This document shows, one piece after another, positions 1 through 64,000 of a stretch of DNA of 64,000 bases. The notes beneath the pieces were generated by a model, which saw nothing but the letters and a program-made list of their open reading frames with translations, was not told where the DNA came from and searched no databases. Position numbers and translations under genes: made by a program. Origin of the DNA: Volutella citrinella. Its lineage: Eukaryota; Ascomycota; Sordariomycetes; Hypocreales; Nectriaceae. How positions within the stretch are numbered: the first letter of the stretch is position 1; each line of letters begins with the position of its first letter. The DNA is taken from the NCBI GenBank assembly GCA_034401135.1, contig JAWZSP010000002.1, forward strand, positions 4,340,001-4,404,000. The letters run 5' to 3'.

Positions 1-255
1 TCCTGCGTTTGTAAATTGGCAGTGCCTGCGCCAAGGCAACATGCTCGTCCTTGGCCCCCTTATGATCTGCTTCGTGAGAAGGATTCGATGTGCCCCAGCC
101 ACGCCAGACTCAGCTATGCCCATGGCGGATTCTTGTGGGCTACTGCAGCTTATAAAATAGGCGTGGGAGGTAGTAGCCGTTTATTCCGACAATGGCATGA
201 AATTTGCCCGGTCAGGATCAGCATAGGCCAAGATGACTTCTTTGCAACCAAGTCC
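1..255. other. Window edge, no gene seen
   Basis: This stretch lies downstream of the minus-strand amidohydrolase and at the window edge. An 81-codon open frame on the plus strand (16-261) has no family resemblance, and I do not call it a gene. The region probably holds the 3' untranslated region of the amidohydrolase. Confidence 0.4.
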
Positions 256-1707
256 TCATGATCTACCAAATATCTGCAGCCACCTCTTCCGCTCCGGCTC
301 CAGATCTATTCCTGCCGTCTCCTTCCTAATTCTCTCTGCGCGCCGCCCGAGATCCTCCACCAGCCACTCCCAGTCAGCCAGCAGTGTTCCATGACGCTTT
401 CTGATCTTGCCATCAACAATCACCGTATCAATGTGCTTCACTGATGAGTGAAAAACAAGAGCCCCAATTGGGTTCGCCACCGGACTGTTCTCAATGTCAT
501 CACAACGAACCATGACAAGGTCGGCCTTCTTTCCCACTGCAATAGATCCAATGAGCCGATCTAACTGCATGACTTCGGCTCCACCCATCGTGGCAATACG
601 CAGAACGTCAGATGTCTTGCGGTTAACGACAAGAGGATCGCCGGTTGTATTCTCCTGGACCCGCTGAGTCTGTAAAGAGAGCCGCATCTGAGCAATAAAG
701 TCGTTGCCCTGGTTAGATGTGATATCTATGCCCAAGCAGGTACGGCAACCTTTGTCCTTTGCCCTATATGTGGCTGGGTAACCCATGCTCATTTGCAACT
801 CTGTATCAGGCGTGCACACAAGACCTGCCCCAGCGGACTGGATAGCTCCCAGTTCCTTTTCGGTAAGGGTGGCACCGTGGCTAAAGACCAGGTCCGGACC
901 TAGCAGCCCAGCGTCTGCGATGTGCTGAACGGTCCCCCTTCGTGACAAGTCCATAGGACCCATGGCAACGTGCATGGTGATGATGCGAGCCCCTAGATCC
1001 CGCGACTCCTTAATCTCGCGGAATACGTCCTCTAGGGGTTGTGACTCGGGCTCGTTGGGCGCAGTCCCAAAGGTGAGAAGCTGAGTGGCCGGATCGTTGT
1101 CACCAAAGAACTTGTTGCGGACCCGAGCAGCATCGGCAACTCGGGCGGCGTGTGGGAAGTCTGGTGTCGACGATGTTGCAAGCCCTTTTGCGTCGAGAGG
1201 TGGGTTTGGATAGAAGCCATAGCAGAAGGTCCCGCGGATGCCAGCGTCCTGGAGCGCTCTGACGGCCGCGTCCGAGTGTTTCGGGGAGTTGAGGACATGG
1301 CAGTGATCCAAAACCGACGTCACACCATTATTCAGCAGGCTAAGAGCAGCGATGTAGTTGGCGAGATAGGTATCCTCGGCGGTGAACAGACTCCCGTACA
1401 CGCTGCGCATGTAGCATACGTAGTCGAACAGCGACCAGTCCGTAGCTATGCCACGAAGTAGCTGTTGCCACATGTGGTGGTGGCCGTCGATGAAGCCAGG
1501 GATCACGATGCAGCCTTTGGCATCGATAACTTGGACAGCGCCGTCGGGCTGAGAAAGATCGGGGCCGATGGCAGCGATACGGTCGCCCTGGACCAGGATA
1601 TCGTGATGTTCCAAAACCTCGGTTTCGGGGTTCACTGTGAGAACAGTGGCATCCTTGATGAGGATGAACTCGGGAGATGGCAGAGATGGTTGCTGCTTGG
1701 GAGGCAT
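256..1707 (-). CDS. Amidohydrolase (nucleobase/triazine deaminase-like)
   Basis: A single-exon gene of 483 residues whose start ATG is at 1705-1707. It matches the metal-dependent amidohydrolase family of the cytosine deaminase, guanine deaminase and chlorohydrolase type. The N-terminal beta-sandwich is followed by FIDGHHHMWQ (about residue 75), which carries the HxH metal ligands. Later come ITMHVAMG, FSHGATL and GLGIDITSN-like segments, which supply the remaining His and Asp ligands. The C-terminus returns to the composite domain (IGSIAVGKKADLVMV). Such enzymes hydrolyse ring or amino C-N bonds; the substrate cannot be told from sequence. It is probably cytosolic, since no signal peptide is visible. 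It is transcribed in the same direction as the cupin gene upstream. Its promoter carries the palindrome GTTCGG-C-CCGAAC, shared with the cupin/fumarylacetoacetase promoter and the regulator's promoter, so it is likely part of one catabolic unit. Confidence 0.88.
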   Translation of the reverse strand: MPPKQQPSLPSPEFILIKDATVLTVNPETEVLEHHDILVQGDRIAAIGPDLSQPDGAVQVIDAKGCIVIPGFIDGHHHMWQQLLRGIATDWSLFDYVCYMRSVYGSLFTAEDTYLANYIAALSLLNNGVTSVLDHCHVLNSPKHSDAAVRALQDAGIRGTFCYGFYPNPPLDAKGLATSSTPDFPHAARVADAARVRNKFFGDNDPATQLLTFGTAPNEPESQPLEDVFREIKESRDLGARIITMHVAMGPMDLSRRGTVQHIADAGLLGPDLVFSHGATLTEKELGAIQSAGAGLVCTPDTELQMSMGYPATYRAKDKGCRTCLGIDITSNQGNDFIAQMRLSLQTQRVQENTTGDPLVVNRKTSDVLRIATMGGAEVMQLDRLIGSIAVGKKADLVMVRCDDIENSPVANPIGALVFHSSVKHIDTVIVDGKIRKRHGTLLADWEWLVEDLGRRAERIRKETAGIDLEPERKRWLQIFGRS

Positions 1708-2260
1708 CTTGACGGTTCTGGTCTGTCTGACGGTTGTGCTGTGTCTGGTTCGGGTTTTCTCTCGAGGTTAACCAGCCATTTAAATAGTCGTCGAAAGGTC
1801 CCTCCTTCGACCTGAGCTGGGGAAACCAAAGTCCTCATTGAAAGCAAAAGTTCTTAGCGTTTCCTGGTAAAACTGGGGAAAGCGTTCGGCCCGAACGTCA
1901 GAGGAGGGGGGAGTGCGGGGAACGCGGGGAAGAGACCATGAAAAATGACACCACACATAGTAAAGATCGCCACAGTGAACGCAACGAGAATTGCACCACA
2001 ATGTAGGCGAACTATTCACTCTTGGCGAAAGGGAACCCTTTGATAATAAAGATCCCGCGAGCTAATATCAATTTCAGCTGTGTTCTTTAAAAGCATCTCG
2101 ATGCAAGCTTCATTCATTGCTCTCACGTCACTGACTTTACATGCCGTTCCATTCGATACGGAGACTGAAATTGAGGATGCTGATGTTATCTCTATTTGGG
2201 CTCTGCACAATTCATGATTGAAATCCACCATGCCATTGACAAGCAACAGCTTCCTCCTGC
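1708..2260. promoter_or_regulatory. Promoter of amidohydrolase with GTTCGGCCCGAAC element
   Basis: A 553-base gap between the cupin stop and the amidohydrolase start. At 1884-1896 it holds a perfect inverted repeat, GTTCGG-C-CCGAAC, i.e. CGG and CCG triplets one base apart, which is a layout Zn(2)Cys(6) factors can bind. The same core occurs at 3042-3054 and, on the other strand, at 7579-7590. No other gene was recognised. Confidence 0.5.
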
Positions 2261-2830
2261 TCAGTGAGAGCCCGGAAGCCCCATCCCCGCCTTGTCCTCG
2301 CCCAGCTCAACGCCTCCGATGGTGATGGGCTCAGCGTGGAAGAGAATGAACACAATCCTCGCCCATTTGTCGGTGCTATTAACCCACTTATGCATGGTGC
2401 CCCTCTGGACGACGAGATCGCCCGGTCGCGCAGTCCGGGATTCTCCAGAATCGAGGATGCACTGCAGCTCTCCCGAAACAACAATGCCGTAGTCCAAGCT
2501 CACGGTGCGATGCATTGGCGAATCGCATTTTGGAGGTATATCGCAGTACCTCAGAATGGTGCCTCCATGCTTGACCAATCCTGATGCTTTCCTGTTGGCA
2601 TATGCCTCCTTGAAGGCAGTCAAGTCCTCGTCCCCTGCCAAGGGAACGGGGAGGCCCTGGGTTTTGTATCCCAGCTCGAAACCAGCTGATTGTCCATCAG
2701 TGGTCGTGACGTCCCAGAATGAGAGAGGCTCGTCCAATTCACTAGAGTAGATGGAATTTCCCTGTTCATCGTGGGTTGTGATGAAGCGGTTGATCTGTGG
2801 GAGGGTTGATGTGGTATTTTCGGATGCCAT
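2261..2830 (-). CDS. Cupin-domain protein
   Basis: A single-exon gene of 189 residues. The C-terminal half is a small single-domain cupin. A glycine-rich turn (VVSGELQCILDSGE, about residue 118) is followed by the second cupin motif, PGDLVVQRGTMHKWVN (about 135-150), whose His is a typical metal ligand. The first motif is poorly kept, with His in SPMHRTVSLDYG. Stand-alone cupins of this size in fungi often sit beside degradative oxidases and hydrolases and may be isomerases, dioxygenase-like enzymes or structural proteins; I cannot choose between these. It is transcribed divergently from the fumarylacetoacetase-like gene with 369 bases between the start codons, so the two probably share regulation. 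Confidence 0.8.
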   Translation of the reverse strand: MASENTTSTLPQINRFITTHDEQGNSIYSSELDEPLSFWDVTTTDGQSAGFELGYKTQGLPVPLAGDEDLTAFKEAYANRKASGLVKHGGTILRYCDIPPKCDSPMHRTVSLDYGIVVSGELQCILDSGESRTARPGDLVVQRGTMHKWVNSTDKWARIVFILFHAEPITIGGVELGEDKAGMGLPGSH

Positions 2831-3199
2831 TTTTCTGAATACTGAAAAATTATGAGTAAAATGATAGCGCCAGGGACGGGTAAGATATCAGACAATTTGT
2901 TCTTAAATACGTCGATTCCACGTCGTCGGCCCGGGCCTATGATTTGCCTGCTACCCATTGAACATGGAGTAGGAGTGGGGCCCGGAAACCAAGCCCCGCG
3001 GCTTCTGGATGAGTGCTCGCCGACGGTGGTGCAAATGAGCGGTTCGGCCCGAGCGATTCGGCCAAAGTCATTCGGCTTCCATTTCATCCTAGGTAACGAT
3101 ACCTCCTGAGCTATAAACCTGCCCATACATGCAATAGCGAAAGGCCTTCTCACTTCATTCAAGCACCAGCATCAGCTTGTCGACTGCGACACAATCACC
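2831..3199. promoter_or_regulatory. Divergent cupin / FAH-like promoter
   Basis: This region carries GTTCGGCCCGAGC at 3042-3054, which matches the amidohydrolase promoter palindrome in 12 of 13 positions. Two more TTCGGC half-sites follow within 30 bases. The spacing suggests a single bidirectional control region for the cupin and the hydrolase. Confidence 0.5.
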
Positions 3200-4796
3200 A
3201 TGGTTGCCTACCCGTTCCCAATCCCTCTGGGATCTCCGTTTCCAATCACCAACATACCATTTGGGATTTTCAGTACAGTTGAGCAGGTAGGTACTCTAGT
3301 CAGCAAAACGGCCCTGTTAGACTGACTAAGATGAACGAAGGGCACGCCTCGACCCGGTGTCGCCGTTGGGGACCACATTCTGGATCTGCAGCAGATGGTC
3401 GACAATGGATTGAATGTCGAAGAAGGTGTCCGATCTGCCCTTTTCTCGGTGAGCACGCTACATTTCCCCCCTTTTCCTACCTGCGTGGCCTGACTGATAG
3501 AGGAAATTGGGGTTCGTTTTGTAGACTTCCTTGAATGCATTGGCTGCGGTTCCCGGAGAAGGCTACAGGAGCCTTCGCAAATCAATCCAAGCAGCTCTAA
3601 TTGATCCAACTTCACTGCTGTATGCAGTCCAAGGCCAAGAATTGAGCGAGAAGATAGTCATTGAGCGGCATCAGGCTACCATGCACCTTCCGATGAAGAT
3701 CGGGGCCTTCACCGACTTCTCGTGTTCTCTGGAACATGTGCAAACGGTAACAAGGAACCTCCCTTCCCTATTTTTGTGCAGGACTTGACGATCATGACGC
3801 ACAGGTTGGAAGTATCGCAGGGTACCCCAAAGTTCCCGACAACTTTTTCAACATCCCCCTCGCCTACAACGGGAGGGCTTCCTCCGTCATGCTCGGCGAC
3901 AAAGACGTCACGCGGCCATGGGGTGCGGTTCCCACCGCCAATGGTGTAGAATATGCGCCCTGCCAGCGCTTCGACTACGAGGTTGAGCTGGGGGTATTCT
4001 TGTCCAAGCCTGTTCCCTACGGCCAGGCCGTTTTGGCTGCCAAGGCCAGGGAGCACATCTTTGGCCTCGTACTTCTCAACGACTGGAGCGCGCGTGACAT
4101 CCAGTTCTACGAGATGACTCCGCTTGGCCCTTTCAACGGCAAGGCCACTGCAACTAGTATTTCTCCTTGGATTGTCACCTTGGCGGCCCTCGAAGAGGCA
4201 GGGGCTTTCGTTGACGTGACCCCTGCCAACGGAGGGGAATCTGCGTCCCTGTCATTCCTGGAGTGCTCTGAAAGCTTTTCTGTTCGTGTTTCATCATATT
4301 TGTCGAGTGAGTGGTTTCTCTGTCTTCATCCGCCTCAAATCCTACCGGTTTTGGCCCACGGACTTAGGCAACAGCATCACCCCTACTCACAATTCTACGC
4401 TTAGGAAATCAACGTGACCAGAAAGACGAGCTTGCCCATAGTAACCTGAAACATCTCCACTGGTCCCCGTTCCAAATGTTGGCGCACCAGAGTAGCTCTG
4501 GATGCGGTATGGACACGGGTGATCTCATAGGCACTGGGACTCTATCATCTTCAGAAGATCAGCTGGCTGAGGCACGGATCGAGCGTGAGAGTGAGCATGT
4601 GAAGGGGTCGGGCTGCCTGTACGAGCTCACACGCGCCGGTAGCAAGCCCTTCATCCTTTCTGATGGCTCTGAGCTCAGGTGGCTTGAAGACGGCGACGTG
4701 GTCATATTTGAAGGCTGGGCAGGCAAGGGTAGTCGGGCGATTGGCTTTGGCGAGCTCTCGACCAAGGTTGTCGCGGCAAAGGACATACTGGACTAG
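3200..4796 (+). CDS. Fumarylacetoacetase-like hydrolase (FAH family)
   Basis: A five-exon gene: 3200-3286, 3341-3448, 3525-3746, 3805-4306, 4405-4796 (436 residues; all phases agree). The N-terminal SH3-like domain (PFPITNIPFGIFST) and the C-terminal FAH domain are complete. Metal-ligand and catalytic residues known from mammalian FAH are all visible: Asp in GAFTDF, His in LEHVQT, the Glu pair in YEVELG, and Asp in LNDWSARDIQ followed by PLGPFNGKATATSISPW. FAH splits the C-C bond of fumarylacetoacetate into fumarate and acetoacetate at the end of tyrosine/phenylacetate breakdown. No homogentisate dioxygenase or maleylacetoacetate isomerase lies nearby, and the partners are an amidohydrolase and a cupin. 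This copy may therefore act on a different acylpyruvate-type product. Confidence 0.9.
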
Positions 4797-4864
4797 GGGA
4801 AATGCACATATTTGCAGTGAGTTTGTTGTTTGCTGTTGCAGAACTATCTGTCGGTTTAGAGCAC

Positions 4865-7504
4865 CTAGGTTGGATAGAATGTCCAAAGGCTAATATCAAT
4901 GTCGCCGACATCTCCGTAAAGCATGTCCTCGCTAATACTAGCAATGATATTTTGCAGAAATGGTCCGCCATCACCACCTGGATCAAGGAACAAATCGTCA
5001 CTGTGCACATTTGGTTCATCTTCTGCGACTCTCTGCTCTACATGCTCGACCTGGCGGTGCTGAGGGTCGGAAATACGTTGAGTGGCTCCTTTTGGAGTTT
5101 GTTGTGCCGGAATTTCGACGTAGGCAGTTGCAATAATGTCTTCTTGGTGATGGGTCGGGCTATTGACGCCAGTGACTGGTACTTGGATTGGCTGTGCCGA
5201 GTTCAAACAAGACGGGCTATCAAGCGAGTCGCGTAACCCCAGCGTGCCATCGACCGAATTTTGCAACTTCGTTGCCTAGAAACTAGTAGTTAGTCTAAGC
5301 CTCCGAGGGCAGGCCCTGAACAAGATCAGAGACATTTCACTAAAGGACTTACAGCCAGTGTTAAAGGCTGCCAGGCGGCCTTGAGCAAATCCAGCAAGTC
5401 AATCGTATCCCGCACCAGCTCCAGCAGCTGGGTAGAGGGAGAAACTTGGCTTGGCTCATTCTCGTTCCCATGCCGTCGGGCAGCTGACCTCGCCAGGCTG
5501 AGAAGGATGGAGGTGGCTACAAAGCTGGCAAAACCAACGAGGGCGCTCAGCCTTGTCATGTCGCTCTCCTTTGACATGTAATCCCGGATCAGTAGACAGT
5601 GCATCACGGCGTGCTTGGCGGCGACTTGCGCGTTGATTCTGGTCTGATCTCTCGGGGCGCTGGGATCAGGGGGTCGTCCGGAAAACAGGGAGACCAATGG
5701 ACATCGTAGAACCATCTGGCACAGGTGATACAAGGAGTGCAAGATGACTCTCTTGGCTGAATCTCGGCGAGATGACCCCTCCTCGGGTGGGTAAGGAGGG
5801 AATGCGGTAGAGTCGTAGATTGTCTTGGCCTTGGCAGAGAGCGCCTCGGCTTCACCCAAGTCCGGAGGTCCTGAGACGTCTCTCGATATTGTTTGGACCC
5901 GAGCCCTAAAGTGAGGTAAGTCAGCACCGTTATCTGCCCCCTGGGTAAAATTCTCTAGGGCGCGAACCATATTCCCATTAGTTTTAGAAATTCCGGGATG
6001 GATCCGTTACATTTGGCATGGCTGCCATTATTGACTGATGCTGTCTCCGGGCTGCTGACGATGCAGTTCCAATTTGCATCCATGCTCTGACAAGGCTGAC
6101 AGGACGCTGCGGACGCTGAACGGGGTTGAATGGAAGGGGCAGGGAGTGGCACGCCGGCTGCTTCTCCCCAGGCATCGCGGGCGAGCGAGACTGGAATGGC
6201 CGCAGTACACAACGTAGCCCAGCATGCCCAGAACACGCCCCGCTCACGCTCTTCAAAACGGGGGGTCGGCTCACTTGTCTCGTTGCCAAGCATGCCTGGC
6301 GGCAGGCGGAGAGTTGAGCAGGCGTTATACGCGATAGCTGTTGCAAATGTCAGGACGCGGAATCATACGATGGTATAGGGCGACGGCAGCGAATTTGCAA
6401 ACCATCCACGGACCTAGATGCATCTTGGCACGAGTGACTTGGCTGGTGGCAAACCAATATAATCCAAGACATTCGAATGTTTGAATGTGCGAGAGCGAGG
6501 GTCGGTCTGCCTGTAGAAGAACCTCCTGGCCCGCAGCCTCGGCCCAGGCATGCCCACTGTAAGCATACGGGGCCAAGATCATGAGGTCTGTAGGTTGCGT
6601 GGTGGGGTTGAGCATCGACCGCCTAGTTCCAGGCTGATTGAGAAACCTGGGAGATGCTACGTATTAGCCAAGCAGGTCTGTTAATCACTAAGCTACGCCA
6701 AGGGGAAGGGCAAGTACAAGGAGGCGAGGGCAAAGACAGCCCTCAGGACATAGGCGGGCACCTCATCGTCCAGGTATGATCGGAAGAAGTCGGCTTGGGA
6801 GAAGATCAACTCTGCGTTGTACACGCGTTCAAAGTAGACTTCGAGAAGCGCGAACCCGATTGCCCGAGGGGGCAACTCGTTTGAACCGTGACTGATGATT
6901 GGATCGAGCTGGTCCCAAGATGAGATGTCAAGATCACCCTCTTTGGCTACCAAGGGAAGGATACTCACTTGCCCGGGCTGGTTCGTCTGGCGCCGGTCAA
7001 GGGCTAATTGGACGTCATGGCCACGAGGATCCACAGGCGGGTCAAGCGATGGGCGATCGGTCAAAGCTGTTTCAACTTCAATACAGGACGGCGAGGCCGG
7101 TTCGTGTTGGTCGTCATCTTGATCGGGTGCGGGGTCGTCAGCCGACGGCGCTGGACACGCCTCGGGCCGAATTGGACTTTCGTGCATTGAAATGCCCTGT
7201 GAGACCCGACGGCGGGCGCCAGATGGCCTGCCTCGACGAGCCAAAAGCTTGCGGTCCACGAGTCGCGGGTAGCGACAGTTGGCGGACAGGCGGCTACATC
7301 GTTGGCATATGGGATGCTCTCGGCTGCACCTCAGCTGCCAGGGAAGCAAAAATATGAGCCAAGTTGTCGGACTGTATACTAGAGGAGGAGATGCGGGCGT
7401 ACCTTTTGGCTACGGCATCGTTCGCAGGCTGTACGAGATAGCCCGGGGCCGCCGACGGTCGCCGGAAATGAGGGCACGGCAGCCTCGTTGACGGTCTTGC
7501 TCAT
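4865..7504 (-). CDS. Zn(2)Cys(6) transcription factor, likely regulator of the FAH/cupin/amidohydrolase cluster
   Basis: A six-exon gene on the minus strand: 7403-7504, 6697-7334, 6414-6556, 5968-6337, 5353-5905, 4865-5275 (738 residues). The first intron splits the zinc cluster; joined, it reads CERCRSQKLRC followed by SREHPICQRCSRLSANC, the six-cysteine pattern. The middle exons give the fungal-specific MHR domain (LGLYWFATSQVTRAK, FWACWATLC, EFLKLMGIWARV). What first looks like a frameshift near 5960 is resolved by an intron at 5906-5967 that restores GIWARV. The C-terminus is polar and acidic, as in activation regions. The start at 7502-7504 was chosen because it leads directly into the cluster; an in-frame ATG lies further upstream at 7748-7750. 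The gene converges on the FAH-like gene, and its own promoter carries the shared GTTCGGCCCGA core. Confidence 0.88.
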
Positions 7505-7839
7505 GCTTGGCCGATGATGGAGATTGTGTTGTGTCAAAGTCAAGGCTGACAGTGGCCCGCCTCCGATCCAAATAGGCCGTCGGGCCGAACCCACCGCTCG
7601 ATATTTGATTGGGCAAGGAGCAGACGGCCTTCTGTGGCTGGTTAGATCGTGGCATGACAGTAATCGAGCACTGAATATTATCTTTACGCTACATAATTGA
7701 CGCAAGCTAATGCTTTTGTTGCGCGTTATCAATTGAGCGAGGCCAAGCAACGGGCGTCAATGCGTTGTAACGGGAGCATCTCTGTAATTAATTAAGAACC
7801 TGATTGCATCTCACCATCTCACTATCTATATCGCGTCGA
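7505..7839. promoter_or_regulatory. Promoter of the first C6 regulator with GTCGGGCCGAAC site
   Basis: GTCGGGCCGAAC at 7579-7590 is the reverse complement of GTTCGGCCCGAC, the same core as at 1884 and 3042. It lies 75 bases upstream of the chosen start and could allow self-regulation. The rest also contains the 3' end of the neighbouring membrane protein gene. Confidence 0.45.
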
Positions 7840-9680
7840 TCATCTGGTCAGGTATGTGTAGCCGCCCTCTTGCGTGCGTTCTACAGTAACCCTCTGTGTA
7901 CGACCATCGGTCAGTTCCCCAAACAACATGTCCGTCTCTTTGACCGGTCCTCTGACGTGCTGCGGATTCTCAAAGTAGTTTGCCACTACTCCCACAGCCG
8001 TCATTCTCTCCACCAACTCGTGTGTTTCCCCATCACGACCAGCCCGGACTGCAATCAGAGCGAGAACAATCCCCGAAATGGCAAAGAGCAGGTTGGCCAG
8101 GAGGAGCGCAATAAACGGCGCCAGTGGCACCCGAGCGACAATGATGGGATTTCGGTACTGGGGGCTGCTTCCCGTCGTTGAGCCCAGAGCCGTCACACCC
8201 ATGGCCATGGCTGTGCGGTCGAATTCCGGAGCCCAGATGTCCAGCATCTCCTGAGCACTGTTTCCGAATCCTGCGAAGCTAAAGGCCTGCTGCAGCGTGT
8301 ACTCGGCGGCGAGGGTGAAGCCTATTGGGCTCTGCAGGGCGTTTGTTACACTAATGTTGCTCTCTGTGGCTGAAAAGTCGATAATTGAGCCGTTGGCGAC
8401 GCGGTAGTTGATGTCGACGACGGTAGTTGAGCAGTTGAAGATGAGAGCTCGATCGCCGTGAACCTCGGTGACGATTTCAGGATCGTTGGCTGGGGTTGGC
8501 CACTGGCTAGGTAACCAAACAGCCCCAATCAGATAAAAGGGATTCTGCACGCCCTTGGTACCAGTGGAGGAGGCAGACAGGTCTGGGTCAGAGTAGTACT
8601 TCATCTGTATCTGGGGCTTCATTGTCCCATCAAAGCCGCTCTTGGTGCAGTTGAATGGCGTGGCTGCACCAATCATGTTGTCGCCGAGTTTGCAAGTTTT
8701 GCTTCGAGCTGTGCACTTGGAGCTCATGCCGTACGTACGAGCTGAAAAGTCCTGCCGCATGTTTACGGTGGTATCGCTCGGTGCCATGTACTGATATGTG
8801 ATTCCGTCCTGCGCGTGCCGTTTGACTACAGCGACAGTGGAAAGATTGTTAAGGACTTGCACAGGGTCGATCAGGCTTGGGAGAAGAAAGGTATTGGTAG
8901 CGGCGGGGTTGAGAGTGCAGGCTGGCTCGCGGACACCCACCGGAAGGCTCATGTAGAATTGCGACTGCGCAGAGTACGAATTGTTGTTGACAAGGCACCG
9001 CGGGAGCAGTGCAAAGCTGAGGTTTGTGCCAGGGCTTCGTGTGTAGTGAAACACGTTTTGTGATTTGAGCGATACGTGAAGCCAGGTATCCGTTGCGAAG
9101 ACAAAAGCACTACAGGTGGCATAAGAACATGTACGAAGCCGTGGTGGGAGTATACGAACCTGAGGAGAATCCCAAGCATGACGGTTTTGGTCAGAACCAG
9201 CATCGAAGAAGCCATTTTCGCTCTCTTCCCGGTGTACGAGAACCAATATCTCAGCGTCTTCCAGAGAACAGCATACGTCGACCCGGCTCTCATCTCAACC
9301 ATGGCAGCTAGCTGGAAGGGAGTCGGAAGTTGAGCGACGAGGCCATGGCGCAGACCGTGCAAAACACTTCGAGCCGAGGGATACGCTGTGAGCAGGACCA
9401 AAAACGGGCTGATTATGGAGGCCAGCGTGCTCGACCACGAGGAAATGGTTGCGAATCTTGCCGTGTCGATGTTGACCAAGACTTCGCTGCGCAGAGCCTG
9501 GAACGAGCCGGGCTCTGCGTACACAGCCACAATAGCGACGAGAACCGCATCAATCAGCAGGGCCGGCAGCGTAACAATGAGAAATGCTGTCCAGATGTTG
9601 AAGCCTTGGCCTGCCATCTGTGGAGGGCCCACGCCGATGAGGGGGTGGCCTTGCGGCGGGTGTTGGAGTGGTTCCTTCAT
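7840..9680 (-). CDS. Membrane-anchored hypothetical protein
   Basis: A two-exon gene: 9160-9680 and 7840-9109 (596 residues; intron phase checked). I do not recognise the family by function. Visible features are an N-terminal hydrophobic helix (FNIWTAFLIVTLPALLIDAVLVAIVAVY) and a second at about residue 80 (SIISPFLVLLTAYP). A third lies at about residue 165, followed by a long luminal or extracellular region with N-glycosylation sequons (NCS, NGS, NIS) and several cysteines. A strong helix near the C-terminus (APFIALLLANLLFAISGIVLALIAV) leads into a hydrophilic tail. This layout (short cytosolic N-terminus, large outside domain, C-terminal helix and tail) is common among uncharacterised ascomycete plasma-membrane proteins. 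Confidence 0.8.
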
Positions 9681-10109
9681 TACGACAGTGTGCAGACTGC
9701 AGAGTCGCAGACGGGCTTGGTACGAGAAACTCGACGCAAAATGCGAGCGCGGGGGTATTTATCGAGGCAATGCTCGGGCGACACGAGGATGCGGCTGGAT
9801 GCAGTGTCTTGGGCTATTGGCGCCCGTTTCACAACAACAGCCAGTCATGGGCGTCGTCTGCCACGCCAGACTCGTTGTGACGCGCCATCGTTTCAGCTCC
9901 AGGGGGCTTGGACAGCGCCACTCGGCTTCCTGGGGCCGGTACAGGCTCCGCTGGACGGATATGCGGCTTATATTCGAGAGTTGCCCTCTACGAGGGAACA
10001 TAATTGTGATACTACGAATTGTGAAATTTTGACAGATGAGGCGACTGGTGGTTTGAATTGCCCTATCAAGCTAGGCGTATATATGTCTCCTGGGTCTTCT
10101 ATGCTGAAC
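9681..10109. other. Upstream region of the membrane protein gene, with one copy of a 15-base direct repeat
   Basis: The promoter side of the minus-strand membrane protein gene. TATATTCGAGAGTTG at 9969-9983 is repeated exactly at 10916-10930, at the far edge of the AT-rich block. A small hairpin CCCTC-TAC-GAGGG follows the first copy directly. Open frames here are out of phase with any family. Confidence 0.4.
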
Positions 10110-10915
10110 CTTAGTTCTACTTGTTAATAGCCCTATCGCTGCTTGTTGCGTGCCTTCTTCTGTAGCTTCTCCGCTACTTCTACTAGCTTCTTTACCTAAT
10201 TACTATTCTTCTCCCTAATCCTAGAAAGGATATCCTTCTTTAGGCCTTTATTTTCTTTCTTCTATAAAAAGTAAATACTCTATATAGCCTCTATACTGAC
10301 TTCCCTACCTATTAATTTATATCTAAATATTAAGAGATATATTAGTATCTTATTAAATTATATATTAATTAAGATATCTTATAGGTTTAGGCTTTTAGCT
10401 AGTAGCTTAAAGTTAATTATTTTCTCTAAGAGAAGACTCTTTTTAAAGATAAAGGGAGCGTTGATTAGTAGTATCTTAAGGTTGTTAGGTAATAGCAGGC
10501 AGGAGATATATATATATGTGTGTGTATACAAGCGTTGGCTTGCTTAGCTGCTAGCTTAGTTACTTACTTAGCTGCTTGCTTAACAAGCTAGGGGAAAGGT
10601 ATTATAATATAGCTAGCGCACGCCCGGCGTTGGGTCATCTAGCATAGATAACTTTATCCTTGCGCCTGCAGCTATAAAGGTTAGAAACCTTAAAGTATAT
10701 AAGTTTATTACAACCTTCTTATAACCTTTAGTAGTGCAGAGACCTTAATAGATAAGAAGGCCGCTATTTATTATATCTATTAAATACTAATTATAACTTA
10801 TTATAGACTAATATTATAATTAAGATATTAAGTATAATATCTACTATAAAATTTACTATAGTTTCTATTATATATATATCAGGCTGTGTATTACACGGGC
10901 TTATTGACTATCTTC
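10110..10915. mobile_element. AT-rich relic block with RIP-like base bias
   Basis: About 800 bases very rich in TA steps and nearly free of CA and TG steps on both strands, unlike the flanking DNA. That bias is the mark left by repeat-induced point mutation (RIP) on duplicated DNA in ascomycetes. No reading frame longer than a few dozen codons survives, so the original element cannot be named. Low-complexity tracts (TATATATATGTGTGTG near 10510) and repeated TTAGCTGCTTGCT-like words occur inside. The block is bracketed by the 15-base repeat at 9969 and 10916. Confidence 0.5.
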
Positions 10916-10965
10916 TATATTCGAGAGTTGACCGGATCATGAGAACTTGACAAAAAGGTAACGAA

Positions 10966-11113
10966 TCAACTGTGTCTCATGTCGGCAGCCAAAGATATAA
11001 AGATAAAGGCGCCCTTCTCGATGAAGCGAGTTGCAGACGCAAATCCGATGCTGATAACGCCACCGGTGATGACGGCCATTGATCTTGCCATTGAGTCTGG
11101 TCATGTTGTACAT
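10966..11113 (-). pseudogene. Relic of a short-chain dehydrogenase N-terminus
   Basis: Read on the minus strand, 11113 to 10966 gives LNGKI and then, after a frame slip, AVITGGVISIGFASATRF and IEKGAFIFIS before a stop. This is the Rossmann start of a classical short-chain dehydrogenase (usual form GKVAVITGGxSGIGxATA). The frame slip after LNGKI, the altered glycine motif (ISIG for SGIG) and truncation after the second beta strand mark it as broken. The remaining roughly 200 residues of the enzyme are absent, and the relic block begins 50 bases further on. A 107-codon plus-strand frame (10979-11302) over the same DNA is an antisense shadow. Confidence 0.6.
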
Positions 11114-11365
11114 TTGCGGTTGAAGAATGAAGTGCAGTTGAGCAGATTATTCAAGATGGCGCCAATTTTTGAAGCTTTGAAGTCTATCAAGCTGCTGTTT
11201 CACTCTGATTGTGCTGGGTTATTACAGAGGGAAGTGATGGGCAAGACATGCTCTGTGTATGGAGAGTTGAAAGCACTTGATACATCCCATTCTCATCATT
11301 GATCGATTGAAGTGCTCGTCATTTAAATCACGAGTCTTTCCTTTATACTTGAATGCATCTGCTCT

Positions 11366-11447
11366 CGATAAACTGCTTACTCTGCTCCATCAATATCACA
11401 ACTCATCGATAAACTGGTTACTCTGCTCCATCAATATCACAACTCAT
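11366..11447. repeat. Tandem duplication of a 41-base unit
   Basis: Two head-to-tail copies of a 41-base unit beginning CGATAAACTG (11366-11406 and 11407-11447) differ at one position (C versus G). The surrounding 11120-11829 region holds no recognisable gene and contains the 3' side of the arrestin-like gene. Confidence 0.85.
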
Positions 11448-11829
11448 GCATCCAGCTCCGGTATAGAGCGGCACCAGTGAATCCGCAAACCTCACCGACG
11501 CATGTAGAGTGACATTGATGGACTGGAGCAGTGGCTTGGCAGCTATAGGGTAATACTCGCTTTAGCAAATACCATGGAGCTTTTTCCTCTATTCGGCCGA
11601 GTTAGATGAGCGGGTATATGAAGGATTTTACCTTCTTATCTGAGCGTCATAAGAGATCTCTTTATTCATTGGATTATTATAGAGGCTTGCTGCCTATCTT
11701 CAGAAGACATGTTAAGAATATGGACATCAATCTGTAGTACAATAAAACAGTGGATCTAACGAAACTATGATTCCAATATTCACCCAAGCTGAAAGGATGT
11801 CGATGCCAATGTGTGTTTGTGTATGACCA

Positions 11830-13059
11830 TCAAGTACTGCTGGCCGGTACGACCCGGATATCTACCTCGTCCTTGATCTTGAGAGTCTTTCCGGCTACTT
11901 TGAATCGAAGCTTGACGGACAACTTATGTGTATGGCGGAAAATATACGCCGAATGATCGGGTGACAATGGTCGAGGACGCTCAAACTGCACCCTGCGCTC
12001 GCGCAGCCGGATATCGAGTAGCTCGCCGATATTGAGTTGTGAACCACTCTCTTCAGAGAATGGCACTTCGTAGATGGGGTTATTGACATTGAGGCGCATA
12101 AACGACCCGAGGTGATGAGAAGAGCTGTCGCTGCCTTCAAATGGTGCTTGGCCTCGGACCTCTGTGATGGACTTCAAGGTGATATCCGCTGAAGCCAGCC
12201 TGACTTTCTGGGGTACGTTTCGTAGAATCTCATCTGTTCTCGTCCACAGGGGGATAGCGCGAACGAGAATCGGGATCCGCTCAACTCGGCCAATCTGTAC
12301 TATTGACGGCAGCGACATCTCTATGTGGAAGCGCAGTGTTGGTGCCGGGGTGAACGTGTGGCGAAGTCTGTGGGAGAAGGATATTTCGGCTTCCTGAAAC
12401 CCATGGATCCCAGGGATTAGATGCGGTGAAGCCACTTCGGCGTCTTTCCGATGCGTCGTCATCTCGTTGTCGTAGACCGGACTCCTTGGATCGTCCTGGT
12501 CCCAGCTCGCGACTTGAATGGGCTCAGTCGCGTTTCGTGGAAATACCATGGTTCCTTGCACTGGCATGAAGGCTTCGAGAAAGTATTCGATGAATCCGTT
12601 AACCCATGCATTTTCCGCGTCAGCCACGGCTGTGAAACTGGCAGGGAGTGACTCTGGCCCAAAGGAGTCGTCGTGGGGTGGACCGAAGTACTGCTCCTCC
12701 GTCACGGTTGTTCGAGCTGTGCGATCAACATGCAGAGGGAGCGTGATTTCAAACGGCCATACTTGAAAGACTTCTCCCCCGTCATCAACAGTCTCAATGG
12801 CCCCCCTGAGTCTTTGCTTGTTGCTCTCGGGATTGACCAGGCCCACGATCCCGACCCATGCGGAACCATTCTCGTCATTCTCCGCATACACTGACTTTAT
12901 TCTTCCGCTCAGCTGGACATCGACGTATGCATTGGGTTTCGGCGATGGGTCTTTTCTGCAAACACGACCGATGATGGTGTCGCCAGGCGCAAAAGTCTTT
13001 TGAGAGCCGTCAATGCTGATTCCCAATGATGGCTTAGACTTGCTCTTTATTGGTTCCAT
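11830..13059 (-). CDS. Arrestin-like protein
   Basis: A single-exon gene of 409 residues. The N-terminus (PSLGISIDGSQKTFAPGDTIIGRV) and the run PNAYVDVQLSGRIKS are the opening strands of the arrestin-N fold used by fungal alpha-arrestins and related proteins. WPFEITLPLHVD and the FTPAPTLRFHIEMSLPSIVQIGR stretch fit further strands. Alpha-arrestins bring ubiquitin ligases to plasma-membrane transporters. I do not see a clear PPxY motif, so this may be one of the many shorter fungal arrestin-like proteins without ligase recruitment. Its role here is unknown. Confidence 0.7.
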   Translation of the reverse strand: MEPIKSKSKPSLGISIDGSQKTFAPGDTIIGRVCRKDPSPKPNAYVDVQLSGRIKSVYAENDENGSAWVGIVGLVNPESNKQRLRGAIETVDDGGEVFQVWPFEITLPLHVDRTARTTVTEEQYFGPPHDDSFGPESLPASFTAVADAENAWVNGFIEYFLEAFMPVQGTMVFPRNATEPIQVASWDQDDPRSPVYDNEMTTHRKDAEVASPHLIPGIHGFQEAEISFSHRLRHTFTPAPTLRFHIEMSLPSIVQIGRVERIPILVRAIPLWTRTDEILRNVPQKVRLASADITLKSITEVRGQAPFEGSDSSSHHLGSFMRLNVNNPIYEVPFSEESGSQLNIGELLDIRLRERRVQFERPRPLSPDHSAYIFRHTHKLSVKLRFKVAGKTLKIKDEVDIRVVPASST

Positions 13060-13704
13060 TGAGTCGTATTTTTTAGTGCTTGATACGATGATGTTTGATG
13101 GAATAGAAAATACGCGCGAGCAATTATGCGGCAGATATATCTCGCATTAGCTGCATGTTGTCTGCCTCACAGGAGCCAACGGCGTGATCAATGAGGCGAA
13201 GCGACGTGGCGAGACTGGCGACATGAGGCTGCGCCCCACGCTCGGTGTTTGATTGAGAAAGCAACAAAGCCCCACTCCTCGGTGAATACATAGCCTACTA
13301 CATTAATCAGCTGGCCATTGTGGCCCTGCAGATGTGCTCGCATGCATTACAGTGGCAGTTGTTGGCCAACTTGCGACCACAACCAACTGCAGACAGCCTG
13401 TGTTGGGCGCAGGAGGCGTGGTATGCGGCTGCTTTACCCTGGGAGAAACTACAATGGCCTACTTGTGCAAGAGATTCACGAGATTCATTCTGATCAACCT
13501 TGGTCAGAATTCCCACGCTCATGGGGATGGGCATGGCACGCTGTGACTAACCATTGGTGATTTAACTAAACTTTACCTAAGCGACGGTTGAAAGGGATCC
13601 TTTTGGTATATAGAGAAATAAAACATATTTATATCCGTAAATCTCAAGAAAGAACTTAGGAGAGAGTCGCCAAATGACCAATCCAGTAATATAAACCAAC
13701 AGAA
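13060..13704. other. Intergenic, nothing recognised
   Basis: This holds the promoter of the minus-strand arrestin-like gene and the downstream region of the next minus-strand gene. Short frames of 60-80 codons overlap one another without family features. From about 13560 the DNA becomes AT-rich. Confidence 0.4.
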
Positions 13705-14605
13705 CTAATACCCCAAAGGATAATTGTCACGAAGAGACAGACTGTGAAGGATAGAACACTGAGAATCTGTTTGTGCTTTTAGCGGACTCGGGACTTGTTT
13801 TTCATGTAATGGGAATGTCCTTCTACTCACCACTACCACTGAAGCGCTTAGCTTCGTAGTCAAGTCCCAGTATACAAAGATACTCAGTCCAGCAACAAAG
13901 AGATAGAGGCTTCCATTCAAAAGCGCTACAGGGGTCTGCCATAGAATCGACTGGGAAGCTCGCAGGTGCGGTGCCGAGTTTTGGTGATGGCTCAACAGTA
14001 CTGGCGGCTTCTGAAGAAGACTTCGTATCATCTCAAGGGCCTTCGGGTGACAATCGAGACGGTGAAGAGCTGTCAATTGCTGATTCGCCGATGCGATTGC
14101 GCCGAACAGAAATGCAAGAGAGCAATACCAGATGGCCTTTACAACACTAACACAGACCTGCGCTTCAGTGTTTTGCTCACCAGCAAACGCGGGCCAGCCC
14201 AACGCCGTGGCTACAACCCCTCCAATAATTGCACTCTGCCAAATACCGTTAGTTTTATGTCCCTACCGTTCCTCCTGCCCCTTCCTTTTGCTCGATGTTT
14301 TTGAAACTTACAGCCACAATAATACTATTCAAATGTTTGTCCATATTCTCAGCCCATTTTTTTGTCAAAGTATCGCGTACTGTGGCATCAGGCTCATTCA
14401 AAAACTCATTTATGGGTGAAGAAAATGCTGCCCACGCAGATTGATGAGGAGTCCATATGGGTTTCCGTCTGGCAGTCGTCGTATTTTGCAGCCCCGGCTC
14501 GCCCACACTTTGGGCCATAATGGCAGGATTCTCTTGGCATTGACACTGAGATGCCTCCTGTGGTGGGAGATGCTGAGGATGTGGCAGTCCGGTCGACATA
14601 TTCAA
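13705..14605 (-). CDS. Small membrane protein of unknown function
   Basis: A two-exon gene: 14312-14605 and 13705-14235 (274 residues). The intron has a GTAAGT donor and an ACTAAC branch site. The N-terminal 70 residues are polar, with the segment WAAFSSPINEFLNEPDATVRDTLTKKW. Then come hydrophobic helices: AIIGGVVATALGWPAF, IWYCSLAFLFGAIASAN, and VALLNGSLYLFVAGLSIFVYWDL. This resembles the many uncharacterised fungal proteins with two to four helices whose helical segment lies next to a regulatory N-terminus. The start at 14605 is the first ATG of the frame. Function unknown. Confidence 0.7.
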
Positions 14606-15092
14606 GACTCAGGGGAGTGGATACGTTTGAGAAGAGGGCTTCACCACGAACAAGGCTATGGATAGAGGATGAAGTAAATGAGAGATTGGTCTTATGGCTG
14701 AGTCGTAATGTCAACCGTGTGCGGGGTAGGTCCTGTCAGCCCTCCGCCTCGTCGCCTTCTGACCCCGCTGACATGGTTCGCATGCCATGTCTCAGGTTGC
14801 GATTGGGCCAACAGACATGCACAGCCCCTTTAGACGCGCGATTTATGACATGACTATCAAGGTTGTCAGGCAGGCAGCAGTCAGGCAGCATTTAGGTCGG
14901 ATTCCGCACATTTCGAAAAGACAACATCTCTCCTTGTGCCTCTTAACGTCACCTTCCTCGTTCCCCCCCACCCATGATTATCGGAGTATTTTCAACCCTC
15001 CGCTTCTCCCCTGCTTTATCTCCCCCACATCTACCAATACCAAGGTAGCCTATCATCTCATTCCCTAGCTCACCATTGCACAAAAAAACAGC
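14606..15092. promoter_or_regulatory. Divergent promoter between two membrane protein genes
   Basis: A 487-base gap between oppositely oriented genes. The last 150 bases before 15093 are pyrimidine-rich (CTTCTCCCCTGCTTTATCTCC), as often seen just upstream of fungal start codons. No specific site was recognised. Confidence 0.4.
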
Positions 15093-17082
15093 ATGTCCAT
15101 CAGCATCTCCCCATATATTCGATACAACTGGACGACAATCTTACGGTCGTGGCTCGTCCAGAATCGCGGACTTTTTCTCCTGTTGTCTGGTTGGTTGATA
15201 TGGACAAAGCCCTGCAGAGAGGTATTGAAGAGCACATCGCAACGTCTAACCGCCAACTATGAGGACCAACCCTACCCTAATTTACTGCTAGTCGTGATGT
15301 TATCCCTGGCCAACACTTATGCTTTCTACGGACCAAGAAAGTTCAATCTCCCATTTTGCCTATGGCTCGCCGCCATGCTGCTGCTCCACCTCCGTCTCGT
15401 CTCAGCCCCCGTGTCCTGGCAGATCATCCAGATTGGCGGTTCATCGATACCCTGGTTTGCAGCCGCGCACCTCATCTTCACGGTCGGCACTTGTCTCGTT
15501 GTGGCTGCCAACACTCTCGAGCCTGGTCGGAGCAGGATCCCACTCCAACAGTCGAGGGTGGAGACCCGACCTCTGCACGATGTCGTTCTCGTGTCCAGCA
15601 CGGCCTTTGGACCGCGCTGGCTACGTCAGCGCTTGAAGACGTGGTTTCCGCGCTTGCCGATGCTTCTCAATAGGAGAGTTCCCTGGCTTGTCAGTGTCTC
15701 TCGAGGTTATAACCGCATCATGAACGATTATCCCATCCTCATCCTGTTTCTCGTCTTCGTACTCTCCATGTCTTTGCTCTATTCATTCTGGAAACTCCAC
15801 GACCAACTCAACTTCTGGTCTCTGGGTGGGTTTCATATCGCCCTACGACTCTCCAACGTCGTTTTCCTCATCTCGATTGATAGTCATGCGCGGCTGCCCT
15901 CCTTTGAACAGCTCTGGCTACATCAGGCACTGAAAATCAATGGACGGTACTACGAGTTGACATGGATGCACTTCTTTGCCGATTCCACAAAGCTCTCTGA
16001 TTCCGCAGTCGAGGAAGATGAAAGCTACGCCCAAGGTGAAGACGACGCAGACGGAAACACAACATCCAGGCGCACTATCCTATCCGAACGGTGTATTGGA
16101 CAGACATATATGACAAGGGAGGAGATACTGCGAACTGGTAAGTCTGGTACTAAGATCAGTGACACCATCACCACATGTCTCGATTATCATCTTACTTACT
16201 TGTCCAACTCAAACAACAACAGGCAACGAGTTGATCAAAACCTCACCGGGATACGATTTATTCTCTTACAACTGCACATGGCTCCGGCACAATCTATTCC
16301 TCCGCATCAAGTATGACGGCTCAGCGGAACAGAAAAACCCCTTCCTCAGCCGTAGTCCCTTGGCGTCTCAGCTCCCGTACTATGGCTTCTTGCCTCTGAT
16401 CGCCAGTTACATCTACTTTCTTAACCCCACCAGCGATGATGATTCTTCCTTCTGGCAGAGTCCCTCATGCAGTCTCTTGTGGCTCGTCTTTGAGCTCTTG
16501 ATGCTCTCCATGGAGACCCGTACAGTGGTATTCTTGTCATCTACAGTCATCTGTCGAGTTTACAGATCTCGAATGATCTCCCCCATAGCAATCGGGATAC
16601 TGTTGTTACAGCACGCGTATCAGCATCTCAATGATGGCAGACTGTTCTCCCCGTACTCACAAGTATACGGCGACAATATAAGCACTGCGATGGCATTTAT
16701 ATTTTTTACCTTGAAGCCGATCGCCATCGCGTGTATGCTGGCAACACCCCTGCTCATGATTTGCTGTGACTTAGACATGGCACACACCTCGCAGGACAGA
16801 TTCGAAGTCGTCACCGATGACGATGACTACAACGACGGGATTCACCATCTTCACTCCCTGCATACAGAGACAGGACCAACAGCGGCAGCCGTCACCTCTC
16901 ACGTAACTGTCAGAATCAGGTCAGAGTATGGGGAACACCTCTCAGGGGAGACGAGTAAGCACGGAATGATGAGCCTTGGCGAGTTCTTCATGTATGAGGG
17001 GGAGAGACCTGAATCATTAAGGCTGAATATTAGTTTCATCTTCAGCACGGCGTATATGTTACTGATGATAATACCCTTCTAG
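15093..17082 (+). CDS. Polytopic membrane protein of unknown function
   Basis: A two-exon gene: 15093-16137 and 16223-17082 (634 residues). At least eight hydrophobic helices are visible, among them NLLLVVMLSLANTYAF, FCLWLAAMLLLHLRL, YPILILFLVFVLSMSLLY, LLWLVFELLMLSM, SPIAIGILLLQHAY and AIACMLATPLLMICC. A loop near residues 320-350 is acidic (SAVEEDESYAQGEDDADG). The segment SPGYDLFSYNCTWLRHNLFLRIKY follows the intron. I do not recognise the family. The helix count and size would suit a multi-span acyltransferase or transporter-like protein, but no diagnostic motif is seen. Confidence 0.72.
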
Positions 17083-17348
17083 CCGAGTGGAGAAGGACAG
17101 AAAGACAAGGAGGTAGGAGCGTATAGAAATAGAGAGAGGGGCAGAGGGGGCCAGGATAGGAAAGTTTTATTCAGGCAAAGCGGTGTTTGACCTAGAGGAG
17201 GAGCCTTTAATAGAACTGTAGTAAGTGGACAGCTTTCTTATCGAGTCAAGGAACGTCTAGAGGAGTCTACACAAGGGAACCAGATCTCGCACAAAATGAC
17301 ATACTTGATGTAATCAAACTTGATTTTCAATAAGAGCCCCATGCTCTG

Positions 17349-19572
17349 CTATAGCTTGCAGCACGCAGCTGTATCCTTCCGAGCCTCGTCCGGAACCAAA
17401 ACACTCTTGTTCAATTTTTGGTTGCTCTGCGGCACATCAAGTGCCGGGTTCTTGGTGAAGAAGTCGGCAGGTTTGAGTGCAATGGTAGACACTTCCACTG
17501 GCATCACAGGAAAGTCCTCGACCCTAGGGTTGTGCGTCACTTGATACCTATGTTAGTAACTGATCCCAGCCGGCGTGAAGGTAAGACTTACTTCCAAAGG
17601 TGTGCCAGACAACAATGTCGCTGTTCCGAACATCCTCCTTGCGTGCCGCATAGTCTGACACGCCGTCAATCTCTTCCAAAGATTGGTTTGTCCACTTGCC
17701 GCCGGCCCAGAGGTCTCCATCCCGATAACGAGTCACCCACAAGTGATGCGTGGCGAACCGAGCACGACGTCGCACCACCGAATCAGGACCTCCGAGAAGC
17801 AATTGGCATGGCTGTGGCACTAGTTTGAAACCGCATGGGTTTCCAGAGACGGGGTTGATACTGCTCTCATTGACAATCTTGAAGGCCCGGTTGGTGAACG
17901 GCGACGCATCTGCAAAGCCAGACTTGCTAAAGGGCGACTTGACAATGCGCCAGGCATTACCGTGGGGGTTGTCGTGCTCCGATTGAGGAACAGCGATTGA
18001 CTCTTCTTGAAACAGCGTATTCTTCTGTCCGTCAATCATGGGATCGATGCGCAGGGAAAACAGGTGCTGATGGTTGGCAGCCAGGACACCCGGCGAGACT
18101 ACATTTCCCCATTCCGATGTCTTGCCCGGGTCGATGAGAGACGTGGACAGGATACCAGTAGCTCGTGTCTCCAGTTCAATGTTTCCGTTTTGCCAAAAGA
18201 TCCAGGCAAAAATGTATTCATAATTGGCCACGGTCAAGATTGTCTGGACGACCAGGTTGCGGGCTCGAGTGATGGCAACTCCCTGGGTGCGGAAGTTTGT
18301 GTGCTTCCATCCGATGCCGCCATCCTGCTCATGAAGGCACACGACGTTGCCGGTGGGAACAGGCTCACCGGCTTCGTTGTTGAGAAAGGCGTGGAAGTAC
18401 TTGATTGTGCCCAGACAGTCGCAGCCCAGGCCGAGGTTGTTGGCCGTGCTGCCGGCCCCTACATCACCAAGGTCGAATGCCTGCTTGCGGTGGTATGGGC
18501 TACGGGGATCTAATACAAGTCAGACGTCATTCAATGTCAACGCAAGGGGGGGTACTCACCTCCGTAGGGCACAGTCATTTCGCTTACACTTAGTCGATAA
18601 AAGAGCGGGCGGCCATCATAGCGAATGTCGTGAAGTGTTGCGCCCTCACGGTAGTTGAAACCAACTCTGAACTTCCACTTTTGCCAAGAAACCGAGTTGA
18701 TATCCGCAACTGAGAAGCTTGGTCCCTCGGGCTGGACCACGTGTAGCGGTTTCAGATCCTCCCGCGGCTTTTCGCTCTGGATATCGGGGTAGTACTCGTT
18801 CTCGACGCAGTGAGCGACGGGGAATTCAGATGCTGTGTGGTACTTGAATCCATCCTCCGTTCCTCCGGTGGGCAATTGGTCGATTCTCACCAACCTTTCT
18901 TCAAAGATATCAATGACTGGGGAGATGGGAAGTGGAAAGGCGTAGTGGTTGCTCTCGGAATGACCTCTGGGACCACTGGCATATAACAGGCCAATGATAT
19001 ACTTGTGAGTCCCAACTTTGGAATCCCTGTCGGCGCCATACATCCAGGGATCGCAGACTACTTTGTAGGACGGTGGAAGGTTCAATGCCTTGATTGCCTC
19101 AATCACTTGAGGGTGGTTCAGCATTAACGCATCGGCGCGAGTCAGCTCCTCCCTATGTCAAGTCAGAACCTAAAATACGACAAATTGGGATCCTGCACAG
19201 ATGTCGAGATTGTCCAGTCCATGTAACTTACTTGCTCAAGGTCGAGTGTTGGCCCGCTGCAGCTGTGGACCGTTTGACCTCGGTCATTGTGTCCAGACTG
19301 AGAGTGCTTTCGCATACTGTCCTTTCATTTTCTGCGGTCCATATGACATCGACACAGCGCGGCACAAAGGGACGTTGTGAGGGAGGCACGCCCGCGGCTT
19401 CCTTGTCTAGATATGGGAGCAGCAGAGCCTTGGGCGGCTCATGGGCGGTGATGTTCTTGAACAAAAACTTGAATCCAGGCCCATGCTTGTCTGAGAGTAT
19501 CTTTGTCAAGAGACTCGCAGCTTGCTTGATCTCGCTGGAGGTAATATCGTGCAGGGGGTGTGGACGGTTCAT
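17349..19572 (-). CDS. Copper amine oxidase, peroxisomal
   Basis: A four-exon gene: 19232-19572, 18560-19152, 17592-18509, 17349-17539 (680 residues; phases agree). The enzyme oxidises primary amines to aldehydes with release of ammonia and hydrogen peroxide. The catalytic Asp is in AFDLGDVGAG, the topaquinone-precursor Tyr is in TVANYEY, and copper ligands are in NHQHLFSLRID (HxH) and MTHNPRVEDFPVMP. The length is usual for fungal enzymes. The last three residues are CKL, which fits the peroxisomal targeting signal type 1, so the peroxide would be made where catalase is. It is divergent from an amino acid/amine permease (969 bases between starts), and a C6 regulator follows, forming a plausible amine-use unit. 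Confidence 0.95.
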
Positions 19573-20541
19573 TGTGAGGGACAGCTATCGTGAGCAGCAC
19601 ATGATGGATTGCTAGATCTATGAGTCTTGCTCGACACGTCTTATTTGTACTTTTAACCCAATCTGCACGAATCTATCTAGATGCCGCTACCGGCATGCTA
19701 TCGGCTTCTCCTCTGGTGTGGCTCATGCACTTGCATCGGGCTGGAAGAAGCAGCCTAGCGTCTGCTGCTTGTACAGCGCGTACGGCTACTGCGGCGTGTA
19801 GGGCGTGTAGCTCGTGTCAGGCTACTCGGGCGTGTATGGCGTGTAGACGACGCCATTGGGTCCACAGATAAGCCAGTATTGTGTGATATGACAGGGGTTC
19901 CCCGCATCAACCCGGTTCTGACGGCGCTGGTGAGGCCGCAAGATGTCAATCTGTCAGTTGTCAGTTGCCCCCCACGAGATATGGATAGAAAATGCCTCGC
20001 TTCGTCGATGCGATCCTCTTCCGGTGATCTAATGGCTTAGCGTCATAATGTGCTGCAAAGATGTCTTATACAACGTCGGTGACACAGGGATGTATCAGCT
20101 TGCATGAATCGTGCATCCTTGTATGGGGTAGTTTCCAGGACCATGGAATAGGTAATGACTTTCGGGACATCCTTGGCGTGCGATGCCACCAGGGACATTT
20201 CTGCCATGCCGGTGGACTGTTGGTAGGCCGCATTGCTCGTTTTGAGAATCTAGCAAGGGATAAAGCATGGGCCAGCGCAAGGGCATTGACCATTTAGGCA
20301 CTGAATTGTTATCTTTAATTACACACTGGAGCCCAATTCGGCCTGCTCGCTGAGTGACAGGCCAGGCAGAGCAAATAGTCGCCACTCTTCCCTGGTAACC
20401 CGTCTGGCCGGAGCCAAGACAGGATGATGCACGTGGGTGTAGAGTACTAAGTTTATAATTGTCCCATCCCCCTTCACATCCACGACGGCATTATCCCATG
20501 CTCTCTCGCCAACCAGCCTGCCCTTGCTGTCGCTCGTCACC
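19573..20541. promoter_or_regulatory. Divergent amine oxidase / permease promoter
   Basis: A large bidirectional control region. It contains GC-rich imperfect repeats of TACACGCC (minus strand, about 19775-19855), described separately as a possible fossil frame. The last 200 bases before the permease start hold no long frame in sense. No specific regulator site was recognised. Confidence 0.45.
19725..19930 (-). pseudogene. Possible fossil small-protein frame with two TAG stops
   Basis: On the minus strand one frame reads GNPCHITQYWLICGPNGVV, then YTPYTPE-stop-PDTSYTPYTPQ-stop-PYALYKQQ, then LGCFFQP. Both stops are TAG at places where CAG would continue the frame, and the two YTPYTP blocks are repeats. 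CAG to TAG is a C-to-T change in a CA context, the kind RIP makes. The protein, if it once existed, is not recognisable, and this may be chance. Confidence 0.25.
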
Positions 20542-22183
20542 ATGTCCTCGAAACCGCCGACCGCGCCTCTCGATGATGGCGCCCAACTCAGCCGCTTGGG
20601 CCACACCCAAGAACTAAAGCGCAACTTTTCGTTCCTGTCGATGCTTGGGTTATCTTTTGCCATCTTGAACAGCTGGACGGCTCTCGCGTCTTCCCTCTCA
20701 ATCGCTCTACCCTCGGGTGGTCCCTCCAGCGTCATCTGGGGCCTTGTGGTGGCTGCTATTTGCAATGCTTGCCTAGCTGCGTCCTTGGCCGAGTTCCTTT
20801 CCGCCTATCCAATCTCGTCCGGCCAGTACTACTGGGCTGCCATTGTCAGTTGGCCGGAGTGGGCGCCCATCATAAGCTGGGTCACCGGTTGGATCAATAT
20901 GGCCGGTTGGCTAGCACTCACGTCTACGGGTGGCTCAGTCGGGAGCACGCTGCTTCTCGGGGCCGTCTCGTTTTCCTTTCCCGACTATGAGATCAAGGCC
21001 TGGCACCAATTCCTCATCTACATTGCATTCACACTTGTCGGCTTCGTTGCCAACGCCGGAATGACTCGATTTCTCCCTCAGATCACAAAGGCAGCCTTTT
21101 TTTGGTCTATTCTTGGCTTCGTTACCATCAGCATCACCGTCCTCGCCACGGCAGCACCCACGTATCAGCCTGGCAGTGTTGTCTACGGCCAGTTCATCAA
21201 CAACACGGGCTGGCCCGACGGCCTTGCTTGGCTTCTTGGACTTCTCCAGGGGTCCTTTGGTGTTACTGGATTTGATGCCGTTGTCCACATGGTCGAGGAG
21301 ATCCCGAACCCTACGGTCAATGCTCCTATTATTTTAATCGCATGCATTGGAATTGGCCTCTTTACGGGTTTTATTTTCCTCAGCATCCTCCTCTTCACTA
21401 TGCAGGACGTCGAGACGGTCATCTCATCGCGCGCCGGACCTCTACTCCAGATTTTCTACGATGCGACGAGTCACAAGGCCGGTAGCATCTGCTTGTTCAT
21501 GTTTCCCCTGGTTTGTGTGCTTTTCGCTACTATTTCCATCATGGCCACAAGCAGCCGCATGATCTACGCATTTGCACGCGATGGAGGATTGCCCTTCTCT
21601 AAAACCTTTGCAAAGGTACATCCCAAGCTGGACGTTCCTCTCAACTCACTCTACCTCACCAATGTGCTTGTTGTCATCTTCGGCTGCGTCTTCTTGGGCA
21701 GTAATGCCGCATTTAATGCCATTACGAGTGCAAGTGTTGTTGCACTTGGAATTACGTATGGTATCCCACCAGCCATCAATTGCTTGCGTGGACGCAAGAT
21801 GCTCCCAGCAAACCGTCCATTCAAGCTAAAAGAGCCCTGGGGATGGATCATCAATCTCGTAAGCAGTTTCTTTCCGGGCTCATGCGCAACGCTAACAGAG
21901 TACACAGGTCGGAGTGGCCTTTACCATCTTGACCACGGTCTTGTTCGTCTTCCCGCCCGCAATCCCCGTCACGGGAAGCAATATGAACTATTGTATCGTG
22001 GCATTTGCGGTCATGGTTGCCATCTCCGTCATTCAGTGGTTTGTCGATGGACGTAAGAACTTTACCGGCCCGCGTCTAGGCACGGATATTCAGAACTTGC
22101 AGCATGTGGCAGGTGTAGACATTGAGGACATGGACGCGGCAAGGCCACAGGCGGACGAAAAGAACCTAGACAAGAAGAACTAG
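20542..22183 (+). CDS. APC-family amino acid / GABA / choline-type permease
   Basis: A two-exon gene: 20542-21858 and 21908-22183 (530 residues). The start chosen is the ATG at 20542 within CACCATG; the frame runs open 18 bases further upstream only through a TTG. About twelve hydrophobic helices are present. The first carries the fungal permease signature LGLSFAILNSWTALASSLSIALPSGGP, and the segment ISSGQYYWAAI follows, both typical of the Uga4/Hnm1-like branch that moves GABA, choline and polyamines with protons. ATSSRMIYAFARDGGLP is the conserved loop after helix 8. The neighbouring copper amine oxidase makes an amine substrate likely. Confidence 0.9.
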
Positions 22184-22280
22184 TCTAATCGCAGATGCTC
22201 CCATTCTTTCGCTGGTCATGGACACACGTATTTTTCTAGTTAACCAACACTCACTCATTCAGACATCCCAGTCGCAAGGC

Positions 22281-24065
22281 TTATGCCAAGCAAATGACCC
22301 AGCGCCAATCCCGGAGGACGTGCTCCCAGTCATACAACTGACTTCCTCGCGAGCGTTCCTTCCAGACGTGATTGATCACCTTTTCCGCAGAGAGGATGTT
22401 CATGAATTTGACCCTGTTCCGGATACTATACAACCGACCAGTGCAGTGGTCAACGTCTGCTTGAGACTCGAGCAGCGTACCAGCAAGGAACAGGGAGTAC
22501 GTTAAGCCCGCCTCTGCACAGCTCCCCGGTTGTATTCGGTCTGTCAGCATTAAGATCTCGCGGGCTATGCGTAATGTCTGAGAAGCATGAGATGCCGATC
22601 GACGGTAGAGCAAAAGCATTGCGGTGGATCGGTTGATTTCGGCCAGCGTAAGAAGATCGAGACGAGATCCCGGATCTGTCAAGACGGCGTGATTCTCAGA
22701 AGAAAGCCCAAATTTGATGGCTTGAATCTCGCGTTCAAGGTCACAAAACATGGCGTATTGAGGAGATCCAGGGATTTCCAATGCAGGGTCGAGCGCTTCT
22801 ATGCTTGGAATCTTGCGAATCAACCGGAAGAGATTCACAGATAGCCCCAGGATGGGATCCACGGAATCAAAGTGTTCGTTCGACGGAGCTGGCAAGGCCC
22901 TGCTCGAGGCCAAGTCCTCGTCTGCGGATATGTACCTCATCCAGGGAAACTCGGCTGCCTCCAAGTCATCAAGGAGCGCCCCTTCATCTTCGGTGACGTC
23001 AAGCTGGTGCCCGGAAATTACTGACATTAAGGATTCATGAGAGGGGACGGGTAGCATCTCCGGCTCCAATGTGAATTCGTCGACCGTGGATATAAGTCGT
23101 AGCCAAGGCGAGTCAGCCTCGTCGCTTTCACCAATGCCCATCCGGTCCGTGCCATCGGCTGCAATCACCCCAGACATTATCGATCTCATGACATCATGGT
23201 AAAGAAACAAGGCGTAGAGGCTCTTTGCTTCCCAGGACTTTGAGCAAAACAATGTTGCGCCTCCCTGCCTTAGTATCAACTCACGAACGCGACTCAGATG
23301 CTCCATCCATGTCGAATTTGAGGCGCCGTTCAGTCCTTCGAGGGTAACAAGCATCAAGGTCGTGGCCACCAGCTCCAAGACATCCGGTGGTGTGGCGTCA
23401 GTTTCTGCGTCGGCCCATCGTAGAAAGCTCTGGCATTGCATCGTATATTTCGATGACACCTCGAGCAGATTGGCTTGACGGGTCCAGTCAGTCGCAGCTT
23501 GGGATAGATGAGCCGAGGCCAGTGCCAGTATTGCATTGCGAACGCCTTCGCTGTAGATGGACAGTGGCAGATAGACTGACGTCAGGAAGTTTGTTGAAAT
23601 ATTTGAGACGGAGACGCTGGGGACGTAGGAGTGGATGTAGTACGACATGATAATGCGCTCATCCATGTCTTGAGTGCGGAGCTGGCCTATGGATGACGGA
23701 CAGGGGCTGATTCCAAGTTGAGGCGGCGAAGAGGGTTCAGACAGGCCGTGAATGGCGGGTTCGTGGATCATCGATGAAGATGACGTTGGGTATCTGGGGG
23801 CCTTGGGAGCCCCGGGAGCCCTGGGAGCCTTGGGAGCCCTGGCCTTGGGCCGTGGGTCTACCGGCTCAGGGACGCTCTTCCGTGCGGTCCAGACGCACTC
23901 GAGATGCAGCCGGGTGCAGGCATCGCAGTCAGGGGCCTCTCCAGGGCCAGGGCAGCGCTTCCGGCGGCGTCGACAGGTGACGCAGCCAACCCTAGACCTA
24001 GTCGCAAAGCGTCTGCGTCTGGGGAGGCCGTCGGCCGATGTTGGCTGGCCAGAGTGCTGCGTCAT
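22281..24065 (-). CDS. Zn(2)Cys(6) transcription factor, likely amine-cluster regulator
   Basis: A single-exon gene of 594 residues. The zinc cluster is at about residues 28-57: GCVTCRRRRKRC, then DCDACTRLHLEC. It is followed by a low-complexity Ala-Pro-Lys/Arg stretch (about 73-90). The remainder fits the fungal-specific regulator of the Pro1/arginine-type group with the C-terminal helical domain (IIMSYYIHSYVPSVSVS, NAILALASAHLSQA). It ends close to the 3' end of the permease, so the two converge. Its 5' end and promoter have a decayed second copy at 39670-39935 in this window. Confidence 0.88.
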   Translation of the reverse strand: MTQHSGQPTSADGLPRRRRFATRSRVGCVTCRRRRKRCPGPGEAPDCDACTRLHLECVWTARKSVPEPVDPRPKARAPKAPRAPGAPKAPRYPTSSSSMIHEPAIHGLSEPSSPPQLGISPCPSSIGQLRTQDMDERIIMSYYIHSYVPSVSVSNISTNFLTSVYLPLSIYSEGVRNAILALASAHLSQAATDWTRQANLLEVSSKYTMQCQSFLRWADAETDATPPDVLELVATTLMLVTLEGLNGASNSTWMEHLSRVRELILRQGGATLFCSKSWEAKSLYALFLYHDVMRSIMSGVIAADGTDRMGIGESDEADSPWLRLISTVDEFTLEPEMLPVPSHESLMSVISGHQLDVTEDEGALLDDLEAAEFPWMRYISADEDLASSRALPAPSNEHFDSVDPILGLSVNLFRLIRKIPSIEALDPALEIPGSPQYAMFCDLEREIQAIKFGLSSENHAVLTDPGSRLDLLTLAEINRSTAMLLLYRRSASHASQTLRIAREILMLTDRIQPGSCAEAGLTYSLFLAGTLLESQADVDHCTGRLYSIRNRVKFMNILSAEKVINHVWKERSRGSQLYDWEHVLRDWRWVICLA

Positions 24066-24656
24066 GTTGCAGAGCGGCGCAGGTGTTTACAGTGACGGCA
24101 CAGAGGGAGAATGTCGATGGCCGAGGGGGGAAGGGGGGCAAGGCAGCTGACACGGATAAGATGATAAGAACCTGGTCGATTACCCCAGATTGGCCGGTGG
24201 AGGTGAACAGGGATACTGATAAACTGCTTGGCATTTGTGGATAAGCGGATTCGGATTAATATAATTACGACACTCCATATTGAGCTGTATTTCCTAACCT
24301 ACACTCATTCTCCATGCATCTTTTCCGGCTTCATGCTGCCCGGCACTGGCGGGCCGTGCTAAGAAATACCGGGCCGGAGACGTGAACTGTCTCTAGAATT
24401 TGGACACGATGAATTTCAAGCCAATTATGTTGCTTCACGTGATGTCAGACTCTCGCGGCCTGGAATTGCACTCGAGAAGGTAGAGCACAAGCTTTCCAGA
24501 AGCAGCAATGGGTGTCGGAAGGACTAACGCTGAGTGAGGGGCGGCGCTCAAAGTTGACATCCACACATTCTCATATTTCCGGCCCAAGATTGGTGAGGAA
24601 ACCCGGGGATAACCACGTCACCACAAGAACATGGCTTCGAGACGCAAGTCTCACCA
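24066..24656. promoter_or_regulatory. Promoter of the amine-cluster regulator
   Basis: This is the 5' side of the minus-strand regulator. The part up to about 24320 (from GATGATAAGAAC at about 24160 to CCTAACCTACACTCATTC) is recognisably repeated, with changes, at 39785-39935. Beyond 24320 nothing specific is seen. Confidence 0.45.
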
Positions 24657-25066
24657 GGATGATGCTGCTTCCGGGCGGCGGCACATCAAGACGGCGTGAC
24701 CAAGACGACCTCATCGATCATCTCGGTATATGCTCGTCTGCGCTGGCCGAGCTGGGCGAGTGTTTTGAGAATGCGTCGCGGTCTCTGGACCTGCTGCTCA
24801 ATATCAAAAAAGACTGGCAAGCACACCTGGTTGCTGGCAATACGGCGAGAAGACGCCGAGCTACGGAACCTGCGGGTTCCAAACTGTCACCCAAGCATGC
24901 CAAGACGCCCAGCCAAGGGCCCGTCTTTGGTAACGGATTTGTCCTGGGGATGCCCCAATTTGGGGTTTTTGGCAACCAGCACAACTTCAACGCTGGATCC
25001 TACAGTAGCCTTGATTGGTGGTATGACATTGATCCGTATCGAGACAATCTCTTTACAGGTTTGTGA
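24657..25066 (+). pseudogene. Orphan C-terminal piece resembling a C6 transcription factor tail
   Basis: The frame continues open upstream to 24512 without an ATG; the first ATG in frame is at about 24657. The translated segment DDLIDHLGICSSALAELGECFENASRSLDLLLNIKKDW has the helix pattern found at the end of many fungal Zn(2)Cys(6) regulators. It is followed by a Gly/Phe/Asn-rich tail (GNGFVLGMPQFGVFGNQ) and WWYDIDPYRDNLF. No zinc cluster or middle domain is present upstream. It may be a leftover of a deleted gene, or a short real protein. Confidence 0.35.
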
Positions 25067-25547
25067 TGTTCAGTTTGATGCGCTGGAAATGGTAGTGTGT
25101 TCGTCTATAACTTGTGACTGGGTCAGGCAGGTTGGATTGGAATACACAAGGCCAGTAGTTTATCAACATTAGATGAGGGTGCCATGGTAAACGCGATTTG
25201 TGCACACACAATTTCCCATCGCCGGTAAAGCTTGCGAATTACAATGTGGCTACCCGGTATCGCCAACTCAGTGTCTACACCTGGGCGAATCACCCTCCAG
25301 TCTTTCTTGGCTGAGGTGTGTATCCTGTTGCTTTATGTCTAGCTGTCACTCTTCTTCTATTTGCGCGGGTGGGGAGTGCAAGCTCGAGGGCTGGAACGAA
25401 CTCGCGGCGCGGCAAGTAGTTGGTCAGTGATAAAAGCTCAGACTTGTCTCTATGTTGAAAGGAACATTATCTTCTTTGTCTTCATCTCAATATTTTGGTG
25501 ACAAACATGATAGATTGCGCCTTCAGGATCACATGGAATCAAGCAAC
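25067..25547. other. Intergenic, nothing recognised
   Basis: About 480 bases between the orphan fragment and the small secreted peptide gene. The region directly before 25548 should hold the peptide promoter; no clear TATA box or repeated site was identified. Confidence 0.35.
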
Positions 25548-25803
25548 ATGAATCCTACAGCCGTTCTATTGAGCTTTCTCAGCATCGTGGCCGCCACTCC
25601 TGTCAAGGCACAGACCGGCCATGCTGAATTTCAGCTAGGAAAGCGAGCGTTGTGCGCGATTACTCGGAATTTCACGAGTCGATGCACTTGTGTCTCGGCA
25701 TTGCGTTGTCGATGCCAGCCATCTGGAAGATGCGAGTGTGTGAGTTCCCCAGTGAAGGACACATTTAACGATATGGCCATATGCTAATAGCCAGACTTTC
25801 TAA
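25548..25803 (+). CDS. Small secreted cysteine-rich peptide with CxC repeats
   Basis: A two-exon model: 25548-25739 and 25795-25803 (66 residues); an in-frame ATG at 25533 would add five residues. The intron has a GTGAGT donor, a GCTAAT branch site and a CCAG acceptor. Unspliced, the frame would run to 25787. A hydrophobic signal peptide (about residues 1-21, ending VKA) precedes a short pro-segment ending in GKR, a typical Kex2 site. The predicted mature peptide is 33 residues with seven cysteines spaced C-x9-CxC-x5-CxC-x5-CxC. CxC pairs recall metallothioneins; small secreted cysteine-rich peptides with Kex2 sites also include defensin-like peptides and effectors. No family was recognised. 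Confidence 0.6.
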
Positions 25804-26269
25804 ATCGAACTCGTAATCAGGCTGGACAGGGCACGCTGGTCAATCCTCGTTTTGGGTAGTTGTCGCTATTGTATTTTGTGTTTGCTCAATGTCTCATTTC
25901 GGTCGTGGGCAAAGTGCGAATCTCTCTACGTTCAGTAACGCCACTGCTAGGAAAAAACTTTAAAACCGTAGTGGCTGGATGAGGATTAATCTTATCTTAA
26001 AAGTCCTTGATGAACGGGATTTCTATTCGTACTGTGAAATGGGCGTCCTCGCACCAGCCACATGCATGCTGACATAACCCGGGATTAGGCAGATGTGATA
26101 TTATGCCTTGGTGCCCAACGACCTTACGAAGTATATTGATGTCCAATGTAGAATATATTATCTCAATATCTATATCTAAGACACTCTGCATAAGCGTTTG
26201 CCCATTGCTTTATTGTGATGAGAATAATAGTTTTCAAAACTCAAGGAAAAGGAGTACCTCGAAATCACA
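25804..26269. other. Intergenic, nothing recognised
   Basis: Contains the 3' region of the small peptide gene and the promoter of the zinc-finger gene. The part from 25920 to 26240 is AT-rich. No gene or repeat was identified. Confidence 0.35.
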
Positions 26270-27452
26270 ATGCCAAAAAATATCATCCGAACCTTTTGGG
26301 ACTTCGCACGAAGCCGAAACCGATCTACAGCAGCTTCTGAATCTACTTTCGCTGAGCAAGAAAAAGAAGACATTCGGCTTTTCAAGGAATTGTTTGCAGC
26401 AGAGCTAATTAATCGACTATTTCCAAAAGCTCCTCCTTTCCTTCGTGAGCGCTTGGCCACGGCCATGTCGCTACGCCGGCAAAATTTCCTCAATCTTCGG
26501 TGGCGCTATTCCAAGCAGTCGATCAAGCCAAGTAAGGCGGTCACTTCCGGCTCAGATAAATCGGGCACTTCACTCAAACCTTCGCCCCTCCCTGGAGAGA
26601 CTGGCGGACAAGGAGAGTCCACAACGATTTCTTTGGGACCTATCCGGGCATTTATGGATACCGAGGCGAGTGAGACGTCGTTTCTATATTCCGAAACAAC
26701 TACTCTCCGAACGAGAATTGTCTGACCAATCATACCAGAGCGTCTCGAGAGAATGCGGTTGGAGTACCCCCCACTGCCTAGTGGACGAGCAAACCTCCGC
26801 TGTCCATATTGTCAGCAAGCGATGTTGGCGGATGTGGCGGCAAGTGAGAAAATGTGGCAGTAAGTCTTACGAGAGTCATCCTCAATACTATGCCAACGAA
26901 CTCCTATCACCACAGCCATACATCTTGCTCCTAGCAGCTAACAATTCCTGGACTAGCCGGCATATTGACCAAGATCTGAAGGCATTTGTCTGCTTTCAGG
27001 AAAAGTGCCCGGAGCCGAACAACATGCATACCCAACAGGATTGGCTCGCACATACGATAAGGGAACTGCAAGCCGATGTCTGGGCGACTGAAGACGACCT
27101 ATTGCCCATCTGTCCGCTCTGCAACGCAGGAGCTTCGGACGTTGAGATGGAGGACCACATCCGGGATCATCTTACCTTTCTAGCGCTAAAGTGTCTCCCA
27201 TGGACGGATGAGGAAAATATCACCCCACCTGGAGACGCGACGACCCTCCGAAGTACCAGGCCTGCGGCTGGAAGTTCTTACTCGATGCTGTCAGAACGGT
27301 CGTCGTTGGCGTTTGAAGATGTGCTACTGCCTATGCCGGTGGATCAGGATGAAGAACTAGCCTGGCCCGCTGACGTGGATATCGATGGCAAAAGTGTTGG
27401 AGATTTGAGAGAGTATGAGTGGGGAGCTGTGCTTGACTCAAAAGCGGTCTGA
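26270..27452 (+). CDS. Zinc-finger protein of the fungal NLR-associated type
   Basis: A three-exon model: 26270-26669, 26739-26859, 26957-27452 (338 residues; phases agree). The N-terminal helical part contains LRERLATAMSLRRQNFLNLRWRY, a version of the RR(Q)..(Y/L)R motif seen in many fungal proteins linked to STAND and ankyrin genes. It is followed by zinc-finger-like modules: LRCPYCQQAM, then WHRHIDQDLKAFVCFQEKCPEP with a following WLAH, then LPICPLCNAG with EDHIRDHL. The in-frame TGA at 26725-26727 falls inside the 69-base first intron and so is not a break. These proteins are common near NLR-like genes; their function is not established. Confidence 0.65.
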
Positions 27453-27558
27453 GGATCTACTATCGTCTTTCGAGGGTCTCAATATCGCAGTGCTGGGCAG
27501 TAGGTTGCAGTGGGCAGCTTAGAGGGCCAATCGTTCTAATCCTCACACATGGGAACAT

Positions 27559-29477
27559 CTAAGCATCCAGTTTCCTGTCTTCTCGCTGATATTTCCTGTC
27601 CATCATTATCTGGAAGATCATGTATCCAACAAGCACAGCCGTAGTCATGGGCACCGTCACGGCCCAATATAACCAGAACGTGCGCTTAACACTCGGCACA
27701 ATGGAATCAACCGTGACGTCCATAATAGGCATTGCGAAGAAGGTCTAATCACTAGTCATTTGGGTGTGCAAAGGGGACAGTCATGGCTGGGACTTACAGA
27801 CATAAATGTCCCGGGTAGGAACACCATTGTTAGAACCGCGATGCCCTTCATCGCTGAACTATCCCGCTTTGATGCCCTGGCTATCTGGCTGGATTGATCA
27901 GCCATGAAGTGTTGGAGCCGAGCACCTTGCTGAGCCGTGTAGTTGTAGACCTTGCTACCGTCAGCTTGAGACAATCCGATGTGTCCTACACTGCAATCTT
28001 ACCGCGGATTGTTGGGCCTCTGCCCGCTTGATTGTATACTGGACCCTGCCAATGGTCACTTGCGTACTCTGGGACAGAAATGATAGCTTCTGTGAGACTA
28101 ATTGTCTGCACTGACTCATATTGTCACCTCTGGCAAGACCCGTCGCACCCTCTAGCATACCGAGAAATTTCTGCATCTCGTCGATGGTGAGCAGCAGCGC
28201 TTTAGCGTGGTCTTCAGCCAACGGCGCAATCTGCATTACGCTCAGCGCATCAACTGCCACTTTCTCCCAGTCAATCTGTTGGTTGCCTTGGCTGTATCCT
28301 TGAAGATTGATAACAGGAGCACCCGTCTGGCCACTCCGTGTCTCCACGCTCAGAAGAGTACGCCAAGCCGTCCGCTCTTGCCGCATGATGGCCTCCAACC
28401 TCATCTCTGCAAGGATAAGAGGAAGAAGGAGCAGATGTCCTGCTAAGCCAGATAGATGCTGTAGTTGTTCTCGTACCTCTGTCTGCTGCTCACTAGTGCA
28501 CCCGTGCAAAAACGCACGAACCGCTCCTGTACGAGGTTGGTACGATATGGCTGCAGTAACATCGAGCTCCATGATGCCCCGCGACGACAGACGCATTGTA
28601 ATACCTGTGAGACCATTATAAATAGGGGTAAACGACTCAAAGAGCATAATTTGCTAACCAATATCTTGGATTTCTTGCGCTGCACCGCCCATGGCGTAAA
28701 CCTGGAAGTGCGTGATGGTTGATACTAGCATCCGAGGAGTCGCAACAGGTAATTGAAGCTTGTCCAGGATATTCAAGAATGAAAGCCGGGAAAATGGAAT
28801 CATGTCACCGCCGTAACAATCAAGATGCGGGAACGTTCGGCTGTTGCCAATCTCTCTGGAGCCTTGAGTTGGCCCAAGTCTAGATCATTAGTGTCAGCCC
28901 CAGCTGAAAATTTCAGGTGAGTATGAAATAAACTTACAAGTATCTGGATCTTGCATTCAGCTGCTTGTCGGACTGCTGATTTACTTCCTGTATTTGTTGA
29001 GCCTTGCGGATACGCAGGCTGGAGGTTTCTAGTGTCTCTTCCAGCCAAGCTTCAAGCTCAGCCTCCGGAATGAACTTTGGAACCAGTTCCTAACATGTAG
29101 TTTAATAGCAGTATCGAGTATGTATCGTAATTGCTGACCTGTTTAAGCATCCCATCTGCTGCTTCAAAAGCCTCATACGAGCGTGTGACGCCTGAAGGGG
29201 GTGCGAGATACTTGAGTGCGTCGAGATATATGTCGCGTTGGCGACTGAATAGGATCTGGCCATCCATTTCCTTGGTTATGCTACTCAAAGCATTAAGTTC
29301 ATTTCTTTCTGCTAATTTAAGCGTTGTCAGGTCGGGAAGCGACAAGGCGAGCCAGATTGGGCAGCCTTGCTGACGCCATATGCACACCGACAATCCGGTC
29401 TCACGTGATACCGGGGGCCTGGACTCCTGGACTAGTACAAAGTCGAGAGCAGAGCTACAGGAGTGTAGAAAATTCAT
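27559..29477 (-). CDS. CorA-like membrane protein with helical N-terminal region
   Basis: A six-exon model: 29139-29477, 28938-29089, 28659-28879, 28003-28604, 27798-27950, 27559-27744 (550 residues). The phases agree at every junction. The N-terminal 330 residues are soluble and helical (AELEAWLEETLETSSLRIRKAQQIQEV). The C-terminus has the fungal CorA-like end: a long helix (DQSSQIARASKRDSSAMKGIAVLTMVFLPGTFMS), a short loop (FFAMPIMD), and a second membrane helix (FWLYWAVTVPMTTAVVLVGYMI). CorA proteins carry magnesium, but the GMN signature of true CorA channels is not present. Many such fungal proteins lie in NLR-rich accessory regions, and transport is unproven. Confidence 0.7.
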
Positions 29478-29650
29478 ATCTCCAGATTTCTGTTCTTATA
29501 ATTATACTATAGTTCTCTCCCCTTTCTACTCTCCGCGAAGCTCACCACTCCTAGCAATGTAGTCGGGCGCCGTGTACGCAGGAAAATAGGAAAATCATGT
29601 TTTGCCAAACGGGCTAGGCTCTTGATATGGTCTTGTGTTGAAAAAGCCAG

Positions 29651-32020
29651 TCACTCGTCCAGAAGGAGATGCTGCCCTTCAGCCTCTCCACTGCCATCAT
29701 CATGCTGCATGATATCGATGCTCTCGTCGTCTCGAAAATACCTCCAGGCCCAGCTCGTTGTTGTAGGATCAGTTACCAGAAGCTTAAACACCAGATTCGT
29801 CCGTTGATTTGGTCTACTCCCGTCATCTGGCACCATCTCTTCCCGAAAAGTGGACAAAAGCATCCCCATTTGCGTATTCTCATATGTCGATATAGCGTCG
29901 ATGAGACAGAACACCACCAGCTTCCGGGTTTTCAACTGCCCTAAGAGTCTGAAGAACAGGTTACATAGAGACTCAAAGTCATGTTCAGCAATACCTTTGA
30001 GCAGGGCGGTGGATAGGAAACCGAGCCTCAGCCACCGAAATGCGTCCCACGCCGACAGAAGTTGGCCAATCATATCGACCAGGATCCCAGCTGGACCTCG
30101 TAGGGCCGAGACAAGGGGCATGTTATTGGTACGTTCTTGGCAAAAATGTGTCAAAACAACAATGTGCGGTTTGGCCGAGTAATCCTGGGCCAAGGTAGTA
30201 CAGAGGAATGACAGTGGACAGGGCCCATCGGTAGGCTCGTTAAGTCCATATATCAAGATAGCCGACGACGTGGTCTTGCCATGAAGCCATGATCTGAACA
30301 TGTCAGAGTTTGTGAGAGCGCACAGCTTCTGCATATTGCCGGGGTCTAATGGGCCGAGGGAAGAGCTGGAGTAGATTTCTCGATACACCATCTCCGAGTC
30401 ATAACGGATCCTGGTGAGCACACTTTTGCGGCTCAACGCTTCGGACGAGTTGGTTAGCTTACCAAAACAAGGAGGAGGTTCAGGATCATGCATACTATTG
30501 TTTCGTTGTTGTCGTTTTGTCGGTGCCCTTCTCATCCCCCGTCCCATAGGCTCGACTCTTCTATGCCTGCGCGGACTTCGTCTGTGCCGGGTTGATGGGG
30601 CTAGGACAAGTTCAGTTTCATGCAGAGGACCCACGATATCGGTGAGCTCCTGGTTGCTTACCTGGCATATTCTCTCGTTGTAACGTATCTCCTTTGCCAT
30701 TGTCATAAAGACTAGCATTGAGCTGCCTCACCACGGCATTGGCAACGTCGAGAGCTGTGGGCTGGTCCTTTGTAGCCCAGCGGCTATTCTCGTTACTAAT
30801 TTCATTCACCACCTTGGACTCGTGGTTAGCCGTCTCTAACTCGTCGGCTAGACTTTCAACTGCGCAGTTGTAGTCGCTCTGCTCTCCATCTGCAACCGTG
30901 TCATTTCTGTGTCAGCCCGACTGAAAGTTCCGACCCAGGAGACTTCCGAACAAAAATACACGAACCTTGCATTCTCACGCCGTCTTCAGTGATCAAGAGC
31001 GCCAGTCCCTCTGAGAGCAATTTGTAAATCTGGGTGCTTCGCCTGATCAGCGACAGCGTAAGACGCTGTGAGTCACAGAGCTTGATATAGGAGGACGCAT
31101 TGGCAAAGAGAGCTGCCATCCGCGAGAGCCCAAATACGATATTCTCGTGGAGAGATTTCCCATCCGCTACCACCTGCATCTTGTTAGCTCAGCTCCTCAA
31201 ATGAACTTGATGCAACAGCAAAAAGTAATCTTGACCCACCGTAAAGATTGATATAATTATCTCTTTCGCGCAGCACGAGTTAGATTATACTACTTCACAC
31301 TACAGATAAAATCCAGAGACAACGTACTGCAATGGATTTGTTTGTACTGACGGCTTGGCAATCCGCCTAGCCAGATGAAGAGTGGCTCCAAGTCTCGCTC
31401 AAGGTTCTGGAGTTCCTCCATAACTCTCGATGGACGCATGCAAGCCCTCTTCTTGGCTGCCCTCAGCTCTTCTCTTGCCTCAGTTAGCAAATCTAACCAA
31501 GATATCTCATCATTTCCCGGAGGACCACGACCAGTGGAGGTAGCCTCTGTGCTACCTACGGCTTCGTTGAAGTTCTGCATGAAGGTTGCTAGGGCAGTCT
31601 CCACCGGCTTCAGGCATTTCACGCAGTCCACCCAGAGTTGTACACTATTTGAAGTTAAGACCGTATCCCAACTGTGATAAGGAAACATGAAGAAGCCTAC
31701 ATCTCGTGCGTCAGTGCCATTGCATCTCCCTTGTCGGAAAACTTCTTCTTAGTCTCATTCCACACGATGTTGTGGTTCTCCAACGGTTTTTGAGGGAAAA
31801 AAACACCATCAGAGCCCGGCCAGGCCCCTGCAAGTAAGAATGTGTAGGAATTCCATGTCTTGCAGTGAACGTTCTCGACATTGCTGGTGGAGTTTCGCTG
31901 GTTCTCGACCTTTAGTTGACTTGACCCAGCGGCAGCGTTTACTTGGGAACCATGATTATGGAAAGCGCTGCTCATGCTGGAACGTTGCCGAGTTTCTTCG
32001 CCTACTACAATTCGGAGCAT
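29651..32020 (-). CDS. STAND/NACHT-like NTPase with degenerate P-loop
   Basis: A five-exon model: 31701-32020, 31328-31644, 30966-31166, 30662-30889, 29651-30600 (671 residues). All phases agree; the 31167-31327 intron is the least certain. The N-terminal half is helical (VQLWVDCVKCLKPVETALATF, then WLDLLTEAREELRAAKKR). From about residue 450 it follows the layout of fungal STAND NTPases. The order is a trp-leu segment (FRSWLHGKTTSSAILIYGL), where GxxGxGKS would be the P-loop but NEPTDGP stands instead. Then come HIVVLTHFCQER, LRGPAGILVDMIGQLL, the Walker-B-like strand KLVVFCLIDAIS, and a sensor-like strand NLVFKLLVTDPT. Loss of the P-loop lysine suggests it does not hydrolyse ATP normally. 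It is divergent from a SERAC1-type hydrolase, 470 bases apart. Confidence 0.6.
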
Positions 32021-32490
32021 TCAATTAATGATACACAGAAAGAGGAGCAAATGTACCAGAAAGACCAGTGTCTGGCCAGCAGAGCCTCGTCGTTCGGCAA
32101 CCGGTCATGCCAAGTCCAGCTGAGCGAACGTGCAACGCCACTGAGACATTGATCCTTGCCTCCTGCATACTCAACTGAAAGCCCGCAGCGAGCTGAAATT
32201 GAGATGGAGGGGGGCATGCACAATTTAGTCCAATCAGTGGCTGACGCGTCATTCCCACGGAGTGGCTTTCATGCAGGTTTGTAAATTCCACTGTGCGAAC
32301 CCAAGGGAACACGGCCGAGGCAGAATTGGAGGAATGGATGTTACACCCTCGTCGATGAAGGAAGAGATGATAAGTGACGCACAATCCACAACAATGCCCA
32401 TTCAATTCTGCATCCGCCGCTCAAACACCGTTCTCTTTCGTCGAGTCCACCAGTCCAACATTTACCAAGTACACTGAGTCCATTCCAAAG
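32021..32490. promoter_or_regulatory. Divergent promoter between STAND-like NTPase and alpha/beta hydrolase
   Basis: 470 bases between the two start codons. No long sense frame and no obvious inverted site. Shared control of the two genes is an inference from orientation only. Confidence 0.4.
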
Positions 32491-33628
32491 ATGTCGTCTT
32501 ACGAGCTGAGAAGCGACGTCTACACGGGAGAAGAAGCGGATGTTGAGTAGAAGAGCCAAATGAGAGCAGCGACCAAGATTTTACACTGACAAACATTGTT
32601 TAGCATCGTTTTTATCCATGGTTTGCGTGGAAGTACCGATGAAACTTGGGCCAAAAATGGTGTGTTGTGGCCCAGAGACCTGCTGCCCCAGGCCATTCCC
32701 AATTGCCGCGTTTTGCTGTATGGATACGACTCGTCAGTTGTAAGCCGCGACCGAGCACATTTGGCCCAGACCGAAATAGAAACCGACGCTACGGATCTCT
32801 TTGCTCGGCTGGCAGCGGAGCGCAACGCGTCGGGAAGGGTATGTACTACGGCTACCCCAATGTGTGAAGGTGCATGGCCCACCATGCAACCCCACGAAAA
32901 TAGAGCTGACAACCTTGCTTTTCCAGGCCGATAAGCCAATCATCCTTGTTTCTCACAGCCTAGGAGGTCTCGTTGCCGCCCAGGCTGTGGTGGCAGGTGC
33001 CGCCAGCGTGGATGGGGACGCAAGCAAGGCCGTCCTCGACCAGGTTCGGGGCATGGTTTTCTTCGGCACCCCCTTTCGAGGCTCTAGTGTTGCGCAGCCG
33101 TTCGAAGCCATCAGAAAGGTCCTGCAGCTGAGCAATGTCCCGACGCAGAAGCACACCCTCACGCTCTTGGGCGTTGACTCGGACAAGGTCCTCCGCCTGA
33201 ATGAGAATTTCTCCAAGGCACTGCGGCAACGAGTGCACACCAAGCATCCCATCGTCACCGTCTTCTTTTACGAGACATTGCCAACCAGAGGAGTGCCCAA
33301 TGGAGGGCTTGTAGTCAGCCGCGAGTCAGCCCTGATGGCGAATGCCGGTGAATGTGTGCCAATCCATGCAACGCACAGAGATATGTGCAAGTTTGCGACC
33401 AAGGATGACGAGGGCTACAGGGTGGTCATTGACCACATCAAGGCCATCATCCAGGCTCTAGATCGGGTCTTAGAAGATGGGGTACGTGTTCGCCACTGTT
33501 GTATTTTTGATTCCTGAAGCTGACGACTAAAGCGCGAGACACATATCTATCACAATGATGGAAAAGCGATCAACCTGTTACAAGGAAGAAGCACGATGAA
33601 CATCGAGGTACAGAACAACACTATTTAG
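32491..33628 (+). CDS. SERAC1/PGAP1-type alpha/beta hydrolase, stand-alone NLR effector-like domain
   Basis: A four-exon model: 32491-32546, 32604-32838, 32927-33481, 33533-33628 (313 residues). DIVFIHGLRGSTDETWAKNG is the HG oxyanion turn; LVSHSLGG carries the nucleophile Ser (about residue 106); and GMVFFGTPFRGS is the strand typical of this family. A late HATHRDMCKF segment carries the likely catalytic His. This domain is a frequent N-terminal effector of fungal NLRs and of GPI-inositol deacylase-like proteins. Here the protein ends shortly after the domain with a Gly/Asn-containing tail (HIYHNDGKAINLLQGRST and on) and has no NB-ARC or NACHT part. The next gene on the same strand is an AAA ATPase. 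Confidence 0.82.
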
Positions 33629-34194
33629 TTCCAGACGCAGCAGGGGAATCTGAAACCGTATCACTCGGAGGCACGAGAGGCTATCAATGTCGTCTCTTGA
33701 TGAAGTTTCCGACGGGGAGCTTGATTGCATACACCGAGGTTAGATAGGCTTTATTGGTTGCATAAAAACAGATCTTTGTCTGAGCCAACGAGGCCAAACA
33801 CGATTTCCAGATGTCCACCAAGTGGGTTAATTATCCACCCTAGCTGCGAAATATCCAGTCGTTCGGCTCTTTGGGTCTCGTTGCATCATGCACACCACCT
33901 ACACAGTGCTTACTTTACGTAAGGCGTACAATTGTCCTTGTGATTGTAGTTGAGGCGCCAGCCACGGCGGCTAACGTGATAACTCGGCATGCCCTACGCG
34001 CTTGGCTGCAGATTCCTGCATTGCACTTGTCAGCTTATGGCGCATCGATGCAGCCACTTAGAGTTCCCCTCGGAGCTGACCGACCAGGCTCGAGTGTTTA
34101 TTTGCCACAGTTCCGTCATCAAGGCCGTATCACCACCTCCCACGTCGAACATCACAATTGACAAATACCACCCCGCATTGAGTCCAACTCCGCC
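33629..34194. other. Intergenic, nothing recognised
   Basis: The 3' region of the hydrolase and promoter of the AAA ATPase. Frames on either strand here are short and overlap out of phase. No NB-ARC or repeat-domain remnant was found after the hydrolase. Confidence 0.4.
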
Positions 34195-37100
34195 ATGGAG
34201 AGGCCAAGCTCTCTGGATAAGGGCGCTAGGGAGACTGAGAAACAGAACATCCCAGTCAAAATGGACCCAGCGCCTATTCTGTCGCCTACCGCACCAATCC
34301 AAGCAGACACGGAAACTAATGTCCGAGATGAAACAGACGAAACCCACAATCATAAGTCCTCACCAACGAGTCGATATCACATCGAGGACATGCCCACCCA
34401 AGGCAAGAACGCCGACAAAGACAAAGAAAGGACTTCGGGCGATGAAACACTAAAAGCTGTCCTGACTTCCATCCTGAGCCATTTCCAGGACTTCAAAAGT
34501 GACAATGCGCAAGTCATGAACCCATTACCTTGGCTGAGTTCCGGAGCAGCCAGTCAAAGATTGTGGCAAAGTGCTACTAATGCCTTCTTGCTTGAGACTC
34601 GTCTTTTGAGCATGGAAAAGGCAATACAACAACTTCATCAGAAACCGGAGAGGCCTGAAATTGATAACAAAACGATTCCGCTTCCGCAGAGCGAGCTCAG
34701 AGTTGAGCAGCTTACCTGGGCTCGGTTCCATCCAAGGCTTGACATGATCTCCCTCCCCCCCGGCGCCTCGCTAGGATGGAAGCATCGAGCGGAGATGGAA
34801 GATTCCCCTAAACCAATTGTTCAGGTCCTCATAGAAGATCAATTCTTTTACCCTCCTGCATACAACAATACGCGGAGGGACAGCGTTAGTGTCCACGGGT
34901 CTGATGCGAGACGCAATTTAGCGTCACCCACACAGCAGTCCATGACACCTGCAGCTGCTCCGTATAGAATACGCATACGATCCAGCATTCTCTTGAAGCT
35001 GCTCAAGCACATCACGGGAGTCAATACAACCGTTGGACCTCATCAACACCGGATTCTGCTCCTTCAGCCTTTCAAGCTTCTAGTCAAGCATGCCAATGAT
35101 ATCAGGAAGCACCTGGAAAAGAAACAGCACCTTCTCAGTACGCAATGCAAACAGATGGATTGACATTCCAACATCTAACTCTCGGCAGACGGGTCTTCAT
35201 CGCCACCGAAGGATGCCTACGCAAACAGCAACGTTCCCAACGATATTGAAACGCCAGATGCCTTGCTGCAGCTCCAAGTTCTGTACAATGAGCTGATAGA
35301 GCAGCATCTGAGACCCAAGATTGACATTTTCCGACACAATGGTAACATCATGCATAACAGTCGGATTGCATTTCATGACCTGTGGTACCTTTTCAGGGTT
35401 GGCATTGAGGTGCGCACATCAGGAGCAAGGCAGATCCAATTGTATCACTCCCACCTCAAGTATAGAAGGAACCAGTACACCGCTTACACCAAGAACAGGT
35501 ATAAAGTTTTCAGTGTTACCGGCGGACGCCCCGCTCTCAGTGCGTCCATGCCTGGCGTTGCTCCCCTCGCTGACTTGGCATCCGACCGTCTCCTCAGCCA
35601 GGGATACACGGCAGGCTCCTTTGTCATTACATGCCTGTCCATCGCCTTTGACGGGGAGCAGTTCGGTCCGACTTACTATCGCTTCATAATTCGGCCATAC
35701 TATGACGAAAGGCCCATTTCCACTCTGGCGGTATACCCGATCGACTGTGATCCAAAAAAGGATGCAATTCTCCGTCAACTAGAGGACAGAGGCGAAAAGT
35801 TCATGAGGCTATCAAACCCTACACAGCCAGCGCACATGAACTACAAGGGAATGACGTTGGATAGGAGTCCAGAAAAGGTAATTGAACAATGGAAATTGCA
35901 GTGATATACATCCATAGCTGTGTGCTAACGACTAGTCCTAGGTCGACTCAAAGATAATGATCGACTTTCAGCTCGCACTCATTGAGAAGCCCGAGTATCG
36001 ACCCAAGATTGTGTCAGAGCCGACGCGTCTCGCCGACGACCCTCTTGAGACTTACGATCGGTCACTCAATCATCCGATGTGCCCCCTCATGGGGTGTTGT
36101 GGGGGTGATGTGATCCACCAAGATTACGAGATTGACGAGATGGAGCGTGACCAGTTTCGACACAACAAGAAGTTGTTTGAGATACACAAGCCCTCAGATA
36201 GGCTCACTTCCGTCCACAAAAGGCTTCTCCCGCCGCGCCTATTGGGTTTCGTGCTTCGTAGTCGCCGTTGGGCTACATTCGATATTGATCTAATCGATGA
36301 ACGCGAGGCCGAGGACAACAAAGAGCCCTGGGAACATCTTGTCATTGACGACAAGGACAAAAAGACAATCCTTGCCTTGGTTAATAATCACAAAAGGACC
36401 CAGCAGCCACAACTACGGAGGACTGACAGCGGGCTTGCCTCTGTCGATTTGATCCAGGCCAAGGGTAGGGGGCTGATTATACTACTCCATGGTGAACCTG
36501 GAGTTGGAAAGACAAGCACTGCTGAGTGTGTAGCCGAGTACACGAAAAGGCCTCTATTCCCCATTACGTGTGGTGACATCGGAGATAACGCAAAGGATGT
36601 TGAGCATAACCTTGAGAGGAACTTCCAGCTCGCCCACAAATGGGGTTGTGTCCTTCTACTCGATGAAGCGGAGTGAGTTTATTATCCGTCGAAAGGCTGA
36701 TCATGTCCGGTTGTGAAAGGCTGAGGCCTCAAGCAGCCATATCCTCGTGTTGGCCCATAGCTTGAAGCAATAACTAACTCGGCAACCACAGCATCTTTCT
36801 AAGCAAACGAACAAATACCGATATCACAAGGAATACACTTGTCTCCGGTAGGTGGCGAACAGTCTCATAACAGCGACAGCTACGCTCTAGGATAGTGAAC
36901 TTACATATCCAGTGTTTCTTCGCACACTTGAGTATTATAACGTAGGATCCTTTAATCCACTGTCCAATTTACATCATCGGTTGCTAACAGAGCTCAAGGG
37001 CATCCTATTTCTTACCACCAACAGGGTGGGTAACATCGACCGTGCCTTCAAGTCTCGCATCCACTTGAGTGTGTACTACCCCAGCCTTAACAAGGAAAGC

Positions 37101-37804
37101 ACTCTTCAAATCTGGAAGAACAATCTGAATCTGCTCAAAAGAGAGTTTGAGAAGGAGGGAAGAGGACTGAATGTGAATGATGAAGAGATTATCGATTTCG
37201 CGAAAACCCATTTCGAGGAACTCCGTCGCGAGGGACTACTCGCTTGGAATGGCAGGTATGTGTTCAAAACAGATGACATTGCCCAGTTCTGACAATGTCT
37301 TGACCACCTCTTGATATCTGGGGCTGACTGGGGGGCTCCATACCTCCTTGAAGACAGATACGCAATGCCTTCCAGACCGCCATCGCCATCGCACACGATG
37401 ACGGTCGGTCTACGGCCTTGGGCTTCTGGCAATTCAGGCAGGTGGCCGATATTGCTAAGAAGTTTGACAAATACCTCGACAACATCTATCACGGGAAAAA
37501 CGATGCCCAGCTTGCACGTGAGGCAGGAAGTCGCTACGATGAATCTTTGCACCAGAACAGGTCCCACGAGAAGGGAGGCGGTAGCCCATCCAAGGCCCCT
37601 GAAGAACCAGTCCGGCTATCTCACAGAAATGAGGAGTGGCATGGCGGTGCGCCGTCCAGAAAGAGGCCGGGGCCGTCAGATGATGACGGCTATCGAGATA
37701 GAGAGTCGCCACGGACCAGACCTGAGCCTTTGGATAATTCTCATGAGCCTCCCTTCAGAGGCCACAGAGCGAGGAGATCTAGAGGGAGGGGTCGCCGCCA
37801 ATAG
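34195..37804 (+). CDS. Large fungal AAA ATPase (DUF7025-type N-terminus)
   Basis: A seven-exon model: 34195-35137, 35189-35877, 35942-36672, 36792-36847, 36913-36941, 36999-37255, 37354-37804 (1051 residues). All phases agree, including a 29-base exon. The first 200 residues are polar. A central region with RLLPPRLLGFVLRSRRWATFDID is the usual lead-in to this AAA family. The ATPase core has Walker A HGEPGVGKTST (about residue 705), Walker B VLLLDEAD, the following IFLSKR, sensor 1 FLTTNR, and the arginine-bearing FKSRIH. WNGRQIRNAFQTA is the lid motif. The C-terminus ends in an Arg/Gly-rich stretch (RARRSRGRGRRQ). Members act as protein-remodelling ATPases by family; no substrate is known. 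They often expand in accessory regions with STAND genes. Confidence 0.88.
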
Positions 37805-38223
37805 TACCAACATTGCCGTCTTGCTAATCGACATGCGGCCGCTAGATCGGCCTATGATCGAGACGACTTGCAAGGATCGTCGTGAGGATAGTACGGCGAT
37901 AATTTACAGAAGCGTTGGGGTGATGATGTAGTGGTAACAACTTGGGCAGTAAGCAACTTGGAATTTTTAGATAAAAGCCGGTATACTTATTTGTTATCCA
38001 GTGGATCAAATTAGCCAGTATGGAAATTCCGTATCTGGGCAAGAGGTTTGAGCCACAACAATAACAGACGCTAACATTGTATGGGAACAAGGGTGAACCT
38101 AACAATGCAGTTTTAGGAAAAGGGTTTCCGAGTCGTCCTGGATTCATGTTTTGCGAGATTGCCTGAGTGAGTTGATAGGCATTAGTTGACAAATTATTAT
38201 AATTATGTGTTTAATAATATATT
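37805..38223. other. Intergenic between convergent genes
   Basis: The 3' ends of the AAA ATPase and the short-chain dehydrogenase meet here. AT-rich stretches near 37960 and 38200 may serve as termination/polyadenylation regions. No gene was seen. Confidence 0.4.
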
Positions 38224-39090
38224 TTAGTTGCTCCTGCTGCCCAGCAGCCAGACGATGCCCTCGGCAATCTCCTCGGGAAGGCCGAAGCGCTTCATGGGGG
38301 TCCAGTTGTCGACCTTGTCGAGCGCGCTGTTGCGCATCTCGCCAGGGACGCTGGTCAGGGGCGTCTTGATGTAGCCGGGGACTATGGCGTTGATCTTGAC
38401 CTCGGGGTAGTCGAGGGCGTATGTGCGTGTGATGCCGACGACGTCGTGCTTGGATGCCGTGTAGGCACCTGAGTGTCGCAGTCCGTTGACGGCGGCCAGG
38501 GAGGCTATGTTGACAATGGCCCCAGCCTGCAGGGGCTGGCTGGCGGTGCAGACCAAGTTAGTAATGAATGAATGAATGAAAGAATGAACGGGTTAGTGGG
38601 TGAATGAATAGGTGATGCGACAAGGATAGGCCCTGGGAAGTACGAACCTTGTGCTCTCGAGAGGCTCCTGCTTGAGCATCTGCTGCACCTCGGCCTTGCA
38701 GCAGGCAAAGACGGCCGTCAGGTTGATGCCAACAACTCTGTCCCACTCCGCCATGGCCGTCTCGTTAAAGGCCTTATTGAGCCCAACACCAGCACAGTTG
38801 ACGGCATAGTCGAGACGTCCAAACGTCGACACGGTCAGGCTGACCATTTCGCCCACCGACTTCTTGTCGCGCACGTCGACGGTGACGGCGATGCACCGGA
38901 ACTCGGGGTTGGACGACGCCTTTCCAGCCTCTTCCTTGGCGGCAGCGGCCACGTCGGCGTTAATATCGGCAATGGTGAGGCCGCGGACGCCCTCGCAGGC
39001 GAGCAACAGGGACGTGGCCTTTCCGATGCCCGAGGCGCCGCCCGTGACGAGGGCGACTCCGGGAACACCAAGAGGAGAGATGACAGCCAT
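38224..39090 (-). CDS. Short-chain dehydrogenase/reductase
   Basis: A two-exon gene: 38648-39090 and 38224-38539 (252 residues). The length is usual for a classical SDR. The cofactor loop TGGASGIG is at residues 16-23. NCAG follows the fourth strand. The catalytic Ser is about 161 (in NIASLAAVNG), Tyr about 174 and Lys about 178 (YTASK). PGYIKTPL is the segment after the active site. The acidic residue after the second strand (IADINAD) favours NAD over NADP. The substrate is unknown. The start was set at 39090, just ahead of the Rossmann fold; the frame is open further upstream. The intron contains an (AATG)n microsatellite at 38562-38580. Confidence 0.9.
38562..38580. repeat. (AATG)n microsatellite inside the SDR intron
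   Basis: Four to five tandem AATG units, followed by related GAATGAA words to about 38612. It lies wholly within the intron 38540-38647, so length changes would not alter the protein. Confidence 0.8.
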
Positions 39091-40194
39091 GACTGAAAAG
39101 AAACGGAACGGCCAAGTGAAGAGATAAGGATAAGGGGGTGCAATTGCTTGCCGCGGGCTGCACAGTGTTGGGCTGGAGTCATGTTTATATGTATGCCCGT
39201 GTGTGTTTGCCTGTATACCATCGATATCAGATCCGAGGGACGGATTTGCTCTAAACGCCACCAGAGGAGCGCCACATTCCGGCCCACATGTGAATTTCTG
39301 GGTCGGGAACCTGATTCCGGCGGGGACGCATTGTTGTGTTTCTTAGTTTGGCATCCCGTACCTGTTCTCTTGCAGCCTTCCGATGTCTTTTACGTCTACA
39401 TGACCGCACTGGAATCAAGGCTGACGAGTATGGATTTCACATTTCCCAGCGTGGACGAGATCCGCTGACCGCGTGCCGGGTGAAGTAGAGGAACGAGGTA
39501 TGAGCATTCAATATCGTTGGCCGCAGGGTTGACAGGCCATTTGGGCCATTTGGGTTCATCCGGCACAACGTTGATCCGCTGGAGTAGGGTGGGCGTGTGT
39601 TGAGAGTGGTTAGTTTCCCGGCTCGACAATCTCCTCAGAGCACGGCTCTCAGCCAATGGCATTCCATCCCAGGCCCACAGCCTGGGTGTCTCAGGGACGA
39701 TCTTCTAATATGCGATCCATCCGCACTCAAGATGCAGCCGGGTGCAACATCGCAGTCAGGGCCAGCGCAATATAGCTGCGAACATGATGATAAGAAGCTA
39801 GTTGGCTGCCCCAGATTGACTGGTGGGGCAGAACAGGGGTGCTGATAAGCAGTTCGGATTTACGATATCAAGCCGAATCCCTAACCTACACTAGAATTAT
39901 TCACAAGGAGTCTTAAGCTCTGTGCATCTTTTAGAATTGCAATATATTATATCTGTTTTTTAGTTTCCTTAGAGATGGCGAGAATTTATTATGTCGCCTC
40001 AAAGGCCTTGGTTGCTGGAAAGGGCTATTAGATCGTAGTGGTTTAATGTTGACTATTCAGCATGTTGCTAGTAGGTATGAAAGTTACCGCCTTAGTAATA
40101 TCTTGGCTGAATAACCAGTAATTTATAATACACGAACAATACAATCACAGACAGAATAGTTATTCATCTTCCTATCTATCTACACCGCCCTCAT
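39091..40194. other. Long intergenic region, contains a decayed regulator copy
   Basis: The promoter of the SDR (to about 39300), an undefined stretch, the decayed copy of the 22.3-24.1 kb regulator's 5' end (39670-39935), and an AT-rich tract to 40190 adjoining the 3' end of the M24 gene. No intact gene was found. Confidence 0.5.
39670..39935 (-). pseudogene. Decayed partial copy of the amine-cluster C6 regulator 5' end
   Basis: The plus-strand order of matches is the same as at 23860-24320. First CTCAGGGACG, then GATGCAGCCGGGTGCA and CATCGCAGTCAGGG, which encode part of the zinc cluster in the intact gene. After a gap of about 200 bases come GATGATAAGAA, CCCCAGATTG and CCCTAACCTACACT, which are promoter sequence. 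The copy lacks the middle of the zinc cluster and the start codon, and differs mainly by transitions. It is not functional. Confidence 0.65.
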
Positions 40195-41715
40195 TCACGG
40201 CTCACGAATGCCTTTTGCGCGTTGACCCGTGAGAAGTTCCGCCCCGCCGCTCTCCCTCACAAGATAAATATCCTCATGCCGGACGCCAAACTTCCCTTCA
40301 AGATAGATACCAGGCTCATTGGTAAAAGTCATCCCGGGCTGCAGGATAGACTTGTGGTTAAACTTGTTCAAATACGGCGACTCGTGCGCCTTAATGCCAA
40401 TCCCGTGGCCAAGACGATGCGTGAAGCCAGATCCATACCCAGCGTCTTCGATTACACCTCTCGCGGCAATGTCGACGCTAGCAGCCGTGTTGTTGGGCTC
40501 AAAGGCCGCCGCGGCTGCCGACTGCGCGTCGAGGACAATCTGCCAAACCTTTCCCTTCTCCTCGTGGAGGGGATCCGTGGTGCGTACCCCGTCGGGCCGG
40601 TCGATCAAGAAGCTGCGGCAAATGTCGGACGAGTAGCCCAGGTAGTGGTAGCCAGCGTCAATGACAATCATGGTGTCGTACGTCAGCACCTTGTCTCCCG
40701 TGACGAAGCCTCCGTGTGGCAGTGCGCCGTTTTCCTCAAACAGCACAATGTCAAAGAACAGGCTGAAGCCAATGGACAGCATCGTGTTGTCGAGGATGCT
40801 AGTTACTTGGTCCTCGGTCAGCCCTGGCACCAGACAAGGCCGCATTGCTCGCACCGCCACCACGGTACCGGTATTCACTGCTCGTAGCAGTTCCACCTCG
40901 GCGGGGCTCTTGAGCTGTCTGACGAGCTCGGCTTCTGGTGTGAGTCCGACAGTCTCGAATCCGTTGGCATCCAGTCCTCGAACAATGTAGTCGCGCATCT
41001 CTTCGTCAATCATCAATCGGGGAGATGGCTTGTCCTTGAAGAGCCGAGACTTGGCCAGCGTCTCGTACGGGTTCCAGTGCTCCTCCCAGATGACAATGTC
41101 GAGCTCCTCTTCACGCGATGGGATCCCCAGCATGCGGACCCGACCCTCCTCGAAGTGAGGCGACAGAAAAGCCGTCTTGGCAGTGACCTTGCCGTTGGTT
41201 GTCTGGGGGAGAATCAGCATCAGGAACGGGCGCTCCTCGGGCTCCCAGGGTTCCCAGTCAGGCTGCGAAATGTTGCCATAGTACCTAGACACGTCAGCGG
41301 CGAAAGTCTTGGCCGGGCGAGGCGTTTACTGAAAAGTGTAACCAGGCTCAAGGACAAATGCGTCGACGTTGTTCACAACCAAGGCCTCGGCGAGTCGATC
41401 TCGGCGCTCCAGGAATTCCTCGGCTTTAATTGGCACGGCATGGTCGAGGAACGAGAGGTCGGCCTTGAGATTGTCGATGGAGCATTGTTGCACCTTGGCT
41501 ACATCGGATGCGAGTATCGGGGGGTAGTCGTGGGCGTTGGTCTTGGATAGATGAGCGGCTCGTGAGTGAGAGCAGCGGTGAGGCAAGCTTCCGAGGCCGT
41601 AAAAGGTGCCTAGGATGATCAGAGAGCATGCAGCATACCGACGCCAAGACGATTTCGGAGCCGCGCTCTGCTGCTGCTGCTGGGAGAGCTGATAGTGCCC
41701 CTGCTTGGTGTCCAT
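40195..41715 (-). CDS. Membrane-anchored M24-family metallopeptidase (prolidase/creatinase-like)
   Basis: A two-exon gene: 41330-41715 and 40195-41284 (491 residues). The start is the ATG at 41715. A polar N-terminus (with a Gln run) is followed by one hydrophobic helix (YAACSLIILGTFYGLGSL), so it is probably a type II membrane protein with the enzyme outside the cytosol. The creatinase-like N-domain is followed by the pita-bread fold with all five usual metal ligands: Asp in VIDAGYH, Asp in GYSSDICRS, His in LGHGIGI, Glu in NEPGIY, and Glu in RHEDIYLV. It may cleave X-Pro bonds of peptides; the exact substrate is unknown. It is divergent from the MFS permease. Confidence 0.88.
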
Positions 41716-42210
41716 GGCCGTGATAGCCTCCGTCTTCAATTCGCAGTTACTCTCAGCACGAAATACCGTCGCCAGGGTCTGGTTGCTGCGAGATATAGAC
41801 TGATGCCTCGTGTCGTGTCTCAGCTTTTGTCATCCGAAAGCGGGCCGGGCATTAGATGAAGAGCCGAAATGGCATGACATGAGTGGCTGGTCGGCGTCAC
41901 CCCGACTTTCCCCTCTGCTTATCGCCCTCTTTGTGGGTAAGATCATCGTGTCGGGGCTGCCCCGCCCAACTCTGGGGCAGGAAACCCGGCAAACATCCCT
42001 GTATTCAGACCTGTTTTGTCCGGTCCATCGCTTATTGTTGCCCTCCTCGCTGTAAGATGCTCGTTCTGTGAAATAATGTGTGGGCCTGCACCCGACCGAG
42101 TCATGCCCCAAGATAAGACGAATCATATCAGGTCGCGACGTCCGCCCGTTTCTTTTTCCTGCATGCAATGTCTCACCTCTGGTATGCCAACCATTTGACT
42201 TGAGTGAATC
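41716..42210. promoter_or_regulatory. Divergent M24 peptidase / MFS permease promoter
   Basis: 495 bases between the two start codons. A GC-rich inverted arrangement GGGGCTGCCCCGCCC lies near 41955. No site was matched to a known factor. Confidence 0.4.
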
Positions 42211-43899
42211 ATGTCTGCAGTACCGGATCCTACCATGGCTATTCAGCCTCCACACCCTGGCCAAGAGGCTGTTCCTCCCAAAGCGGCCGACCGTGATGAT
42301 GAAAAGGACATGGCCAAAGTCGAAACTGCTGCCAGCGTGGAAGAAGCTGGCAGCAAAGGCTTCTACAGCTCAGTGTCCGTATGGCTCATGATCCTGTTTT
42401 CAGGTCTTGCCATCGGCTCTGATGGATAGTAAGAGCAGCAGCTCCCTCATCAATTCTACCCCTTCCCCCTTCATGTGAGGTCCCAACTCACGGTTCATCT
42501 CATAGCAATGCGTCCATTATTGGCAATGTCCAATTGTTAATGTCCATCATCTACCCCGAGTCGTTGACCAAGTCAATCTACTCTCGCTTGAGCAACTCGT
42601 TTTTGATTGGAATGATTGTGGGCATGATCTTCTTTGGTGTTGTTGTTGACCAGCTTGGTCGCAAGACGGGTGCCGTAGCGACTACCATCCTCCTCGTCAT
42701 CGGCATTGCCATGTCGGCCGCTGCCAATGGAACGACTGAGACGGGCATGTTTTGGATGCTCATCATCGCCCGCGGAGTCGCCGGTGTTGGTGCCGGTGGT
42801 GAGTACCCAGTCTCCGGTGCCGGTGCCGTGGAAGCTACCGACGAGAGCAGCAAGTATCGCAAGCGACGAGGCTTCATGTTTGCAATGCTGGCAGATCTCT
42901 CTGCCTCGCTCGGCTACATCTGGGGAGGCCTGGTACCACTTCTCCTCCTCCTCTGTGTAGGACAAAAGGAAGAAAAGTACGGCATTGTCTGGAGGACTGC
43001 CTTCGCCCTCGGAGCCGTCCCGCCCCTCGTCATCTTTTGGTTTCGACTGCGCATGGCCGTAGCAACAGCCTACCGCAAGTCTTCGATGCGCAAGCAGCGT
43101 GTCCCATACTGGCTTGCGCTCAAGCGTTATTACCGGCCGTTGATTGGCGTTTCTTCGTGCTGGTTCTTGTACAACTGGATCTCGATCCCCTTTGGCATCT
43201 TCAGCTCCACCATCATGACGCGTGTGAATGTGGGTGACAGCTTGGTCAAGAACCTAGGATGGGGCGTCGTCATCAACTGCTTCTACATCCCCGGGCCTTT
43301 CTTGGGAGGGTACCTCTCTGACAAGATCGGTCGACGCAAGACGATGGCCCTCGGCTTCATGCTACAGGCTATTCTGGGATTTGTTCTGGGAGGTGCAATG
43401 GGTCCCATCCAGAGCATTTTCCCTCTCTTTGTCGTCATGTATGGCATCTTTCTCACTCTCGGTGAAGTTGGTCCCGGAAGGTAAGCGCCTGTACGTTGCG
43501 AGTTATTGATGGGCCATCTTTACTAACAATACTACCAGCACTGTGGTTCTTGCAGCCTCTGAGTGTTTCCCCACATCCATTCGAGGTCAGATGATGGGCC
43601 TCATTTCCGCCTGCTCCAAAGCCGGAGCCGCCATCGGAACGCAAGTCTTCACAGCCATTTTGAACTCGTACACGGACAACCCTGGCAAGGGCGATCAGAC
43701 GGCGTTTCTCATTGGCTCCGCCTTTGCTGTTCTGGGGGCTTTGATTGCCTTTTTTGTCATTCCTGATGTTTCGAGGAATCTCGAGGATGATGATGCTGCA
43801 TGGAAGGTGTATTTGGCTGACAATGGCTGGGACGCTACGTGGGGTGATTCTACGACACAGGATCCGCAGGGTGTTATTTTCAACAGTTCCAAGGACTGA
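42211..43899 (+). CDS. MFS permease of the phosphate / glycerophosphodiester type
   Basis: A three-exon gene: 42211-42428, 42506-43480, 43539-43899 (517 residues). The first helix ends at LFSGLAIGSDGYNASIIGNV, the loop motif VVDQLGRKTG follows helix 2, and GGEYPVSGAGAVE follows helix 4. The second half starts with GGYLSDKIGRRKTMALGF, and the last part has FPTSIRGQMMGLISACSKAGAAIGTQVF. This pattern belongs to the Pho84/Git1 branch that imports phosphate or glycerophosphoinositol with protons. It has the usual twelve helices and an acidic C-terminal tail. Confidence 0.88.
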
Positions 43900-44265
43900 A
43901 ACCGCTGTAGCAAAGATGAGTAATTTGAACCGGGCATTAAATATACTGGCCGGTGTCGTCATTGCGGGGATAAGTCTCCTCCACTAAGCTCTAACACGCC
44001 TAGCGGGTACCGGTCCGCGACCGGTCCGGCAGGCTATAAGACGGCTCTTGCGAGAATGCGTGGGCCCTGGCCCGTCCGAATGCGACCGAATGGACAATGG
44101 GTGGGCGTAGGGTAGGTTATGATTATCATGTCAACATCCCCCCGACCCCCGGCCTGCTGGATTATTCATATTCAGCACCATACGAAAGTATCGTGACTGC
44201 GGTCTAGTCGTCCAATTACACTCAGCACTACTACTCCTGTCCACATTGATTGATAAGCCGTTCCA
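43900..44265. promoter_or_regulatory. Promoter of the CTF1/FarA-type regulator with paired CGGTCCG sites
   Basis: Two CGGTCCG words at 44011-44017 and 44022-44028 lie 11 bases apart, one helical turn. The same 7-mer is found in the promoters of the carboxylase-cluster genes. The rest is ordinary intergenic sequence. Confidence 0.4.
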
Positions 44266-46403
44266 ATGCTCTCCGCCATGGCCACCCCACCGCGTGAGAG
44301 CAAAGAAGCCATCTTGGGCCTCAAGGTGTCGCAGAATCCCATCAAAATACGTCAAAAAACCCAAACACGGAAACCGGCCGGATCGAGAACGAAGTCCAAG
44401 AGAGCCTCTCGAGCCTGTGTTGTTTGTCGGTCGCGCAAGGTTAGATGCGACATTGCAGAGAGGTCGCCATGCGGTAACTGCGCTTTCGCAGGAAAGAAAT
44501 GTATTGTGCTCTGTCGTAAAAACCAAAGGTGAGTGCCAATCGAGGACAGACACGTCCGCATACAAATGCTACTACAAGATGGGCCAGCTAATTTCTAAAT
44601 GTATTCATGTCCCAGTTCACCCCTTGCTCCGGTTGATTCCGAGCAGTCCACAGAACCCGACCAGTATTGTTTGTCGATTGACGTCCCAACGCCCGTCGCC
44701 TCGCCTCCACCAAGCGACTTCGATGTCTCGTCATCACTCCCCGACCTCCCACTATTCATCAAGCCCCTTCCTTCCACAAAGAGGCAAGATATCGCACACC
44801 TCCAGTCCAAGGGTTGCTTTGATATGCCTCCTATACGATTGAGAAATGCTCTCGTACGAGCGTTTTTTGACTTTGTTCACCCCACGATGCCCATATTGGA
44901 TCTTGATGGCTTCTTGGAAGCGTTCAGCGGGACCAAGAGGCGCCAGGAATGCACGAGTCTGATGTTGTTTCAGGCCATGCTGGCTGCTGGAGCTCCGCAT
45001 GTCAAGAAGGAAATCTTGAACAAGGGAGGCTTCTGGTCCAACCAAGAAGCGCACGACACATTTTTCGAGAGAGCTAGGGTGAGTCGTAATCACCTTTTCG
45101 TTCAAAAGACGAAAAAGATAGGGGAAGCGTGATTGACATGGATGCTTGACAGGCTCTGTACGACTCCAACTGCGAATTCGATCAGTCGACCCTGGCTCAA
45201 ACGGCTCTCCTATTCACCTTGTGGCAGGGAGCTGAAAGGGAGCATAGGAATACACGGTACTGGATCGCGGCTGCCGTCTCACACATGTCAGAGACCAGCG
45301 TTCTGGACAGAGGATTAGGTGCAGGCCCAGCAAACGCCAAGCAACGCCAGCTGCGCCGCATCTGGTGGTCTTGCTACATTCGTGACAGAGTCGTCTCACT
45401 TAGTATGGACTGTATGCCCTGCATGAGCGAGGCAATGGGATGCAGCGTGCCTATCCTATGTGGAGAGGATTTTGAACTGGATTCTTGTCAGGGGCTCGAC
45501 CGGAAGAGCTCTCCATGGCTGCCGACATTTTGCTCCTACGCCTTTGACAACCAAAGACGGCGCGACTTGTCTCGGCTGGCCATTGCGCAGGTTGCGTTGT
45601 GCCATTCATGGAGACACGTCTTCGAGACACGCGACATGCTACGCCAATGCGAGGGAGTTGTAGACTTGATTCCGGTCGATGATGACGGACCAAAGAGGCG
45701 CCATGGATACAAAATGGATGCAGATGCATTCCAAAACTCGGATGTCATCTTTACATCTGCAATTCGGGAGCTACTGGATTGGCAAAGGTCACTGCCGTCG
45801 TGTTTGAGGTACAAGCGCCTAGGGACGGGCAGCTCGAGCCCAGCTGATTCGGTCAGCTTCATGGTCAATTGCGCCGCCATGCACAAGTCGTACAACGTGT
45901 CATTGCAGTGTCTCTACCAGTTCAGGCTGCGATTTCTCCAAGCAGAAGGCGGCGCCATGGAGTCGTCGAGGTGCACGGAGCAAGCCATGTGCAGCATCTA
46001 CGCAGACAATGCATCCGGGATGGCGACTGAAATCGCAGTAAACCTCAAGGAAAACGGCATGACGAACATGCTCTTTTGGGGCGCTGAGGACAATGCCCTG
46101 CCCACGCCTTGCTCCGAGAAGCTTCAATCTGATGATGAGTTTGAAAATCCCCCAGGGCCGCAAGAAGCCAACATTATCCAGGAACAGGCAAAGGAAAATC
46201 ATGGCGTGGATGACATGGAAATGCATCTGACCCCCCCGGACACGGTCAAGTCTTGGACGATTCACGACTGCCCTCCCTTCTTGGAGGGTGATGCGAACAT
46301 GTGTTGGGCTGGGACAACGACGATGGACTGGACGTGGGACAAAGATTTGGCGGCGCTTTTGTTTGAACATGATGTTTTTTCACCTCAAGAGGCGGGAAAG
46401 TAA
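44266..46403 (+). CDS. CTF1/FarA-type Zn(2)Cys(6) transcription factor
   Basis: A three-exon gene: 44266-44528, 44616-45078, 45153-46403 (658 residues); a second ATG at 44278 has better context. The zinc cluster RACVVCRSRKVRCD is followed by SPCGNCAFAGKKCIV, the spelling of the FarA/FarB/CTF1 group that controls fatty acid breakdown and cutinase genes. The next region, FIKPLPSTKRQDIAHLQSKGCF, with PPIRLRNALVRAFFDFVHPTMPILDL, is the conserved start of that family's regulatory domain. RRIWWSCYIRDRVVSLSM follows. Known members bind CCTCGG. Such sites are present in the promoters of the nearby peroxisomal carboxylase cluster, which makes this a candidate controller; this link is inferred. Confidence 0.88.
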
Positions 46404-47749
46404 TGAGTTGATGAAATTAGTAGGTGGCCCGCAGTTCAAATGCCATATCTATCCGCTTTCTGCGTTTTCTCGCCTTGGCACGATCGCTGGTGGCCATCTG
46501 TTTCACATTCCAGCTGCATGTGATGCACCAGCCCTGTGCCATCGGCCCAAGAGTGCCGAAACTTGCATGGCTAGGCTGGCGGGGCTGTTGTTATGGCCCC
46601 GGCCTGTCTCTTGAAACCGCCCACAAGGCCGGAAAGCCCCACTAACGCTTCCATGTTCGGTCCGGCTGTGCGCTGTACTATCCACTAGCCAACTACCTAA
46701 TAAGCGAACACAGGGCTGTGCTGTAGCCAGCTCAGCCACAGCACCACCGATCAACTACTGTAGCCCACTGTATGCCCGCACATATCGCCGACGTATTAGC
46801 CTGGGGGTTCGTGCTCACTGCGCCCCCCAATCCTTCCATCGGGTCTTGCGGCGGACGTCAATCAACCAAGTAACTCCTCACACGACCCCCTGGCGCGGCT
46901 ATGAGATAATGACCCCAAATTTCAAGGTTCAGTCGGTGATTTTCAGTCTGCGCCCCGATCCTTTCATGGGGCTGATGCAGGTCAATCAATTGTTCGGGAA
47001 GGTGCTCACGCGATCGTCTGTTGCGACTGGTTGACACTAATAGCATAGCAAACGTCAAGGCTTAGACGTTGATTTTCCAGTGTTTCAGAAGGAGACGGCC
47101 TATCCGGTATTCAGCTGCCTAAAAGAATCTACCCTGACATTGATACAAGGCATCAGTCGATATGACAGCTACTTGCCGCTCACCCGATGCCCCTTGCTGA
47201 CACGTGCGGCCATGTCCATTATCCTTGATACAAGCACCGCAACTTTCATTTGGTAAACAGGTGGATTCTAATTGTCATAGCACTGCCCGGAGTCAACGGG
47301 TCCGAATATCTATCAGTGGAGTGGTGACTGCGGACCGCCAGGCCTTGTCTGGTGGCCAGAGACGTGCCGAGATTGAAACAATGCCAAACAAACAGGGGGC
47401 TTTGCACCATGACATGACATAGTTGCCACATACGGCAGGTCTGCTATATTCAGAAGGATTGAAACGCATTCATCCTTTGCATCCTTCTACACATACAAGC
47501 AGGCTATTGTCAAACGGGTGCCTGGCGTTGCTTCCAAACAGCATTGGGCAATGACTAGTCAAGAAGTTTGCTAACAGTTATCCACCACCTCAGCTTATAA
47601 AAGGGTCGACATCTCCTACCATCAAGAAGTTTTCCAAACTCAAGCACTTAAGCACTCAATCACTCTAAGCACTCACTGCTAATCTACCACTGCTAATCTA
47701 CGCCTTGTCTTCACTTTCTCTTCACTGTCAACCTCTTGATACCTCAAAC
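46404..47749. other. Long intergenic region upstream of a secreted protein gene
   Basis: Mostly featureless. It holds a single CGGTCCG (46658-46664). Close to the secreted protein gene there is a TATA box (TATAAAAGG at 47596-47604) and an exact tandem 14-mer CACTGCTAATCTAC (47674-47687 and 47688-47701) in the likely 5' untranslated region, preceded by repeated CACTTAAG/CACTCAA words. No gene was recognised in the remainder. Confidence 0.5.
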
Positions 47750-48832
47750 ATGGGTCTCAAGTCTCTTATCCAGCTGGCTTTGCTGGCGCCAGTCATCATG
47801 GCTGTACCGACCACCGATGTAGGAAAGGAGTTGTCTCGCCGAGTCGACCAGCCTGAGAATCCCATCCTCAGTGTCGGAGACGGTGACTGCTTTCGAACCC
47901 AGTTCATCCCAGAGGGCAAGGTCAGCAAACTACTTGAGATATTTGTCTGAATAATCCTAACTGGAAACCCAGAAATCCACCGAATGTAAGCCCAAGCAGG
48001 CGCTTGAGAAGGATGGGTCCTGCAAGGTCAGCATGGACTCTAAGGATAAGGTAAGTGACCAGGACCAGAAATAGGCGTGCTTGACTAATGCAATTCAAGT
48101 GCCAATCGTACTGCGAGCAGTCTCTGAGCTGGACTTATGGCGAAGAGATCCCCTTTGACAACGGCAACTGTCGAAAGGGTGAAATCTGCACCCTCACAGA
48201 TACCATGACTGTCTCAAAGGGAAAGACCTGGGGATTTAATATTGGTATTACCAAGGGCGCCTTTTCCGCAGGCGCATCCATCATGTTCTCTGAGGAGAAG
48301 AGCTACTCCAGTGGCTTCATGCGCGGTAAGCCTGCAGAGCTGAAGAACGACTGTGGTTACTGGACCTTTGTTCCCTATCTCATCACGTAAGTCCCGGTCA
48401 TTTCTCCAGAGACATGCGATCCAGCTCTAATAAGAATCAAGGTCATGCGGTACGACCGGTAAGGCCCAGGTCAAGAGAAAGACTGGCTTCTCTTGGTCTG
48501 AGTGCAAGAACCTCGAAAGCAAGCCCAACCAGTGCGTCACTACATACTTGAAGACGCCCAAGGGAGTAGCTGCTGGCACACCCGTCTTTGTTGCCACTGA
48601 TTGCGCGAGTGGCAAGAGGTTGGCCTTCTGCAAGCAGGATCCTCTGTACTTGAGGAGGGGAATTGCTGCCGATGGCGACGTCCTCCACCGACAGTGGGTT
48701 GCAGCTCACCGTGACGGCAATCTGAAGAAGGAGCTTTTGACCACTCCCGAGTTCTGGTGCAAGAAGACGGGCAAGTGGCTCGATGACCTTACCAAGGAGG
48801 ATATCGACAAGGTCAATGGAAAGGGAAAATAG
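47750..48832 (+). CDS. Secreted protein of unknown function
   Basis: A four-exon gene: 47750-47920, 47973-48050, 48100-48386, 48442-48832 (308 residues). A signal peptide (about residues 1-18, LIQLALLAPVIMA) is followed by a short acidic pro-like stretch with a dibasic SRR site. At least eleven cysteines are scattered through the rest, so it is probably disulphide-bonded. A central Thr/Ser/Gly-rich segment (LTDTMTVSKGKTW, then SAGASIMFSEEKSYSSG) alternates polar and apolar residues, as in long beta hairpins. The strong TATA box and a 5' repeat suggest high expression. I do not recognise the family, and its role cannot be stated. Confidence 0.78.
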
Positions 48833-49471
48833 TGGAACATGGCTACGCGTGGATTAGTCTTTGTGAAGCTGCTCTAAGCAGTTGGCTAGCTACATCTGCC
48901 ACAGTTGGCTCGCGCCGGCTCAGCAGCCCTATGTTTTTTTTACCAACCACATTCTTTAGAAGAAGCTTGTAGATATGCAATAGAGAGTAACAATTGATGC
49001 GTTCGATCTGAATGACTCAACTGCGTCTTCCTTGTTTCAACTGGGCGGGAGTGATGGGCCGCACCGGCCTGAATGCCGGATTGCCCCGCTCCACTGCCTT
49101 GCCCCGACCGGTCCGACAAACTCGGCACGCGAGACTAGTGCCGACATCAGCCATCCGTAATCCGGGGTCGTCGGAATATGGACCTCGGTCCGGGACTTGG
49201 ACGAAATGGATCCCCGGCCGTATTCTCCACCCGTGTAGCCCCGGCGGAGCACTGCCTCAACCTCGGATGCAAGCCATCTAACATCAGTTAGTCTGAGGAA
49301 CAGCCGTGGGAGGCATCCAAACTACGTGCACACGCTCTCAACGATGACAACACGTTGAGTTCACACAGACAAATAGAGCCGCCGCCGCCGCCCTCCGCTC
49401 TCGGCCGTACACACTCTCATCTCTTGCTCCACCTGCTTGACATTGTCCAGTCTCTTGATCAACGCTAAACC
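48833..49471. promoter_or_regulatory. Promoter of the HMG-CoA lyase-hydratase fusion gene
   Basis: CCTCGG (the core recognised by FarA/CTF1 factors) occurs at 49183-49188 and 49261-49266. CGGTCCG occurs at 49109-49115 and 49186-49192. The first part is the 3' region of the secreted protein gene. Confidence 0.45.
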
Positions 49472-51357
49472 ATGGCCCCCCAAACCGTGAGGATCGTCGA
49501 GGTCGGGCCCAGGGACGGTCTGCAGAACATCGCCCAGCACATCCCAACTGAAGCCAAAATCGAGCTCATCAAGCGCCTCCGCGAGACGGGGCTGACAACT
49601 ATTGAACCAACTTCAGTCGTTTCACCCAAGGCGGTGCCGCAACTCGAGGACTGCCGCCATGTTCTCGGAAGCCCGTCCATCCAGGCGCTGCTTGGCGACA
49701 AGACGCTGAGGCTGCCGGTGCTGGCCCCCAACGTTAAAGGCGTCGAGATTGCGCACGGCTTGGGGGCTTCAGAGGTTGCAGTCTTCATCAGCGCCACCGA
49801 GGGCTTCAGCAAGGCCAATATCAACTGCACTGTGGCCCAAGGCCTGGAGAGGGCCAGGGCTGTTGTCCAGGCGGCCAGGTCCCGCAATATGGTCGTCCGC
49901 GGGTATACAGAACCCCCTCGTTCATGGTGGTCAAGTTGCTGACATCTGCTTGTGCATCTAGATACGTCTCCTGCATCTTTGCCGATCCGTACGATGGCGC
50001 GACGAACCCCTCGGCGGTGCTACGCCTCACCAAAGAGCTGCTCGCAGCAGGATGCTATGAAGTCAGTCTGGGCGACACGCTCGGCGTTGGCTCACCATCA
50101 GATGTGGCCAACTTGCTAAAGATTCTGATGAGTGGTGGCGTGCCCGTGGAGCGCATTGCAGGCCACTTCCACGATACATATGGCCAGGCTCTCGCCAACG
50201 TCTGGCAGGCCTACCAGTGCGGTGTCCGAGTCTTTGATGCCAGTGTGGCAGGCCTGGGCGGCTGCCCATTTGCTCCCGGTGCCCGTGGGAATGTAGCCTC
50301 GGAGGACGTCGTTTACATGTTTGGCCGTGCGGGCGTCGAGACGGGCGTCACCCTCGACAAGCTGGTTGAGACCGGGCTCTGGATCTCCAGCATCCTGTCC
50401 CAGCCGACCGGCAGCCGCGCTGGTGCCGCCGTGGCTATCAAGCGTGGCATCAAGATACCAAAAGTTGGCAATTATTCTGTCGACAGGATTCGGGGCGGAG
50501 ATACCACCAAGTTGTTGACCTGGGAGCTGGTCAAGGAAACCCAGGGGCTGCTGGTGCACAAGTCGGGAGCCAACCTCAGAATCACCATGAACCGGCCCAA
50601 AAATGGAAATGCCCTTACAACATCCATGATCGAGGAGCTCATCTCGACATTCTCCCAGGCCTCGGGGGACTCGTCAGTCAACCGGGTGGCCCTGACTGGC
50701 AATGGCAGATTCTTCTGTACTGGCATGGACCTCAGCAGCAACACACGCGTGGGAGCCGGCGGCTCTTCGTCCGATGTGCAGTTCCAGCTACTAAACAACC
50801 TGTTTGAGACGATCGACAATTGCACAAAGACGACCATCTCGTGTCTCAACGGCCCGGCATTTGGGGGTGGTGTTGGCCTCGCATTCTCTTGCGACATTCG
50901 CATCTTCGCACCCAACGCCACCGTCACCCTAAGCGAAGCAAAACTCGGGCTGTGTCCAGCGACGATATCAAAGTACGTTGTCCGGGAGTTTGGTGTGTCT
51001 TTTTCACGCGAAGCGATGCTCACCGTGCGACCCATCTCTCCCGCCGAGTTGAAAGAAAAGGGCATCATCACCGCGATTGCGCAAGATGGTAGCAAGACAG
51101 CTCTGGACGGGCTGCTGGGCTCGACCTTGAGAAACTTGAGCGCCGCGTCGTCCGAAGCCTCCAAGTGGTGCAAGGACTTGGTCAGGGCGGGCTGGTCACA
51201 CGCCGGCGACGAACTGCAAGCGGCCACCATCAAGCAGTGCTTTGACGACATGATGAAGCCGGACGGGCCTGGTTCATATGGCGTCAAGGAGTTCCAGGCT
51301 GGGCGCAAAGTTGACTGGGACGTACCGCGCAATACACAAGAGAAGAGCAAGCTGTAG
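49472..51357 (+). CDS. HMG-CoA lyase / enoyl-CoA hydratase fusion, peroxisomal
   Basis: A two-exon gene: 49472-49902 and 49962-51357 (608 residues). Residues 1 to about 300 are a full HMG-CoA lyase-type TIM barrel: VEVGPRDGLQN at 10-20, GHFHDTYGQALAN, and GLGGCPFAPGARGN with the catalytic Cys at about 245. This splits 3-hydroxy-3-methylglutaryl-CoA into acetyl-CoA and acetoacetate. From about 340 a complete crotonase domain follows, with FFCTGMDLSS (about 395), GPAFGGGVGLAFSCDIR (about 441) and KLGLCPATISKYV. Such domains hydrate enoyl-CoA, for example 3-methylglutaconyl-CoA. The two are normally separate proteins. The C-terminus is KSKL, a canonical peroxisomal signal, and no mitochondrial presequence is visible at the N-terminus. 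It converges on the biotin carboxylase gene. Confidence 0.93.
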
Positions 51358-51677
51358 ATACCAGCAGTTTATGTACCACTACGGCTCCTTTATCAACGTC
51401 TATCTGTCTCTGCACTTGTTGGCGGCAATATGTTGTAACCTTTCTTTCAATGCTTGTCTCATAGTTGCCTTCGGAATCTAACGCAAGAAGCATGTATCTC
51501 AGCAAAAGCTTTAGTCCAGGTGTTGGATGAACTCTTGGATGTTGTTCTTCTAACCTGGCATCGATAATGGTGATTGTATTGGTCTACAACTTTATCGTCT
51601 GGATTGTGCGCATGGTTGATGCATTTTCTTTTCCAACTGTTACAGCAACTGTTACAGCATCGCTATAGTCGACATTT
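51358..51677. terminator. Convergent 3' region, fusion gene and carboxylase alpha gene
   Basis: 320 bases between two stop codons of facing genes. It should hold both polyadenylation regions. No gene was seen. The word CAACTGTTACAG is repeated near 51640. Confidence 0.35.
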
Positions 51678-54138
51678 CTATTCCACAACAAACAACTCGA
51701 CTCCTTCGCTCACCACGTCTCCAATTTTCCAGCTGGTTTGAAACTGGCCAGCCGTCTCTGCCTGAATGTTGACTTCCATCTTCATACTCTCAATCACCAT
51801 GACAATTTCGCCCCTCGCAACCTGTTCTCCCTGTGACTTCAAAATTGACAACACCTTGCAAGGCATGGGTGCCTTGACCGCTTTTTGACGGCTCGCCTGA
51901 GGCCCAGCCGTGGCGTTTCTTCCAGAGAAGAACGACAGCAGGGTGTCGTATCGAAATTCTCTCCACTCGCCCAGTAGCCCAATATGGGACAGGATTCTGA
52001 GGGAACCTTCTGATTTCCTTTCCCGGATAGCTGCAATAGCTTCTGAGGTCGTCATCATAAATGCCTGCATACGTTTGCCCCCAACAACCGCTTCCAAGGA
52101 GACTGGGTTTGTCCACATTCCAGGCCCATCAACACCGTTGCTCTCGACGAGCGACATGTCCACATGTGAAACATGAGCCTTTGGGGAAGATTGAAGCAAG
52201 CTCTCGTCACTAATCAGGCGCCTTATTGCATTGTAGTGACTGGTCACGAGCTTGGCTGGAGATGGCGTAACAATCTCCTCAGCATTTGCCAATTTCGCGA
52301 CGTAGTCTTCTTCGACGCCTTTCAAGACTATGTATACTGGGTCGTCTGGGTTGATCTCGGACCCAGCGGCGACACCGCGCCGAGGAGAAGCTTCAACGAC
52401 GCACAAGTCGGTGTGAGCTACCCTGTCCTGTTCCAGTCCTCTTGACGCAGAGTCCCAGCTGATAAGGGTGCAGTTCTTGCTGAACGGGTCCGAGTATTGG
52501 TTACGGAAGCTGCCCCGTACATTTGCAAAGCGCTGCCTAGGCCCCTGACTTCCGTCCAAGGCGCGACGCAACTCTCGCACGTAGAGGCTTGGTAAGATGG
52601 CCATATGGTCTGGTATCTGGGCTTGATAGGGGTTCTGGAGCAGCGTTTCCATGTTTTGCGGGATGAAGCTTGTCCTGTACGATGGACCTTGAAACTCTGG
52701 GTGTAAAAGGCAACTCTGGAGGAAAAGCTGGTTCGTTTTGATGCCAACGCAGGCCATGTTCCGCATCTGATCAGCCATGATAGCAATGGCTTGAGCCCTG
52801 GTTGGCGCCCACACAATGATCTTGCAAATCATCGAGTCGAAGTGGATGGTGACAGTGGTATTGGTGCGGACGGCGGTTTCGTAACGAACGACGGAGTTGC
52901 GACTCCGACCCGGAGAGGCTGGCTTCCACAGCCGAATGACATCATGACTGGGAAAGAAGTCCCTCTGCGGATCTTCGGCACATAGACGACATTCAATGGC
53001 GTGGCCGGTCTGTGTGAGAGTGGCCAGCTGAGGGAGGTCGTCGAGACGCCCGCCAGCAGCGACGTAGAGCTGAAGCGCGACTAGGTCTACGCCAACGACT
53101 TCCTCGGTAATAGGGTGTTCGACTTGCAGGCGGGTGTTCACCTCGAGGAAGTAATATTCGCCTGTTGACGTGTCGTAGACGAACTCAACAGTGCCTGCTC
53201 CCTCGTAGCCGATCAACTTGGCGATCCGGACAGCAGTTTCGCTAATAGCCTTCCTCTTGTCGTCGTCTATGGCAAGGCATGGCGTCTCCTCGATTACTTT
53301 TTGGTTTCTCCTCTGAATTGAGCAATCACGCTCGAAAAACGAAAGGACTTGGCCGTGGGAATCACCGACAATCTGGATCTCGATGTGCTTGCTCTTGGCA
53401 ATGTACTTCTCCAAGATGCAGTCGTCGGATCCGAATGAGCGCTTGGCTTCAGACTGCGCCCTAGCCAGCTCTGATTTCAACTGCGAGGCCTCGTATACCA
53501 CCCTCATGCCCTTGCCGCCTCCACCTGCGGATGCTTTTAGCATGACAGGGTACCTAATCTGAGCAGCCGCTGCCTCAAGCTCCGAGGCTTCCTGACTGCT
53601 GCCAGCGAACCCAGGGATTAGAGGTACATCCGGGGCCGTTGAGCGCAAGTAAGCCTTGGACGTTCGCTTGTCGCCCAGCGTCGACATGGCTAGACTCGGT
53701 GGCCCAATAAAGATCAGGCCCGCCTCGCGAAGTCGGTCGGCGAACAGGGCGTTTTCGCTAAGGAACCCATATCCGGGGTGGACGGCATCAGCGCCGACTT
53801 TGGTGGCTGTCTGGACAAGGAGGTCGATATTGAGGAAGGGATTCGTTGCATCGGAAGCCACGGATCCTATGCAAATGGACTCATCCGCGTCGAGGACGTG
53901 TTTGGACTGCGACTCTCTAGGCAAGGCTAGTTAGCATCTAGTGAGGCTATTGCATTGTTGGCGGTCCTTACTCGACGGTGTAGACGGCCACGGACGAGAC
54001 GCGGAGCTCTTTGCAAGTGGCAATGATGCGGCAGGCAATCTCGCCGCGATTGGCGATCAAAACTTTGCGGATCCGGGGCAATCCATTGCTATCACAAGGG
54101 GTATCGGCTACAAACAGGCGTCTGTCAGAGGCCGTCAT
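51678..54138 (-). CDS. Acyl-CoA carboxylase alpha subunit (biotin carboxylase + biotin carrier)
   Basis: A two-exon gene: 53972-54138 and 51678-53916 (801 residues). The biotin carboxylase start ([14 protein letters not shown]) lies about 25 residues from the N-terminus. It is followed by the ATP-grasp loop [24 protein letters not shown], and [22 protein letters not shown]. The C-terminal biotinyl domain has [10 protein letters not shown], where Lys takes biotin. The architecture fits 3-methylcrotonyl-CoA carboxylase alpha; geranyl-CoA or propionyl-CoA carboxylase alphas are related. The N-terminus is short and acidic, without a mitochondrial presequence, and the C-terminus (LFVVE) has no peroxisomal signal, so it may ride in with its partner. 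The partner subunit is the next gene upstream on the same strand. Confidence 0.93.
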
Positions 54139-54805
54139 TGTTTATCGTCGGACCAGTTGTTCAGCAAGGGCCTGGAGAAAGCACAAGGGCACGGAGGCTT
54201 GTAGAAACTCGGGCAATAAAAAGCAAGCCAGTTCTTGTCTCTGGGCCTGGAAGAATCGACTAAACAGCGCCTTTCATAGCCGATGCTGGGTGGATCATGC
54301 TAACAATTTGGCTGCCTTTCGGCGGCTCTTGTTGTAGGCTGCGCCATGGGCTGGTACCGGGCTGCTAAAGCCTCGGGACAATGAACGGCGCCCTTAGAAT
54401 ATCGACAAGCCGCTTAGCCAGAAATTGCCGGAGGGGGTAGAGCGGGAGGAAGCCAGGGAGGGGTCCAGTTAGGAACAAAGCCCCGCCCGGTCCGAAAAGT
54501 TGTTCATCGCGGACCGATGGCTCAATGCAACGGTGGGTGGCGCGCTATGGGATGGTGCCAAACCCGATTGGTCCCTGGCTAACTTCTGCCACCAGTGCGT
54601 CAGGCGTATTATTCCTTCTGGCAAGATTGAACCAATGCGTGTCAGTTCGGGCCCTAGCAAAAAAAAGACAGGCACCTCCCATAGAGCAAGAATGAGGCTC
54701 TACGTCGGAGAAACGATGGTAACACGTTGGATTGGCATAGTTGCAAATGATTGATTCATATTTACCGCCCTCATCACCCGTAGACCTAGAATATTGTCTC
54801 TCTCG
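54139..54805. promoter_or_regulatory. Promoter of the carboxylase alpha gene
   Basis: Contains CCTCGG at 54371-54376, CGGTCCG at 54488-54494 and its complement CGGACCG at 54510-54516. The distal part is the 3' region of the carboxyltransferase gene. Confidence 0.45.
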
Positions 54806-56924
54806 TTACAATCTGGCCAGGTTGCGGCACCCAGAACTGATAGCTCCGCCGGACAGTTGCACTACTTCCAGACACATTCCCAGCACGTCTCTCGTATCCC
54901 GCGGATCAATCACTCCATCGTCAATCAGGTTTGCACTCGTAGAGTAGCACTCAGAGTCCCGGATCACCTCCTGCTTAAGTTTTTCGCTCTCCGCCCGTGG
55001 CTGTGCGGTTTCTGCAGCTGTTGTTGTCGTCGCATTGCCACTCGACTTGGACCTAATCGTCTGCATAACACCTGCGAGTTGATCGGGTCCCATGACACTG
55101 CATCGCCCGGTTGGCCACGTAAAAATGAACCGGGGCTTGTAGGCTCGTCCACACATTGCATAGTTGCCTGCACCATACGATGCACCTACAATGATGCTGA
55201 TATGAGGCACATTGGAGCAGCTCACTGCTGACACGAGCTGGGCGCCAGCCTTGATGATTCCCGAGTGTTCTGCTTTGGAGCCCACCATGAAGCCTGTGAC
55301 GTTGTGGAAGAAGACAATCGGAGTTGACCTATATTCAATGAGTCAGTCAACGAACAATGAACTGAATGGATGTTCCTACTCTTGACTGCACAATCTAATG
55401 AACTGAGCTGCCTTTTGAGCTTCTTGAGCGTGGATCACGGGCACCTGATTTGCAACAATACCAACATGGTAACCTAAGAAGAGGTCAGCCCCGCATTGTC
55501 AATCGACATATCGCCAAGATTCGCCGGTTTATGATGGTCACGCTCACCTTGGATGTTGGCCCAGGCCGTGAGCATGTTTGCTCCATATTCGGCCTTGAAA
55601 ATAGACAGCCGGGAGTCGTCTACAATCCGCTCTAAAACTCGCCGAATGTCGATTGGTTTCCGAATGTCTGTATTGACGAGCGACAAGATATCTTGCGCTG
55701 GAAATCTGGGCGGCAGCGGGTTTGGAGTGACGTTGAGCGTCGAGCTCTGTGAGACAGGCTCACGGAGATGGCTGACCCAGTCTCGGGCTTTTTGGATAGC
55801 CTCAAACCTACCCGAGCGGAGGTTAGCGTTACAGGAGCCTTGAGCTACCTCTTCCTGGGAGTTTCCCAACTACTTACTCATCCGACGCAAGCTGGTCTGC
55901 CAAACCTGTCACTCTGCCGTGCACATTAGCACCTCCTAGTTCCTCAGCAGCGATTACTTCTCCAGTGGCCATCTTGACCAGCGGCGGTCCGCCGAGGAAG
56001 ACCTGGGCTTGGTCCTTGACAAAAATAGTATAGTCGGAGAGAGCCGGATGGTAGGCTCCTCCGGCAGTCGAGGAGCCAAAGACGATGGCGCATGATGGGT
56101 TGCCGAGGCGTGAGCGCAGTGCCAGGTCACGGAAGAGCTGTCCGCCCAAGTGGAAGACTTGGAACTGTTGCGGGAGGAATACGCCAGCCTAGAAGTGACG
56201 AGTCAGCCCAAGCACGGCTAGAATGGCGTAGATTTGTGATGTACTTACCGATTGGACCAGAGATATAAGCGGGAGCTTGTTCTCGATGCTGATCTCCATA
56301 ATGCGGTTCACCTTTCGAACTGTTGACAAGACAAACGGTTAGCAGTGCCTCCTTAATGACCATCAGAGCCTATTCAGAGGCGCTTGGCCATCTATTACCT
56401 GTCATGTGATTCCACGCTCCACCACTCTGGGTGGGAATGTGCGACATTATAAGAACCGGGCGCGCGCTGAACAGCTGTAAGTAAAATGCAAATGAATGGG
56501 TTGATGGTTTGCCCATGTTCCTTACCAGACAAGACCGATGCCGGCAATCAGGTTGGCGCTCGCGTTGGATCCGCTGATCTGAAAGCCAGCAAAGGCCCCC
56601 AGCTCAAGGAAAGGCGAGTCATGATCCAGAAGCAGGCCTATTCTGTCTCTTGCTAGAGATATTTGCCCCGAGTCAGCCTTCTCCTGTCTCTCCTGTGGGA
56701 GGCATGTCACTTGCGAAAAGGGGGATGGTTAGGCAGGACGTACGCAATAGTTGACCGCGCTCGTGGTGTTTGAGTAAGGACTTGTGCGACCCTTGCTCCG
56801 AGACTTTGCGAAGCTTCTCGTCAAAGTCATGCAGTAGGGCATCCCATTTGGCGCGGTTCTCCACTGCCAGTGGCGAGCCATACTGGACAGCCGACTTGTC
56901 AGCAGGGAGCGTTTGAGCAGCCAT
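54806..56924 (-). CDS. Acyl-CoA carboxylase beta subunit (carboxyltransferase), peroxisomal
   Basis: An eight-exon gene: 56744-56924, 56526-56652, 56399-56466, 56249-56319, 55878-56188, 55548-55807, 55380-55473, 54806-55328 (544 residues; every phase agrees). The sequence follows the methylcrotonyl-CoA carboxylase beta pattern: LLPRDRIGLLLD, SPFLELGAFAG, GGAWNHMT, KVNRIMEISIENKLPLI, IVFGSSTAGGAYHPALSDY, FLGGPPLVKMATGE, and, in the C-terminal half, STPIVFFHNVTGFMVG and GASYGAGNYAMCGRAY. It transfers carboxyl from biotin to the acyl-CoA. The protein begins almost at the catalytic domain, with no presequence, and ends NLARL, a variant peroxisomal signal. It is divergent from the acyl-CoA synthetase (596 bases). 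Confidence 0.92.
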
Positions 56925-57520
56925 GGCACTATAATTGTCTTCTGGAGGAGATTGGCAAGTGGCAGAAGGAGGATAGGTCTGCGGCCTGCACCGTTAAAAC
57001 TGTGTCAAAAGCAGTTGCAGGGGTGCGATGGTGGTAAACCTGAACAACTGACAGTATTGGTTGGAGCAAGAATTGCAGGACATGCGACTCTGATGGAACA
57101 AATATTACGGCGCGAATTGCCGCGCACAAGCTGATGAATTACTGCAGGGGACCAAGTCCCGCCAGCCAGCCGATGGCTCCCGTCCGGGGTCCGATCCTCG
57201 GTCCGGAGGCGCGCCATCCAGATGCGTGGGGGGGTAGCCGAGAGCTGGCTCGACGGGAGTCGCTCCCTGGTCCGGGGGCGTAAGCCACAATGTCTGGGTT
57301 CCGCCCGGGAAATGTAGGCAAAGGCCACGGCCTTGGTTGATGTGTGCCGACGGAAGCGCTTTAATCAATATGTGCCAATAATGATTGATTGTGCCTTTTA
57401 TACCCTGCCCAAGCCTCTTCGGCTTAAACCAAACCTGAGCCACTTGGCCCTCTGCTTGCGTCTTGTCTTCAATACAACACGAAAGTTCATCTCATTCCCT
57501 ACCCGTTGCTTTCAATAGCC
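56925..57520. promoter_or_regulatory. Divergent carboxyltransferase / acyl-CoA synthetase promoter
   Basis: CCTCGG at 57196-57201 overlaps CGGTCCG at 57199-57205. The same overlap (CCTCGGTCCGG) occurs in the fusion-gene promoter at 49183-49193. That repeated 11-base word is the strongest single sign of joint control in the cluster. Confidence 0.5.
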
Positions 57521-59503
57521 ATGTCGTCTCCCAAACAGGACCTGGCCGTCACCTTTGGACCGTCGGATACGCCACTCGACGAACGTACACTTGGGTCCAT
57601 CGTCGATGAAAATGCAGCACAAAGAGGCCAGAAGACGGCCATTGTCGTCCCATGGCAGTCAATCCGACTCTCCTACCAGGATCTCGCAGATCGAAGTCGG
57701 ATAGTCGCCAAGGCATTTATGGATCTCGAATTGCGGCGTGGTCATTGCGTTGGCATCATGGCGGGCAACTGCTACGAGTACATTGAGCTGTTTCTCGGTG
57801 CAGCCCGTATTGGGTGTCCATTTGTAGTTCTCAACAATACATATTCTCCTTCTGAGTTGCAAGCAGCAGTTACTCAGAGTGGTGAGCCCTCCGTCATGCC
57901 CTTATCCTATACTCGTTACTTACGCAGCAGGCAGATTGCAAGGTGGTCTTCATGGCATCGACGATTGCGCTCAAGAACCTATCGGAGCACACAAAGTCAC
58001 TAGCCACAATAGCTGGAACAAGCGTGTGCAAACTCAAGCATATTGTGTTATTGGGAAAAGTCGGGCAGCAGTCTGTGCGCGATCCCTGCTACACCTCATA
58101 CAACGAGTTTAAGCAGCTCGGCCACTCCATCTTCATCAATGACGCACGCCTGCGACGAGAGGAACGGAAGGTCAAGCCGTCCGATGCCCTCAACCTTCAA
58201 TTCACATCTGGTGCGTTTTTACTCTGTTGTGGGTCAGCGTCTTTGACTCTGTTGGCTCATCCGTCTCTTTAGGAACAACTGGTGCGCCAAAAGCTGCCAC
58301 CCTCACTCACAGGTTCGTCGCCATGCCGCCTTGTCACCACTCGAAGATGCGGGTTCTTGTCGATTTAGGCTAACCGGAGAAAAATAAACAGGAACTTGAT
58401 CAACAACGGTAAGTTTGTGGGTTGCGCCATGCGACTTACGCCAGCCGACGTCGTGTGCTGCCCGCCACCTCTCTTCCATTGTTTTGGCCTTGTCATGGGC
58501 TTCCTGGCCTCCTTCTACCATGGCAGCACAATCGTGTTCCCATCCGACAATTTTGATGCGCGCCGCACCGTCGAGGCAGTGGTGAACGAGCAGGCGACCG
58601 CTCTCCTCGGCGTGCCTACCATGTATATTGCTGAGCTGGAGGAACTGGAGCAATCCGGCCAGTCTATTACGACGGTGCGCACCGGACTAGTCTCAGGGTC
58701 GCCTGTGGCACCGACTCTCATGGAGCAGCTACGCAAGCAAATGAATGTGCAAGGCATGTTGATGGCCTACGGCATGACCGAGACCAGTCCTGTAACATTT
58801 ATCAATTCTCTCGACGACGACGACGATAAGCTGCTTCACTCCATTGGAAGGGTGATGCCTCACACTGGGGCCAAGATTGTTGATGCCCAGGGCAATATTG
58901 TCCCGCGAGGCACGCGCGGCGAGATCTGCACGAGTGGCTTCGCGCTGCAGAAAGGCTACTGGAAGAACGAGGCAAAGACGCAAGAGGCGATGCGACGAGA
59001 CGAGCAGGGAATTCTGTGGATGCACACGGGCGACGAGGGATACATTGATGACGAGGGATTCGGGCACATTACTGGCCGCATCAAAGATCTCATTATCAGA
59101 GGTGAGTGAAGAGTTTCCAATTAGGCTCTTCCAGAGGATGAAGACCCTAACGAACTTAGCAGGCGGCGAGAACATTTCACCGAGCGAGATCGAGCACCGG
59201 ATTATAAGCCACGGCGCCGTTGCGGAGTGCTGTGTAGTGGGTTTAGAAGATGCCAGGTACGGAGAGGTTGTTTCCTGCTTTCTCAAGGCCGCCGAGGGGC
59301 AAGACAGGCTGTCAGACGAGCAAGTGAGCACCTGGGTCCGGGCAAAGCTTGGGCGGGTCAAGGCACCGCAGCACATCTTTTGGCTCGGCGACGAGGGGGT
59401 CGAGCAAGACTTGCCCAAGACAGGCAGTGGAAAATACAAGAAGCACGTTGTACGGGAGCTTGGCAACCGTCTCTTGAAGAAGAGGCTGCGAGCGAGGCTG
59501 TAA
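57521..59503 (+). CDS. Acyl-CoA synthetase (AMP-forming), peroxisomal
   Basis: A five-exon gene: 57521-57881, 57935-58210, 58273-58312, 58392-59101, 59163-59503 (575 residues; phases agree). The start is the ATG at 57521. Core motifs of the ANL superfamily are present: FTSGTTGAPKAATLTHRN (P-loop, split by introns), MAYGMTETSPVTF, LWMHTGDEGYIDDEGF, and GRIKDLIIRGGENISPSEIE. The catalytic lysine segment is DLPKTGSGKYKKH. The last residues are RARL, a variant peroxisomal signal. It would activate a free acid to the CoA ester that the carboxylase then uses. Medium-chain or short branched acids are likely by family; the exact substrate is not known. Confidence 0.93.
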
Positions 59504-59977
59504 GTCTGGATGCGGCTTTGGGGTCGGCATTATCAGAGAGACGGGTGGATGAGAGGAGAAGCGAGTGCAATAGTCTATACTACGGTTTGCTTCCAGTAGA
59601 CTACCGACTGGACCGTGGTCCTAGTCCAGACTAGTGACAGAGGGTGTGCGTTCCCCGCAACTAATGGTGGAACCACCCCTCCCCCTGACTGCCCCGGAAT
59701 ACGGGTGACCACTCATCCCCGGATTTCCCTCTCCTGTCCTCCCTCCTCAACCCAATCCATTCACTCTCCCCTCTCCACTCCCAGATTGCCTTGTTTCCAC
59801 CCATTCGAACTATTGTCCCCTCAGCCTCTCTAGCCCTAGGATACTCCCAAACCTCGTCCTCGCCCTGATCTATGCCACGGCGCTCATTACAAACCGTCCA
59901 GTCACCCGCCGCCTCGCCGTCGCGTCGTCTGGCTTGTCACATTTTAGTACAAGGTAGCAAGGGCAGAGGTCCCCGCC
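59504..59977. promoter_or_regulatory. Promoter of the terminal C6 regulator
   Basis: 474 bases with long pyrimidine-rich runs before the start codon. No CCTCGG or CGGTCCG word was seen here, so this regulator may not be under the same control as the enzymes. Confidence 0.35.
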
Positions 59978-62607
59978 ATGTCGGCCATTGCACAAGCATA
60001 CGGTCCGAGCCAACCCGCACATGCCCTGGGTATTCGGCGCATCCGCCAGGCCTGCCGAACATGCCGGTTCGTCCACTCGCCCATTCCCCACTCTTCACGC
60101 ACAGCAGCCCTGACCCCGCGTCAAACCATCCGCAATGCCCAAACTGTTCGGCTAGATGCTACTTCGTTCGCCCCTGTCCCCTGGATGCCTCGCTACTGAC
60201 TCTTCAACGCCGCAGGTCCAAGAAGATTAAATGCTCCGGAGAGCGACCGAGTTGCGTCAACTGCCGTCGCACCAACCAGGACTGTCGATACATTCCCTTC
60301 TCTGAACAGTCTGATGCTCCAAACGACACTCCTGCTACCAGTCGCCACCGCGGCAGCTTCAACCGCCGCTCAGCCGCCTCACATATCAATGTATGATTAT
60401 ATGACGCGTCACAGCGCAATGTGGACACCGGTTGAGCTAACAGCAAGCCTTTTAAACAGAGAGAGCTCCTAGATCGTATCACCAGCCTCGAGAGTCGTCT
60501 CGCGCAGATCAACGGCCCCATTCCAGCAACTGCAATTCCAAGGTGAAATCACCCAAGGATGAGCCCAATTTCTGTAACCTGTGAAGCTAACACGCGCGCG
60601 CTTCAATACAGCAACCCTCGGGATGTTGACGCCAACCAACAAGACACCAACGCTGCCTCAGTACCTACCGCGAGCCCATCTACAAGCTATCAAATCGAGT
60701 CTCTCTCGCTGGGTGATAGTAGCGGTGAATCAAATAGTTCTCCAAATAGGTAAGCATCGCCCTCTCGAGCCTACAACGCAGAGCCAATAAAAGATGCCCT
60801 ATTTATCGCATGACTCTTTGCTGAGAGACAACACACAGCTCCCCTGTCCAGTCACCACCGCCAGCGTCTGTTGAGCGACTTGTCGACGTATACTTTACCT
60901 GTTCCCACAACCAGCCCTACTCCTACTTTAACGAAACAAGATTCCGTCAGAGACTGGCCAATGGCTCACTTCCAAAGTGTTTATTGTTTGCTGTCATGGC
61001 TTCAGCATCTCGCTTTGTTCAGGATGACGAGTCCTTGAAGGGATCATGCCAAGACACCGACAAGTATGCCCGAACAGCCTGGCATTCCGTCCTCAACGAC
61101 TATCTCACCAATGAGGACTCGCCCTCTCTCCATGTTGTCCAGACAGCCAACATCCTCGCCATCATTGACTTTACTGGTAAGTCCTTGGCCCTTTCCTTTC
61201 CCCAGTTAATGCTTGCCTCACAAGCAATACTGTCTCACGATGTGGCACTGGCTGACCAAGGACTTTCCATCAATCTAGCGGGCCGCACCAGTTCGGCTTG
61301 GCTGAAGATTGGCCTGGCCGTCCGCATATCACAGGATCTTCAACTGATGAAGGACCCAGACCCCACGCTACCACCTGTGGAGCAAGAAGAACTGATCCGC
61401 ACCTTTTGGTCAGTGTATTTGCTAGATAAGCTCGTGTCGTGCGGTCGAGACCGCCCTCCAGCGTCACTGGATGTTGCATGCCTAGTCCGGCTTCCCTGCG
61501 AAGAGGCATCGTTCCGTGCGGGCGTGTCGCATGCCACTCCAACACTCCAACAATTGTGGGACTGGAACGAAGGGCCATCCGATTCACAGGGATTTTTCCC
61601 CCTCGCCATCTTCGCCGGTTCTGTTCTGGGTAGATGCACTCAGAGCCTCTGGTTGAAGCCCGACAGCCGCGCCCTGCCTCCATGGGCCTCCCATTCTGAC
61701 TATGCCTCGAACCAGAATATTCTTCAGTTGCTTGAATCCAGATTAAAAATCGCCCATCAGACTGTCAAGGAGACTATCGCCCTGCACACCTCTGAAGATG
61801 GATCTGTTGATCACCAGATGACCGGACATGGCGTTTTTGCCCGCGCCGTCTTCCACCTCTGTCACTGTCTCGCCAATCACCCTTTTCTCATTAGGAGACA
61901 CGCTGAAGCCATCAACCAAACGATCCCATTTGGTTTTAAATACCTGGCATCACAACGAGCATATAGCCACGCAAAGGACCTCATCCACGTCCTGCGAGAT
62001 ACGCAAGATGCAGGCGGACTCGTAGCTGCCTCCTTTTATGGCTACGCGACGTGTGTGGCCGGGGGCATTTTGCTGATGCACATGCAGGCTGAACATGGAG
62101 GCGTTTCTCAACGTCAAAGGGAGACTCTGACGTCTTTCCAGACGGCGTTGGATGTTTTGCAAAACATGGGACGGGCGTGGGACCACACGTCAAAAATTGT
62201 AAGATACCGCCACTTTTTGGCTACTTCTCGCGTTGTACAACTGGCTAACGTGTTTATCCGTCGTGTCACTGTAGTACCGACGGCTCCTCACACTCAGCAA
62301 TCAGATCATGGGAGGCACCTGCGGCAACCTTGACGTTTGGCAGCATCTTGACCCGATGCCTGACAGCCTACTGTGGACCTTGGTGGACTATGGAAACATG
62401 TGCCGCGAGGCGGTTCCCGAGCCACTGCTGGACGGTGGCGGAGTGGAAGGCCTGCTGTGCGGACTTGATGATGATCCAAACCTAGATTCCTCTTTGATGC
62501 GCGATGAGAATATCAACATGTCGGTAGACAGCAGCTACGTACATCCGTTCGGTGGGGTTAGTCCCGGAACGCTATATCTTTTGGATCTTGCGTCGAATGG
62601 AGGATGA
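59978..62607 (+). CDS. Zn(2)Cys(6) transcription factor next to the carboxylase cluster
   Basis: A seven-exon gene: 59978-60066, 60216-60390, 60460-60542, 60612-60749, 60839-61176, 61279-62198, 62275-62607 (691 residues; phases agree). The zinc cluster RQACRTCRSKKIKCSGERPSCVNC is split by intron 1. A short leucine-containing linker (LLDRITSLESRLAQI) is a likely dimerising coiled coil. The MHR domain starts at VDVYFTCSHNQPYSYF and includes TSSAWLKIGLAVRISQDLQL and LIRTFWSVYLLDKLVSCGRDRPP. The C-terminus is acidic (GLDDDPNLD). Its position beside the acyl-CoA genes makes it a candidate pathway-specific regulator, alongside the CTF1/FarA-type factor at 44.3 kb. Confidence 0.88.
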
Positions 62608-64000
62608 CAGGCTTGGCATTGGAACCTTTGGTTAGTCTGCGGCTGGCACGGAGACGATCAATCGACTTTCCGAGCGAAAGAAGGGTCATGTAAGTACCTT
62701 TGCTCGGGACACAAGGGCAAGTGACAAGTGTTGACCTGGCCAATTCAGCCGGAGAATTGATTCAAACTCCCTAAGTATTCGCCGGTTAATGAACTAAGTC
62801 CGGCAAAGCCAACTCCTTTACGCCAACTACTAAAACTACCTTAAGAACGTCATAAGTTCTTCCTTCCTGTTGAAACCCAAGTGCAACACCGGGCGTCTGA
62901 TATTTAGAAATTCTCTGCAGCATAGCCAAAAGGATATTTGTCAAGACACCTGGGGTCAATTCAATTGCAGGCGTTCCAAAAGCGGAGAGCGTTTGGCCGC
63001 CGGCTACCCATACGCGAAGAAGGATTTTCCAGTCGTCGAAAGTAATAGAGTTCTCATACCACGTCACTCCTTGCGTAATCTTCATGGTAGAGGCTATTGC
63101 CTGTCATATTACAAAGCTGCTCATGAGGGCGGGATGTGCAACGCTAGTCTCTAGTGTTTCACACCTGGAATCCTTGCGGGTGGCTGTCGAACCCACCAGC
63201 GGCACGCTAGTCGCACTTAGGCTTCCTGAATGCTGTGTTGACCTGCATTGTGCAGTAATAATCCCGACGCAGTTTATCTATAGCAGTCGCGGCCGCTCGA
63301 GTGGATTCTGTTGTGACAAGCATAGTCTAGTTGACACTACCACTCTGGGCCACTTGGCACATTCCCGGCCCACATCTATACGCCCGATCCACATGCTTCC
63401 TCCTGCAGTAGGTATTGAATCGTGATCGTGTGTATTGTCCATTTCTCTCTCCGCTGCGGTCGGTCTGCGGGGGCCAGCTGCTGCAGGGACACCTTATTGC
63501 GAGCCGCAGGTGCGGTCATAGATGCGTATAGAAAGAGACTAAGGGGCAGACTTTGTATTGAAACCTTTAGTTAGTCTTCGGGTGGCATAGAGCAACTCCT
63601 TGTTTTATCGTATGTCTCTAGCGTGTAGGGTAGTCGATCGATGAAGCTGGATAGCTCGCCCTGTGCAGACACACATGCCATGTTTCAGTACAAATCCAAT
63701 AAAATTACGGGTCTTTTGATCTATTGGGCGCCAGAATCTTTTTCTCACTCACAATCGTTTAAAACACCTACTGAGGCGCCGTGGTTGACAGATTGCTGGT
63801 GGCGATAGTCGTAAGCGGCAAGGTAGGCCCGTGGATGGATGTGATGGCCCAGCTTTTGTCCTTGGTACCCACTGTAGCACATACTCTACCTACCTATAGT
63901 ACTAAAGGTACTTAAGTTCCACGGAATGTACAGGGCGCTGTTAGCGGTTCATCGGGCCAGGACTGGTCAGTCCCCTTCCCCGCACTGTAGTCGACCCCAC
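62608..64000. other. Terminal intergenic region with a short duplicated segment
   Basis: No firm gene was found. A 36-base stretch just after the regulator's stop (62618-62653) recurs at 63557-63592 with six mismatches, mostly transitions. A 99-codon minus-strand frame (62786-63085) is listed separately. Confidence 0.4.
62786..63085 (-). CDS. Possible small hypothetical protein
   Basis: An uninterrupted frame of 99 codons with an ATG start. The translation (for example ITFDDWKILLRVWVAGGQ and LLAMLQRISKYQTPGVALGF) has a natural-looking mix of residues but matches no family I recognise. No splice sites were needed. It could be a leftover exon or chance; the plus strand over the same bases is also open for 94 codons. 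Confidence 0.25.
   Translation of the reverse strand: MKITQGVTWYENSITFDDWKILLRVWVAGGQTLSAFGTPAIELTPGVLTNILLAMLQRISKYQTPGVALGFQQEGRTYDVLKVVLVVGVKELALPDLVH

Follow-up and report, generated by a model that had tools for sequence, protein, structure and literature searches.

The four adjacent genes at positions 49472-59503 of the window (the 64,000-nucleotide stretch of Volutella citrinella DNA analysed here) are, on balance, best read as an old conserved ascomycete cluster for the peroxisome-targeted breakdown of beta-methyl-branched alpha,beta-unsaturated acids, with a substrate that is probably bulkier than 3-methylcrotonyl-CoA. Such acids are impassable for ordinary beta-oxidation. In the proposed series, an acyl-CoA synthetase would turn the acid into its CoA ester, and a biotin carboxylase of alpha and beta subunits would add CO2 to the gamma carbon of this ester after entering the peroxisome as an already folded complex, by way of the C-terminal signal on beta. 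A fusion protein would then hydrate the carboxylated product and cleave it to acetyl-CoA and a 3-oxo acid, which could go back into beta-oxidation.

The gene set and its distribution

The earlier note's observation of four adjacent genes of acid-breakdown families is confirmed by gene models that were spliced by hand with GT-AG introns, and by Pfam and NCBIfam matches. The first gene (49472..51357, + strand; exons 49472-49902 and 49962-51357) encodes a 608-aa fusion of HMG-CoA lyase and enoyl-CoA hydratase ending in EKSKL (SKL codons 51346-51354), with HMGL-like and ECH_1 domains and a 357-bit match to PRK05692 (HMG-CoA lyase; cut-off 246). The alpha subunit (51678..54138, - strand; exons 54138-53972 and 53916-51678; 801 aa) carries biotin carboxylase and Biotin_lipoyl domains with an ESMKM biotin site, and ends in ELFVVE. 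The beta subunit (54806..56924, - strand; 544 aa) has a Carboxyl_trans domain, is encoded by eight exons (56924-56744, 56652-56526, 56466-56399, 56319-56249, 56188-55878, 55807-55548, 55473-55380 and 55328-54806) and ends in NLARL (ARL codons 54809-54817). A biotin-carrying alpha subunit with a separate carboxyltransferase is the subunit layout of methylcrotonyl-CoA carboxylase (MCC; EC 6.4.1.4). The AMP-forming acyl-CoA synthetase (57521..59503, + strand; exons 57521-57881, 57935-58210, 58273-58312, 58392-59101 and 59163-59503; 575 aa) ends in RLRARL (ARL codons 59492-59500) and has an AMP-binding domain, with a top NCBIfam match, PRK12583, that lies under its cut-off (494 of 832 bits).

As proposed earlier, the physical order of the genes is that of the pathway, with the outer two on the + strand and the inner two on the - strand. 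The set likewise lacks isovaleryl-CoA dehydrogenase, the bacterial enzyme as query giving no match in the window at E 1e-5. A Zn2Cys6 transcription factor gene (Pfam Fungal_trans; + strand, approximate limits 59978..62607, introns not resolved) adjoins the synthetase and likely encodes the pathway regulator; a Macrophomina gene model (P0028) fuses the beta subunit with a homologue of this factor (42% over 129 aa, at 60831-61178).

The gene set is widespread in ascomycetes. Among the best 120 homologues each of the fusion, alpha and beta proteins, at least two of the three genes share a contig-length value in 78 of 268 such values, and all three do so in 12, with consecutive locus tags such as SEUCBS139899_002911, 002912 and 002913. 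In ten homologue models (e.g. P0283 and P0314), beta and alpha form one chain; none has LAR[ILM], and they therefore look like merged gene models rather than single-chain enzymes. Aspergillus nidulans has a homologous alpha subunit (P0315, ANIA_10656), which makes the claim directly testable.

We also observe separate mitochondrial-type paralogues at three other loci of this genome (C1, C4 and C6). At C1 (L023), a 60% match to bacterial isovaleryl-CoA dehydrogenase lies beside another beta subunit, which ends in FRM and has both Phe191 and the MCC insertion discussed below; the C4 lyase and the C6 alpha subunit have presequence-like N termini. The mitochondrial-type beta subunit, the lyase and a second fusion all lack tripeptides of the PTS1 type. 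The finding that would have spoken against the earlier note's reading, namely that these were the only MCC genes and that their orthologues bore mitochondrial presequences and no tripeptides, was not obtained: other MCC-type genes exist, the tripeptides are kept, and most fusion homologues leave little room for a presequence.

The carboxylase pocket, phylogeny and candidate substrates

With respect to the substrate, the beta subunit departs from what had been proposed. Phe191 is described as the size-limiting pocket residue of MCC, with Gly162 at its place in geranyl-CoA carboxylase (GCC), in the parts of PMC4673880 consulted. Where MCC has Phe191 and a three-residue insertion, the window protein has Gly and no insertion (HLGGQLF codons 56132..56152, - strand), as does GCC (EC 6.4.1.5), and the segment aligns without gaps to Pseudomonas GCC. 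The Phe191 place in the best 120 beta homologues is taken by Gly in 106 (three of them read by eye), Ala in nine, Thr in three and Phe in none, two models being without the segment. A pocket open in the GCC manner makes a larger natural substrate probable, such as an acid derived from a terpenoid. Yet Gly and a missing insertion are common to bacterial carboxylases with no assigned substrate, so the pocket speaks more clearly against an MCC-like enzyme than for a large substrate.

The beta tree, one of the subunit trees that the earlier note had called for, points the same way. In a rooted tree of 55 rows, the fungal beta family falls outside the MCC clade and within a 100/99 clade of bacterial non-MCC acyl-CoA carboxylases, which includes a Rhodococcus protein whose gene cluster also encodes AtuA (L117); the three proteobacterial rows of AtuC or AtuC-like proteins group separately, in a clade that does not contain the fungal family. 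The AU evidence against joining the fungal family and MCC as one clade is only p 0.031. Tree position and pocket both argue against a simple duplicate of mitochondrial MCC. The enzyme families, the peroxisomal-type ends, the mitochondrial-type paralogues and the missing dehydrogenase of the earlier interpretation stand, but 3-methylcrotonate as its stated substrate is not supported. The proposed products, acetyl-CoA and acetoacetate, would hold for 3-methylcrotonate only, a larger acid giving acetyl-CoA and a 3-oxo acid.

We consider it rather unlikely that 3-methylcrotonyl-CoA itself is the substrate, the cluster then being a second, peroxisomal version of the lower leucine pathway for 3-methylcrotonate that is imported or that arises inside peroxisomes from the terminal parts of isoprenoid or iso-branched acids. 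A small substrate could still fit an open pocket, and the enzyme kinds are those of the Paracoccus yeei liu operon (L113), to whose ligase the synthetase is 38% identical, against 23% for the atu ligase (L114); the fetched atu loci (L114-L117) give no support to descent of the synthetase from an atu cluster, and its closeness to the liu-type ligase would count against a larger acid. The lyase is 47% identical to that of the liu locus, the sole lyase match among the bacterial loci compared, and the fusion keeps what we take to be the catalytic and metal residues of HMG-CoA lyase (Arg41, Asp42, Glu72, His233, His235, Cys266 and Asn275; alignment to human 2cw6). Against this substrate stand the position of the beta subunit outside the MCC clade, its lack of Phe191 and the insertion, and the mitochondrial-type genes for these steps already in the genome. 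Hydratase identity (29% to L114, 32% to L113) does not decide. GGGxGL with a kept second Glu occurs in this domain as in a LiuC and an AtuE, but generic crotonase models score best in NCBIfam, and every hydratase match shown stays under its cut-off. In favour of the main reading, the domain matches the structure of isohexenylglutaconyl-CoA hydratase (4zu2), which ranks third among the hydratase chains.

It is improbable that the cluster recycles siderophore acyl groups by breaking down anhydromevalonate (5-hydroxy-3-methylpent-2-enoate) from fusarinine-type siderophores. Fungal peroxisomes already handle this beta-methyl unsaturated acid as its CoA ester, and SidH (7oeq) appears as the last of 60 structure chains listed for the fusion, but none of the window genes examined was recognised as a siderophore gene. 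The part of PMC3709128 consulted places three Aspergillus enzymes of anhydromevalonyl metabolism, SidI, SidH and SidF, in peroxisomes.

C-terminal tripeptides and peroxisomal targeting

Three of the four proteins end in peroxisomal-type tripeptides, as the earlier note had read them: SKL on the fusion, ARL on the beta subunit and ARL on the synthetase. Given the residue composition, a strict PTS1 end ([SAC][KRH][LM]) would arise by chance with a probability of 0.0027, and at least three in four with one of about 8e-8. The fusion and beta ends are kept in homologues in a wider sense: x[KR][LI] closes 118 of the best 120 fusion homologues (strict in 90; AKL 45, SKL 36, PKL 13, and others), and [AS]R[ILMF] closes 114 of the best 120 beta homologues (strict in 50), the commonest beta end being ARI (63 of 120), which is not a strict PTS1. 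In the 118 fusion rows with K or R at -2, the final place is nearly fixed and positions -5 to -11 are highly variable, which is the usual look of a targeting tail. According to excerpts of PMC13343957, AKL, SKL and ARL are the commonest Pex5-dependent ends in an ascomycete, in which AKI, HKL and PKL were tested as sufficient; ARI is not among the tested ends noted in those excerpts.

A contig search with an alignment of 23 of the best 120 homologues kept 80 bacterial loci of 590 relatives (a single window protein as query found no relative), and in these 80, [AS]R[ILMF] does not occur and FRM, the end of the genome's own mitochondrial-type beta paralogue, occurs in 67. In an unrooted tree, three of the four bacterial rows labelled AtuC or AtuC-like carry Ala at -3 (ARL, ARF and ARP). 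A GCC-type beta subunit can thus have this residue in an organism without a peroxisome, and the beta end alone is weak evidence. ARI, ARM and ARL could in this way come from a GCC-like ancestor, with non-working tripeptides and enzymes in the cytosol or mitochondria. However, we regard this as very improbable, given the SKL/AKL type tails on a variable linker in nearly all listed fusion homologues, the short N-terminal stretch (under 15 residues ahead of the lyase domain in 101 of 120 of them), and the lack of such tripeptides on the mitochondrial-type beta subunit, on the lyase and on the second fusion encoded elsewhere in the genome.

The alpha subunit has no strict PTS1, either in the window protein or in any of its best 120 homologues. 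By eye, no mitochondrial presequence is evident and no PTS2 is convincing. Without a signal of its own, it would need to be imported together with the beta subunit. An in-frame KCRL and stop lie right behind its TAG stop (51663..51677, - strand; codons read from the sequence), and speculatively, read-through of the TAG would give it a CRL end in V. citrinella; the chance of a strict PTS1 end there is about 0.003.

More tentatively, these features may describe a peroxisomal biotin-dependent carboxylase that is biotinylated in the cytosol, imported as a folded alpha/beta complex through the beta tail (with possible CRL read-through on alpha), and key to a eukaryotic counterpart of bacterial acyclic-terpene breakdown. 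To our knowledge, eukaryotic biotin-dependent acyl-CoA carboxylases reside in the cytosol, in plastids or in mitochondria. For such an enzyme to work in peroxisomes, these would have to contain bicarbonate and ATP and to receive the biotinylated complex in its folded state, which would make it a test case for how large assemblies are imported. The passage of moulds beyond the beta-methyl branches that block beta-oxidation would also be explained, with a bearing on terpene and plant-resin degradation. There is little to recommend a secondary-metabolite cluster providing a branched acyl-CoA unit: some databases name the fusion a 'putative secondary metabolism biosynthetic enzyme' and a Zn2Cys6 regulator adjoins the genes, but no synthase was recognised beside them (ORFs read, part of them through Pfam), the series closes with a lyase, and the gene set is broadly distributed.

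Comparison with known systems

Our literature search found no description of a peroxisomal MCC or GCC in fungi, which is weak evidence of absence since few subscription papers were covered. A microbody proteome of Penicillium chrysogenum and work on limonene in Grosmannia may have a bearing on the question. PMC3199775 notes 'acyl-CoA carboxylases' in fungi and in certain green algae; its consulted part mentions neither peroxisomal targeting nor a cluster or pathway. SidI, SidH and SidF resemble the present set as a fungal peroxisomal handling of a beta-methyl unsaturated CoA ester, but are biosynthetic and include no carboxylase in the part of PMC3709128 consulted.

The fungal mitochondrial leucine pathway has the same chemistry in separate genes, like those at C1, C4 and C6, with the presequence-like lyase and alpha subunit and the FRM-ending, Phe191-bearing beta subunit with its insertion. 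The mcc genes of A. nidulans belong to that pathway. For ivdA of the same species, a table in the excerpted part of PMC4117967 gives a mitochondrial location.

Among bacterial systems, the carboxylases nearest the beta subunit, presumably of the accA2/accD2 kind, form the nearest clade in the tree and share the pocket segment, with an FRM-type end; no match to the lyase turned up in the DNA fetched around the 80 bacterial loci (stretches of 4.6-19.6 kb). The liu operon of P. yeei (isovaleryl-CoA dehydrogenase, beta, alpha, HMG-CoA lyase, hydratase and AMP-binding ligase) is like the fungal set in its enzyme kinds, including the lyase and the ligase, whereas the fungal set is without the dehydrogenase and its beta subunit is not MCC by pocket or tree. 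The bacterial atu cluster (AtuC/AtuF; L114) likewise brings together a ligase, an open-pocket alpha/beta carboxylase and an AtuE-type hydratase, but its proteobacterial AtuC rows are a separate beta clade, its ligase is distant, and it uses AtuA where the fungal set has an HMG-CoA-lyase-type lyase fused to the hydratase; the fungal set, moreover, is eukaryotic and carries peroxisome-type ends.

Cluster genes and their copies elsewhere in the genome

Four adjacent genes at window 49472-59503 (models spliced by hand), in a genome of 45.1 Mb and 26 contigs (window, G000:C2:4340001-4404000), encode an HMG-CoA lyase and enoyl-CoA hydratase fusion (608 amino acids, C-terminal SKL), an alpha subunit that carries the biotin carboxylase and biotin carrier domains (801 amino acids), a carboxyltransferase beta subunit (544 amino acids, C-terminal ARL) and an AMP-forming acyl-CoA synthetase (575 amino acids, C-terminal ARL). 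Domain searches are consistent with these assignments, and isovaleryl-CoA dehydrogenase from a bacterium, used as query, brought up no acyl-CoA dehydrogenase in the window (E 1e-5), which together confirms the four-gene set without a dehydrogenase described in the earlier note.

Separate mitochondrial-type paralogues, which the earlier note proposed to look for, are found on other contigs (presequences called by eye throughout): an alpha subunit on C6 (L019) with a basic, presequence-like N terminus, a beta subunit on C1 (L023) that ends in FRM and adjoins a gene 60% identical to bacterial isovaleryl-CoA dehydrogenase, and a stand-alone HMG-CoA lyase on C4 (L025) with a presequence-like start and the end SPA. 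A second lyase-hydratase fusion (C2:5244963-5246315; L021:6500-8387), with a presequence-like start and without a C-terminal peroxisomal signal (PTS1), shows 54-62% identity to the cluster fusion in its lyase pieces and 42% in the hydratase; the fusion itself is therefore not unique to the cluster, and the leucine pathway of Volutella citrinella itself may use a fused lyase-hydratase. Among the genome's copies, the peroxisomal-type end is peculiar to the cluster. We also observe a relic copy at G000:C8:2987737-2988650 (L029), a decayed fragment with several stops that resembles the C-terminal half of the cluster alpha subunit.

C-terminal ends and gene order among fungal homologues

Three protein searches gave the best 120 homologues listed for each of fusion, beta and alpha. 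Fusion homologues end in x[KR][LI] in 118/120 and in the strict form [SAC][KRH][LM] in 90/120, and beta homologues end in ARI (63), ARM (29), ARL (20), ARF (1) or SRM (1), that is, 114/120, with 50/120 strict; in this wide sense, the SKL/ARL-type ends are conserved in the homologues listed. As for the six remaining beta models, P0028 and P0100 are run together with domains of a different protein, and the other four are taken to be broken or cut. A strict PTS1 is present on none of the best 120 alpha homologues. Among the 118 fusion homologues that carry K or R at -2, tail entropy runs at 3.2-3.7 bits over positions -11 to -5 and then falls to 2.2 at -4, 1.7 at -3, 0.45 at -2 (the position by which these rows were chosen) and 0.32 at -1; this is the profile of a targeting signal borne on an unconstrained linker.

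In the accessible parts of PMC13343957, AKL, SKL and ARL are the commonest ends of Pex5-dependent proteins of one ascomycete, in which AKI, HKL and PKL are shown to be sufficient, and methylcrotonyl-CoA carboxylase (MCC) appears solely as a normalisation standard, being a biotin protein that the cells make themselves. The species of that study is absent among the names in the matches listed for fusion, beta and alpha (best 120 each). Across the 80 bacterial loci kept from 590 relatives, no beta subunit ends in AR[ILM] and 67 end in FRM. Four beta subunits bear an AtuC or AtuC-like label: in three of them Ala stands at -3 (ARL, ARF, ARP), and the other has the end FRL; a fifth, from Mycolicibacterium (L110) near an AtuA gene, ends in FRM. 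Since bacterial AtuC-type ends can have Ala at -3, the beta tail on its own is weak evidence, and the case for the predicted targeting is carried by the fusion tail.

Gene order is likewise conserved in fungi, as seen from locus tags, joined gene models and shared contigs. Consecutive tags place alpha, beta and fusion side by side (SEUCBS139899_002911, 002912 and 002913), with a near-consecutive second example (N7486_000708, 000709 and 000711). When longest-contig values were matched across the three lists, two or more of the genes fell together for 78 of 268 values and all three for 12, a comparison that shows a common contig, not adjacency. Aspergillus terreus model P0133 joins synthetase and fusion, matching two parts of the window synthetase at 71% and 48% and the window fusion at 58% and 68%, and in Macrophomina model P0028 the beta subunit is joined to a regulator whose homologue lies at window 60831-61178 (42% over 129 amino acids). 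A second fungal transcription-factor gene lies on the cluster's other side (window 44599-46403; Fungal_trans, weak match).

Saitoella lies outside the filamentous ascomycetes, and its family member P0117 branches first in the fungal clade of the beta tree, so the family would predate the filamentous ascomycetes if inheritance was vertical. Rows of this clade do not sort cleanly by class (for example, Metarhizium P0033 groups with Cercospora P0073 and Elasticomyces P0084), which suggests that the cluster was duplicated or transferred among fungi. Beta and alpha are joined in ten models (P0247, P0259, P0280, P0283, P0285, P0302, P0306, P0309, P0314 and P0318); we rejected these as single-chain enzymes, as they look like merged gene models and none of the ten has the LAR[ILM] motif.

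The observation is real, and its occurrence in many of the relatives listed gives it far more weight than one genome alone would. We found no description of the targeting, cluster or function of this fungal family in the literature, mostly that outside subscription journals.

Substrate pocket and phylogeny of the beta subunit

According to the accessible parts of Jurado and others (PMC4673880), substrate size is set by Phe191 of MCC beta, equivalent to Gly162 in geranyl-CoA carboxylase (GCC); MCC has a three-residue insertion at this segment, and a residue swap alters preference. The cluster beta subunit aligns with GCC (5ikl) without gaps in the pocket segment and has Gly at the Phe191 place, and the genome's own mitochondrial-type beta copy has both the insertion and Phe. 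Among the best 120 homologues, this place is Gly in 106 (three by eye), Ala in 9, Thr in 3 and Phe in none, two models being without the segment.

A tree of 55 rows took in the window protein, 21/120 homologues, 20/80 bacterial loci and 13 further sequences, with four sequences of propionyl-CoA-carboxylase type as the root. In this tree the MCC clade (99/98), including the fungal mitochondrial-type copy, falls outside the fungal family. Next inside it are three proteobacterial AtuC or AtuC-like rows, and an innermost 100/99 clade unites actinobacterial, myxococcal and Bacteroidota carboxylases with the fungal family, itself 100/100 and sister to Bacteroidota at 98/91. Grouping the fungal family with MCC is disfavoured (p 0.031), and pocket and tree thus both speak against the MCC-like carboxylase of the earlier note. 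The open pocket without the insertion is common to GCC and the wider-clade rows compared, and so shows an enzyme that is not MCC-like in build; a large substrate is inferred.

The 100/99 clade also holds the Rhodococcus beta subunit of L117, from a cluster with AtuA, and there is a hint that this bacterial carboxylase clade can serve terpene breakdown. Wider-clade carboxylases near AtuA lie on plasmids of Mycolicibacterium chubuense (L110, 7995-17548) and Rhodococcus (L117, 6602-12028).

Proposed reactions and comparison with bacterial pathways

The synthetase would convert an acid to its acyl-CoA, the alpha/beta complex would carboxylate this at the gamma position, and the fusion would hydrate the product to a 3-hydroxy-3-alkylglutaryl-CoA and cleave it to acetyl-CoA and a 3-oxo acid. 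The end products first proposed, acetyl-CoA and acetoacetate, would hold for 3-methylcrotonate but not for a terpenoid acid, which would give a longer 3-oxo acid; compartment type and chemistry of the earlier interpretation are supported, whereas its substrate is doubtful. The signal-less alpha subunit would be imported in complex with the beta subunit. Its TAG stop is followed in frame by KCRL (four sense codons) and a further stop (window 51663-51677); read-through to this PTS1-like end is possible (base rate about 0.003), and we note it and do not claim it.

The lyase part retains the active-site residues of human HMG-CoA lyase, and the hydratase part shares GGGxGL plus Glu with one LiuC and one AtuE. 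The isohexenylglutaconyl-CoA hydratase structure 4zu2 is the third-best hydratase chain for the latter part, and gamma-carboxygeranoyl-CoA hydratase is among the NCBIfam matches of the hydratase, behind generic crotonases and below the cut-off. Hydratase identity is 29% to the hydratase of a bacterial atu cluster (L114) and 32% to that of the Paracoccus yeei liu operon (L113), and so favours neither pathway. Synthetase identity is 38% to the liu operon ligase, against 31% for the L110 ligase and 23% for that of the atu cluster L114. Within L110-L117 the lyase matches only in the liu operon (47%), and it is absent from all 80 kept bacterial loci within the stretches examined. The atu clusters L114 and L116 contain ligase, beta, hydratase, alpha and AtuA. 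The fungal cluster combines a liu-like ligase and a liu-like lyase with a non-MCC carboxylase, and no single bacterial pathway is indicated by all of its enzymes.
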